Assembly (NCBI GenBank): GCA_963920765.1
Contig: OY987250.1
Coordinates: 10,656,409 to 10,720,408 of the forward strand
DNA length: 64,000 bases
Direction of reading: 5' to 3'
Origin: Ulota crispa
Taxonomy: Eukaryota > Streptophyta > Bryopsida > Orthotrichales > Orthotrichaceae
Positions 1 through 64,000 of the stretch are shown one piece after another. The notes under the pieces were generated by a model. The model made no database searches. It saw only the letters and a program-made list of their open reading frames with translations, and was not told the origin of the DNA. The first letter of the stretch is position 1. Each line of letters opens with the position of its first letter. Position numbers and translations under genes: made by a program.

Positions 1-435
1 GCTTAAAGTTTAGACTCTAATTTTGACAATTCTGCATAAAAATAAAACCATTTCATTTCATCCATGGCTCTCTTCATTAAGGGCAACTTGATTTCTTATG
101 GATGAGATGGTTCTTGATTTGATTGGGTTATTTGGAATCAAATTAGCTCATTGGTGTTACAAATATGTAAAAAGAAAATGCGTAATTTTTTATTAGGAGA
201 TAACAAAAACCTAGACTATTTCAAGGTCTTTTTGAATAACATAAAATTACAATGATTGTATAAAGGCAAAAAACTTTATGAATAATATATAATAGTTAGA
301 ACAGACAAGCAACATTAATACCAACTACTAGAAATTTGAAAGAACGTCTATTGAAATATTGACATAGTTGGAATAATGGTATTTTGAACAAATTTGTCAT
401 ATACTTACATAAATCATGTTATGCTTAATTTATAG
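1..435. other. Intron or unassigned sequence left of the first exon
   Basis: AT-rich sequence with no coding signal that I can see. It ends in a plausible splice acceptor (TTTATAG) at 431-435, directly before the coiled-coil exon. It is therefore most likely an intron of the gene that enters the window from the left. Confidence 0.4.
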
Positions 436-1043
436 TTACATGAAGCAACTAAAGATAAATTTTCTCCACGTAAACGGTGTTCATTTAATGAAGCTGAACA
501 ACATGAATTATCCGATTTGGAAGTACAAGCCCAAGAGATATCTAGACTTCAAAAAGAAATGGGAAAAAAAACACAAATTGTTAGTGATATGAAATCTCAA
601 TTAGAAGCCCGAGATGATGAATTGGATTTTCTTCATGGACAACTTGCAATAAACGAAGCTTTACAAAGTCACAAAGATGAAGAAACCACTAGAGAAGAGA
701 TGGCCAAAGAAAATACAGACATTGAAAATTTAGATCTTGAAAACCTTCAAATGGCAAACTATGAACTTTCTAAGGTAGTATCTTGTAAAAGCAACTCATT
801 GTTGATACATGAGTTCTTTTGTATTATTTGCAATTTCTATATATGCTTTGAAACTAGAATTTCCATAGATAAATTAAATGCATATTTGGGGTTTTGTTTT
901 GTTTATACATGTTAATAATACCCATCGGAATTTGATACAAATAATACTTAAAAATCTAGGTGTGTTCTCAATATGAAGAACTTCTTGATAGACAAGCCCA
1001 ACAATTGGGAATTCCATTTCAACCTCTTAGAAGCGGTTTGTAG
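436..1043 (+). CDS. 3' end of a coiled-coil protein gene (partial, two exons)
   Basis: Two exons are visible: 436-774 and 960-1043. The first starts after a TATAG acceptor and ends AAG|GTAGTA in phase 0. The second starts after ATCTAG, reads VCSQYEELLDRQAQQLGIP, and ends in a TAG stop at 1041-1043. The first exon encodes 113 residues rich in Glu, Gln, Lys and Leu with heptad-like spacing (EISRLQKEMGKK, MKSQLEARDDELDFLHGQL), which is typical of a long coiled coil. No catalytic domain is visible and I do not recognise the family. Candidates such as cytoskeletal, centrosomal or flagellar coiled-coil proteins cannot be separated from this tail. The N-terminal part lies outside the window. A possible GT donor at 1036 would be an alternative to the stop. 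Confidence 0.6.
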
Positions 1044-1706
1044 GGCTTTTTATTTCCAAGCTAAATGTGAGATCAAAGATTTCAAAATCATTTTTTGTTC
1101 ATTTTGGTTATATGATCTTATTGTATTTAACATTCTTTGTTTGTTTACAAATGAATTGTATATATTTTTCAAGAAAAGGTCTTTTTATCACTAAGAAGGA
1201 AAAAGTTAATTTAATTTATATTAAACATGCTTCAAAATAAAGAAAGGTTACATAAGATTATAAATGTTTTGGGATATAACAAAAAGTTCCATAACTTTCA
1301 CCTTATAGATTGTGTTATGTACAACAAATTCAGTACGTTCTTTTTTGCCAAGGGCTTTTCCATTATGCCTTATTTGCTATTATAAGTTTTTGAAATGGTG
1401 CCTTACATAGTTCTTTAGGTCTTTTTACTTATTTCATGTAATTCTGTGAATAAATATACTTCAAAATTCTTCTAAAATCTTATTTAAATCAAAATTGCAC
1501 AAAGTCAAATGTAAATTTTTTTCCATTCCTATAAGTTTTTTTAGATGCTCTGCAAGTCACATAGGGTCCAAAAACAAACTAGAAATGTTATATAATCAAA
1601 AAATTAAAATTAAAAAAGGAAGAAAAGAAATTGACTTCTTTACTATAATTGGCAATTTGGAATTATTATGGACAAGATTGTGATAATTTCTAAATGTTAA
1701 ATGATA
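1044..1706. other. 3' flank, no gene seen
   Basis: AT-rich DNA after the coiled-coil gene, presumably 3' UTR and intergenic sequence. The reading frames here are short and have AT-driven composition. Confidence 0.4.
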
Positions 1707-2287
1707 CTCCCTCTGTCCCAATATAAAGCTCCAAAAAATTTCTCCATGAGGGATCAACTATATTTTTAGTCATTATGTTAGTGACAATTGCATTCTAGAA
1801 TCAATATACCATCTACCAAATATCTGCAAAATCTCAAGTTATTATGTTGCCGTTTAGACACCCAAATTCCATGCAAAAAGTACCATATTTGTGCAAAGTT
1901 TGTGAAGGCTACCCGCTCTTCATTATTTTAGTCTTTGTACTAATGACACATGCATTCTAGAATCAATATACCATCTACCAAACATGTGCAAAATCTCCAA
2001 CTTTGATGTTGCCATTTGGGCACCCAAATTCCATGTAAAAAGTACCGTATTTGTACATGTTGCTAACTCCTCATTATTGATGATTTAAAGATAAGTAGCA
2101 ACAATGGTACCTCATATAGGCAAGGCCAAGCTTGTTAGAAGAGGAATGCTCTTTAATTGCTTAACTTGCCCCCATGAGATCATTGGACATGACAAAAAAA
2201 TTTCAGCAATTGAAATTAACAAAAGGAAGCTTTTTAGTGGGACAAGAACTATGCCTAATTTGGAACTTTATATTGGGACAAATGGAG
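1707..2287. mobile_element. Stowaway-like MITE, copy A (581 bp)
   Basis: The left end reads CTCCCTCTGTCCCAATATAAAG. The right end is its near-complement (CTTTATATTGGGACAAATGGAG). TA lies on both sides (1705-1706 and 2288-2289). Ends of this type with TA target duplications define Stowaway MITEs, which are mobilised by Tc1/mariner-type transposases. A second copy of the same length, similar inside as well as at the ends, is at 15952-16532. A reading frame crosses the element, but both copies lack any transposase motif, so it is non-autonomous. Confidence 0.85.
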
Positions 2288-3806
2288 TACTAGATAAAAC
2301 TCAAATGTGTTATAAGGTTTCTTTAAATTTTTTTTGGATTACGCATTGAAGGTAAGGTGTTAGAGATGATGCTTAGAAGTATCCATATGGTCATAACTAG
2401 TGGTAATATTTCTGGCTAAATTTTGTAAATTTTTTAGCTCAACTTTGATTGTGTTAAAAGAGCTAAAAGTATATTGTAAAGAAATAAAATAAAAATAAAA
2501 AATAGCCAAAGTCTCAAGATGTCAAAAAGCTTGTGAGATGAGGTGCAATCTGAGGTGTGACCTAGTAAGTAGTAGCCAATGAGATCTCAAATCCAAACAA
2601 CATGAGTAGCCAAGAATCACATCCGATTTCCCCCCACTTCATGTTCAAGCTAGAAGTTGGGTGCCACTTTGCCCTTGGTAGGATCAATAGGGTAAAATGT
2701 GGGTACCCATTTTGGTAACTCTTGATAACAAATGCAATTGTCAACTTCATTAGAATTGCAACTTCATTGGACCTTGTTGCCTAATGAGTTTATACCCTGT
2801 TCGCTTTGCAAAAGCAAGGGAATTGTAGATTTGGCATCATATCATTTGTATACACAAGCATTGGGGATGTGAGATGAAATTGACCCTTGGAGAACTGCTT
2901 GTATTAAAAGCTATCATTTGCATGACAAATTTACTCTTGCTTCCATTTTTTTTGTATTGCAATTGTAGAGTTATGTATTTTCAATTTGCATTGTTAGTGT
3001 ACACTTTTCAAATGTCCAAGTTTATAATGATAACTAACAAAATAAAACAACTACAAAAGATTGATTTTAGACATCACCAATTCACATAGTTGAAGAATAT
3101 ATTAATAAAAACTTGAAAATTGCGATTTATATCTCAATAAATTGCAAAACATGTAGTTGAAAGTTTCTAGCCAAATTTTTTTTGTAAACAAAATACTAAA
3201 CAAAAAGATAAACTATTACAACTTGTCCTTTACAAAATACAAAGGTGGGTAACAATTTTTTTGACCTACAATCCACAATTTTTGCAAGTGAAAAAACTAT
3301 TATCTTTGCATCACCTAGTCACCTAGGTCCATATATAGAAAACATCCTTTTGATAGAGTAGGCTCTAAAGTGAGAGGAATTCAACAAAATTAGTGTTCTA
3401 ATACCATACAATTTTCCTCTTAAGGAAAATCAATCAATAATTACCAAAACTATAAAGTAGGTCACAATATCCAATACGTGTCTTTGCTACACAACTCAAT
3501 TTCTTATAATGGTTTCTCCACCGGTAATACCTAGTAATAAGGCTTCTTCCATTCACTAAACCAACCTTTCTTTTCCTTCAAACCAATTAAAAAAAAACAA
3601 TCTATACGTTACATAGTTGCATGATGCAAAGTCAAACATTATGAATAACCTCATCACTATCTCAAATAAGGACCACAACCCATATTCTTACATTTTCCTA
3701 GTCCTAAAAGAGGATCATAATCCATAAACTTGCTCTTCATCCTAAGCCCCTCAAAGGGAATTACAACTCACAATCCTACTCCTCATCTAAGCTCTAATAC
3801 CAACTA
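2288..3806. other. Intergenic, no gene seen
   Basis: AT-rich sequence. Short reading frames at about 2562-2750 (-) and 2874-3089 (+) show no recognisable protein features. I see no structured repeat here. Confidence 0.4.
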
Positions 3807-4737
3807 TTAACCCATAAAAAGTCCAACTGTTCCCTTGGGGATAAATGGATCTTGGGCATGTACCTATAACTAGTTTTTGTGATTTTTTTGAAATTTTTAT
3901 TGAAAGTGGGGAATTTTGAGATCTATGTGGGCATTTAACTTTTTCTTCATTCTGGCATTTGATGAAGAAATTATCAAGAATTTTTTGAAATTAGGCGAGA
4001 AGGGACAATTTGGGAAAGGCTTCTCCTTTGTAAGTGGTTGTTAACTCCAAATAGAGTCAACCCTTTTGGGCACAAGGTGTGGATACTTGGGCAAATGGGA
4101 GTGGAGTGGAAGCTGCCCATCTTGGGGGACTCTCAAACCTCCATTCCTTTTGCCCCTTGTAAAATTTGATACTTTTAATTTTTTGAATGGTTTGGATATT
4201 TATTTTTTGACTTATTTTTTTCCAAATTTGTACTAGGCTAAGAGCCCTTGCCTTTCACCATTGAGATTAATGTAATTCAAATTTTTGAATTTTACATAAA
4301 CCCTCCAATTTTTCCTAGTACGACTTGCAAATTTCAAGACCTTTGGGCATTCAAATATTTATTAAAGTATGTTGCACAACACCAATTCATTTGAAAATTC
4401 TCCCACAGATACCTAACTTGGTCTTCTACATGGATAAAATAAACCTCAACTTTGCATAGAGCAACTTTTTTGCTACAAGAGTGGTTAAAGGCTACTAAAA
4501 ATTTTGGGCAACAAGGACAAAACTTTTCTTGTCACTTTAGATGTCAATATCTCACTTATCTATGTCTAGAGTGAGCTGATTTTTTTTTAGCAAGTACCTC
4601 CTATAGTCTAAGGCAAGATCCAATGGTTGGATTTTCAATAAAAAAACATTTTTTCCTACTTTTCTACTCATTCCTCCCAAAGTGGCAATTTTCAATGACT
4701 TTCACAAAAAAAAAGGGCTTGTGCCTTTAGGGATTAA
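3807..4737. mobile_element. TTAACCC-ended non-autonomous element, about 0.93 kb
   Basis: The ends are TTAACCCATAAAAAGTCC on the left and GCCTTTAGGGATTAA on the right. The interior matches, in the opposite orientation, the left part of the element at 57085 (for example the paired phrases around 4480-4620 and 57090-57250). Length agrees with other family members (5474-6402, 31201-32130, 62079-62970). No transposase is visible. TA duplication is compatible with the ends but is not proven. Confidence 0.6.
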
Positions 4738-4832
4738 TCTTTATTATAAAGCAACAAGCCCCTCTCTATCATGCAAAATTCAAAATTGTTTATCAACACT
4801 TGAAATTCAAAATTCTCTCTTGAAAAGCATCA

Positions 4833-5000
4833 GATGTCAAGCATTAGGTGATGATCTGTCATTGCAAACTTGAAATCCAAAAAGGAAGGAGGGAGAAGAA
4901 AAGGTAAGGAAAAAGGAAAATGAAAAATCACTCAAAATTAAGAGAGAGACAACACAAAACACAAGCAAAGCATACTTGTATTTATAAAGTATAATATAGG
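4833..5000. repeat. Dispersed repeat shared with 11416-11640
   Basis: The stretch around the phrase GTCAAGCATTAGGTGATGA, followed by a purine-rich run (GGAAGGAGGGAGAAG) and AAGAGAGAGACAACACAA, recurs in diverged form at 11416-11640 inside an intron of the receptor kinase gene. The ends are not defined, so the class is unknown. Confidence 0.5.
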
Positions 5001-5473
5001 ACTATACATTTACATTAGCATCATGTCCAAAAGTGTTTTCACAAAGACAAACTTGTTGTGTTAGAGCCTCGATCAAAGCTTCCTCAATCCAGCACGTATA
5101 TCAACTTTAATTGTAACAACATTCTCACGGTGTCTAATAGATGTTTGCAAACCTAGTCCAATGCACCCTACATGTGGGGCGTGATCTTAAAGGGAATAAC
5201 AAAACCTAGGCTACACTCAATAGTTTCAACAGCCCCCTCTAGATTTTTTTCAAATTGCTCTATAATGTTGTCAAAGAAATGATGACTAATTTGCAAGTCA
5301 TAAATAGAGATCCTGTCAAAAAAAACTTAACAAAATAGGAGTTTACATTTCTATCTATTAATGTGCATTGGGTCAGAAGAATCAATACATTGCTCATTTT
5401 GCTTGAGGCCAATCGCCGTTGCCAAGCCCCAATGCAAGGTCTTGACTGAGGATGCCTTGGGCTAAGGATGCCC

Positions 5474-6402
5474 TTAACCCCTAAAGGACCATGGCCTTTA
5501 TTTTGTCAAAAGTCACTCAAAACTGCCACTTCTATGGCAAAGAGTAAAAAAGTTTGAAAATCAGGCATTTTGCATCTTTGACCATAGGGTCTTGTGCTAG
5601 ACTATTATAGGAATGTGTCATACAAAACTCAAGAACTTTTGACCGCACAGATTGGAAGATACTTGCATTTAAAAAGTAAAAAACAACTTTTTTTGCACCT
5701 TGCTTGACTAGATTTTTTAACTTCGAACATTCTTAACTTAAAATTTTTGCACCATAGAATTTGGAATTCTATTTTTGCATGGTGGGAAGTTGAGTTGGGA
5801 ATCTTGGGAAAAAATTTCAAAAAAGAGAATTAATTTTCATTCTTTAAAAAAACATTAGGTAGAAGAAGGTATGAGATTGAACAAAATCTTAAATTGCTAA
5901 TAACCCTGCAATGGAATGGAAATGCAGTAATCCCAATGGTGAGATTGTTCTAGAAAGCATACTTCACCCTCTCCAACAATTTTTTTTGAAAAAATGTTAA
6001 ACTTGCATTCAAAAATGAAGTTTATAAGTTATTTTTTCAAGAAGATGCTTGAGTTGCCCAAAAAACAAGATTGTCCATAACTTTCTCATAACTAATCCAA
6101 ACGGAATGAATCAAAGCTTTAGAAGTAGATAAAGATATAATCTATGAGAAAAACGAATTAAATAATTTTTTCAAGTTTTTATAAGAATTTTTTTGCTGCC
6201 CCTAGTCCCCAAATTTGTGCTTATTTGGGCATAACTTTTGCTTCCTAGCATCAATTGGAATAAAAATTAGATTCCCCAAAAGCTAATGTGTTTTTCTATC
6301 TTTGAAAGAAGTTTCAAAAAATTAGGACAAAAATTGAGGCCGTAGGTACCTGCCCAAAATCCCATTTGTCCCCCGAAGGGACAATGGTCCTTTAGGGGTT
6401 AA
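5474..6402. mobile_element. TTAACCCCTAAAGG-ended non-autonomous element, 929 bp
   Basis: Near-perfect terminal inverted repeats: TTAACCCCTAAAGGACCATGG at the left and CAATGGTCCTTTAGGGGTTAA at the right. The interior is AT-rich and non-coding. It is similar to the copy at 62079-62970 in the opposite orientation. The terminal TTAA on the right is shared with the neighbouring AGGTAG-type element, so one element apparently inserted in the TA at the other's edge. Confidence 0.75.
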
Positions 6403-6817
6403 GGTAACAACACCCATACATGAGCAGTCCCCAAAGTGGAACCCTACTTTTGAGGTGTTCACCACTCATTGTGAACCCAAAGTGGAGCAGTGAATGTCCC
6501 TTGCACAAGAAAATCTTGCCACATGTCAATTGATAAGTTGCTGTGAGATGGTTGGGATTGGAACCGTCAAGCATATGTATAGGAACACATCAAAGCAGCT
6601 TCAATGGTAGTTTAGAGCTGCTAATAGGGACTTATGAGCTGCAACTTTACCCTTTAATGTAAAATAATCTACAATACTTTTTTCCACAAAAATTATGTTC
6701 CATGATAGCTTGTTGAAAAACTAACCCTACAAAAAAACATTCTTGAACTTTTTGAGACTCTGAAGTACCCTAAACCCTTAAACGCCCTTAAACGCTCAAG
6801 TATGGGTGCGGTTACCT
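6402..6817. mobile_element. AGGTAG-superfamily MITE (416 bp), related to 38466-38871
   Basis: Flanked by TA on both sides. The ends are AGGTAACAACACCCATAC and GTATGGGTGCGGTTACCT. The interior (CTACTTTTGAGGTGTTCACC and onward) matches the element at 38466-38871 in inverted orientation along most of its length. It lies about 70 bp beyond the stop codon of the receptor kinase gene and so could contribute to that gene's 3' UTR. Confidence 0.75.
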
Positions 6818-6885
6818 TATTGTTGTGAAGTGAGGGCACTAAGAAGAGGAGGCTCATCAGGGGCCAGCTCGCTACCGGTCCCAGA

Positions 6886-9800
6886 CTAGCTCTCTAAAGC
6901 CCCCTCATACTCCATAGCGTGCACAGCGCTGGAGTACTCCACCTGTACAAGAGGCTGCAAATCAGTCTCCTCAATGGGCTCCGTGCCCAGCAGCAGGGCG
7001 ACAGCTTGCGGTGTCGTGGGTCGCAGCTCCGGGTTGTCCAGTGTACACAGCAGGGCTGTTTTCAGGGCCCGCAACACCTGGTCCCTGTCGTACAGGCCCT
7101 GCAGCCGAGAATCCACCAGGGACACCAGCGCCTCGTCATCACTCGCAGTTTGGGATTGCTTGTACATGCACCTCACCTGCCAGCCAAATCATCAGAAGTT
7201 TGGGGTGTTTTTCTAGATTTTCTCTCTAATAGCCAAAATCGGATGCTTCCATATTTTCCACACAACGTAATAATATGTATCAATAGAAAAAAGGGAAAAT
7301 TTTTATGGATACCCCTGTAGTTGGCCATATTTGTATAGATACTCCTATTTTTTCAGAAATTGCACAAATACTCTTGGACCATAATTTTGTTGTGCAAGCT
7401 ACTTCCTTCATGACCAATGTCAAAGCAAGGAGTACAATAGAACAAAATAAAGAAATGGGCACACAAAGGGAGAAGAAAGTGGCATGCACAATAGGACAAA
7501 CGCCTAAAAGTTATGGTCTAAAGATGTTTGTGCAATTTCTGAAAAATCATAAGTACTTACACAAATATTGCAAACTTCAACAGAATCCATAAAATTTTCC
7601 CTTTACCCTGTCATTTAAATCACTTTAATTCTCATTTAGTCAACAATTAAGGTTCATGTTGACAGTTGGTGTTAGTGTTTGAATCCTACTTTAGAACAAG
7701 CTAAACTATTAAGGTACTAATTCAAATTTTTTGGTAGTAACTTAGTTTACAAATAGTGTTCATGCTGATACTGATAACAATACTAGTGTTGATGAAATTT
7801 AATGCTACAGTTTGTAGTTGGTGTTTTCAACACTAGGTATCCTTATTAGTGTAGTTATGCTGGAAAGGCAAAGGGGGCTGGCTTGCTTTGCTTACTCTGT
7901 CAACAAGGAAGAGCAAGGCCCCGGAAGGAGTGCGCTTCATGTTCAGCTCGCCCGTGACAATTTCCATCAGAACCACGCCGTAGCTGTACGTGTCCACCTT
8001 CTCCGTCAGCTGCCCTCGCGTCACGTACTCCGGAGCCAAGTACCCCCTTCCATGCCCACCCGTTCCCACCCAATAAACACAATCAAACTAAAACTCCAAA
8101 GCACGTAAACCACTTGGAAGGGGGAGGGGTTCACATTCGCATAGAGCAAGACATCATATAAACCAACAAATCTTTGCTAAAAAAATGTCATATAAATGTT
8201 GACTTCGAATGTGTATAATTTTCTTTTGACAAACATTAACTCCATGTTTTTGCAACTTTTTCCTAAAACTATCCTTACTTCTTATAATTACAAAGAGTTT
8301 CAACTTACTAAGGGATGCTATGAACATTTCATATGATTGTTAGGTCTTTGTTGCTTTATGCTGTCTTGCACCATACAGAGCAGATTAGGCTGCAGAATTA
8401 GGGTTCTAAGAATAAGAGCTACTCAACTACTCCTCATAATCCAACATTATGCACTCTTTCTTTTTTTTCATTCCTTGACGCCAACTTCTAGTCAAATTTC
8501 ACTGCAAAATTTCCTCTGTGTGGTTTAAGATGATAATGCTTAGACTTATCAGGTATTATGCCAGAAATATAGTACTCCTTCGTAAGCTTTGCCCTCGTTG
8601 TTAGCACTTTTTATGTGTTTATTTGGGTAATACCCTTTTTGTCAAAATATAGTCCTATACATTTGCATGCAGGGGCACGTACAGGGTGCCGGCCACATTG
8701 GTGGTGAAGTGCGACATCTCCTCAGGGAAGAGCTTGGCGAGGCCGAAGTCGGCGATTTTGGCTTCCAGGTGGCAGTCCAGCAGGACGTTGCTGGCCTTGA
8801 TGTCGCGGTGGATGATGCGCGGGGTGATCTCGTAGTGCAGGTATGCCAGGCCCCGCGCCGTCCCCAGCGCTATGCTGAACCGTGTGGCCCACTTCACATC
8901 CACCGCTTCCTTGGGACCCCCTGCCCCCAACCACACCCCACACCCACACACTCCCACAACATCAGCAGGACCTTCCAATACACAAAACACAACAATAGGG
9001 GTAGTCACACCTTCTCCAAGACTGAAACTTTTATGAGGAACGAGAAGTTGTGGAGTGGAAATAGGAGTCAATGGGAGCATATCTCCATGAAAAAGGTGTG
9101 ATTTCCCTTTAGTGGGTGGTGAAGAATGGAGAATGGTTTACAATGGTGTTTGGTTAGCGTCAACCTTTGTAAGAGCAACAATTGGATAATATCACAGCCC
9201 CACTCCCCTTTTGCTCAAAAGCATGTATTATGAGCTTGATGAAGGTCAAGTGCTTGGATATGGTCAACATTTTCTTTTCATCAATTCCCACTTTGACTCC
9301 TTAGTTAGAAAGGCGGTTGGTTAGTGTACCAAAAACATGGGTGGGAAAGCACCTCCAAAGTTGCAACCCTTAGAACTAGGGAAAGTAACACAAATGGAGG
9401 GTTTATTTATGATCAATGCTTGGATAAGGTCACCACTTTTTACTAGCCTGAAGTGTTGACGCCAACCAAGCTCCACTAGTAAATGGTGATGAAAGCAGGA
9501 GGAGCGAGCATTAAAGTAGGTGGAAGCATGAAAATAGGAGGAGCAAGCATGAAAGTAGGAGGAGCAAGCATGAAAGTAGGAGGAGCGAGCATGAAAGTAG
9601 GAGGAGCAAGCATGAAAGTAGGAGGAGCAAGCATGAAAGTAGGAGGAGCAAGCATGAAAGTAGGAGGAGCAAGCATGAAAGTAGGAGGAGGGAGCGTGAA
9701 AGTAGGAGGGATTAGCCTGAAAGCAAGAGGAATGAGGATGAAAAGGAGACAAGTAATTTTGATATAAACTTTGCATGCAAAGATTTCTTCACCTCATTCT

Positions 9801-12800
9801 TCTTCTTTAGAAATGAAGAAAAACTTCTCAATCTTCAAAGAATGGGACTTTTGCAAATCAAGAATAGAGCGCCACAATCCCATAATTTGAAGAATGAGAA
9901 TGGGGGGGGTGAAGACTACCCATACTAGTTCTTAAGCATAAACTGAGTTGAACTCACTACAGTTTCTTCTGTGTCCTTACTGTAGGCCAAAGCATTTCAT
10001 CCTAAGATCTTTGTTGATATTGTTAGTTCAAAGTTCAAACTTAAAGAAGAGTTTAATTAATTATGTTTGAGAGAGAAAGACGGATTAGGATATAAAGTCA
10101 TATATGGGACTATGTCACTATGGGTTAGGGGCTGACCGAGCAAGGTTTGGCGAAGGCTTCGGTTTTCGAGGTACTCGTAGACGAGCAAGCGGTGGCGGCC
10201 CTCGACGCAGCAGCCCCGTAAGCGCACGAGGTTGCGGTGCTGCACGTGGCTGATGACCACCACCTCGTTCAGAAACTCCCGCACGCCCTGCTTCGACGTC
10301 GCCGACAGCTGCTTCACCGCCACCAAAGTCCCGTCCTTGAACCTCCCCTGCCACGTCACCCCCCCCCCACCCACATTCCCCCTCAACTCACTCACTCCTC
10401 GGTACCAGCTCCACCATGGGTTATGATTTGCGTGTTGATAAAAAACTTACTAATCCTAACAAGGATCGACTACCACAGACACCATATTAGGTAAATTGGA
10501 AAATTGGGGGGACCATTTTGTACTCTCCACCATAATCTTACATACAGTAAATGTAAGCACAACTATAGCTCAAAGTTGTAATTATTTGAAATTCTTGGAG
10601 GCAATCACTGAGACTTCAGTATTATACAAGAAAGTGCAAGTTTGTTTTTTGGTAATACGCTAAATTGTATATAATGGCAGAAATAGTGATATTCCCCTAA
10701 TGTATTGTTTTTCCCAATTTACCTAATCTGGTGTGGACTGCGATAACTTCTTGTTGGTGATTCATGAGGTTTGACAAAATACCTGGTAGACCGCTCCGAA
10801 GCCACCTTCACCCAGCTTCATATCTATATGAAACTTCTGGGTAGCAGCTTTCAGCTCCTTATAAGTATACTGGTTTGTTGAAATAGATTGCCGTGCAAAA
10901 TCTGTCAAAAATGAAAAGAAAAGAGACAAGCTCACTTCTGTAAGTGGGTAGTTTTCCATAACATTCTTCATCCAAAAGCCATGGACCAACCGAAATATTA
11001 CAGCGCTATCTCCTCCATGGTAGAATGGTAGCCTGCCTTGAATGGGAGTGAACTTGGAATAGCAATGCAATATGTAAGAGAACTTCTATAGACACCCAAA
11101 AAAACAATAGTGCAAGTTCAAAACTCATACTATATTAGTGAAAAAGTCAAATTGCCCATGTGAGGTTTCTTCAAGGCCAACTATGTAGACAATGAATTTG
11201 GTTGTTTTAATAAATAAACAACTCTTATGCTTTACATTATTGGACAATACTGTTCTATCCACATTCATTCCATAAATCACATAACACACCATATTAATTC
11301 ATTGACAAGAAAAATGTGATCACAATCTAATTATAAAGCGTGGGTTGTCTGACTATCACACTATATTCAAAAATCTCTATTAAAGTCACAAATTTGAAAT
11401 TAACTGATATAAAGCATTGGGTGTCAAGCATTGGGGTATATGCCCATTACCCAAACTTTCAAATTTAAAAAAGGAGGAAGGAGAAGAAATGTTAGGGAAA
11501 GGGACGGTGAAAAGTCATCAGAAATTCAAGGGGAAGGGATAGAAATAAGCAAGGAAAGGGAGGGTGATATGTCACTTGAAAAGTCACCAAATATTAAGAA
11601 AGACACAACACAAGTGAAGGCATACTCATGATTATAAAAATTGACCTCAATGACTCATTGCCAATCATAGTGGACAAAGCTCATAGCCATTGTGGACAAC
11701 GTTCACAATCATGTTTTTCTACTACACCAAATAGTGCATTTGGGTTGCCTTAACAATTAGGTTGCCTTACAATTTACCTCATGACTCACTCCTAGACACC
11801 TAGAAGGGCATGCAACTCCCTTTATGCTACAAGAACTCTTAATGTTGTCTAAAGTTCCAACTTTCCTACTCCTTGACTCTGAGGCTTGTTGCTACGCCCA
11901 ACCTTTGCTTGCTTCCTCCATTGTTTATCACAATAATTGTTGACAAAAGTTGATATAGTCTTGGTAAATATTTAAATAGTGTGAAATGTTGAGAAATTGC
12001 ATGGAGCAACCCAAATGCATCATTTGGTGTAGTGGTTACAAATTCTGACCCTTCTTTGCTTGAACTTTGCAATGACACCACTTCCACATGCCATGTCACA
12101 TTTTCACAAATCCGGTGTGGCAGAGCTTAGTGCAATAATGTCAAAACCTCAAGAGAAATGTGAAAACCTCACAAACCTCACCCAACTTTCAAATTGAAAA
12201 AAAAAGGCAGAAGAGTGTGAAGTGGTGCAGCTGACCTTCTTTGGTCTCTCGAATGGATAACTGAGCAGCTCGGCGTTTCAAGAGGAAGTAGGAGAGGAGG
12301 AGGGTGAGGAGAACCAGAGGGCCCGGCAGAATGGACGCCACCAGCACCAGCGTCAGGTCTCGTTTGGGGGGCCCTTGGAAAGCGCAGCTGGAGCAGCACA
12401 GGTTCTGCAGGAAGGCGTCCGTGGGAGTCTGGTCCCTGAATGCCGTCTGTGGGCACAGCGCTTGGTCATGTGCTTCCACTGGCCTGCTACACTTGCTCAG
12501 ATTCACCTGCCCCAGTAACACTTCGCATTAGTAAAATTACAAGTCCTCCAAGTGGCCCTTAATTTGTGACTCTCTTAAAGTGTATTGAGTTTAGGTCAGG
12601 TACATGAGAAGTCTATGTGAAGTATCACTATCTTGTATGATTTTTTTATTATACAAGTACTAAGCATTACAAAGGTATGAATTTAATATGATATTTCAAA
12701 CTTGAGTTGCACAATTAAGTACTGTGGCACAATTTTTTATGGTTTCTTGGTGTTGTGCACCATTATGATTGGATGGTTGCCTTGTTTCCATTGGAACCCA

Positions 12801-15800
12801 AGGCTCTTAGCCATCATTGCACTCCAGGATTTGGATTGAGAAAAATAGGTTATAAAGTATTTTTCATATCTCAAAGTACAAATTAAAAGCTGTATTGGGG
12901 TCCCTTTAAAAGGGGCATGCAAGGGGGTCTACAAGGTTCATTATTTTGCTAATGTTTCCCCTAAAAAAAGTTAAGTCTAAAAGCCAAAACCTTCAACGTA
13001 TTTGGCAAGTACAATTTCAAAAAAAATTGAAAAAAAATAGAAGTAAAAGTACACAAATTGGTTGATTGAAACAAACTCAATCAGACGCACGATTAGCAAT
13101 TTTTGCACTTGACCATATAAAATTGTACTTATGATTGTATGAGCAAAATGTACTTCATCTCCAACAAGGGGGGCAATTGCCAAAATTTGCACCAAGAGTG
13201 GGGACTTTTTTTTTTTTCAACTTATTTTTTAAATTTTTATTAATTTTTATTAATTTTTATTTAGTTAATTTTTATGTAATTAATTTTCAATTAAATACTT
13301 AAGTAATTATGAATTCAATTTTTAATTTTCCCCTCACTCCCTCACACCCCACGGAGCTGCGTGGGGTTAGAGGGAGGGGGGAGGGAAAAAAATGAGGGTC
13401 AGGGGTCAGAAGGGGGTTTAAATAGTTTTTTTTTTTTTTTAATTTCAAATTTTCAGATTCTGCCACTTGTCCTTGCATGGGCAGACAAGGACACGTGGCA
13501 GACTCTAAAATTTTGAAAAATAAATAAATAAATAAAACTATATAAAGCCCCCTTCTGACCCCTCACCCTCATTTTTTTTCCGTCCCCCCTCCCTCTAACC
13601 CCGTATAGCTCCGTGGGGTGTGAGGGAGTGACGGGGAAAATTAAAATTAAAAGTAATAATTACTTAATTAATTGAAATTTAATTTAATTTAATTTTAAAA
13701 TTTACATTAAAAGAATTTAAGAAAAGTTTTAAAAAAAAAACCCTTCACTTATGGACCTCTTTTAGGTCAGCTTGAACATTTTAGTTATAGTTGGGTGCAC
13801 GGAGATTGCACTTGGTCAAGTGCAAAAATAGATAATTGCACGTCCCTATTGTTCAAATGGAAAATTTGATGTATACCCTTGAAGTTTGTAATATTTGTAT
13901 AGATACCCCTTTGTTTTTCAGAAATTGCACGAATACCCTTGGACCATAATTTTCAGGCATTTGTTTGTTTTGTTGTACATGCCACTTCCTTCGTGATCAA
14001 TATTGAAGCAAGGAGTGCAATAAAATGGAAAAAAAAAAGTGTGCACAAAGGGAGAAGGAAGTGACGTGCACAACAAAACAAACGCCTGGAAAATTATGGT
14101 TCGGAGGTATTTGTGCAATTTCTGAAAAACCAAAGGCATTTATACAAGTAGTACAAACTTTAGGGGTATCCATCAAAATTTTCCTTGACAAAAAAGGACT
14201 ACGGATGTTGGCCTGGTTTGGCTGAGTTTCTCCCAGAACATTGCTCAATGACCCGTACAACCATCGTTTGATTTTTCTTTTAATTAAAACGTGTTAAGAA
14301 GCTTCATAATTTGAGGAGAATTTTAGGATATAGCACGTACTTAGTCACAAAGTGACGAGACAGAAGCTATTAATTGTAGTTCTCCCCTTAAAAATGTAAT
14401 TCCTAGCATCATTTCAAACAACCCATGAGCCTTAATTTTCAACGTTTCTCGATTTCATTGTGCTCCTTCAGAATAACAACTTTTTGAGAGTTATGGACAC
14501 TAGTTACACGTTCACACTGTGTCGAAGTTATTGTTTGGGCCTTGGAGGTAAATCCAGGTAACCATGTTAAAGAGGGTCAAGGGGGGTGAATCCTGAACCT
14601 CGTTCATTTGACAGGGCAATGGAACGCTGGCAACGTTTGCATCGACAAATCTCTTGGCAATGGCAGTGGTGATGGCATCGGAATTCACAACCACGTCTAT
14701 ACCCGCTACTCCATACAGAATCCCTTCACTCATAACTGCACAAGCCAGACACCAAAGGGGAATTAATTTATCCATGCTATCTGCTATTTCCAATAATATC
14801 CACACCTTACTGGCCCAGAAAATTGTATGAAAAAATCCCTCAATACGGACCAGTCCATACTTGAAGAGTTTTCAATTCTTGAAAAACAAAAATGACATCA
14901 GAATATCTTCCAATCACAACTTCAATGTATAATCAAAACTTGCTGTTGTAATCTAGAACTAGTTATGGGAGCAACTAGGCGGACACCCCATAGCCCAACC
15001 TATTAAATTTGAGATAATTATTACATTGAAACACAAAATGAAATCAAAACAATAATATAGTGTATATCTACATCTACAAGCATTGTAAACATACAACAAA
15101 TACGCCTCATTTGTAACCCGGTCAGACCAGTAAATGAAGGGAGCGACTGGTAGTTAAACTAGTAAATGAAGGGCGCGACTACTTTAATTCCTGACCGTGT
15201 AACAAAACTATGATCTGATGGTAGTTGTGCAATTTCTGAAAAGCCAGAGGCTCACAAACTTCAGGGGTATCCGTCATATTTTCCCTTATTAGGTGATATA
15301 GTAGTCAATGGACACAACCAGTTCTTCAGTATTTGGCCAGCTCCATTTGCTGAAGAATGTTGTATAATACAAAGAGGAGGGTAATCATGTGGGATAAGTT
15401 TGCAAAAGCAGTCGGAGAAAAGAGAGAGAGAATGGCAGAAGAGCAGACCTGGATACGTGACAGTGGCGACGAGGCCCAGACCATCGAAGTCATGGTACGT
15501 GTCCGTCCAGAACGTGCTGTTGGCCGTGGAGCGCAGCGCCGCTTGGTAGTCAAACAAGGGCCGGATGGCCCACAGCGGGTTCCGCTGCGCATCCACGCCG
15601 TCCACGCGAGTCACGGTGCTGTTGTTCATGAGGCACGACAGCGCTCGAAGCTCCGCAAGCGGGTCCAGCGTCGTGGTCGCCGTCGTCGCCGTGGCATTGC
15701 CAGTGTCTAAGACGAAGAAGAATACTATCACGCCTTGCGAGCTTACCGATGTCACCACTTGCTGCAGTGCTGGTGAGTCCTTGGTGAAGCCGTTCCTGGC

Positions 15801-18800
15801 AAAGCTCCCATCTGTCACCACCACTACCATCTGGCCCACACCAGCCCCAGCATACACACTACAAAAATAAGCAGTCACATTCTCTATAGCGATGCTTGGA
15901 TAAGGTCAACCTTTGTAAAAGAAATGTTTGGATAGTGTCAAAAACATCATACTCCCTCTGTCTCATTACAAAGTTCCAAAAAAATTCATTGTGAGGGATT
16001 AACTGTATTTTTAATCATTATGTTAGTGAAAAATGCATTCTAGAATCAATATTCCACCTACCAAGTATCTGCAAAATCTCAAGTTTTTATTTTACCATTT
16101 AGAAACCAAAATTCCATGCAAAAAGTACCATATTTGTGCAAGGTTTGTGAAGGTTGCCAACTCCTCATTATTTTAGTCTTTGTACTATTAACACACACGT
16201 TCTAGAATTAATGTACCATTTACCAAATGTGTGCAAAATCTCCAGCTTTGATGTTGCCTTTGGGCACCCAAATTCCATGTAAAAAGTACCATAGTTGTAC
16301 ATGTTGCTAGCTCCTCATTATTGATGATTTAAAGATAAGTAGCAACAATGGTACCTCATATGGGCAAGGCCAAGCTTGTTAGGAGAGGAATGCTCTTTAA
16401 TTGCTTAACTTGCCCCCATGAGATCATTGGACATGACAAATGCTTTCTCAACAATTGAAATTAGCAAAAAGGAGATTTTTAGTGGGACAAGAACTATGCC
16501 TAATTTGGAGTTTTATATTGGGACAGAGGGAGTATTAGATAACTTGGGAAAAACAATACATTTTGGAACTTGCACTATTTCTGTCATTATGTAAAATTTA
16601 GCATATTGCAAAAAAACAAGCGTGCACCTTCTTGTACAATAGTGAAGTCTCAGTGCTTGTCTCCAAGAATTTCAAATATTTACAACTTTGAGCTGTAGCT
16701 ATGCTTACTATTACTGCATGTGAGGTTTAGATGGAGTACAAAATGGTCCCTCTATTTTTCCGAATTTACCTATTATGGTGTTCAAAGTTTCACTCTCTCT
16801 TTTGTATTCTAAGCTCAGTTAAATGGAATGTTTGTTTATGATCAATGCTCGGATGTAGTCATTGATTATTTCTTGCCCAAGCCATTGACCTTATCCAAGC
16901 AGGACTATAGTTATTGGCATAGCCATGCCAAGGGTTAGTGTTGAAAACAACCACAACTCTGTTGTAGTGACTAGTTAGAATAGGATTCTAGTCCATCTTC
17001 TTTCTTCTTACTCCAACAGAGAACCTCCGTGTTGATCCTAGAATGGAAAAACCCAAAAACAGCGAGCAACTCCATGTACTAGAACTTGTCTTTTATTGCT
17101 TTTAAGTTTCTCAATTTTAAAGTTGATATGAAGTTAGACTCTAAGCCCTTGACTCACCCAACAATGTAGATCTAAAATGATTGAGCATTTGCACCCAATA
17201 TTGCTTTTGAAGCTTTTTATCTCTTTTTAGCACATCCAAGTTTTCATCTAGAACAAATCCTTTGTAATCTGTGTCAAGTCAGGTGTTGAAGCAATCATGT
17301 CATTGTCTCGTTGACAAGTTACAAGGGGATTACAATCAATTGTTCTTGTCCTTCTTGTCATTCTCAACTCTTCTCTCAACCAAAAATTTCAAATATGGAA
17401 TGAATTAGCATAGCATTTGTGTCTAAAAATTGCTCTCAAGATGTCTGTCTCTCTCTAGCGCTATTATAGATTTGTAGTTTTATTCTCACAATACATAAGC
17501 GGTTGCAAACCTTCTCATAGTCAAATTTTTAATGTAAAACAATTTAGTGATTACAGCAACAATAAAATCCAAGAACTGAAAACTTGATACATTTGCATAT
17601 GACTACACACCACAGTCACTCTTTTCTTTCCTCTTTCTATTCAACCTCTCAGTTTCCCAAGACCTATTTTTTCCATCATTAAAGTGAAAATTCCCTCATT
17701 GTAACGTCTTCATTGAAATAAGGATAGGTAACTCTAAATTCGGAGCAAAGGTGTGAAAAAAATTACATAGTACACGTCAGCAAAGATGAATGAAAAAATA
17801 CCTTCAGTTTGCTGGTGGAGTTGAAGGCTGCTATTGCTTGAGCAAGTCCACCCGTGATGTTCGACAGCTCTCGTTGGGAGTTAGTCAACCGAGAGATTCC
17901 GAAAGTGTTGTACAACAAGTCCGGAGGTTGATCCTGATGGACGGCGACCTGCAGTTTCATGAGCGTCACTGAGATATTCATGGAATGCAAGCCTTTGTCA
18001 ATACACGGAGAAACAGTCACAAAGGGCAGTTCTCCACAAGCAAAAGAATCAACATTGGGGATAGTCACACCTTCTCTGAGACTGAAACCTCTGTGAAGAA
18101 TGAGAAGTTTAGGAGTGAAAATAAGACCCAATGGGAGCACTTTTCCATGAAAAAGGTGTAATTTTCCTTATTTTTCTTTTGTGGGTGGTGGAGAATGAAG
18201 AATAGAGAACAAAGAATGGAGAATGGTTAAAGTAGGAGCAAGGGTGAAAATATGAGGAATAGGGGTGAAAAGAGATAAGCTTGGATAAAAAATTTATAAT
18301 TTCTTCATCCCATTCTTCTCCTCCAAAATAGAAAAGTTTCTCAATCTTCAAAGAATGAGGTTTCTACAAATCAAGGAGAGAGTGCCACGTCCCCCATTCT
18401 CTGAAAATTCAGAAAAGGGTGAAGAAGGTGTGACTACCCCTAAATTATCAGAAACAAAAGTGAGATTTCTTTGCAGAGTTTTGTACCGAGGTTGGTCGTT
18501 GTAAGGTAGCTCGAGTAGCATTGAATGTAGCCACGTTGACACGGTCGCCGACCGTGAACGTGCTAAAGAGCTCTTTCACGACGTTCTGGGACAACGCAAA
18601 TGTGGACTGAGAGGCTTGCCCTGTATCTAGCAACACTACTAAATCCTTCGCAACCGATGTAGCAGTTATATACCTGCACAAACAAGAAAATCTCGCTTCA
18701 AAATGTCAAAAAACTCACATTTTCTCTTGGTTAGGACACCTGTAATCCCACTGAGTCATGTTTTGTGGCAACATTGCAAATTGCGAGGAAAAGAATTGCA

Positions 18801-21461
18801 AAGTTTAACACCCCTATTAGGGGAATGTGATACCGGGAGCTATTTTTTTTGGTTAAGAGATCAAATTTCACCTATAATTGTGTACATAGGGTGATAAGGG
18901 TCCTATAATTGTGCATTTCAAACTTTCATCTCTTGAAAAACTTGTCCTTTTTTAAGTTTTTCCACTGATATTGAGTTCGTAATAGGTTTTTGCTCACAAA
19001 ATCTTAGCTTACTGCTCATGGCTCACCGTTATACGCTCACAGAAATAGCGTTATCCCCCAATTGAGATTTGGGACTACCATAAGTTAAGCAACTCAGAAT
19101 TTACAACTTGGTTGTGAAAAAGTGGTTTTGTGAAGCTCGTGTTTGCTGTTTTCCACTACTAAGTTTCTAAATTTGAGTTTTCTTAGTACATTTTTTTTAT
19201 GGCAAGTAGAGGGATCTGGAACAACAAGGACTATTTAGTAAACTTGACGATCATAAACGAAGACTCATTTAAAGCAGTCTGTTACTGCAGAAGCTGAGTT
19301 TTAGGAAGTGCAATTACTTTACCAGGGCCGTTTCCGAGGGTCATACTCGATGCAGCCCTTCAAGGGGTTGGCTTCCTGTGAAATTCCAAAGTTCCTTGAC
19401 GTCAGTACTGAATTGCTTGCATTTCAAAGTGATCCTTTTTTCTCATACTTTTTCCGGGACTTTTTCCTTCTGAATATCGAAAGCAGGTAGTAGTAACTAC
19501 CGAAGTACAAGTAGACAAAAGCAGGGGTTGGAAAACCAAGGTTTGCAGAGCTGATTTCAAACTTGGGATGAACCCTGAGCAGCTGACACGTACCCGGCCA
19601 GGATAAATACGCCAGGCGCCCTCCGCAGATCCGAAGTAGTTCCAGAAAGTGAGTTCAGTGAAGATGGTTTCACTGCTTGCAGGGAACTGAAGATTTGACT
19701 GAGAGCAGATAGCTCTCGTCAACTCCGGACTCAAATTGGAGTAATTACGAAACTGAGGCGGAACACTGAAACCACCAAAGAGATTATTAGGGTAAGGTAG
19801 TGTGCTCTAAAACCATCAGTTTAAGGGCTGGTCTGGCATGGGCTTTTCAAGATAGAAATATTTTTTTGTCTAATTTTCAGATAAAAAGAAATGGATACTA
19901 CATGTAACACAATTCACTTGCAACTTCTGAAGAGATGAAGTGAAATCAAGAAATATGATTGGCTCTTGCAATAGAACATACCTTTTTTTCTATGATTTAA
20001 AGGGCTCAGTTTATTGCACATACATTGATGTGGGGCCATGACAGAAATGCTCAGGTATTTTTCCAAACAAGGATAATAATAATAACTTACCCCCCTTTTT
20101 CTTGTTCAATTGTATCCTCCTCCAAGGTCGCAAACTAAAGCAAGGTCATGAATTGAAAATTCTCAAGTTCAGTTCCCAATGGTAAATATCTAAACTCTCA
20201 CATTTTTTGGCTGGTGAAAAAACAGTGCTTTTCCACCCTGGCCCCACGTTGACATATGTGAGGTAAACTGAGCCGAATTAAGAGGGTCCATTCAAAAACC
20301 ACTTCATATCCATTGCTGAGCTACCTATGTCAATTAGAGCACACGACCTTACACCCACCAGTTTAGGGCTTCGTCCATTTTACCCTAATTCAGTCAGCTC
20401 AAACCTACCCTTCCCCGACTTCTAAACCAGCAATCAACGAAACCAACAAACCATAAATCTCAAAAAATCACAAATCTCAAAAAAAGAGCAGCAACAGACA
20501 CACTGACACAAAAAGCAAAATGCTCTACATACCGCACGAACCCATTTCCGGTGAAGTCGACCTTGATGTGCAAGCAAGCCTCGCTGCCATTGCCGGAGCT
20601 TTTACAGTCGGTGACATTCCTCGGAGCCTGAACACAACTGAAATGGTCCTTCTGCGTGGGTGAACACGAATGACGCGAGCACTTATCAACGCAATTCGAC
20701 AAACCTGCACACACACAACCTCTGCTTCACTTAATTAGCTACCGATCACACCATAACTATACAGCAGGGTTTATTATTGGGCAATCTAAGGTCCAATTGC
20801 CTCAAAAAAAGAGAAAAAGGTGAGCTTCAAGCCTATAGAAAAAAAAAGGGGAATATTTTTCAAAAATTGCTAGATTGCAATAACAAAAATTGCATTACAG
20901 CCTAGGCTTTCATAAAATTCTTATGAAATTGAAAATTGATGTCATCAATTTTAAAATTATTTGAGGTGTTGCCAAACCCAATTCCATGCAGTAATGCCAA
21001 TATTTATTTGCATATTTTCAAAAAAGGACCAATGAATACTTTTTGCCTATAGTAAAAATCGTAATGTTGCAAAAATCATGCAGCATAAGGGCCACCTTCA
21101 ACTTCAACCGAGAAAATAGGGATGGGGCCCGCAAGCTACAAACTATTTTCAAAAGATGCCACACAGCCACTGGTCAGAAAACCAAAAAAGAACCCTGGCT
21201 GTATAGATTTCCAGTTTGCAAACTCTACCGGAAGGCAATATTCTAGCAGGAGCTAGCTGTTGTATTACCGCAGTCATTCGCCTCCGCTGCCAGTTGCAAG
21301 AAGAGCGCATGGTGCGCAAGCAGCTGCACTTTCTTCTCCTTGTCGTTCAGAAAATGCTCGTCCTGCGGCGTTTGCCCAGCAACAAGCTGACTCAGCAGCA
21401 ACCCCAGTAGCAGTAGTAGCAACAGCAGCAACAGCGGACGCCGTCCTTGCTTCGAGTCCAT
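6886..21461 (-). CDS. Receptor-like kinase with an alpha2delta-type (Cache/VWA) ectodomain, 934 aa, 14 exons
   Basis: Predicted single-pass membrane Ser/Thr receptor kinase. Exons (minus strand, 5' to 3'): 21461-21269, 20704-20533, 19765-19594, 19375-19323, 18673-18487, 17948-17802, 15830-15449, 14735-14518, 12506-12236, 10901-10783, 10347-10137, 8920-8683, 8046-7896, 7176-6886. All junctions are GT-AG and all phases agree, giving 2805 nt. The protein has a signal peptide (about 1-30, Leu-rich), a Cys-rich N-terminus, and the first Cache segment (about 120-198, ending RKRPWY). A VWA domain follows (about 205-330), then the rest of the Cache domain (about 415-510, with [10 protein letters not shown]). 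Next come a Cys cluster, a membrane segment (about 559-583) and a kinase (about 620-905). Many N-X-S/T sites suit an extracellular domain. The exon 6 start (17948) and exon 7 start (15830, or 15858 with a later exon 6 donor) are the least certain joins. I know of no named plant receptor family with this ectodomain. Confidence 0.88.
7293..7601. mobile_element. GGGAAAATTT foldback MITE in the last receptor intron
   Basis: The left arm (GGGAAAATTTTTATGGATACCC) and right arm (CATAAAATTTTCCC) are inverted, and similarity continues inward (AGAAATTGCACAAATACTC on the left; TTTGTGCAATTTCTGAAAAA on the right). Copies occur at 13859-14184, 22716-23017 and 59458-59781, with a fragment near 15215-15285. 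No coding capacity. Confidence 0.8.
9143..9477. mobile_element. TTGGTTAGYGTCAACC-ended MITE nested in 8998-9921
   Basis: Ends GGTGTTTGGTTAGCGTCAACC and GTTGACGCCAACCAAGCTCC. A second copy in inverted orientation lies at 37201-37556 and shares the interior (for example CATAAATAAACCCTTCATTTG there). Absence from the 18057-18440 copy of the host element supports an insertion event. Confidence 0.7.
9496..9742. repeat. 21-bp minisatellite (about 12 units)
   Basis: Tandem units of the type GTAGGAGGAGCAAGCATGAAA with few variants. Because the unit is a multiple of three without stops, several frames stay open on both strands. It lies in the intron between receptor exons 11 and 12 and is not an exon. 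A much shorter, diverged version (AGTAGGAGCAAGGGTGAAAA) is present in the related element near 18225-18270. Confidence 0.9.
10480..10733. mobile_element. CACCATATTAGGTAAATTGG-ended MITE (254 bp) in a receptor intron
   Basis: The inverted ends CACCATATTAGGTAAATTGG and CCAATTTACCTAATCTGGTG flank a non-coding interior. A second copy forms the middle layer of the nested cluster at 15892-16901. It ends about 50 bp from exon 10. Confidence 0.75.
11720..12034. mobile_element. CACTA-like MITE with CACTACACCAAAT ends
   Basis: The left end ACTACACCAAATAGTGCATTTGG and right end CCAAATGCATCATTTGGTGTAGTG are inverted repeats of about 30 bp. CACTACACC is a typical end of plant CACTA (En/Spm) elements. Related diverged segments are at 24640-24910 and 59150-59451. 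It lies in the intron between receptor exons 9 and 10. Confidence 0.65.
13084..13844. mobile_element. Large foldback element (about 760 bp) in a receptor intron
   Basis: The outer inverted ends are GACGCACGATTAGCAATTTT and AGATAATTGCACGTC. Inside, a long imperfect palindrome centres near 13470 on TGCCACTTGTCCTTG and its complement. Each arm has a C-rich box (CCCCTCACTCCCTCACACCCC, or its complement) flanked by A/T runs. No coding capacity. It separates receptor exons 8 and 9 together with the element at 13859. Confidence 0.75.
13859..14184. mobile_element. GGGAAAATTT foldback MITE, copy in a receptor intron
   Basis: Inverted ends GGAAAATTTGATGTATACCC and GGGTATCCATCAAAATTTTCC. The interior repeats the family signature (CTTGGACCATAATTTTCAGG and its complement). 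Open frames on both strands are a by-product of the foldback symmetry. Confidence 0.8.
15892..16901. mobile_element. Nested MITE cluster: GCTTGGATAAGG element holding two further elements
   Basis: The outermost element has the ends TGCTTGGATAAGGTCAACC and CCTTATCCAAGCA and is the same family as the uninterrupted 172-bp copy at 56501-56672. After its first 55 bases it is interrupted by a copy of the 10480-type MITE (to about 16784). That copy's own left end is split by the Stowaway copy at 15952-16532. The outer element then resumes. The whole cluster lies in the intron between receptor exons 6 and 7. Confidence 0.75.
15952..16532. mobile_element. Stowaway-like MITE, copy B (581 bp)
   Basis: Ends CTCCCTCTGTCTCATTACAAAG and TTTATATTGGGACAGAGGGAG, flanked by TA (15950-15951 and 16533-16534). 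It matches copy A at 1707-2287 over the whole length and has the same size. It is the youngest layer of the cluster. Confidence 0.88.
18057..18440. mobile_element. GGGGTAGTCACACC-ended MITE (384 bp)
   Basis: Ends GGGGATAGTCACACCTTCTC and GAAGAAGGTGTGACTACCCC. It is the shorter relative of 8998-9921, without the inserted element and without the expanded minisatellite. It lies in the receptor intron between exons 5 and 6. Confidence 0.75.
19795..20349. mobile_element. AGGTAG-superfamily element (555 bp) in a receptor intron
   Basis: TA-flanked ends AGGTAGTGTGCTCTAAAACC and TTAGAGCACACGACCT. The internal segment CCACCCTGGCCCCACGTTGAC recurs at about 58828-58850 (CCACCCTGGCCCCACATCGAC). The stretch about 20085-20230 resembles 24480-24610, so another dispersed repeat is probably included. 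It starts about 30 bp before receptor exon 3. Confidence 0.6.
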
Positions 21462-22060
21462 GGAACAAACAGACCCGAACTAGAACTACGCATCTGATCT
21501 CCCTGTTGCCGCAACCAACCAGCTCTGCCATTGGTACTCCATAGTGTACTCTTCTCTCTCGACCATCTGTTGACGCTCCATAGCTCGATCGGTCCGTATC
21601 ATCTCTAGCTCAGTGTCAGTCAATCGACTACAAGTACAACGGCGCTTCTGAGCAACGAGAAGTCAAGGTAGCTTAACTGATGTGAGGAGTGAGGACTGAG
21701 GAGAAGGAGAGAGCGACGCCCACGAGCTGGAACTCTGCTGCAAGAGCTGGCTATGTCTGCACTGCAGTCCGATCGATACAGTATTGTCAGGTTTCAGGCT
21801 TCAGCGCTTGAGTTACACGGAGAAGGTGGATCGCAGTTATCTCCTGGATGGCTGCAGTTCCACGCGTTCCAGGGGAACGTTATTGCAAGCTCCCCTCCCC
21901 AGCTAAGTTCTCCGACAGCTAAGCTTGGCTTTGCCATGATCAACACACAGCGAGCGTCGCTAGCTCTGCGCTCCCTCGAACGAAATTTCAGTTTTGAGCG
22001 CCCAGAGTTGAAACGAAAAAAGCCTGACCTTTATGCAATCAAAGTGCCCTTGTAGATTGA
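21462..22060 (-). promoter_or_regulatory. GC-richer 5' region of the receptor kinase gene
   Basis: The base composition changes sharply from the AT-rich surroundings to a balanced, CpG-containing stretch immediately upstream of the receptor start codon at 21461. It probably holds the 5' UTR and core promoter. The start codon itself is the first ATG before a Leu-rich signal peptide. A frame on the plus strand (21753-22055) shows no recognisable features. No TATA box can be assigned with confidence. Confidence 0.45.
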
Positions 22061-22582
22061 AAAATCCACAAAATCGGACTATATAAATTGTTAGTGCAAA
22101 ACGTCTCCATCATGCTGGATTAAATTGGAAGTAGTTTCACCAAACCTGCAATGAGATTATATCTGTGTTGACCCAGCTTTTTAAGAGTTAATGTCTTTCC
22201 GGTGCTCACTACTCAGGAGTTAAACTGTTAAGTTAAAGCTCCACTGCTCCAGGAATGGGATTCTAGTGTGCTTTGCCGTACTGGTAAGTGCGCCATGTGA
22301 TCAATGCAGGCAGTTACAGCAGAGCCAGCTCCATCATGGACTTTTCATGGATTTTCCTTGTGACTCAGCTTTTTCTCTGTTTTTTTTTCGTGTTTCAGAG
22401 TCCAGACCTCAGAGTCTCCAGAGGATCCAGAATTGCAGACTTTGGAGTGTGCTGGAGTTGTGGTTAATAGATCTTTTGATGAAGCCACGTGTCTGTAGAG
22501 GCAAGTGCATTCTGGATAGAGTTTTGGATAGAGATCATTCGTTCATCTGTGTATTGATTGTTGAGAAAATTTGATGGATATC

Positions 22583-22715
22583 CACTACAAGAAATTATGT
22601 CCAAATTGGCATGCCCAAATTGACTAAATGTGTTCAAAATGACAAAAAAATTATCAAATTAAACAATTTTTGTAAATTTAGCTATGTTGATTTGGACATA
22701 TTTTTGACATTTTGG
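22583..22715. mobile_element. CACTA-type terminal fragment
   Basis: Begins with CACTACAAGAAATTATGTCC, the classic plant CACTA end, followed by repeated AAATTG motifs. It shares its sub-terminal sequence with 54215-54338. It runs directly into the foldback MITE at 22716, so its right end is unclear. Confidence 0.55.
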
Positions 22716-23017
22716 ATAAATTTTCTTGTAAATACTCTTGAAGTTTGTGATATTTGTATAGATTCCTTGAATTTTCATAAAATATTGCACAAGTACCCTT
22801 GGACCATAATTTTCACGTGTTTTTTTTCCCACTTCCTTTTCTCTTTATGCTCAAGATATTTTTTTCCTATTTTGTTGCACTCCTTGCTTCAACATTGGTC
22901 ATGTGACGGGAAGTGACATGTTGAAAATTATGGGCTGAGTGTTTTTGTGCAATTTCTGAGTAACCTGGTGCATTTGTACAAATATTGCAAATTCAAGGGT
23001 ATTCATCAATTTTTCCC
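22716..23017. mobile_element. GGGAAAATTT foldback MITE (diverged copy)
   Basis: Contains the family signature AGTACCCTTGGACCATAATTTTCACG and the right end ATTCATCAATTTTTCCC. The left end is degenerate. It is more diverged than the copies at 7293 and 13859. Confidence 0.65.
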
Positions 23018-26000
23018 TTGGTTTTTTCAAGTAAGATCAGGCGTCCATGCTGACCCTAGAATCGGAAAACCCAAAAAGTTACAAACAATTCTACATAGCA
23101 AAGTCGTTTGTTGTTTCAATAGCAAAATTTTGAGCCCTTCGCAAGGTCCCTAAGAATCTCTTTCAAAGGGGTCTCTTTAATTGTTTTAATTTGTACTTTG
23201 GGATAATAAAATTTCCTTATATCCTATTATGCATTTGAGTACAATCATGGTTCACATTGGCATGTTCAATTTTCATTGGGTATCACGATTACATGTACAT
23301 ATTACCATGGTCCTTTTTCTCTATATTAAAATCTTCAACCTAGTATTTGTGGAGGTAACACTTAGTTGTGATTGTGTACAATAGTAGGAGAATAATTAAA
23401 AAATTGTGACATAGTACTAGATTGACATTTTCTATTCATAGTTTTTGTGATGTACAATAGGAAAGTCATACAAGGTAGAGACACTTCACATAAGTTCTCA
23501 CATGCTTCTAATGTATCTGGCCTAAGCTCAATAAATGTTAAGAGTGTCAATTCTCAAGGGCCTTGTGGAGGGTTCAAAATTTTGCTAATATTAAATTTTA
23601 CAAATCCAATCCTTAAATGTTAATTTGGACAGTTTTTTTTGCCAGTAGAGTGGATGATGAAGAAAAAACTACGTAGGATGGAGATAGCCATTGTCCTTTT
23701 TTTTTAAGTGATTGTGGAGACATGGTCCATCATGAAAGGTAAAGAAATTTGTGAGTAAGAATTGATGGTAAGCTAAAAAAAATTATGGAAAAACTAAAAA
23801 ACAGCAAGTTTTTGAAAAGCTCAAAGTTTAAAATGCACAATTGAAAGGCCTTAGGTACACAATTATAAGTGAAATTTAATGTTTTGACAAAAAAATCTAG
23901 GACCACGGCTCACATATCCTCCCTCATTATATAGCATTCCCTTTTCCAAAATATGTACATTTACTTCCAGTTTGTTGAATGTAGTTGCATGCTTTACAAT
24001 TTTAACTACATTGAGATGCAAAAAAGAAGCTTTTTTAGGATAGCCAAGAGGTTTTCTTTTTTTGGAAGGTCATGCCAATGGATGACTCTACTTTAGTGAT
24101 AGTAGTTGTATGCAAGTAAGCAGCCATTTAGTTTCCATGCTTACAAAGCAAGTATTCTTTATAGCACTAGTTTTCTCCAAAGAAATTCAAAATTTCCAAC
24201 CAATTTTTAGCAAAAATCAGAAAAAAAAAAGAAGATGCAATGGCTAACTTGCTCCCTAGTCTTGAGGTAGTGTTACTTCATTTTGGATGAATGTGCATTT
24301 TTTCAGATGAGAAATGATAATTGATCTAAATTATATATGTTTCATGGAAGAACATTAAAACTCTTATTGATCTTAATTGCTTTGACAGCCTTGTGTGGGG
24401 CCAAGGTAAAAAATCTCAGCTATTTTACATACAATGGTAAAAATAAAAATCTCCTCTATTTCGGAGGTGATCATTTTTACTTTCCCTTCGATTTTCTAGG
24501 CTGAACGAAGTTTTTGAATCTAGGTGCAAATTTAAAATTCCCTCATTCAATCCCCTAATGGTAAATATCTAAAAACTTACATTTTATAGCCGGTGAAATC
24601 AAAGCTTTTCCATCTAACATCAACCAAGTTTTAGTGTTCTCATGTTTCATAAGGGTTTGCAATGTAAAGTACATTAAATATTGCGTTTAGGTTGTCCCAC
24701 ACTAATTTCTCAACACTTTACACTATATCAAAACTTACTAATATTATAGTAATTTTTATCAACAATTATTTTAATATAAAAACTTTTTAAAAAGGCCTGT
24801 CAACATCAATATAGTTGTGAAAATGCAAACAAGCAATATCTAGGTTGTAAACCATGTGAAATCTTAATGTTTAGAGAATTGCATGTACCTCCCAAAGTGG
24901 CCAAGCAATGAGTCATGAGGTAAGGTATGAGGCTCATGAATTGACCATCTAAGGGAAAGAGGACATTTGTGGAAAAATCAAGCCAAAATAGCAATATAAA
25001 AATACTTTTGGTAGAAAGTCAAAGAAGAAACAATTCTAATGCCATTTAAGTTAATTTTTTTTGAGTTAGTATGAATTAACTACAATTTATCAAAGAAAAG
25101 GGGCCATAGGTAGCTAGTCTTGATCATAGGTTGTAGCACTTGTGATTCAAAGGTGGCTTGTAAATAGAGCACATGAATTCAAAGAGCAACCACTACAAAA
25201 TTGAAGATGTTCAATTAAGTCCTTTAAAGTGTGCAAGCACCCATTCCATATTCCAATACTCAAGTTATGATTGAAACATATATTTACTTATTTTAGTTTG
25301 AAAAATATCTATAATTTACTCAAAGACAAAACTCAGCACAATTATGACTAATTAGTGCACAAAGCAATAGCTCTTGTTGCTTTATTGAGTCTCTAAAACC
25401 ATGCATACACAAGGGCAATTTTTGAACATAGAAAGTGTGACCCATTTAAGAAGCTCTCTTGCATTATTTTTGAAAGCTCTACCTGAGCGGTTCTAAATGC
25501 TCAAATGAAATTCAAGCCTCCTACCACAACTTTTCAAGATAAGACAACCTAATTGTTAAGACAACCTAAATACAATAGTGTAGATATTCCCAAAGTAGAT
25601 AATATATTCTCAACTTCATACCAACAAGCATTAAATTCTACTTTCATTAATTTAAATACTATAGGTTGTTAGTAGATTTGACATAAAATAATTCCCCAAA
25701 ATTTTACCTAATTATTTTATAAATCAATCTCCAAAAATGCCAAATACCAAACAAATCGAAAAATTGAAATGTATAAGATTATGAAAGTCATTAAGCTTAA
25801 CTAACAATACAGTATACAACCCAAATGCACACACACGGTGAGTTTTAAATCGGATAGTAATGGGTATGTTTACCTCGAGTAGCTTCATTGACTTGTATTC
25901 CTTAAAAAATGAGGAAAGAATTCTGGGTCCGGAGTTTAATGATGACCTCCTCTTACAAACCCTAATGCCATAATTGCATTTTAATAGTTCCAATCTGCAT

Positions 26001-27659
26001 GTCAGGACGTCAATATCAGGACGTCAACAGCCATATTTTTGTTGATAAATTTTGAAAGTGACTGGCATTTGACTGGGTAATTGAGTATTAGTGCCCGAGG
26101 AGATTTTAAGTTTCCTTGCTAAAAACCTACATTTCTCACTTTTAACCAATTTTTTTCAGATAATGCCTATATTCTTACATTATAATTAGATGGTTTCTAA
26201 AAACCTAGCAGTTTTTTATTCGAACTGACTCCAATTTCGATCAATTGTTTTGACATTTCGTTTGGGTGACTTTCTATTCTTTGTTGAATCTCCCTGGCTC
26301 ATTGCTATGGGTTTTTCAAGGTTCCATGTAAGTGTGTGGAGGAACTTCTTTATTTTCTTACTACGAAGTAGAGAACAAGAGTCTCATCCAAACACAACCT
26401 TGGGATAAACTGATAAAGGGAGATTTTTGAGCTTCATAGGCTAATATCCAACATTTCCCATTTTTAAATAATTTTTGCTAGACTCCATTGTTTGTTGCCT
26501 AAATTTGTATCGTGATTGTATATAATTTCAAAACTCAGCCATTTTTTCTTTCTTATCAATCAAAGATCAAAGAACAACTACTTCCTAGTTTTAAGGATAT
26601 TTTTTTTGCCCACTCTACTTTGGAGTTTAAAAAAAAATCCAATCTTGTTGTAGATTAAGTAACTGAGACTATCATGGTGCAAAGGTGGTTCAACAATTTT
26701 CAAAAGTTTTCATGTCCTCTTCTAAGATTTTGCTTTGAAGAAGATATATGAAAAATGAACACTTTCAATCCACATGTGCATGAACACTTTGACATATTTG
26801 TTTACCTCATTAACTATAAAACAAAGCCCTTTAGAAAGATGGTATGTAATCAAAGCTCACATGATAAGATGATAGGACATTGAAAAAATATTAGGTTAAA
26901 TTAGACTAAATGATTAGGTCTTATTGCATGTTATACAAATCAAAAGCATGAAGAGCATTTCATAGAATAACCTCTAGAAAAAGACCACTAAACTTTCTTA
27001 AGCTTTAAAACCATTTTAATATATTAAATTAAAGTTTCATTTTTCAAAATTCAATTAGCAAAAAAATCAACACACATATCATCAGAACCGTTTATGATAG
27101 GAGAATTGTATCTAAGTTCATCAAAAAAATTGCAAAAAGTATTAACATAAGCAGCTACATTTTCTTCAGTTTTTGAAGATTGGCTAGTGTTGTAGCCATA
27201 AAGCAAATTGGCCATTAACCAACTAATCATAAATATGATTAGATTTTTAATCTTTTTCTTAAAAAACATTTAATCTGATTATTTTCTTAAGAAATATGTA
27301 AAAAAAACTAGTAGCAGCAATTGTAATTTGTTTAGCTGTTTTTTGCATCATTGGTTAGAAAGTAAGTACAAACAAATAAAAGGCATAGTTTCATCCAGAG
27401 ATATTGTTATGAATGATTACTTTTAAATGATTTGCATGTAGAGTGATGTGTTTGTTTGCTATTTTCACATTATCAACTCAATCAAAATCATGTCAAAAAC
27501 CACCTAAATATGAAGTGAAAGTTTCATTTTAATAGTTAGTTCCTTTTTCAATTTATCACTTTTTGGTTGTATTCATGGTCTCAATATTGAAAGACTATTT
27601 GGGCATTTTGCTGATTTATTTTTCTTATACTATATAATACTAGTATACTACTTATTGTA
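23018..27659. other. Long AT-rich intergenic stretch
   Basis: No gene is supported. Recognisable pieces are: 24480-24610, shared with 20085-20230; 24640-24910, related to the CACTA-like segment at 59150-59451; 25540-25580, a fragment of the same family; and 23690-23750, shared with about 60180-60240. Short frames such as 25724-25993 (-) and 27051-27269 (-) have no motif that I recognise. Confidence 0.45.
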
Positions 27660-27908
27660 CCAACGGATTTATACCCCCCACCCCCTATCCCCGTGCTCCT
27701 CAATCCTTGTGCCCCCATATTGCCGTGCCCTCTATTCCCATGCCCCCTTATCCCCGTGCCCCTTTATCCCCATGTCTTCCTATCCCCATGCCCCCTTATC
27801 CCTGTGTCCCTTTATCCTTGTGCCCCCTTATCCCTGTGTCCCTTTATCCTTGTGCCCCCTTACCCTTGTGCCCCCTTATTCCCGTGCCCTCTTATCCTCA
27901 TGCCCTCT
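27660..27908. repeat. Pyrimidine-rich minisatellite
   Basis: About fifteen units, 16-17 bp each, of the type CCCCTTATCCCCGTGCC or CCCTTTATCCTTGTGCC in tandem. It is strongly strand-asymmetric, with C and T on the plus strand. Frames across it give Pro/Cys/Leu repeats that are an artefact of the unit. It does not match telomere repeats. Confidence 0.85.
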
Positions 27909-28304
27909 TTTGGCCAAGAGAAAGTTGTGGTGCAATTGCCAGTGACAGTGGTGCCAGTGACTTGTTAACGTCTAGTAAAGCAGATAAAAGAGAGTCATAT
28001 GTGATTTTACTTTACCCATTTATACCTTTTTGATCCTAGTCATACCCAAACCTAACTTATGCCCGACCCTAAATGATTGAACGCTATTATATGATAGGTC
28101 CTAACTGACTATCGGTTATTCTTTTAATAATATAGATGGTCTGACATCTTCTACTTTGTGATTTTATGCTAAAATTTCTACTTGCAAAAACTTGTCATAT
28201 ACGACTCCAATTTTTTTTTGTTGAAGACTGTGTCTGCCTTGAGCATAATAATTCCTTGTGTGATTAATGATTTATTAGTTGCCAAACAACAAGAACCAAT
28301 AAAT

Positions 28305-28707
28305 GGAATTGCTACAACCACACCCAAAATTGCTAACTCCACACCCCATGGTGTGCTTTGAGCATGGAGTGTGAGAATTCAATGTTATTTTTTTTAATTT
28401 GGATCAAAAAATTTGTTTGTCTCTATTGTTCTAAGGCTATATTCAAAAAAATTGGAGGTGTTTGAATTTGAAATTAAGAACATAGGACTTTGAATTACTC
28501 ATAGCAAAAATGCATCAAAAAATAGCAATGCTGCAATAAAAGTTCAACAAAAATTTGTATTTGTTCTTCTTTCTTGCAAGGAGTTAATAATGTTGTGATT
28601 GAATGAATGATGAACCACTTGAATATCAAAAAATAACATTAAATTCTCAGATCACGTGCTCACAAGGGTGTAGTGTTAGCAATTTTGGGTGTGACTTTAA
28701 CAATTCC
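28305..28707. mobile_element. Long-TIR MITE (403 bp)
   Basis: Inverted ends of about 42 bp: GGAATTGCTACAACCACACC at the left and GGTGTGACTTTAACAATTCC at the right, with further complementarity inward (AAATTGCTAACTCCACACCC against GGGTGTAGTGTTAGCAATTT). The interior is AT-rich and non-coding. Confidence 0.7.
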
Positions 28708-29859
28708 CTAAATAAAATGAAATTTGATCAACTTGCATTGTACAACAACCAATGTTTTAAACTTTGTTGCAAGAACAAAAGAAATTTATTTGTTAGTAAA
28801 ATTTGTAAAAAAAACTACAGAACGTGGTTAAAAAAATAATTTGTAGTTTAATCTTTCATTGAAAATTCAACTAATTTGTAGAAATTAACCAAAAGAGATC
28901 AATTTTTGTGTTCTTGTACGTTTTATACAATTTTTTGTTCAAGTAGTATATCAAACTGTAATTGGCACCAACAGCCGTTAACAAACATATTACAAAAATA
29001 ATATGACGGTTATTCTTAAAAAATACTTTAAGTTTTCCTATATGTATAGAAAACAAGCTTGTTTCTTTACTATATATCATAAAATATATAAGTTTTAACA
29101 GTTTCCTGGTACTCCAAAATTCTTCTTGAGATAGAAAAATGACATTTCTATAAACTTTTTCAAATATCCAAAAGTATTTTTTTTGTAGGGATACACTTGC
29201 TTTTCAGAAAAAAACATGGTGCAATTAGTCTAAAATAACATACATTATTAAATTAGCTAAGTGACTATTAGACAAAAATTAGCATCAAGATTTAGGTAAT
29301 CAGAATTTCTTTAGACTAGTAAGAGTGGTAGCAACTGTAATAATAATAGTATTTAAGGTCAAAATTGCTTTTAGTAAGTAATTTGTAAACTGTATTTACC
29401 AATGACTAGATTGACCGTATGTGTCCAAAAATAGCACATCATTATGAAATTTAAAATTATATAGTTTTATTTTTTGTTTTGTTGTTACACAATAGGCTTG
29501 TCAATGTATTGTAATGTTGACAAGATAAGAAGAATAATTTTTAAAGAGTGTATGGAATGCCACCCTCCAAGCCAGCCTACGCATATGGAGAGCCATATGT
29601 GTAATTCTATGCTTAAACAAGACTTCAACCAACTTAGAAAGTGCCATTTTAGCAAAGCCGTTTCTGTGCTTTTGCACCCGGAATGGAAGCAACATCATAT
29701 GAAACTACACAACTCCATTGTACTCCATAAACTTTTAAATTGAAATTGTTGCCTTTGGCACGTCAAGGGTTGTTCTCTTTATCATGCCTTACAAGGATTT
29801 CCTGCATAACAAACTTGTAATACTTACACGTAATGTAGTGAAAGTTTTGCAATAGTAAG
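28708..29859. other. Intergenic, no gene seen
   Basis: AT-rich. The frame 29474-29743 (+) contains several Cys/His residues but no recognised zinc-finger spacing. I do not call it. Confidence 0.35.
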
Positions 29860-30490
29860 TACATGTAGTTTACCCTATTATCACCTCGCTCCTATTATCA
29901 CTTTTCTATTTTCAAAAATTCATATCTTTTAAAATTTAGTTTCAAATCCAAATTTACAAGTATGGTTAGAAAGGTTTTAGAGTCCTTTACTAATTGTGAA
30001 ATTTTTGTTTCATTTGACCAAAATTTGCAAAAGATATAGCGTACTAGCTATGAAGACCTTAGTTAGATATACAATTTATTGCCCTCGCACCTTAGCTAAA
30101 GCAACGTCGATTGCAAAATATCAAAAATAAATGAAAACCGTCAACTAAGTTAGCACTTATGGATAACCATAGAGGTCAAGGAAAGGAAGAAGAAGTTCAA
30201 AAATGAAAATGACAAAATATTATCATGTATGACAATGAAAATCTCTAAGGAAGTGGTAAGGAAGTGATAATAGGACAATTTCAAATTTGAGTTGAACTTT
30301 GACCTTACCTCATTGTAACCTTGATAACTATTACATACTACACTCATTTAAGAATTTGAAACTTGGTACAAAACCTTAACTTGATTTCTTTCAGATGAGA
30401 TCATGACCATGTCATTTGATATATTATAACTATTTTTTTACTGATTTTTTGTCTAAGGCCCAATGATAATAGGGTAAACTACCTGTACAT
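29860..30490. mobile_element. TACATGTAGTTTACCC-ended element (about 630 bp)
   Basis: Ends TACATGTAGTTTACCCTATT and ATAGGGTAAACTACCTGTAC are inverted. The interior resembles, in the other orientation, about 51975-52380 (GCTAAGTTGACTAACTTCAG there; CAACTAAGTTAGC here). Non-coding. Confidence 0.65.
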
Positions 30491-30957
30491 GGAATTGAAA
30501 CTTTTAGAAACTAAATCACCATAGAAATGTCATGTATAAGAAGCTACACCTCACCATAGTCAACATGTTTTGTAGTTCGAAGATATTTTACTAGAACTTC
30601 AATAAATCAATTTATAAGGTAGCTATATATTGTCTTCTTTTTGCCATGTCATACATTACAACTTTTCTCCAAGAAACTTCAAACCTAAAATCAAGCCTCC
30701 TAAGTACAAAGCAACATGTTGAATCTGTGACTAAGCTTCTTCTCATTATAAATTGCAAAGTTACAATACTTTTTTCCGGAGATTACAACATAAACTTATT
30801 CCCTATTTTCTAATCCTCTAATTTCAATGACAAAGCCATTTATCCTAATTTACACTAACTCAAACATAATTTTACAAATGATATTCATACAAATGAAATA
30901 TCTTCTCTATAAAATATGATGTCCTAATTGAGAAACTACCAATCAATGAACTATTAG

Positions 30958-31053
30958 GATATGTTCACACTTAATTTTAGGAAGAGTATTAGCAATATGA
31001 CTTACATTCTAAAGATGTGTCCAAATACATCTAATTTTTCTTTGCTATTAACC
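30958..31053. mobile_element. Truncated GGRTATGTTCACAC Tourist-like MITE
   Basis: Follows the left end of the complete copy at 41488-41610 (GGATATGTTCACACTT and the interior AATACATCTAATT). It loses its right end just before the AGGTAG element at 31067. Confidence 0.6.
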
Positions 31054-31066
31054 TTAAGGTAGGAGG

Positions 31067-31192
31067 CTCAAGTTTTGTTCAAGCTCAAATTCCATTCGGC
31101 TCTAGGAAAGGTTGATATTTGAGGTAAAATATCTAGGACACTTGTTGATGAGTTAGGTAGGCTTAGATGGACGGTTTATGAGCCTCTTACCT
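31067..31192. mobile_element. AGGTAG-superfamily MITE (126 bp)
   Basis: TA-flanked ends AGGTAGGAGGCTCAAG and TATGAGCCTCTTACCT. The interior phrase GATATTTGAGGTAAAATATC and TTAGGTAGGCTTAG recurs in 55381-55703. Confidence 0.7.
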
Positions 31193-31200
31193 TACCACAC

Positions 31201-32130
31201 TTAACCCCTAAATGCCCAAGGCACCAGATTCTGGTGTCCAACAAATTTCAAAAAACTTTGAACCCTTGTTGAAGGTACATCTTTTATTGCTTTGAGGTTT
31301 TTTTTTTGGAAAAGTTGTGCATTGAAGTTAGCTTTACCGTTCAAATTCAACTTCCTCCATATTTTATTCCATTTGTTTTTGGTGGAAGGTTAACTACAAG
31401 CATACATTTTCTGTCATGAATAATGTTGTGAATAGTGTCATGAATAGTATTGTGAATAGTGTCACAGAGCCTATGGGAAGTTGCCACATTGAAAAGACAT
31501 GCATCAAGTTGAGCAAAAGGTGAAGATTTCCCTTGGGCACTCCCTTGGGCAATAAGGGCTTTTTTTCTGAAATTTTGACATCTAACAAAATCTAAAAGTG
31601 ATTTTGGACTAATTTCACTTGGAATGTTTTTGTTATTACAATTAGAATCTATTCACCATTGAAAATTCTTCATTTGTAATAATTTTTGGTCAATAATTGA
31701 AGTTGAAAATTTCTTTGTATTAGACGGTTGCGTTTTGATAGTTGTGTTGCAAGCTCATTTGTGAAATTGTGGTCATGGATTTGGAAGAGGGGCCATTGGT
31801 TTTGAAGTAACAACAATAAACACTAAAGCGTCCTAATTGGTTGTTTCCCAATTTTGTATCCAAAAGTTGCCAATTTGCATTAGAAGTTTTGGGCAGCTCC
31901 ATAAAAAGCAAAAAAATTCATACTCGTCATCATTCAATCACAAATATCTTAAAATCCAAGATGCCATTTTAAATTCTTTTTGGACAATGCCATCTAGAAA
32001 CCTTGAAGTTCAAAATTCAATAATTACAATTTTATTTTGATGTTTAATAATGATCTTACAAGGACAATCCAAAAATTTCAAAACTACCTTCCGAAAACAA
32101 GAAAAACACCCTTGCGAATTTAGGGGTTAA
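31201..32130. mobile_element. TTAACCCCTAAATGCCC-ended element (930 bp)
   Basis: Ends TTAACCCCTAAATGCCCAAGG and CCTTGCGAATTTAGGGGTTAA. The interior matches, in opposite orientation, 47010-47926 (for example the AGTGTCATGAATAGT region here against GTTCATGTCATTATTC there). A second sub-family of the TTAACCC group. Non-coding. Confidence 0.75.
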
Positions 32131-32430
32131 CACCAAGCTAGTGTCTCAAAACCAAAGTGGCTCAAACCAATGACCTAAAGCTTCGAGGGGAAGTGTCGGG
32201 ACCAGGGACGCTCGTCGTTCAAGACCTCGTTTCCATTCTCTCTCCGAACAAACTCCGTTCTTAATGCGAAGCTAGGTTAACTTACTCGTGCAGATCGAGC
32301 AGCAAAATTAATTCAATCGAAGGTTTGTCCGCATCTCTGACTATCAAACAAGCTATCAACCAATTCAGGCACTCTTCTCCTCTTCAGTATTCCGAACGGA
32401 GGAAATTTCTTCCGATGGTTTGATGTTTGC

Positions 32431-33030
32431 AGTCTTTTTTGTATGCGTAAGTAAAGTTGGACACTACCTCGTCCTGCTGCTGCTTTTGAGGTTTCTCTCC
32501 GTTAGTTAAGCCTTCTAGTCTTCCTGCCTGGACAATGCTGCTGCATGAGGAAGCTTGTTTTTCTGCACAAATGAGCAAGTTGGAATGAAGTCAATGAATT
32601 CTTAATTGCGCTGCACTTTTCGCGGTTGTAGCCGGACTTAGTGTGAGATCTGCGTTTCGTGTTATAATTCTTTCTTTGTTATCTAATTATCCGCATTCTC
32701 ACTCATTTCTTGCTAATTCCTTGCTAATTCCTTGCTAATTTTTTGCTTTTTTGGAGTCTTTTTTGTATGCGTGAGTAAAGTTGGATACTACCTCGTCCTG
32801 CTGCTGCTTTTAAAGTTTCTCTCCGTTAGTTAAGCCTCCTAGTCTCCCTGCCTGGACAATGCTGCTGCATGCGGAAGCTTGTTTTGCTGCACAAATGAGC
32901 AAGTTGGAATGAAGTCAATGAAGTCTTGTTGCGCTGCAGTTTTCACTGTTGTAGCCGGACTTCGTGAGAGATCTGCGTTTCTTCTGGTATAATTCTTTCT
33001 TTGTTATCTAATTATCCGCATTCTCACGCA
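32431..33030. repeat. Tandem duplication upstream of MND1 (about 275 bp, two copies, offset 324-325)
   Basis: Copy 1 is about 32431-32705 and copy 2 about 32755-33030. They share TCTTTTTTGTATGCGT, the CTACCTCGTCCTGCTGCTGC segment, and ATCTGCGTTTC through ATTATCCGCATTCTCAC with only a few differences. Each copy is followed by short repeats of the type TTTCTTGCTAAT or TTTCTTGCTCAT. The composition is more balanced than the flanks, so this is probably promoter or 5' UTR of MND1. Confidence 0.85.
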
Positions 33031-33298
33031 TTTTTTGCACATTTCTTGCTCATTTCTTGCTCATTTCTTGCTCACGTCTTGCTTATTTCTTTCTGATGCC
33101 TTGCTTATGTCTTGCGCATTTCTTTATTATGCTAATTATTATATATTTCTGTTAATTTCTTTGTTTTTTTGTGCAGAAGTATAAATCGAACTCTACAATT
33201 CGACTAACCTGAGAGACGTGTAGGAAAGGCGTGATCGCTTGCTTAGGGATAGAGGCTAGGGAAGATCTTCTTCCAAATCGTTGTGTTGACAGAAAAAT

Positions 33299-36200
33299 AT
33301 GGTGAGTTGTACTCTTGTAGGATTTTTGAGAATCAAATGATTTGTTACTGGCTCATTCATAGGCTTCATTTCAACTCCGTGAAATTTAGTACAATCGATA
33401 GGGAAATGTCGGAGAGAGAATAATTTGCTTGAAATCCACAGGCAGTTGCCTTCGTCAAATGCTGTGACTTATTCCTGTTGGAAGTAGGAAGAGTTCGTCG
33501 CCAGAGAACTGGCTTCACTTCTCTGTTGTGTTTAATGAAACTAGTTTAATTTGAGTTCGAGAGGTTTGCGTTTAGGAAAGGTTTGATGAAGTGCAGATTT
33601 AATAGGCGGTTTGTTGTGTGGCATTTTCTAGTCGAAGAAAAGAGGCTTGTCTTTGGAGGAAAAGCGGGATAAGATGCTTGAAGTTTTTTATGATAGCCAA
33701 AGTTTCTTTCAGGTAAGTAAATTTTGCGTTACATTTTCTAGTCAGGCTTCGAGAATAGAACAGGAACGGATCTCCTTGAATTTGTCGTGTAGTAGTCACA
33801 GTAAGTGTTCTCCTGCTATTTTTTGTTGTCTCTGAGGGCTAGTTGCTTGCTCCACTTGAGTTTGGAGAGTTATTTCCTTTAGGTGTTCTCCCGTTATTTT
33901 TGGCTGAATGTAACGAATTGCTGACAACAAGTATTTTGATCGATTTTGAAGTTGAAAGATCTGGAGAAGCTTGGACCAAAGAAGGGAGTTATCGTCCAGT
34001 CAGTGAAGGATGTCATACAAAGCTTAGTGGATGATGATCTTGTGTTCAAAGACAAGATTGGAACGTCTGTAAGTCATTTTATTATTTTTAACATGCTGTC
34101 AAGAATTGTGGGAGTCAATTTATTAGAAATGAACCTTGCGTTTAAGTGAGTACTTTTGAATTCTTGAGAATGATTCTAATGAACTAATGATTTTGCTTGT
34201 ATTCTCAATTTCACGATGTCATAAAAATCACAAACCGATTACTGTTGATTTGACTTTTCAAGGTAGTGTGGTATTATTTGGCAATATTGGGAGAGCAGAG
34301 GATTTGGTTTTTGCATTTCTTCTACAGGCATTGTTTGTGCTCACAATCTGTGGACTATTCACCGATGCATCTGTATCCCAGTATTTGAATGTCTTTTATC
34401 CTAACTTTATCTTACTAACATTCTGTGAAGGTATATTTTTGGAGTCTCCCAAGTCGTGCTGGAAACCAGGTACTGTGTGATTGTAAACTTCTCATTCGTC
34501 CATCCATGCTTTGGAATCGCAGACTACAGCAAGGAACCAGTCATAACATAGCGTTTTTCTCTGCCTCAGACTTTGAGAACTTGTCTGTAGCCAGGATGTT
34601 ATTTCGTACTCGATGTGACCGTTGAATATTGAAGCTCTGTTGTTTGTTTGTAATATGTGAGCTTGCTTAGAAAGCTTCACGTTGCGCTTGGTCTAGTGGT
34701 CTTTATTTCTTATAAATTTTCATAGGGGAATGTGTACAACAAATCGTGGATTCGTGACAGGATTCATAATTCCTTTCTTGCAGCTGAGACAAGTACGCGC
34801 AAAATTGGAAGACGATCACGCGGCTTTGAAAAAACGAGAATCTGAACTGGAGGAAAAACTTGAAAGTTCCAAAGAAGGTCGAGAAGAATCGGTAATTTTG
34901 TGTGCCTCACCAGCTCTGGTTCTAATACCCGTCCACAGGAGGAACTGTGTGTTTGTGCAGATCGAAGGAAATCAAATTTTTGTGCTGAAATATCTTTTAT
35001 AATCAATTACACCTGACGTTTTAGACGCCGAATGAAAGTTGTTTTCTTATGAGGCATTTTAAGTGGAAGTTTGACATTTGGACATGCACTTGTTGATGAA
35101 AGTTGAAAACTGTTCATTTCTCTTATATGATAGCAAGCTTCTGCTCAAAATTTCGGGTCTACATGACATGTAAAGAGGGCCAGAAAAAGATTTGACGACC
35201 ATCCATGCTCTTTTGCTCAGGTTGAGCGGCAAGCTGCGTTGCTGGAGTTTCATGCCATCGAAAAGAAGCATAAAGAACTCCAGGTAATTTATTATGGTAG
35301 TATTTATTACCTTTGCTTCCACCTCACCTCTGACGGATAGCATCAATTAGCTTACCTGTTATAGCTAGGATTCCTGTGTCTGGCTTGTAGAATCCTGTAT
35401 ATACTCAATAAGTTGCAAATTCTATGTCCCCAGGAGGAGATCAACAAATATGCAGATAACGACCCATCAGTGTATGAATCCATGAGTAAGCCATTATCCC
35501 TCGTTTCCTATTTCGCTACCGATGTGTTATGCTCATACTCCATATTTCCTAATCACACATTCAAGCTGCTTCTGGTGTTATTGTCGTTTAACCATCCTAC
35601 TCTGATGGCGGGGTTTTCCGGTTATGTCAGGAAATGCAACCAAGATAGCCCATGACTCTGCTAATCGATGGACGGGTGAGCCTATTAAATCTGAGCACCT
35701 TTTATAGTATTCTGTTTTGGCTAGGAACAGGTAATGTATATGATCAGAGGCCTGGAATAATGGAACACAATCGTGACATCGAGATCACTTGTCATGTGCG
35801 CAGACAACGTTTTTGCACTGCAAAAGTGGATTTCGAAGAAATTTCCTGAAGCACGAGATAAGCTTGAAGAGCTGTACAAAGAGGTAGGGATTGATCATCA
35901 CAAACTCTCAAGTTTCTCACACACCATTCTGAGAACTGGGGTAACTGAACCTATAAAGATACCTTGAGGCTGTCCAAATTTCCAAAAAAATGGAGATGTG
36001 TTATCAAGTACAACTTGGATGAATAATTCAGAAATGACTTTTAAACTGTAACCTATGATTCTAGATCACATCTATGCGATTGGATCTACCGTTGCACCAA
36101 CCAAATGATAAATCATGAAATCAAAATTGAAAACTTCCTTGTCAAAATGATTGTGAATTGATGATTTTTGATTTTTACATGAGTGTTTTTATTACGAGTT

Positions 36201-36615
36201 TAAAATACCTTAACATGGTGATTTTTTTAATTTTTGGTATCAATTTTTGTAATGAGGTCATGTTCGAAGGACCAAGTTTTGAATTGAAAAAATCGTTTTT
36301 TGAGGAGTTTTGGAAACCCGTGGAATACAAATATTAGGAAACAAGCACAAGAACTATAAGATAATTGGACGGTTGAAATAGGATTTTATGGAAGGACACA
36401 ATGGTACATCTAAAGAAAATAATGATCCATTTTGGTTTGATAGGGCGATCCAGGGTTAGTGCTGTGCAGATTTTCTTCCTTCACGGATACAATTGCATGT
36501 TTTTCCAGCAGTGAGTTATTCAGCTCGCAATAGGAACATTTCCTAACACATCTGGTGTCTCTTTTGCTGTCCTGACCAGGTTGGTATAACCGAAGATTTT
36601 GACTATGTGGAGTGA
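33299..36615 (+). CDS. MND1: MND1, meiotic nuclear division protein 1 (207 aa, 10 coding exons)
   Basis: MND1 forms a heterodimer with HOP2 that helps the recombinases DMC1 and RAD51 carry out strand invasion in meiotic prophase. Exons: 33299-33301, 33632-33712, 33952-34068, 34431-34469, 34784-34891, 35221-35283, 35434-35485, 35631-35675, 35804-35883, 36580-36615. All joins are GT-AG and keep frame. The first coding exon is only the ATG, followed by GTGAGT. The N-terminal winged-helix part reads KKRGLSLEEKRDKMLEVFYD, then LEKLGPKKGVIVQSVKDV, LVDDDLVFKDKIG and YFWSLPSRAGNQ. Two coiled-coil exons follow, then ADNDPSVYESM, AHDSANRWTDNVFALQKW and the C-terminal GITEDFDYVE. The length is close to the animal protein and shorter than Arabidopsis MND1, which has an extra tail. 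Identification is very strong from these family signatures. Confidence 0.97.
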
Positions 36616-37200
36616 TCTTTAAACATGAAATTTTCACAAGAACTGTTGCAAGGCTTTCCAGGTGTACCTAATGATTTCGTTGGCTCGTTCTCTGCCCACG
36701 TGCACCCTTATACTCCAATGTAAAGAGTAAGCAAATGGCAAGCCTGGCTCCCTTTGAATTTGAGGATTCGTTTATAGCATGCCCTTTTGTTGTGGACTGT
36801 CGGTAGATGATAATAGCACATGAAGGGAGTCAGATGTATAGTACTGAACTGTAACATACTAGTCACACTGCACTGTAGTTTTTTACAGTAAAGTTGGCCT
36901 AGAAGAGAAAAAGCAGGTGCACATTCGGGGGTCTGGGTTCAGTAAATACTGAACTTCCAAAACCCGTCATCGGACTCTGGGATTCAGGAAGGCACTAAAA
37001 TACTAGTATGTACGGACCCACCCTACTGCGAATTCCTTGGATCCAGTTTGAGTTCAATTTGCACCAATTTTTTTCTCTCTTTTTGGCATCCACTTCATTT
37101 TTCAAGTTAAGTTTTTTTTGCTTAATTTTCAAAACGATTTTTTGAGTAATGCCTTGTTAAATAGTAATCGAGACTATGCATTCATCAACTTAGGATACAG
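36616..37200. other. 3' flank of MND1
   Basis: Probable 3' UTR and intergenic sequence of mixed composition. No further gene seen. Confidence 0.4.
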
Positions 37201-37556
37201 TGGTGCTAAGGTTAGCGTCAACACTTCGGGCAGAAAGTGTTGACCACTTTGGGCTTGTAGAAAGTGTTGACCTTATCCAAGCATTGATCATAAATAAACC
37301 CTTCATTTGTGTTACTTTCCCTAGTCTTAGGGGTTGCAACTTTGGAGGTGCTTTTGCACCCATGTTTTTGGGACACTAACCAAATGCCCTTCTAACTAAA
37401 GAGTCAAAATGGGAATTGATGAAAAGAAAACGTTGACCATATGCAAGCACTTGACCTTAACCAAGCTCATAATACATGTTTTTGAGCAAAAGGGAAGTGG
37501 GGATGTGATCTTATCCAATTGTTGTTCTTACAAAGGTTGACACTAACCAAGCACCA
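37201..37556. mobile_element. TTGGTTAGYGTCAACC-type MITE (356 bp)
   Basis: Left end TGGTGCTAAGGTTAGCGTCAAC, right end GTTGACACTAACCAAGCACCA. It is the uninserted relative of 9143-9477, in inverted orientation. Shared inner phrases include GGTTGCAACTTTGGAGGTGC. Confidence 0.75.
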
Positions 37557-38465
37557 TTGTATCAATATGCCTTTTCAATTTGAAGTGCTGGATTCATGGT
37601 AAGCAATTTATTATATTCCTTTTGACTTAACCCCTAAATCCCCAAAATGCCCAAGGCCTTTTTTAAGATTCTAGGAATGTGCTTTAAATTGAACAAAAAG
37701 GCAACATCTTTAATAAGCTATATCAAAAATATATAAACGTTAACCAAACAAATTCAAACTAGATATGTTAGAAATTGCTTATGAAAAGATAGTACAGCAA
37801 TATCACTTACAGATTTAAAGATTATAACATTTGATCATGAGGATGTTTAAAATTGTAAGAATGACTTGAAGTCTTTCAATTCTCTTTTCACATGTTGGAT
37901 TTACAAAATTGATCACCAAAAAAATACAAGGTTAACGGACAAAAAATACATATCTCCAATCACTTTACAATATTTCAAAATCTCTTCTACAATTTTTTGA
38001 AACAAATTTCTAATGTAAAATGTTCTCCAAGATTTTATGTATCTAAGGATCATTTCCAAGAGTTCTCAATACTACAAAAGACCAAGACCCTTGCACAAAA
38101 TTTTGAATAGAAAATTTATAATCAATCATTTTCAAAATCAGATTTTTGATGTTAAAACTAGATTTCAAAAAGAACTATTCAAAAGTATGAACTACTAAAA
38201 ACAGCAACTTAGTCAGGTTTATTGAACTTCAAAGTATTATCAACACCCAAATTAGATACCTCAGGTTAATGACAAGGAAAAGGGACAACAAAAGAGGTTT
38301 CAAACGTCCGAGAGATCCTCAAACTCCAACCCCTTGGAATAACTCAAAGAATTTTTTTTAAATATCCAGGTTGATTATCCAAAGTTTCAGGTTTACTTTT
38401 GAAAAAATTAACTTTTTAAAAGCCTGATTTTTCAATTAGCATACGTTCTAGTTTTGTCGCCTCTA
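37557..38465. other. Possible TTAACCC element with one recognisable end
   Basis: At 37627 the phrase TTAACCCCTAAATCCCC resembles the end of the 31201-type family. No partner end was found before the next element at 38466, so it may be a truncated copy. No coding signal. Confidence 0.35.
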
Positions 38466-38871
38466 AGGTAACCGTCCCCGTACCTGAGCGTCTAAGGATT
38501 TAGGGTACTTCAAAGTATAGGAAAATTCAAGAAAAAAATCAGTAGGGTTAGTCTTTCAAGAGGTTATCATAGAATATAATTTTTTTGGAAAAATATTTTG
38601 TAAGATATTTTACATTAAAGGGCAAAGTTGTAGCTCATAGGGTCCATATTAGTGCCTCTAAACTACCCTTGAAAGTGCTTGGATGTGTTCTTATACATGT
38701 ACTTGATGGTCCCAATCCTGACCTTCCCAAACTAGCTCTTGAGCTGACACTTGACAAGATTTGCTTGTGTAAGTGGCATTCATTGCTCCACTTTGGGTTC
38801 ACAGTGAGTGGTGAACACCTCAAAAGTAGGGTTCAACTTTGGGGAGAGCTCAGGTATGGGAATGGTTACCT
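38466..38871. mobile_element. AGGTAG-superfamily MITE (406 bp), related to 6402-6817
   Basis: TA-flanked ends AGGTAACCGTCCCCGTAC and GTATGGGAATGGTTACCT. Similar to 6402-6817 along its length in inverted orientation. A frame crosses it (38585-38923), but the other copy does not preserve one of comparable length, so it is not a gene. Confidence 0.75.
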
Positions 38872-38917
38872 TATTGAAACTTGCAACTTTTGTACAATTG
38901 AAATGAAAGCCTTGCTA

Positions 38918-39229
38918 AGGTAGGAGGCTCATAAATGGAGCATCTGAGTGCTGAAATTGAGTTTTGGATAGGTGAATCTCCTTGAAATACTTTTCAGTAA
39001 AGATAAGAAGAATTGGCATCTAACCCAAGTTGTTTCATTTTAATTGGAACCTTACGGAATTAGTTATAAAATTTTGAAGTGGAAAGGCCATAGGCCTCTA
39101 AAATGGAACGCCTCCTCAAATATACATGACTTGTACATTGTTGAAGGACTATGAAAACATGTACAAACGGAGTACATTTAAGAAGGTGCTCCATTTTAGA
39201 ACCTATTCCAAATTCAAGTCTCCTAACTT
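38918..39229. mobile_element. AGGTAGGAGGCTCATAAAT-type MITE
   Basis: Left end AGGTAGGAGGCTCATAAATGG. The right end is degenerate (AAGTCTCCTAACTT). Members of the same sub-family: 42277-42602, 46381-46709 and 49083-49398. They share TGAAATTTTGAAGTGGAAAGG (or close variants) inside. Confidence 0.75.
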
Positions 39230-39304
39230 AACTCTTGAATGTTCAAGATTTCAGAATTAGACAAGAATGCGGACCAAAACGGTTTGCTTCGACGCTGAGG
39301 GTTA

Positions 39305-39406
39305 AGGTAGACGCACCCTTCTTCGCTCAGCTCCTAATGCAGCTCCTTATGTACTTGGCATCCCAGATACATAGGGTCAGAATAGCGTGTATGGGTGCGC
39401 CTACCT
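39305..39406. mobile_element. Very short AGGTAG foldback (102 bp) upstream of the 5-alpha-reductase gene
   Basis: Ends AGGTAGACGCACCCTTC and GTATGGGTGCGCCTACCT. Its right edge is about 350 bp before the start codon of the reductase gene, so it may lie in the promoter. Confidence 0.65.
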
Positions 39407-39757
39407 TTTCCCCTCGTGGTAAGCAAAAACCGAAGTGACACGTCACCGTCCCTGCAAACAAAACGAAACACACCCTCCGAGAGGCCACGTCACCGCCAAG
39501 CTCATCGTCCGAAAGGCGACCGAACTCTCACAAAAAGCCCACACCAGCACACACTCTCACAAGAGCGCAGGTGCTGGAGTGCCGGAGCTGCAGCAAACTC
39601 TGTCACATGCACTCATGCGTACTCATCATCATCAACCCGGTAGACTTTTAGAAAAAATCAGGATTCCCTTTCTTTCCGGAGTACGGCTCCTCATCATCTC
39701 CTTCGTTGTCAGAGCGCCACTCAGAAATAGAACCGCTGCATTTTGCTGTACACACAA

Positions 39758-42120
39758 ATGGCTCAATCAATCTTCACAACTCCCATTGCACCTAAGCTCA
39801 GTTCAGATTTCAGGAGAGATTTCAGGCCCGATTTCAGGTGTTTTGTGTCTCCGTTGAGAGTTGCACTGTCTGTTAGTATTGGTGGAGTTTGCAAGAAGAA
39901 GAACCAGCTGACCATGGCGGCGATGCCGGGATTATTGTTTCCATCTGCTGGCGACGACGCTGCTTTCAGTACTTTAGCAGCAGTTCTGGTTGCAGCTGGA
40001 GGGCCTTTTCTAGCGTACCGTGAACTCAATGGGAACAATATGAAGTATTCGAAGTTCGCTGCAAGTGAAGGGAATAAGAAGAAGAATGCGGCGATGATGA
40101 TTCCGAGTAAGGCAGGCATGTTTCTTTTGTACTTTCCCGCCGCTTTAATTGCGAGTGTCGTTTTGGCGGGCCGACTGGAGCTGCTGCCGCTTGCGTCGGT
40201 CTTGGAGTCTTCGTCGACGTTTGGTGCTTCTGGTGTTGCATCTTATTTTAAGGATTCTGTTGTTGCTGATTTTTCCGACGGTCGTCTTTTACTTGTGGCC
40301 GCCGCGATGTCTCTTCATTTCTCTAAACGAGTTCTTGAGGTATAGGGACTTTACTACTTCTCTCAGTGATTTGGTTCAAGAAATGGCAATCTTAGTCATA
40401 TCCATTGTTATTTCGTTTGTTTGAATTGTGTGAGTTGTAGTTTCGAACTCTTGCAATGTGGATTTATAAGTTAAGAGGAAAGCGTATTTTGAAGTGTAAT
40501 ATCCTGGCATTGCACTTTGGAGAGTTTGAGCTGTATTTTCAATTTGCCCTTGAAAACGGCATAAAATGGAGTGTAAGGTAGCAGCACCCATAAGCGTTAG
40601 TTTATGGGCTTTGAACATAATGATTATTTATTAATAAACATCTAGCAAATTATAGGATCCATAGCAAATTATAGGATCCAAGAGAAAAATGATGAGTTTG
40701 CACTTTTTAATGTATTATTTGGATACTATGAGAATAAGTTGTGAATCTTTAAGAGCATACTACCAATGTACCCATAACCAACACTAAGATTTCATGTTCA
40801 CATGTTGTACATCCTTATAATTACATCTATTCACTTCCACAAATTTTTTTGAAGATTTTAGAAGGGATGGTTATGGGTACAGTGATGGTTATGGGTACAG
40901 TGATGGTTATGGGTACAGTGATGGTTATGGGTACAGTGATGGTTATGGGTACAGTGATGGTTATGGGTACAGTGATGGTTATGGGTACAGTGATGGTTAT
41001 GGGTACAGTGATGGTTATGGGTACAGTGATGGTTATGGGTGTTGCTACCTTACTTGTTCTCTGCTTTCTGTTCTAGCAATTTGAACTTATTTTCAATGTT
41101 TTTATATCTTGTTATGTGTACTTTCAGGTTAATAACAGAATCGTTGAGAGAAAATATTAGATATCAATTAAGTAATATATCCACGGTAATGGAAAAAGAA
41201 ATCAGAATTACTTGAGGAAGTGAATATCTCTTTTTCCGCTTATACTGGGTTGAAGAACCCCAGAAGAATGAAGTGTGCACAATTTTAGTCATCCTGAAGG
41301 GAGTACGTAGGAGTGGCGGCGTTTCTTTTGTGCTGCCTAATTTGATATTTTCGTCCATTTGTGTTCGACTCTGTATTTTATTAGATACAACATGAACAAA
41401 CCTTTGACAAAGTAGCAATTTTTAAAGTAAGAGTGAGTTTGGATCCATAGAATTAATATGTGTTAATTGTAATTGCGCTAATTCTTAGGGTATGTTCACA
41501 CTTGATATTAGGAGGGGTATTAGCAATATGAATGCATTCTAAAGGTATATCTAAATGCATCTAATTATCCTTAGTTACTACTACTTTTAACACCAAGTGT
41601 GAACATACCTTTAGTTAACCTGACGCTGTTAGCTCCTTTTGTGCAGGTTCTGTTTGTACACAAATATTCCGGGTCCATAAGTGTTGGTGAAACCGCCTTT
41701 ATTGGGACGTCTTATACTGTTCTAGTCAGCTTAATGCTGTATTCACAAATGATTTCCACTGGCGTTGACGCGCCGTTTCCAAACCTGAAATTATTAGGAG
41801 TTGCAGTTTTTTTAATAGGGATAATAGGGAATGCATATCATCACTGGATGCTCTCCCATCTTCGCAAGGACAGAAACAACAAAAAGTACGTTGTCCCACA
41901 TGGCAGCCTCTTTGAGTTTCTTGTGTGCCCTCACTACGTCTTTGAAATGATAGATTTCGTGGGAATAGCTCTCATCAGCCAAACTTTATACGGCTGGTGT
42001 CTTGCTTGGTTTGTACTGGTTTACTTGACCGGACGGACTATTACAACTAAGGAGTGGTACATGAAGAAAGTGGAGGGGTTTCCAGAAGACAGGAAGGTCC
42101 TAATTCCAGGGATTTTTTAA
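39758..42120 (+). CDS. Steroid 5-alpha-reductase family membrane protein (351 aa, 2 exons)
   Basis: Exon 1 is 39758-40339 (194 codons) and exon 2 is 41647-42120 (157 codons plus stop), joined in phase 0 (GAG|GTATAG ... GTGCAG|GTT). The C-terminal half carries family features: HFSKRVLEVLFVHKYSG, GIIGNAYHHWMLSHLRKD, GSLFEFLVCPHYVFEMIDF, LTGRTITTKEWYMKKVEGFP and the terminal LIPGIF. These match the 3-oxo-5-alpha-steroid 4-dehydrogenase C-terminal domain and most resemble, from memory, the plant proteins around Arabidopsis At5g16010. Such enzymes reduce a C=C bond next to a carbonyl with NADPH in the ER membrane. The substrate here is unknown. Six or so hydrophobic segments are visible. An in-frame ATG at 39914 (ACCATGG context) would give a 299-residue form. 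The 52 residues before it are rich in Ser, Arg and Phe. Confidence 0.92.
40576..41050. mobile_element. AGGTAG-superfamily MITE (475 bp) in the reductase intron
   Basis: TA-flanked ends AGGTAGCAGCACCCATAAGC and TTATGGGTGTTGCTACCT. The right half is taken up by an 18-bp tandem repeat. The element lies wholly within the single intron. Confidence 0.75.
40865..41040. repeat. 18-bp minisatellite (about ten units)
   Basis: Near-perfect tandem copies of GATGGTTATGGGTACAGT. The unit contains GGTTATGGGT, which is the beginning of the element's own right terminal repeat, so the array probably arose by slippage or unequal exchange at that end. It gives an apparent Met/Gly/Val-repeat frame that is not a gene. 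Confidence 0.95.
41488..41610. mobile_element. Tourist-like MITE (123 bp) with TTA duplication
   Basis: Ends GGGTATGTTCACACTTG and CCAAGTGTGAACATACCT, flanked by TTA on both sides (41485-41487 and 41611-41613). TTA duplications are typical of PIF/Harbinger-derived Tourist MITEs. It ends 36 bp before exon 2 of the reductase gene and so lies next to the splice acceptor. Confidence 0.8.
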
Positions 42121-42276
42121 ATTGTAAAAGCATTTCTAGGTTCATAGTAAAGACTCTGGATGCCAATTGCTGAGCCCTTCACTTCAGAGACATCTGTACA
42201 CAAGTTATTAACACACTTAATTACAAGCAAAGCCTCTAGAGTTCAAAAGGTATGTTCCCTCTTGCTCCTATTGGTA

Positions 42277-42602
42277 AGGTAGTGTGCTCATAAACCGTCC
42301 ATCTAAGGTCTGAAACTGAATTTTGGGGAGGTGGAACTTCTTGAACTATTTTTCAGTAAATTTTCCTTGAAAGACAAAAAGAATTGACATCTAATCCAAG
42401 TTATTTCATATTTTTTGGAACTTTGTGGAATTAGTTATGAAATTTTGAGGTGGAAAGGTCATAGGTCTCTAAAACCACCCACCTCCTTAAATGCACACTA
42501 TTTGTACATTTTGAAAACCTATGAAAAAAAGCATGTACAACAAGGGTACATTTGAGAAGATGGGCGGTTTTAATGCCTAGATGGTTTATGAGAAGACTAC
42601 CT
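42277..42602. mobile_element. AGGTAG-superfamily MITE (326 bp)
   Basis: TA-flanked ends AGGTAGTGTGCTCATAAACC and GGTTTATGAGAAGACTACCT. Interior shared with 38918, 46381 and 49083. It follows the reductase stop codon by about 155 bp. Confidence 0.75.
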
Positions 42603-42731
42603 TAGTATTAGAGGGCTTACTCTACTTCACATATCTGTTAACACATTCAGTGCTTGGTAGCAGTTGGTAACCCAAAGGGCAGCCTTTAAAAATAGGTTTT
42701 TAGGAGGTTATGTCCTTACTTCCTTGCAGGT

Positions 42732-43644
42732 TTAACCCTTTAGAGACTACTGAACCATATTTTGGTTTGGGAGAGTAGTCTTTGGCTTATAGAGTAAAAT
42801 CATTCAACAATTTGGAAACTGGTCTTGAAGAATGCTTGTGCTCACAAGAATTTTGCATTCAACCAAATAAAAAACAATGAAATCAGGCATGTGAGTTGAT
42901 AAATAATGATTTTTATACGGCATGGCCTCAAAACATGTATCCATATTTGGTCAAAGATGGATCAAAGCAACAACACAATACATCAAACATCCAAGAAGAA
43001 TGTCAAATTTCAATTGTGCAGTCCTAAAAAATTTCAAATTCCTCAAGAAATACACTTGTATTGTTTCTCTATACAGTAGTAGTATAGTTGTAATATTTGA
43101 AGATCTATTGAAATGGTGCTATCATTTCATATTAAAAGTTTGTTGTCCTACATTTAAGGCCAATTCTTTATTATTTTCACCAATTGGATTTTCCATAGCA
43201 TTTATCAATTTTTTTGTAAAACTGTTTTTGGGTAGCAAATAAAGTGGGATTTTTGACCTTTTTTGTCCACTTAGCTACACCTTGTGATTGCTATTTTAAT
43301 CCATTTTGTGTGAAACTAGTCTCATTGGAAAGTTGAGAAACCCTGCTTTCTAGAAATATAAGGCTCTTCTCAAACAGAGCTTGTATGAAGTAGTAAGATC
43401 CAAAACCACACAAGCACAAAAACTAGAGATTTTCCACCTACAAATCACTCAATCATTACAATATTTCATCTCCAACTATAGATCTAGTTGAAATTTTGAT
43501 ACTTTATAGTAAACAAGGTGTAGTTCCCATTTATACGGTTGGATTATTGAAATCAAGTCAAATTTAATTCAACTACGCATCCAAGTGTACTACCCCGATT
43601 TCTAATGGATTTTGTGAAAATGTGTGTGGTCTTTAAAGGGTTAA
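42732..43644. mobile_element. TTAACCCTTTA-ended element (913 bp)
   Basis: Ends TTAACCCTTTAGAGACTACTG and CAGTCTCTAAAGGG-like GTGGTCTTTAAAGGGTTAA. Length fits the other 0.9-kb TTAACCC elements, but the interior is a separate sub-family. A frame within it (42922-43242) shows no motif that I recognise. Confidence 0.6.
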
Positions 43645-43856
43645 GTACTTGTTCTATGATGTTGGATTTGTAAAAATGATCTCATATCTTTAACGTTATT
43701 TTCATGTTGTAGCACCTTGAGGCACAATACACAATATTGGTGCAAAATAATTTTTTGGGTGGTTTATCTTCTGATATTGCTACTGTTTCTAAGTATCAGT
43801 GATAGAAAAAGACAGTGGTAGGTGGTGCACGATGTGCAAGGATTTGTACTTCTCTT

Positions 43857-44096
43857 TAATCCTTAAAGGACTGCTCTATGTATTACATAGTAAATACGCT
43901 GCCATATAACTGGCATTTGTTACCAATAAAAAGTTTAAATTTGGGATCTTGACTAGCTCACTAGAACCGCATTGATCTATATTCTAGTTTTTTTGTTGAT
44001 CTCAAATGTAGTAAAGGTGTGAATGCATTCCATATACAAGAAAATATGAAATGTTGTATTGGCCTCAAAGGGCTCCTCGGTCCTTTAAGGGTTAAC
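43857..44096. mobile_element. Short TTAACCCTTAAAGGAC element
   Basis: Left end (degenerate) CCTTAAAGGACTGCTC and right end GGTCCTTTAAGGGTTAA. It abuts the terminal repeat of the next candidate element at 44092. About 240 bp, non-coding. Confidence 0.5.
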
Positions 44097-45040
44097 CCTT
44101 GAGCGCCCCATGCCTAGGAAATCGCTCCCAATTGAGAAATTGGGGCTCCTGGGCTAGGATTAGGGGGTACTCAAGGTTTGATGGTACACTAGGGTACTTG
44201 ATCAAATTCTTCATTTGGGTCAGTGGGGTCACGGGGCCAGGGAGTTTGCATGGATGAGTAATTTGTGCGCTCCCTGGGTTGCTTTCTGTTTCCCAGCTCT
44301 CCGATATTGTGATGACCGGGGATTGTGTTTTCTTGACTAGGGCTAGTTTTGGCTTCAAGCCAACCTGGCGGGCTTGGCTCGTTGAAAGCACGCTTTGTCG
44401 TAGGGTTTTTGTGCGATAGCTTTGAGAAGGGTTAAACCCCATATTTGATCAATATGGAGTTGTTAGTTATATATGGAGTGTAGTTGGACCAACACAAAGC
44501 CGAGGTACACTTCTTATATAACTAACAACTCCATATTGATCAAATATGGGGTTAGTTTGTTTCCTGAGTATTTTTGAGTTTCTGTGCGACCAAAACATCC
44601 GTGTTCGGTACATTGCTCTCATGAGTTTTTGGTTCTGAGACCAGAATGGTTGGGAGGTTGAGCATGTTGCAGTCAGTCACTAGCCTTGTTTTGAGGGATG
44701 ATTGATGCTGCAATTGAGGTTGTTCGGGAGCTTGTGTCCGCAACATGGACACCGAGCGAAACTGGGCCAGCGGGTGCTGGTTGGGAATGGGGTCATGGTG
44801 ATGAAGAGGAGCATGACGATGATTGACCGGAGGCAGACTTAAGGAACCAGAGAGGGAATTGTGAGGATCGGAAGTTGGACTACCAATACCCTCCCAATAT
44901 GGCACTGCATGATGTGGTGAATTGACGACAGGCGGCGACGAGGTTGAATTATCTTGTGCAATTGTCATGTGGATTACCGTCAAGCAGTGCTTGCATATGA
45001 TGGACCTTATATGTGCAGGCAGAGTCATCAATGCCTCCAC
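44092..45040 (-). CDS. Two adjacent unrecognised reading frames split by a hairpin
   Basis: On the minus strand one frame covers 45040-44552 (162 codons, Pro/His/Ser-rich) and a second covers 44442-44092 (116 codons). The composition is more balanced than the flanks, which suggests former coding sequence. Between them lies a hairpin (44435-44553) that looks inserted. The second frame stops exactly at the TTAACCC end at 44092. I recognise no domain. It could be a low-complexity protein of a mobile element or a broken host gene, and I do not assign a function. Confidence 0.35.
44435..44553. mobile_element. Perfect hairpin element (39-nt arms)
   Basis: Left arm 44435-44473 and right arm 44515-44553 are exact complements as far as I can check (start AACCCCATATTTGATC, end GATCAAATATGGGGTT), around a 41-nt loop. 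Such perfect arms imply a recent origin. The target duplication is not clear. Confidence 0.75.
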
Positions 45041-45534
45041 AATTTGACATATGCTACACTTGACTTTCCTGTCATTCCCATGCTGACTTGGAGCACTACC
45101 TCAAATTTCAAATATATAAGTAGAAACAAGAATGGTTATAGATCATATTGCCATCCTTGTCAAATTGAAGTAACGGTTGTATTAGGTTCCATCTGATTTG
45201 CGCACAAGTAAACGTGACTGAACCAAAAAAATTTAGATAGAAGAGCAGAGCATGAAGGAGCAAGTTCAGGCTTAGAGGAATTGGATGGAATGTAGTGTCT
45301 GGAGAATTGTTGTCAAAGGCAATGATGCATCCCTGCCTAGTGCTTCCTGCATTGTCCCGATTGCATGCTGCCAACGCTCCTCTCCATTCGCCCGCTCCAA
45401 CTCACCGGCAACACTTGCGTGCAAGCCCCTCATTTGCCTCTAATTACGCCTTTTTCTTGCCATCGCATTAGCATGGGCAATTGTCATGGCAATATTCACT
45501 GTTGCTCCGCGCACATGAGCAGTGACACTGGCGG

Positions 45535-46110
45535 GTGCCGGCCGTGGCGTATGCTTTTCATCTTGCTCCGCCTAGTGGAGTGGCGGAATTTGCATCGGCA
45601 AAATTCACACCTGCCACTTGCCAACGCCATGAAAATTTTGATCTACGTAGGGCAAGGTTTCTCTTTGCAAATACAAGATGCCCCTCAGGTAAGAGGCACA
45701 AATTCCTGTGGCACTCGTCGAGGCCTAGGAAAGAAGCCACATTTGCATGGCTCACAATGAACAAGGGGCTAGGCATGGGAGAAACAATGAAGTGGGTACC
45801 GAATGCCGACCCAAGTTGCTCCTTGTGCCCCGTCCAGCTGGAAAGCGCGAGACATCTTCTCTGGGAGTGCCTGTTCGCGATAGAGGTGTGGCGCAAGTTT
45901 AACCAACTGGTGAGGCGAAACAGTAAACTAGAAATCACCACGTTTGAGCAGGCGTTGCAAAGACACTTCGACATGGACTTCACAAACGCCATTGGCAAAT
46001 ATGTCTACACCAACCAATCCGTGGATATGCTTCGCTCCTGTATCTTGTGGCAAATCTGGAATGTGCATTGTGCCAAGAAGTACAAGGCAGTAGCACATAG
46101 TGGAGAGTAG
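45535..46110 (+). pseudogene. LINE (non-LTR retrotransposon) fragment: zf-RVT region
   Basis: One frame of 191 codons has the plant LINE C-terminal signature downstream of reverse transcriptase: KFLWHSSRPRKEATFAWLTM, then WVPNADPSCSLCP, ESARHLLWECLFAIEVWRK, and a trailing CILWQIWNVHCAKKYK. This corresponds to the zf-RVT domain (Cys-x2-Cys then His...Cys). The reverse transcriptase and endonuclease parts are not found upstream, so this is a 5'-truncated or rearranged remnant. It is a plus-strand frame, opposite to the frames at 44092-45040. Confidence 0.8.
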
Positions 46111-46380
46111 GTCTTAGGAATAGCTTGGGTAAATATGCTGCATGCTAGCTTAGAAAACTTGGAAAACCATACACAGATTTGTAAAAAGAAAAGAGAAGCT
46201 AGCAGCCTTAGAAGCAGCGTTTACAGGGGAGTGGTCGCCCCATTGTCGTACTACGGGGAGAGGAGTTTATCACTACACTCCACTGCAGAACTTTACAAAT
46301 TTTCACTACTAATAAAACCGCGTAGATGAGCACGGGTTTGGGGATGTGACCCCAAAGTCCCAAAAACGGCATTCAACCTA

Positions 46381-46709
46381 AGGTAAGAGGCTCATAAATT
46401 GACCCTGTAAGGGTTGAAATTGAATTTTGGGGAGATGAAACTTCTTGAAATATTTTTCATTAAATTTTTCTTGAAAGATAAAAGGAATTGGCATCTAACC
46501 CTCAAGTTATTTTGTAATTTTTAGAGCAATGTGAAATTAGTTGTGAAATTTTGAAGTGGAAAGGTTATAGGGCTCTAAAACCGCCCACCTCCTCAAATAT
46601 ACGTCCACTGTACATTATGGAAAGGTTATGAATAAGGACATGTACTAGTGGAGTTCATTTGGAGAGGTGAGCTTCTTTAGTGCCCTAACGAAGTTTGAGC
46701 CTCCTACCT
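46381..46709. mobile_element. AGGTAG-superfamily MITE (329 bp)
   Basis: TA-flanked ends AGGTAAGAGGCTCATAAATTG and TTTGAGCCTCCTACCT. Interior shared with 38918-39229, 42277-42602 and 49083-49398. Confidence 0.8.
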
Positions 46710-47009
46710 TAGTGCAAATTTCAGCCCCATCCAAACATTTTTGCTATGGAATAAAAGATGCCCACCCTTTTGGTCAAGTTTGCCAATTGTGACCCAAAAG
46801 GGATCACCACTAATTAATTTTCAAAATTCATGGGGCCTCCTTACCTAAGCACAAGTCAGTAGTGCAGATTTTGCAATAATCCAAGACTTTTTGCTATGGG
46901 ATCCCTTGATCCCCCTAATCCCACACATTTGTTCCCCACATTTACAAATGTGAGCCCAAAATAGGTCACCATGGCAAATGACTCCATTATTGTCACAAAA
47001 AATCATGGG

Positions 47010-47926
47010 TAACTCCTAAATGCCCAAGGGTGTTCTTCTTTTTGAAAGGCAATTTTGGAGTTTTTGAATTGACCTTGTATGGTCATTATTAAATATCAAA
47101 GTAAATTTGTAATTGTAGGATTTTGAACTTCAAGGCTTGTAGATAATGCTACCAAAAAAACCTCCAAGAAGGCCATGCAGATTTTATGATATTTGTGATT
47201 GAATGTGATTTAGTATGGATTTTTTTGGATGTTTCTTGGCCGCAAAAAAATTCTAATGCAAAAATGGCAACTTTTGTGTATTGAATTGGGAAACGACCAC
47301 TTGCGATGATTTAGTATTTGATATTGTTACTTCAAAACTAATGACCCCTCTTCCAAGTCCATGACCACAATTTCATAAATGAGCCTCCAATGCATCTATT
47401 AAAGAGCTACCACCTAATACAAAGAATTCTTGTATCTCCAATTATTGAACAAAAGTTATTGTGAAAAAAAGACAATGAATGAATTCTACTTTGTAAAACA
47501 AAAACATTCCAAGTGGAATGAGTAGAGAACACATTTGGATTTTGTTAGATGACAAAATTTTAGTAAAATGACTCTCAATACCTAGAGGGAGTGCCCAAGG
47601 ACAATCTTCACTTTATTCTCAACTTGGTGCCCGTTTTTTCAATGTGGCAACTTGTCATAGACTCTGTGATAGTGTTCATGTCATTATTCATGTCACTGTT
47701 TGGTGTGCATGAAGTATGCTTGCAATTTAGCATCCACCAAAAACAATTGGAAAAAGGTATGGAGGACATTAATATTGAACGCTGAGGCTAACTTCAACCC
47801 ACAAATTTTCAAAGAAAAAACCTTGAAACAGTAAAATATCTTCCTTCAACAAGGTTTCAAATTTTCCTAAATTTCCCTAAAATTTTTAGAATACCAAATT
47901 TTGATATCTAGGACATTTAGGGATCA
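47010..47926. mobile_element. TTAACCCCTAAATGCCC-type element (about 917 bp)
   Basis: Left end TAACTCCTAAATGCCCAAGGG and degenerate right end AGGACATTTAGGGATCA. The interior is homologous to 31201-32130 in opposite orientation. Non-coding. Confidence 0.65.
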
Positions 47927-47995
47927 TATCCCAATGAACACCCAAGCAAAGAGAATGAGAAAAACTAAAATTTGCATTAGCAACCTAAACTGTAA

Positions 47996-48263
47996 GGGCC
48001 ACTTCACACTATTGCCAAAGGTGGAGAGGCCTTTCTTTGGAGACTACACACTATGGCCATTCAAGTTGAGAGGCCATGGATGCTCATTGCCAAGAGTTTG
48101 GCCTTTGGACTTGTCCTTTGGAGGCTTCATACTAAAAGTGGGTGAAGGTGTAAAAACAAAATTTTATTGCCCATATTCAGTTCATTTCTTGGTCCTTTTC
48201 ACAAAATTTAACCACTCAATACCATAGCCTCTTGACTTGGTCGGCCATAGTGTGAAGCGGCCC
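47996..48263. mobile_element. Tourist-like MITE (268 bp) with TAA duplication
   Basis: Ends GGGCCACTTCACACTATTGCC and GGCCATAGTGTGAAGCGGCCC, flanked by TAA (47993-47995 and 48264-48266). GGGCC starts and 3-bp TAA/TTA duplications fit PIF/Harbinger-derived Tourist elements. Confidence 0.82.
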
Positions 48264-49082
48264 TAACTCCCTTCCCCACACCCTACACCAACAATGCCAT
48301 AAATCTAAGCTTCCATGGCACAAGAGTTCAAATTTCTGAAAATAAAAATAAAAATGGCATGGCGCAATGGAGCGGCACAGCATGTGTGCGGAGCACAGCT
48401 CCGCCACCCCACTCCGCCAAAGACCAGCCAGCCAGCCAGCCCGCCCCCCCGGCCGCTTCCGCTCCGCCGAACCGCCTAATTGCTCCCTGATGCTCTCCTC
48501 GACCAAACGCGTCACCACGTGCTCCCACGCACCAAAACCTCACGCCATTCACTTGCGAAACCCACCGAAATAGCGGAAGAGTGGACGTGGCCCTCCACGC
48601 GTCAAGGTCTGTGATGCACGGCATCTCGCAGCCGGTGAGCCCCTACTAAGAACCGGTTGCTAGAGAAAAAAATCGCCGAGGCAGGGCCACTGAAATCGAA
48701 AATTTGAAATGATCTGGGCCCCAAATTGGGCCGGAATTTCTGCACCCGACGCGTACCTTTCTGGCCAATGTCTGGCAAGAGAATCGAAGCTCCACTGTCA
48801 ACCTGCAAACCCTGACCCCTGCCTGAACCAGGAAGCACTCCAATTTTCACCAAAAACCTTTGAGTCAACTGAGTTTGACTCACATGATCTGAGTAACCAA
48901 ATGATGGAAGCTAGTTTTTCTAAGCTCAATCGCAAGAGCCAGAAATCCTCTCCCTAATTCAGCGGTGGAAATTAATGGATCCGAGAAAAGCCAAGGCACA
49001 AGGGCTTGTAACCCAAACCACTCTGCAACAACCCTTACCCTGCGAAAAAACTCCGGGCGCTCATGGGTTAAGTCATGTACCT
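48264..49082. other. GC-rich island without a recognisable product
   Basis: From about 48360 to 48960 the composition becomes GC-rich, unlike all neighbouring intergenic DNA, and several frames are open on both strands. None shows a domain I can name. It could be a promoter or first exon of an unrecognised gene, a gene relic, or part of a larger element ending at 49071. Confidence 0.35.
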
Positions 49083-49398
49083 CAAGGGAAGAGGCTCATA
49101 AATGGAGCATCTAAGTGCTGAAATTGAATTTTGGGTTGGTGAAACTTCTTGAAAAAGACCTTGAAATACAAGAAGAACTGACATCTAACCCAAGTTGTTT
49201 CTTACTTTTTGGAATTTTTTGGAATTAGTTATGAAATTTTGAAGTGGAAAGGTCATAGGGTTCTAAAATGGAGCACCTCCTCAAATGTACATCACAGGTA
49301 CATTGTTGTAGGATTATGAAAAGCAACATGTACAAATATAGTACATTGTGAGAATGTGCTCCATTGTAGAGCTTGCTCCAAATTAGAGCCTCCTATCT
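49083..49398. mobile_element. AGGTAG-type MITE with a degenerate left end
   Basis: Contains GAGGCTCATAAATGGAGCATC near the left and GAGCCTCCTATCTTA at the right. The interior is nearly the same as 38918-39229. Confidence 0.7.
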
Positions 49399-51329
49399 TA
49401 CTCTCTACCTTGTTCTTAGCCTCTAGCTTTGCATTTAGTGACATTGACACTTCACCCAACTCAGCAATTAAGATGAGTACATCCATACCAAATCATTTAA
49501 ACAATTTACAAAAAGTTTGAGGCAATAAATGTTTTTAATAAAAAATATTGAGATTGAAAATTTTTCATAATTTTATATACATAGCAAGTGACTCCAATAA
49601 TAGCAGATTGAAACAGGTTTTTAATAGCAACCTTATTTACAAATTTATATTCAAAACGTCTAACTCAAGAAACATTATGATAGTTATTAACATTTAGCAT
49701 GTAATAGTTTCAAGAGCACTTTGAACTGAAAACCAAAGAAAAAGGTTGAATATTGGTGAGTGCAATTATAAAAAGATCCAGTTGTACGAGTATAAAATGT
49801 AGGTTATAGTTTATGACTTTTGTTTACAACCACAGACTACTACATTTTATTTTCCTGTGTGTTGAGAATTGAGGTGCTAATGGATCTTTACGCTGTGGAT
49901 TATCTTTGGTTGGAAAAATGTTACTTGCTCATAGTTAAATCAAAATGCATTAAAATCATATTCCTAACAAAATATTAATTCTCATCAACTCATGATAGTA
50001 ACACCTTTATAAAAAAAAATATCTAACTAAATGTAGGACAACAAGTTGACTTCCACCACAAAACTAATTGGGAATGGTCATAAAAAAGTGTCTCTTACCA
50101 TCTCTCAACTTTACTTAAAATTTTCATTGTGGCTTCAAATTACAGTAAGGTTTTGCACAGAAAATTTAACTTGATTTTCAATTTTTTTGAATTACTGAAT
50201 TCTTGTTTGAAATCTTGCTACAACACTTTCTTGGAGGGCTAACAAAGAATAACTGAGTTTACGTCTTGCTTTAAATATTCTCGTATGCTTCAAAGTTTGA
50301 TATGATAAGTTTTGATACAAAGTTGTAAATGTTCTCTCTTATCAAATGCATCTTACTAAGTTGCACTTACATTCATAATTGAATATATGTAGTTTTAAAT
50401 AAATATTTATCATAATAAAAGACTTCTAAAGGAAAAAGTCCAATTGTTCATTTTTTAAATTATTTTTGCAACAATACCAAAGTGTCAAACCATATCCTTT
50501 CAAAAACTACATGACATCTATTAGTGAATGTTGAACTTGCTATCACTTACAGTATATTTGGATTTGGATTATTGTTTCATAGGAATAGTAATTTGACTAC
50601 ACTTTTGCTTTTCAATGTATCATGTATGTTTGTTCAAGAAAGAATAATTCATTTTTGATAGGCTTTGACAATTATAGCCTTGTAGGTACTCAAACAAAAG
50701 AAATGGAGATTTTAAAATAGTAAAATAATTTTATCTAATATTGATCTTGACAATATATTGATCCCTATTTTAGTACTTTGTGAAAAAAAAATTGAATCAA
50801 CAAAGTACTCAAAAAGGCTAGGAGAGGAAAAGCAATAACACAAACAAGTTGAGTTCAATATGATGGTGAATGACTTTATTCTTAGATTTCCAAACCTAGC
50901 ATCTAACCCTCAGGAACAAGAGGGCTTCACTACTTGAAATGAATGTTTTCAATGCTTTTTGAGGTACTCTCTTGAAATGCCAAGTACTTTGTACCTTGTT
51001 GCAATTTTTGGACAAGTAACTTAGGATTTGTTAATAAATCAATTCAAACTAGATTTGAACAAATTAGCTCCATTTTATTGGTAAGTTAGAGGATCATAGT
51101 TTTGGAAGTTTGAGGAACACAAAACTTTAATGTGCAAGAGTTTGTGCTTTTTTATTTGTAACTCCTAAAAAAAGAAAAAGAAAAAAAAAGAGCTAATGAT
51201 GATGCTGAGAAGAAACATCATGCAATAGTGGACTTTGATCGAGACCTAATGCAAAAAATAAATCAACTCAAAATTCAAAATGTTTATATTTGAACAAATC
51301 CTTGCAAATCAATGAAGTTAGAAGTAATA
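49399..51329. other. AT-rich intergenic, no gene seen
   Basis: No coding signal, no structured repeat that I can support, low complexity in places (A and T runs). Confidence 0.45.
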
Positions 51330-51743
51330 AGGTAGCATCCATAAGGGCCGTGTCCCCATGGGCGTCACTTGGCACAATCAGGGACTACTAAATGTAAAAT
51401 CAAATGGTTATGGGTGAGAAAGTGATGGTTATGGGTGATGAAGTGATGGTTATGGGTGATGAAGTGATGGTTGTGGGTGACTGCATGACAGTTTTGAGTA
51501 CCCATCTCACTATTTAAGAATCAATCAACCTTGTTTTTAGCATCTCTTACACATGGTTCTTATAATTTCAGTGATTTTGGACTTTAGAAATTCTTTGTGA
51601 ATAAACGCTTGCAGATGGAACCTTGAAATTGATGCCAATATTTTTGGTTTCCACTTCCTAACTTACAATATTTTTTTCAAAGTTAGTTGATTGTTTTACC
51701 TACTCCAAAACCCTTATTTCCACGCTTATGGATGCGCCTACCT
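51330..51743. mobile_element. AGGTAG-superfamily MITE (414 bp) with a 21-bp minisatellite
   Basis: TA-flanked ends AGGTAGCATCCATAAGGGC and CGCTTATGGATGCGCCTACCT. Inside, at about 51405-51480, three to four units of GATGGTTATGGGTGATGAAGT occur in tandem. The element is a relative of 40576-41050, where a similar but 18-bp unit has expanded. Confidence 0.75.
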
Positions 51744-51974
51744 TAATGCAAAATTTGAGAGTTGAGGGGCAAAATTCAACCATTCAAGACTAATGGATTA
51801 AATGCACTTGTTGCCTATTATTCTTTCATTGTCCAAAGTGAAAGTAACTTTTTCCTAAAACTAGCCCACTCAACCTCCAACGATTTCATTATAAGTAAGT
51901 AAAAACAATCTGCCATTGGCTGTATTAGAGCAATACCATATATTGAGCTAAATTTTGATAATCCAAAACTTGAA

Positions 51975-52380
51975 AACAAAAATCCAATTTTTTTTAAAAT
52001 GTGTGCATAGGTGATTATATCTTGTCATTTTTATCTTTAGCCTTCTTCCTTTCCTTGGCCTTTGCAGTTATCCATAAGTACTAGCTAAGTTGACTAACTT
52101 CAGTTCTTTTTTGGTTTTTTTTGTAATTGATGTTGCTATAGCTAAAGTGCTAGGGTTATTTAGTGTATGTCTAATTAAGTTCTTTATAGCTAATATGCTT
52201 TATCTTGAATAGCTTTTGGTTAAAGGAGAAAAAAAAAATGCTTTGTAGAATAAAGAACTCTAAGATTTTTCGTGCAGTATCAAGAAATCCATATTTGAAG
52301 CAAATCCCCAAAAGATATGGGTGTTTGAAAATAGAGAAATGATAATAAGGGAGGAGTGATGGTAGGGCAAACTAATTATA
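51975..52380. mobile_element. Diverged copy of the 29860-30490 element
   Basis: Shares, in the other orientation, the stretch around GCTAAGTTGACTAACTTCAG and GCTATAGCTAAAGTGCTAGG, and near its right side AATGATAATAAGGGAGGAG. The ends are not sharp. Confidence 0.5.
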
Positions 52381-52648
52381 GTCCACAGTTTCAAAAAAAA
52401 TTAGAAAGTCCAAAATTCCTCGAACAGTTTAGATAGTAGAAAAGCACATGTTTTGCATTTTCAAATGATTTTTTTTCAATTTTTGAATACATCCAAGCCT
52501 TAAATAACTTCAGTTTTGTAGTCACTGAAAAAGAAGTGAAATATTCCTACAACATATGAGAACACATTATTGAAATAGATGAAATTTCTATAGGAATTGT
52601 AATTAAATTTCAGCAGTGACAACCTTTTAATTAACACACCCATTATGG

Positions 52649-52851
52649 CATTAGTAGAAACCCGTGTTTTTCTTAATGCATTTTTTGGACGTCCAATTTT
52701 TTTTGTTAATAATGACATTAAACATAACACAAAGATGTTAGTTTTGACTTCAAAAATAACATTAAGATGTTAACTTTAACATCAATTATAACATTAAAAA
52801 AAATAAACGTCCAAAAAAATGCGTTAAGAAAAACACGAGTTTCTACTAGTG
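52649..52851. mobile_element. CACTA-type MITE (203 bp) with 3-bp TGG duplication
   Basis: Left end CATTAGTAGAAACCCGTG and right end CACGAGTTTCTACTAGTG are parts of inverted repeats of about 44 bp. TGG flanks both sides (52646-52648 and 52852-52854). Ends CACTAGTAGAAA with a 3-bp duplication match the plant CACTA superfamily. Non-coding. Confidence 0.85.
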
Positions 52852-54214
52852 TGGGCTAATCACTTGGGCCCTGCTTCAATTTGCACTACACATAAAAACC
52901 AATTTTAACCGTGAAAAATTTCAGAATTTTAAACTTAAATGTATTTAAAACCTTAAGCATTTTAAAATTTCAAACCTTTTAGAGTAACCACTTTGAAAGG
53001 AACTCAGTCTCTAATTCTGGAAAATGCATGAACTCTTTATTTTGTAAAGCTGCAGATTGATGATCCACTGATTTGAAAATTATAGGATGAAAAATTCTAC
53101 AATTAAATACTAGTGATTTCACTTATTTTACTGAAAATTTTATTCGATATCCGTTTGTTGATATGCTTGTTTATTTTGCATGAAGCAACATTATGCAAAT
53201 CCTTATGGAATTTTATTATAAAGATAACTCTTTAAAGTTTATTTGGTTCTGAGAGAACTAATCTAGTGTTGAGGCAGAAAATTCCAAGGATACATAGGCG
53301 AGATTATATTTTACTGACAATGAAACATTATTATAATATTGATAGGAAAAGTTTGTAAGTTGCTCTTGAAGAAAAACAAGCTTATTTTGAATTACTCCTA
53401 CATTGTTTTGGCATACTTCCTCATGCTTAAGCTTAACCCCGAAGCACATCCATAATCCATTTTCTAAACAAAGATGCATTGATTTTTAAAGTAAATTTTG
53501 ATGAAAAATGCATTAACAGAAGATTGACTCATGTGTAGTAAATCAAGTCACATTTCAATCAAGAAGATTTTATAATTTGTTTTTTTAATATTTTATGGAT
53601 TGAGGATTGAAGTATGGCAAACTCAAAAACATGTCCTCTCTATTTTAAAAATGACCTCAAAAAATGAGCCTCACAAATGAATTTTATGTAACTTATAAAA
53701 CAAATAATCATGTTTAGGGAGTAACACAACAAATTCATGGCGACCAATTTACTCAATAATTGTCAATATTTGTGATGCAAGTTGTTTTATAAGGAAGATT
53801 AGTTACTTTTTTATTCTAAACTACTAGTTGTGATCAACATTGGTGATAGCAATGCATGCATATGTGATTCCAAATCTCGTACAACCTTGGTGTTCACAAT
53901 CACGCTAATTCCTGTAGAGCAATTTTTTTGTCAAAATACTTGCTTCATTTGTCACTAGCTTCCTCAATACCAAAATGAAAAAGAAGGGGAATGTACATAT
54001 AAGGACACTAAATTCAAAAAGAATCACAAATTGGGCACAACAATCACAGTATTGCACTTGTCCTATTATTTGGCAAGTCCATTAGCCAATTTATTTTGCC
54101 TTGGGGTTGTGAGAAAATTTGCTTTGTAACAATCAAGTAAGCGAATTGCAGAAAGTGTAGCAAAAAGAGATACAAAGAATCCTTGCTATAGGAAGCAACA
54201 TTGCCAATAAGGGC
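52852..54214. other. AT-rich intergenic, no gene seen
   Basis: A minus-strand frame at 53258-53479 has no motif I recognise. No clear repeat. Confidence 0.4.
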
Positions 54215-54338
54215 CTTATTGAAAACTATGTCCAAATTGACACGTCCAAACTGACTAAATTTTATCGAGTTGACCAAAAAAAAAATGTCTAAATTGACAT
54301 GTCTGAAACTACCACATTGACAACTTTTTCTTGTAGTG
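54215..54338. mobile_element. CACTA-like fragment ending TTTCTTGTAGTG
   Basis: The right end TTTTTCTTGTAGTG is the complement of the canonical CACTACAAGAAA. The AACTATGTCCAAATTGACACG part resembles the sub-terminal sequence of the fragment at 22583. The left end is degenerate. Confidence 0.6.
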
Positions 54339-54618
54339 GGGTGTCCTTCCATGTAAGGGGGTTGAGGCAATGCTTGGGGAGAACTGGTGGTTAGTGTATT
54401 GTCAACCAGTTGAAATTACAAAAAAAATTGGTTGAAACTTGAAACTACCTTATAAAAAATTGGTCAATTTCCTCCAAAATTCCTAATTATAGTATATTAT
54501 AGTAGAAATATAGAAATTTTATAGGAAATAACCAATGCGTGCTAGTGAAATTTTGGTTGAAATTAGGAAATGCCGAATATTTGCCAAAGAATCCAAAACT
54601 TCTCCTTGAACACTAAGT

Positions 54619-54705
54619 GGGGTGAAGCTCACCAATAATTGGTCAATTGGGAGTCCCATTTTTTTATGAAGCTCCATCTAAACAATTATTGGTGAGCTCC
54701 ACCCC
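54619..54705. repeat. Short inverted repeat (hairpin, about 87 bp)
   Basis: GGGGTGAAGCTCACCAATAA and TTATTGGTGAGCTCCACCCC are inverted around a loop of about 40 nt. It may be a tiny MITE. No target duplication identified. Confidence 0.6.
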
Positions 54706-55380
54706 CACCTCTATCACATGGAAGGAGGGTTTTTTTTTGGTTTTGGATGGGCAGCTTCTCAAGCCATATGGCAAACTTTAGTGGTGCAGATATGGCCACA
54801 CAAGATTTTTTTTAAGTGCTAAATTAGGCTACAAGTGTTTACACTTTGAGCTTGTTGATTATAACCAAGTTTTTCTAAAATCAAAAATTAGTGTTGCTAG
54901 AATGAATTTCTTAAAAACATGGGTTACAAAACCCAAATTTTTTTAACAAAAGAGACATTATCTCCAAGAAACTTAAGGACGGCTTGATTCTCAAATAATA
55001 CAACTCCACACGGTGTGAAGATCACTTTGTTTCCTACCTAAATTCCTAATTGACTAGTTACAAACAACAACATATTATTTTTTCTAATGCGTAGCGGGCA
55101 TCTAGATTTGGAACGTTGAACGACATCTGGCACCAAGATGCTTTTTTTTCATTTTTCTATATAGACTTGTAGCTTTAATTATTTTTTTGTAGCTTTCTGG
55201 CTTTTAAAAGCCTAAAAAAACTCTGCTTGGAATGATGACCTAAGGGGTAATCCTAAGAATATTCAAGTTTGTGGATGAAAAGATACGCAATAAACAGCTC
55301 TAGCATTCAATAGCAAGAGGTGAACAAATGATAATTGCAACTTTGTGGGTGTGCCTTTGTTTATGGTTACTTTTGAACTA
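54706..55380. other. Intergenic, no gene seen
   Basis: AT-rich, with no feature that I can support. Confidence 0.35.
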
Positions 55381-55703
55381 AGGTTGTGTGCTCTAATTCC
55401 ATTCAGCTTTACACTATGAGGAAACCATGGTCGAATTGACAAAAAATTGTGACCTAATCTACAGTTACTGTAGATTAGGTCACATTTTTTTTTGTCAATT
55501 TGACCATGATTCCCCGTAGTACTAGGAACAAGAGACATTTTAGATGAAATATCTATGACTATCATTGATTAGTTAGGTAGGCTTAGCATATTGCTAAGCC
55601 TACCTAACCCATCAATGATAGTCATAGATATTTCATTTAAAATGTTTCTCATTCCTAGAGCCAAACGCAATTAGAGCACAAACGCAATTAGAGCACACTA
55701 CCT
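55381..55703. mobile_element. AGGTTG/AGGTAG element (323 bp) with two internal hairpins
   Basis: TA-flanked ends AGGTTGTGTGCTCTAATTCC and TTAGAGCACACTACCT. Inside are a hairpin at about 55440-55498 (arms around TGTGACCTAATCTACAGT) and a second at about 55535-55655 (arms around GATGAAATATCTATGACTATC, loop TAT). The second resembles, in one arm, part of 31067-31192. Confidence 0.75.
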
Positions 55704-55823
55704 TACACCTTGTTTGTAATAATTTTCAAATTGAACGCCCTTGCATATAATTATTTTAAGATGCTATTGTTTTTGAGTTTACTGAAGAAAAAATTGGGTG
55801 AAAAAACAAATGAAATTGGCATA

Positions 55824-55959
55824 AGATAGGTATACCCATTCCCGACCATTTCTCAATTCCAACCTCTATGTATCCATGGTGCTCATGAACACCCTATATA
55901 GGGTCAAAATTGGGAAAGGGTTGGAATTCGGAAATGGTTGGGAATGGGTATTTCTACCT
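55824..55959. mobile_element. Short AGGTAG-type foldback (136 bp)
   Basis: Ends AGATAGGTATACCCATTCCC and GGGAATGGGTATTTCTACCT, with complementarity continuing inward (GACCATTTCTC against GGAAATGGTT). TA-flanked. Confidence 0.7.
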
Positions 55960-56500
55960 TATTTCTACCACGTTTGGGTCGTCAATAGTTTGGATGAAAA
56001 AGAATAATTAGAGCTGGTATTCTTAGATGGACATGCCCACGTGGATGGTTTTATCCATTTATTCCTAAACCACTGCATTCTTGGCCAAGTTTACACCACA
56101 AAAATGCTCAAGTATTCTTACAAACAAAAATAATAGTAATAAGTTTGCCTCCTATTTTTGTTATTGTTCATTTGAATCCTCTTGTGTGGCACGGTTAAAT
56201 TTTTTGGTTTGGGCAAGGTAGTGTGAACTGCAACCCATAATGTATGCAGGTAAGGAGAAATTGGCTAAAATTGGAATGAATGAACAATTTGTGCATGTTC
56301 ATCCAAGAAGTTTACTAATATAAGCTATTTTCATCCAAATCTTGGCAACCTAGGTGCTTGCAAAAGGAGGGAGGTTGCAATTTCATCCACATTTCCACCC
56401 AAATTTTTTAGTGTAATAGTCACCAGGGTCAATTTGAGGTTTTTTTAGGCAAACATTTGCCAAGAAAACAAACCATGTTCTATAGTACTAAACTAGTCAA

Positions 56501-56672
56501 TGGTGCTTGGATAAGGTCAATGCTTTTGGAAAGAAAAAGTAGTTGATCACATCCAAATATTGACTTTAAAGAAACATTCCATCTAATTAACCTAGAACAC
56601 AAAAAAGAGAATGGGGGACCTTGACACTATCCAAACATTTCTCTTCCAAAGGTTGCCCTTATCCAAGCACCA
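56501..56672. mobile_element. TGGTGCTTGGATAAGG MITE (172 bp), uninterrupted copy
   Basis: Ends TGGTGCTTGGATAAGGTCAA and TTATCCAAGCACCA. It provides the uninterrupted form that reveals the nesting at 15892-16901. Confidence 0.8.
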
Positions 56673-57084
56673 CTTTATAGGGTCTTTGAATCCAAATCCG
56701 AGTTAAAAATTCCTAAATTCAATGCTCTAAGAGCATTTTCTACACACATGAAATGAGCTCCAGAAACAAATTTGTTGTCAACCTATAATAGCATGCAAAT
56801 TCTGAGTCTCCAACAACATTGCACTTGCAAATATGCAAGTGGAAGCCCTTCAAATCAACCACCTTATTCCAACTTTCTACATGCCTCTTTTCACGGCTCC
56901 TCTCATGTATTGTTCACGCACATGAAAGCGGCAGATTATCATAACATTTCTCCTCAACTAGGTGTACGTATGTGGCACATTCCCTTGCAAGTGCAAGCCT
57001 TGAACCTTTCAGGTAGCAAGAGAGTTTCAGGCCACATCCTGCCACTTCATGCAAGTTCACGCCATTGTTCCTTTGAAAACTCAT

Positions 57085-58763
57085 TTAACCCCTAAAGGAC
57101 TTAGCCTTTTTTGTGAATAACCCTAAAAACCGCCACTTCTAGGAGGTTTAGTAAAAAGGGATTTTATGTTTTGTTTTTGGGAAATCCAATTGTAGGATCT
57201 TGCCCTAGACTAGAAGAGGTACTTGTGGGAAAAATATCAGCTCATTCTAGATAGAGAACAGTGAGATATTTGCATCTAAAGTGAAAAAAATAAAAAAATA
57301 AATCCATGTCCAAGAATTTCATAAGCCCTTCACCACTTTCATAACAAAAAAATTGCTCTACCCAAAGTTGTACTTTATTTTTTCCATGTAGGAGATTCAA
57401 TTAGGTATGTGTGGGAGAATTTCCAAATCAATTGGAACTATATAACACATGGGAAAAAATAGTAAGTAAAAGAAGTAGAGAATGAGTCAAAGCACTAAAT
57501 TGTTAAGAATTTAATTATTGAAATAAAAAATTCAAATTCCAATGGTTGTGATGTTGTGATAAACAATCTACTTCCTTTGGTTTAGTTTTTTTTTCTAAAA
57601 TATTAAAAATTGAGTAAAATAAGGGACTTCAAAGTTTATTTTAGAATAGAGAGTCTATAATTGCCCGCAAACAAAAAGTCCTCATAACTTTCATGTCATT
57701 GATTGAAATTGAATGATTCAAAGCTTCTCATGGATAAAATTTCTAAAAAACCAATTCCAGATTTTTAATTAAAAAATGTATAATTTTTAAAGAATTTTTT
57801 GGGCAGCCTAAAAGGGTAATCCTCCCCAAATTTTCATAAATTCATGCATAACTTCTTCATTACATGTCAAAATGAAGAAAAAATTAGATGCCCACATAGA
57901 TCTTTGAATTCCACACCTTCAATAAAAGTTTCAAAAAAACACACAAAGTAGTTTAGCCATAGACACATGCCCAAAATTCAACCTGTCCCCTTAACCCCTA
58001 AAAGCCCACTTGTCCCTTTGGGGGACAAAATGGATTTTGGGCAGCTCACTACAAGTGGATGTTTCATCTTTTTTCTTTGAATTTTTCACACATGATGTGT
58101 CCAAGGAATAGCTTTAAGGTCCAACGATTTTCATAACTTTCAACTACATGGTTCAAAAGCTATTTCATGATATGTTGTAATTTTTGAACTCCTGCTTGCC
58201 CAGGCAGCTCAAAAAACTTCTTTAAAAATGACTCTTTTTTTACCTTTTTTTTGAAATTGGTTCTTTAGACTTATATGTACGTTGGAAGCTTTGAATCATT
58301 CAATTTTGATTAATGAAATGAAAACTATGGGAAGTTTTAGTTTGTAGGTAGGTATGGAGTCTCTCAAAACTATACCTATCCGCAAACTAAAACTTCTCAT
58401 AACTTTCATTTCATTAATCATAATTGAATGATTCAAAGCTTCCCACATACATATAAGTCTAAAGAACCAATTATTATTTTTTAAAATTTTTAAAAAGTCA
58501 TTTTTAAAGAAGTTTTTTGAGCTGCCCAGGCGGGCAGGAATTCAAAAATTACAACATATCATGCAATAACTTTTGAACCATGTAGTCGAAAGTTTCAAAA
58601 ATTGTTGGACCTTAAAACTATTCCTTGGACACATCATGTGTGAAAAATTCAAAGAAAAAAAATGAAACATTCACTTGTAGTGAGCTGCCCAAAATCACTA
58701 TGTTGTCAAAAAAACAATGCTTAGGCCTTTAGGGGTTAAGGGACACCGTTCCTTTACGGTTAA
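57085..58763. mobile_element. TTAACCCCTAAAGG-type element interrupted by a palindromic element
   Basis: Left end TTAACCCCTAAAGGACTTAG. The right end, CGTTCCTTTACGGTTAA, lies beyond the insert 57991-58739. Without the insert the length is about 930 bp, which agrees with other family members, and the broken phrase (ACCTGTCCCC | GGGACACCG) reads as in intact copies. Confidence 0.75.
57991..58739. mobile_element. Near-perfect palindromic foldback element (749 bp)
   Basis: Two arms of roughly 360 bp are inverted around a centre near 58361. Outer ends TTAACCCCTAAAAGCC and GGCCTTTAGGGGTTAA. Matching inner segments include GGACAAAATGGATTTTGGGC against GCCCAAAATCACTATGTTGTC, GCAGCTCACTACAAGTG and its complement, and CTTTGAATCATTCAATT and its complement. 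The ends belong to the TTAACCC group, so it is a foldback derivative of that family. Confidence 0.85.
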
Positions 58764-59149
58764 CTTAGCCTAGCCAAGCTGGTGATATAAGATGCTCTTA
58801 TGATAAATATAAAATTTAGAGCTTTCCACCCTGGCCCCACATCGACGTATGTGCAGGAAACTGCCTGAGCCTGCATTCTCGGGTGCAGTACATCCTCTCA
58901 GTGAAAAATCAATAAAAAAACAATAAAGTTCCGAGGCTCAAGGCATGTTCTTCTAGATTCTATGGGCACTTGCAAATCTTATTTGTCTTATTGAAAAGTA
59001 GTCGGTTCACGAATGTAGCTAAAATAGCAAAGAAATCTCCTAATTTTGTTTCAAGCGAGTAACAACCTTCCTTTTGTATACCACATTCTAAATTGGGAGT
59101 TTGACTATTTTCCGCTGTTTGTAGCCTCTTGAGGCTTGAGCTACACCAA
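58764..59149. other. Intergenic with a dispersed repeat piece
   Basis: The segment at about 58828-58855 (CCACCCTGGCCCCACATCGAC) also occurs at about 20232-20260. Otherwise no feature. Confidence 0.4.
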
Positions 59150-59451
59150 ATATTGCATTTAGTGTGTCCCCACATTAATTTCTCAATATTTCACACTATT
59201 TAAATACTTATTTTTGCTCAGTAATTTTCAGCAATAACTATTGGAATAAGCAATTTTTAAAGGCCTTGGCAATAACAATCCAATTGCAGAAAGACAAATT
59301 GATGGTGTTCATGTTGTAGAGAATGTGAAATCCTAATATTTAAAAAGTTACATGCATCTCTAAGTGGCCAAACCATGAGTCATGAAGTAACTTTCCATGG
59401 TAAGGTAACCTAATTGTTAAGGCAACATAAATGCACTATTTAATGTAATTA
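59150..59451. mobile_element. Diverged CACTA-like MITE related to 24640-24910 and 11720-12034
   Basis: Begins CTACACCAAATATTGCATTTAG and ends with TAAATGCACTATTTAATGTAAT. It shares CACATTAATTTCTCAATATTTCACACT with 24690-24730 (variant) and AGTGGCCAAACCATGAGTCATG with 24895-24915. Confidence 0.55.
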
Positions 59452-59457
59452 TAGATA

Positions 59458-59781
59458 GGGAAAATTTCATGGATATTCGTAGAGTTTGCAATATTTTCAT
59501 AGATACTCCTACTTTTTCAAAAATTTCCTAGATACCCTTGGACCAAAAATTTTAGGTGTATTTTTTGTTGTACATACCACTTTCCTTCTTCCTTTGTGCG
59601 CACGCATAACAAGAAAGAAGTAGTGTGCACAGAAAGAGAGAAGAGAAGTAGCTTGCACAACAACAAAAAATGTTTGAAAATTTTAGTCCAAGAGTATCTG
59701 TGAAATTTTTGAAAAGGCAGGAAAAGGCAGAGGTAACTATGAAATTATTGCAAACTTCAGGGGTATCCATGAAATATTCCC
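59458..59781. mobile_element. GGGAAAATTT foldback MITE (324 bp)
   Basis: Ends GGGAAAATTTCATGGATATTC and GGGTATCCATGAAATATTCCC. Contains the CTTGGACCAAAAATTTTAGG signature and its complement. Fourth clear copy of the family. Confidence 0.8.
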
Positions 59782-62078
59782 TTATTTTTAGATAGGCGAT
59801 TGCAAAAAAACACTAACACCAGTTTGCTTTTGACATTAGTTGTTGGAGCATTTTTTTAATACACTCTTCGAAGTGATAATTTGATGTAACTAGAATCCAC
59901 AATGAAGGTACATATAACAGTATAGGAAGAATGTCAAACCCATTGTCTTTTACAAAACAAAATCCAACGGAAATGCTCATTTTGAAATAAATACAAGACT
60001 TGAGGTTTTAGAAGTGAAGAAGACTACTGAGTATTTATTCTAATAAAATTTGAGCTAAATTTTGGAAGTAATGTTCTTTGAACCTAACATTAACCCCTAA
60101 ACGTTGACAAGGACAAAAATTGTCCTCTGGCCACCAAAAAACAAGCTGAGTTACAAATAAAAGTTGTTTTTTAGCTAATTCTTTTGTAGAAGTGATTGTA
60201 GACACATGGTGCATCATGGATGGCAAAAAATGATCTCAGTAAATGTACTCATAGTTTTCAATAACCCAAATTATGAGAAGATTCAGAGACATGGTGTTAA
60301 GTCCCATGCTGCCCATCTTGCACTTTTCATGAGGGCACCATGCACTATTGACTTTTGCAATTTTATGAAACAAAATTTTAATGGGAGAGCACCTACCTCA
60401 ATACTGTAGAAACAACTGTAGAGGGCAAGCATGGCCACCCATCTAACATTCAAGGATTAACTAAAGGAACAAAAGCTTCTAAAAACATTTATTCTTTATT
60501 AGGTAAATGTATGTGGAAGGGAGCCTCTTTTAGGCATGCAATTTCAAGCATGAAAAAGAAAATGGAGGTTCTTTTGAAGCATAAAACTTTAGATTACACT
60601 TTAAAAATTTGAAAATAAAAAAATGGAATTTTCATTAGTCCTATCTTGTTGAGACCTTGCACTACCTTGAACTCTGAATCCCCTGTTTTGAGTACAATTC
60701 TATGCTTGATCTTTCTAGAACTATATTTCTTGAATATTAGTAAAACATGTCCATGAATCTAAATGCCATTTTACATATCCTAAGTTCCTACAGAAATGGT
60801 CAAATATTACAACAAATGCTTTTAAAACATTGATAATTGAATGTAAGTCATTCAAAAGAATTCTAGAAAATTCATTATAATTTTGTTTTAGACTTTTGAA
60901 AATTATTATATATCCAAGTTTCAAACTCTCTTTTGCATATATGTATTTTGAAAATTCTCCTTTAAAAAATATCAAAGTTTCAAAATGTAAAAAAAAATCG
61001 TTTTAATTTTTCTTTTATGCTTCTCGTTACAACCTCAAAAATTCAAGAGAGTCTATAAAAAAAACCTGCTTTACTCCTAAACCTTAGAACTTATAATACT
61101 AAAATTGATTTTGATTTGTATAGTGGGTATACTTACGTTTATTGCAGCCTGAAAGAACTTGTATTATTTTTTTCAACAAGCTCATGTGAAAATTTTGAAA
61201 TTCTTATTTTAAAGTCTCAGGTACAAAATTGAAATCATTGTGATTGATTACAACATTTCAAATAACAATATTCATAACAACAAACTTTGTCTCAATGTTT
61301 GAAATTGTTATAAGAAAATGTTGATTATTTTCAAAATATTTTCATTAACGAATACGCTATATTTAACTAGTTGAGACTTTAAAGGCAAATTTGGGTTGTG
61401 TACATGGCCCTAGTGACAAAAATATGTTTTACACACAATTTCTACAATTAAGTTCTCCCTCACATGGATTGACCATTTGACTCCTAATTACGGATCTCCA
61501 TGCAATTTATAAGGGCCTCCAATTGACAAACTTTTTGTTTTCTCTATATTTTTTGATACTGATTCTTTTTTTGAACCATAGGCTATCCAAAATTAGTTAA
61601 ATATGGCGTAAGTGTAGTAAATAGTTAACTTTTTTTCTTTCTTCAGAAGACAGCTTATAACCAAACATTTGTTAATTCGAGAAAGAATGCAATTTTGGGC
61701 CTTTTGAGTTTTATGTCCTACAAAGGATGTTTAGTATATATTCATTCAAGAAAGTAAAACCCAAAAATCCCAAATTTCATTTTTTCCCAAAATAAATGAA
61801 TATTACATTTTATACCTTAGCGTGGTTGTAGCAATCATTGAACATGCATTTTCAACTATAATTAAATTTTATTTTAAAAAATGGAAATATAAAAAGCAAA
61901 CTTTTATCAACTTTGCTTTGTTAGCAAATTCAAGACAACAAAGGTGCCTAAAATTAAGATTGAACATGAATACTTTTAAGTTTTTCAAATAAAACCAATG
62001 GCATTACAATTTTGAACAAATTCTCATAAATGATTAATAAATGAAATATTCCTTTAGGAGATTTTGTGAGGCCCTAGC
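59782..62078. other. AT-rich intergenic
   Basis: No gene supported. At 60091 the phrase TTAACCCCTAAACGTTGAC may be a lone end of the TTAACCC group. The frame 60206-60409 (+) has no domain I can assign. Confidence 0.4.
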
Positions 62079-62970
62079 TTAACTCCTAAAGCCATGTTGT
62101 CCCCTCAGGGACAAAAGGGATTTTAGGTAGGTACTCAAGACCTCAATTTTTGTTCTGATATTTTGAAACTATTTTTGAAGATAGAAAAACACATTAGCTT
62201 TTGGGGATTTTTTTTTTCCAATCTATGCCCAAGAGCAAAAGTTATGTCCACATAAGCAAAAATTTATGAAGTTTGGGCAAAAATTATTTTTTTACAATTT
62301 TTTTTCCCCTTGTAGGTTATAATTTTGTTTACATTCAAAGTTTTGATTCATTCCATTTGGACTAGTTATGATAAAGTTATGAACAATCTTGTTTTTTGGG
62401 CAATTCAAGCATCTTTTTGAAAAAATAACTTATAAACTTTATTTTTGAATGCAAGTTTAACATTTTTTCAAAAGAAATTGTTGAAAAAGGTGCAATTTGC
62501 TTTCTAGAAAAATCTCACCATTAGGATTATTGCGTTTCAATTCCATTGCAAGGTTATTAACAATTTAAGTTTTTGTTCAATCTCTTACCTTCTTCTACCT
62601 AATGTTTTTTTAAAGAACGAAAATTAAGTATTTTTTGTTTTGGTTTTTTTCCAAAAACTTTCAACTCCATTTTCCAACATAAAAAAATTAACCTCAAAAC
62701 TCTTTGGTGCAAAAGTTTGAAGTTAAAAAAGTTCAAAGTCAAATAATCTAATCATGCAAGGTGTAGAGAAGTTTGTTTTTTACACTTTAAACACAAATAT
62801 CTTGCAATATGTATTGTCAGAGTTTTTGACATTTTTATACTAGTCTAGTATAAGATCCTATGGTTAGATACGCAAAAAGATCAATTTTCAAACTTTTCTA
62901 TTATTTGCCAAAGAAATGACAGTTTTGAGTGTCTTTTGACAAAAGAGAGGCCCCACAACTTTAGGGGTTC
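62079..62970. mobile_element. TTAACYCCTAAAG-ended element (about 890 bp)
   Basis: Left end TTAACTCCTAAAGCCATG, degenerate right end CAACTTTAGGGGTTC. The interior is homologous to 5474-6402 in inverted orientation (for example TAGGTAGGTACTCAAGACCTC here and GGCCGTAGGTACCTGCCC there). Non-coding. Confidence 0.7.
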
Positions 62971-64000
62971 ATTGTAGTATATTTTGCAACATGAAGCAGG
63001 GAAATTTTCTGTAGACATTTTTCGTTCGTATTCTTATCTCATTTTGACACTGCCTACCTTGACACGTAGAAATATTTAGAGAAAAATGGATGAATTGTCA
63101 TAATCGTCTTGTTAGTCAAATTTTGGATGAAACATGGTAATAATAGTAGATTTTATTGATGAACATGCACACTCCATTCTATCCATTTCTTTATTCCAAG
63201 CTTGCATTCTTGTGTGCATGTGACATTGTGGCTAGACCAACTAAACAACTGAAAAAGTTCCTTGGCTAGAAGCATTGTAATCCGACTTTTCAAAAGTCCT
63301 TTCTCCATAGCTCTTGGCTTTCAAGCATTAATATTCCAAAGTGATTAGAAAATAATCTATCCTTTAATTAAATAATATTTTTGATTCGAGACCGTCATAC
63401 TATCCATTTAAAAATTGGGTGTTTTCTTCCACAATAGATTAATTTATTATTTTGAAATGCAAGAGTGTCACATGTTAACCTTTGGTGGTACAAAAGGGCT
63501 TCAAATATCAAAATTTTTAGATGACTCAAGTCACAATTCACCTCAATGAATTCATTGGTGAACAATAAGGTGAGTCACCTCTAGAATTCAACGTGATGCA
63601 CGTTAGGAGTGAATTTTAGAAACTCATTTTTACGTGACTCATCCTCATGGGTGTTTGAGATGCTCAAACTCCTTACTTGCGCACAAAATCCTAATAACAA
63701 ACTCATGAATGTGTTAGATTTTGGACATGTGGGTGAACCAAAATAATTCAGTAGTGGGCGGGGACCGTGTGAAACTTGTAAAACAGATTTTTATGTTTGA
63801 AGCCCCCTAATAATTATTCTCCCTTATAACACTTCATACATGGTTGAGTTTTTGAAAACCAATTTTTTTCAGTAAAGGGTGATTGAGATGACGTCGTTTG
63901 AACCCATTAAACTATAACATCAATCAATTAATGAAGATCAATGAGGTGGTGTCACTCATTACTATCCACCACTAGCATTAACTTCCACTTGAACACCAAA
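62971..64000. other. Right edge, no gene seen
   Basis: AT-rich sequence without coding signal or recognisable repeat. Confidence 0.4.

Follow-up and report, generated by a model that had tools for sequence, protein, structure and literature searches.

Structure of the gene

The moss Ulota crispa carries a gene that raises the question of what a plant receptor kinase would sense with an extracellular part built like a subunit of animal calcium channels. The gene lies in a 64,000-nucleotide stretch of DNA referred to here as the window. A sequence-only reading had described a single gene in which a plant RD receptor kinase bears a Cache-VWA-Cache ectodomain like that of alpha2delta, and this description is borne out by a family profile, the predicted fold of a homologue and the occurrence of the same fusion in relatives.

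Rebuilt from the raw sequence, the gene runs on the minus strand from an ATG at 21461 to a TAG at 6886 in 14 exons, with introns that are all GT-AG, phases that are all compatible and a product of 907 residues. The exon number, strand, phases and single-gene status of the earlier 14-exon model are retained, while its 934 codons give way to 907 residues. Over its full length this model can be aligned with 11 database proteins, the exceptions being P0002, without the catalytic-loop segment, and P0010, without the N-terminal part. Hydropathy analysis places a signal peptide at residues 5-32 and a single membrane segment at 530-558, with an additional stretch at 333-351, inside the VWA, just at the threshold; the extracellular part spans only about 500 residues. 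The exons and the evidence for each are as follows.

21269..21461, minus strand, exon 1: start codon, signal peptide and N-terminal helix (rebuilt model; hydropathy peak at residues 5-32; homologue alignment)
20533..20704, minus strand, exon 2: Cys-rich N-terminal portion of Cache part 1 (rebuilt model; homologue alignment)
19594..19765, minus strand, exon 3: Cache part 1, FGSAEG..YPGR (rebuilt model; family profile against alpha2delta-1)
19323..19375, minus strand, exon 4: Cache part 1 with YDPRKRPW, signature residues Y190, R195 and W197 (model; family profile; residue alignment)
18487..18673, minus strand, exon 5: Y198 and start of the VWA, with degraded MIDAS, DTGQA (model; Pfam; residue alignment)
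17802..17948, minus strand, exon 6: middle of the VWA (model; Pfam; homologue alignment)
15449..15830, minus strand, exon 7: end of the VWA and start of Cache part 2, signature residue Y420 (model; Pfam; family profile; residue alignment)
14599..14735, minus strand, exon 8: Cache part 2, GVAGIDV, signature residue D449 (model; PDC_1 at 403-451, below cut-off; residue alignment)
12236..12506, minus strand, exon 9: Cys-rich stalk, transmembrane segment 530-558 and juxtamembrane region (model; hydropathy)
10783..10901, minus strand, exon 10: juxtamembrane region and Gly-rich loop, GEGGFG (model; motif reading)
10137..10347, minus strand, exon 11: N-lobe of the kinase, VAVK, K623 (model; Pfam; motif reading)
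8683..8920, minus strand, exon 12: catalytic loop HRDIKASN (RD) and DFG (model; Pfam; motif reading)
7896..8046, minus strand, exon 13: end of the activation segment, APEY, and kinase C-lobe (model; motif reading)
6886..7176, minus strand, exon 14: kinase C-lobe, C-terminal tail and stop codon (rebuilt model)

The intron between exons 11 and 12 holds a 21-base minisatellite of about 10.7 copies (window 9489-9709). Elsewhere in the window, on the plus strand, an open frame at 41575-42120 resembles 3-oxo-5-alpha-steroid 4-dehydrogenase (Pfam E 7e-29) and is likely an exon of a steroid-reductase-like gene, and a zf-RVT open frame at 45526-46110 (E 1e-11) is probably a retroelement remnant.

Ectodomain architecture

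Pfam recognizes the VWA (E 6e-7) and the kinase (E 1e-46) of the window protein, and no Cache model scores above cut-off in this protein or in the five relatives scanned. PDC_1 covers residues 403-451 at E 0.017, below cut-off; dCache_1 has no match in the window protein and is seen in one of 32 family members at E 0.009, also below cut-off; and VGCC_alpha2 gives no match in the window protein up to E 10. The insertion of the VWA into a Cache domain is instead evident from the comparison of the family profile with alpha2delta-1 and from the predicted structure of a homologue. The profile alignment stops before the equivalent of D491 and spans Cache on both sides of the VWA, which rules out homology through the VWA alone, and the same profile matches CACHD1 at E 8e-10. 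The structure was predicted for the Physcomitrium homologue P0004 in place of the window protein; prediction was poor with 11 close homologues (mean pLDDT 46.9) and usable with 32 sequences (73.4), and the resulting fold is the same as that of alpha2delta-1, as the sequence-only reading had anticipated. The best 50 rows of a plain Foldseek search were filled by kinases, and the absence of CACHD1 from the 50 structure matches listed in a further comparison is uninformative. It is close to certain that the ectodomain has the alpha2delta/CACHD1-type architecture, a Cache domain with an inserted VWA.

Alpha2delta-1 (CACNA2D1) shares with the moss protein the Cache split by a VWA, colinear homology, the fold (as predicted for P0004) and the amino-acid signature; however, it has no kinase, is twice as long with a second dCache, and possesses an intact MIDAS, a lipid anchor and a role as a channel subunit. 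The window ectodomain is about half the size of that of alpha2delta, the second dCache and the VGCC_alpha2 region being absent. CACHD1, described in the available text of its report as a Cache-VWA transmembrane protein with a disrupted MIDAS (PMC6231325), likewise differs in having no kinase and a longer chain.

Kinase domain and the moss VWA subfamily

The catalytic residues of the kinase are present (K623, HRD at 719-721, DFG at 739-741, and APE), and the signal peptide, single transmembrane segment and RLK-type kinase are those of an RLK/Pelle receptor kinase. Its best match among solved structures is BAK1 (E 3e-71), and three kinase loci inspected in the same genome have, by reading, other or short ectodomains. 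The original classification of the kinase group is said to be that of Lehti-Shiu in 2009, and the earlier label "LRR-VIII-like" agrees with the published group name DLSV and may be right.

The sequence-only reading knew of no plant kinase family with such an ectodomain, a claim that must be withdrawn at the level of a VWA kinase in moss: a moss "VWA" subfamily of RLK-Pelle_DLSV has already been named and called moss-specific (PMC7786106, PMC11016173), a phrase taken here as applying to VWA, and six Physcomitrium and Ceratodon proteins combine VWA and kinase. The window protein, with a VWA ectodomain on a moss receptor-like kinase, answers to this description, as do Physcomitrium P0002, P0004 and P0006 with their VWA and kinase Pfam domains, and these homologues are almost certainly the proteins of the named subfamily. 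The available excerpts of these papers give the name only and do not mention Cache, alpha2delta homology or the amino-acid signature, and no link of moss VWA kinases to Cache or alpha2delta was found in the full-text literature searched, whose scope excluded most subscription papers. The kinase group is already named; its sensor part appears undescribed within this literature. In databases, P0004 is labelled an L-type lectin receptor kinase, which is misleading, as its Pfam matches include no L-type (legume) lectin domain.

Relatives carrying the same fusion

Candidates in the protein searches had to have 5-residue words in common with the query, and no more than about 8000 were scored per search. 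With the ectodomain alone as the query, 11 matches were obtained, all 11 with a precomputed kinase domain: three from Ceratodon purpureus, three from Physcomitrium patens and five from the source lgn, whose sequences we take to be assembled sequencing runs. All six Physcomitrium and Ceratodon matches carry precomputed Pfam VWA and kinase domains. Among named organisms, the nearest relatives are mosses. For three lgn matches, with proteins of 926-945 aa, the longest contigs measure 3.8-4.7 kb; these are too short for window-like introns and therefore look like spliced transcripts joining both halves.

A search of the species' own genome (274.8 Mb, 157 contigs) revealed four further loci, L040 to L043, in which the VWA, Cache, membrane and kinase exons are colinear and their boundaries closely matching. 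These loci are chained BLAST segments rather than gene models, beginning at query residue 115 in L040 and 56 in L041; the L042 chain stops at residue 793 of the query, the last kinase exon not being found in the stretch examined, and a single stop interrupts each of the L041 and L042 chains, in L041 within an over-extended segment. Substitutions fit purifying selection. Between the window gene and L040, dN/dS is 0.133 across the ectodomain (404 codons; rough, with dS about 2); the kinase, with dS at saturation, gives a pn/ps of 0.167 (311 codons). In comparisons with L041-L043, dS is for the most part saturated as well, and pn/ps goes up to 0.48. The Ceratodon protein P0001 (KC19_VG339300), whose tag we read as denoting the V sex chromosome, groups in the tree with L040 on C7 and not with the window gene.

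Relatives without the kinase and origin of the module

A search led by a Riccia protein returned P0032 and 18 liverwort proteins (Riccia sorocarpa, R. fluitans, Marchantia polymorpha and M. paleacea), with a kinase domain listed for none of the 18. The Riccia proteins and Marchantia MARPO_0110s0042 share the ectodomain family (28-29% identity), conserved Cys and, by reading, a transmembrane segment, but have no listed kinase domain and, by reading, a short tail. A sixth Cache-VWA gene of the Ulota genome (L044, with L045 and L046; C3 near 21.60 Mb) has, by reading, a last coding exon in which a membrane segment is followed by a short tail and the stop codon, and BLAST found no kinase match in about 9 kb examined downstream. 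Mosses and liverworts both possess the kinase-less form; examples of the fused form known to date come from mosses, from lgn sequences grouping with these, and from P0032.

P0032, an lgn protein of 1015 residues, has a VWA, a kinase, a long juxtamembrane region and a PDC_1 match below cut-off. FERONIA ranks first in the PDB for its kinase, as opposed to BAK1 for that of the window protein, and the P0032 kinase appears CRINKLY4-like. The ectodomain tree was built from 33 of 38 rows (without P0010, P0013, P0027, P0029 and P0031). One branch in it (92/81) separates the fused proteins from the kinase-less ones, L044 and P0032 forming long branches of unsure placement. A clear second, independent fusion in P0032 was dropped as an explanation, as the tree places this protein beside the moss receptors with the same modest support; its sequence possibly reflects a second fusion, and one fusion with later divergence is also possible.

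In bacteria, at least 31 loci were recovered, eight of which were translated: one (L011) has a VWA inside Cache, three (L028, L030 and L036) combine a Ser/Thr kinase with dCache, and four are chemoreceptors. The alignment of L011, from Planctomycetota, to the plant profile covers 304 columns (probability 98.9); its Cache is split by a VWA, with membrane segments by reading, but it has no kinase and an intact DTSGS. The three kinase proteins (Planctomycete, deltaproteobacterial and Desulfonema) likewise unite a Cache sensor and a Ser/Thr kinase in one chain, but with the kinase N-terminal, the dCache C-terminal and no VWA, a union that is, by inference, convergent with the moss receptor. A bacterial origin has been proposed for eukaryotic Cache in general in the accessible part of a 2016 survey (PMC4822843), and it may apply to the Cache-VWA module as well, since L011 carries a VWA in Cache and aligns to the plant profile. 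The same domain order without a kinase in Planctomycetota accords with the earlier idea of an old sensory module. As far as searched, the class also seems lost or rare in flowering plants, as had been suggested: all named matches are mosses or liverworts and the others lgn, and hornworts, algae and vascular plants supplied no named homologue in the 5-residue-word searches of about 8000 candidates each, in which absence carries little weight.

The amino-acid signature

According to the available sections of a 2023 review, the alpha2delta amino-acid motif consists of YxxxRxWY in the first part of Cache and Y...D in the second, with the VWA between them, and Arg241 and Asp491 are important for the effect of gabapentin on alpha2delta (PMC9901441). 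In the residue alignment, the dCache_1 amino-acid signature of the window protein is complete (Y190, R195, W197, Y198, Y420 and D449), YDPRKRPWY standing against YDVRRRPWY in alpha2delta-1, where the third Arg lies five residues past the Tyr. D449 is presumably the equivalent of D491 of alpha2delta-1. Cache domains that bind other classes of ligand frequently contain RPWY too.

HRD kinases occur in 11 of the 38 rows; ten are readable at Arg195, and all ten, the window gene included, have the full signature (for L041, the F that appears at position 190 arises from BLAST extension, and the row was counted with the YDPRKRVWY present at the locus). HGD replaces HRD in six rows. Five of these belong to the moss clade (L043; Ceratodon P0012; lgn P0008, P0009 and P0011) and have Q at 195 without exception, while the sixth, P0032, keeps R. 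As the five Q195 non-RD rows form one clade in the tree (support 100/100), Q195 represents one joint change, not five. Of the 18 liverwort rows, all have R195, W197 and Y198, 15 have Y420, and 10 of the 17 that are readable there have D449. The full signature is not shared by every member of the family, R195 being lost in the moss non-RD clade and D449 variable in liverworts.

Both kinase types also occur side by side. On C5, L042 (RD, full signature) and L043 (non-RD HGD, Gln for the pocket Arg) are arranged in tandem about 18 kb apart, and Ceratodon P0005 (RD, full signature) and P0012 (non-RD, Arg lost) bear the consecutive tags KC19_2G134300 and KC19_2G134200. The members of such a pair may act together, possibly as co-receptor or decoy.

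Proposed function

On balance, the window gene probably encodes a functional moss RLK/Pelle of the VWA subfamily with an alpha2delta/CACHD1-type sensor, a Cache pocket that would most likely bind an amino acid or amine, and RD kinase output. Taken separately, a receptor for some small ligand is well favoured by the sequence, and an amino acid or amine is a credible, tentative candidate for that ligand. The small-molecule sensing proposed earlier gains from the intact amino-acid-binding signature and is retained as a proposal. Starting from gene structure, fusion, homology, homologue fold and residue conservation, all obtained by computation, we infer the ligand class and activation mechanism as follows. 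An extracellular amino acid or related amine would enter the Cache pocket and contact Y190, R195, W197, Y198, Y420 and D449, with Arg and Asp holding it as they do in bacterial sensors and in alpha2delta. Lacking the classical MIDAS metal site, the VWA would serve as a spacer or partner-contact surface, and ligand-driven rearrangement or pairing would bring the intracellular RD kinases together and activate them, the steps after the pocket being drawn from general receptor-kinase biology.

Alternatively, the VWA could be the working part, binding a protein, peptide or wall component, with Cache as a scaffold around a vestigial pocket. VWA domains are usually protein-binding, and the signature Arg is lost in a whole clade that persists in two mosses and three lgn sequences, where binding must differ because of that loss. 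However, the window VWA reads DTGQA instead of DxSxS, which rules out the intact MIDAS seen in alpha2delta-1 and -2; both MIDAS Ser are absent from all kinase-fused moss-clade rows (P0032 retains one); the VWA evolves no slower than the whole ectodomain (dN/dS relative to L040: 0.195 for the VWA, 0.133 for the ectodomain); and the pocket signature is preserved throughout the readable RD rows. This alternative is considered unlikely.

Far less probable is an alpha2delta-like role as an accessory subunit of a calcium-permeable channel, with a kinase in addition. The Cache-VWA module is held in common with alpha2delta, and CACHD1 raises CaV2.2 currents despite its disrupted MIDAS, according to the accessible text (PMC6231325). 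Yet the window protein is too short for the second dCache half, shows no VGCC_alpha2 match, carries a kinase and has no intact MIDAS. To our knowledge, land plants are also without four-domain CaV channels. Finally, a wrongly joined pair of neighbouring Cache-VWA and kinase genes, or a pseudogene, can be dismissed despite the kinase-less membrane proteins of liverworts and C3 and the stops in chained L041 and L042, as the joining of two genes is ruled out by colinear exons at four further loci and annotated fusions in two other mosses, short lgn contigs join both halves, and the frame is open, with catalytic motifs and a dN/dS of 0.13 against L040.

Significance

Cache domains in plants and fungi are limited to histidine kinases according to the part of the 2016 survey available (PMC4822843), and the consulted sections of the 2023 review name alpha2delta and CACHD1 as the only dCache proteins of animals (PMC9901441). 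In the moss receptor, a Cache-VWA unit of this kind is joined to a kinase of the plant receptor type, within a group that includes a genetically tractable model moss, and it retains the residues through which amino acids and gabapentin are bound in animals. A broader picture, somewhat doubtful as a whole, is that mosses might use the module of gabapentin-binding alpha2delta as the ectodomain of a plant amino-acid receptor kinase, partly as an RD/non-RD tandem pair (C5; Ceratodon), with a second, very different kinase (P0032) on the same module. An anonymous "VWA" kinase family thereby gains a testable ligand hypothesis, and a module whose animal role is masked by the channel gains a kinase-coupled relative in which it can be studied. 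The finding is also relevant to the possible perception of extracellular amino acids by plants.
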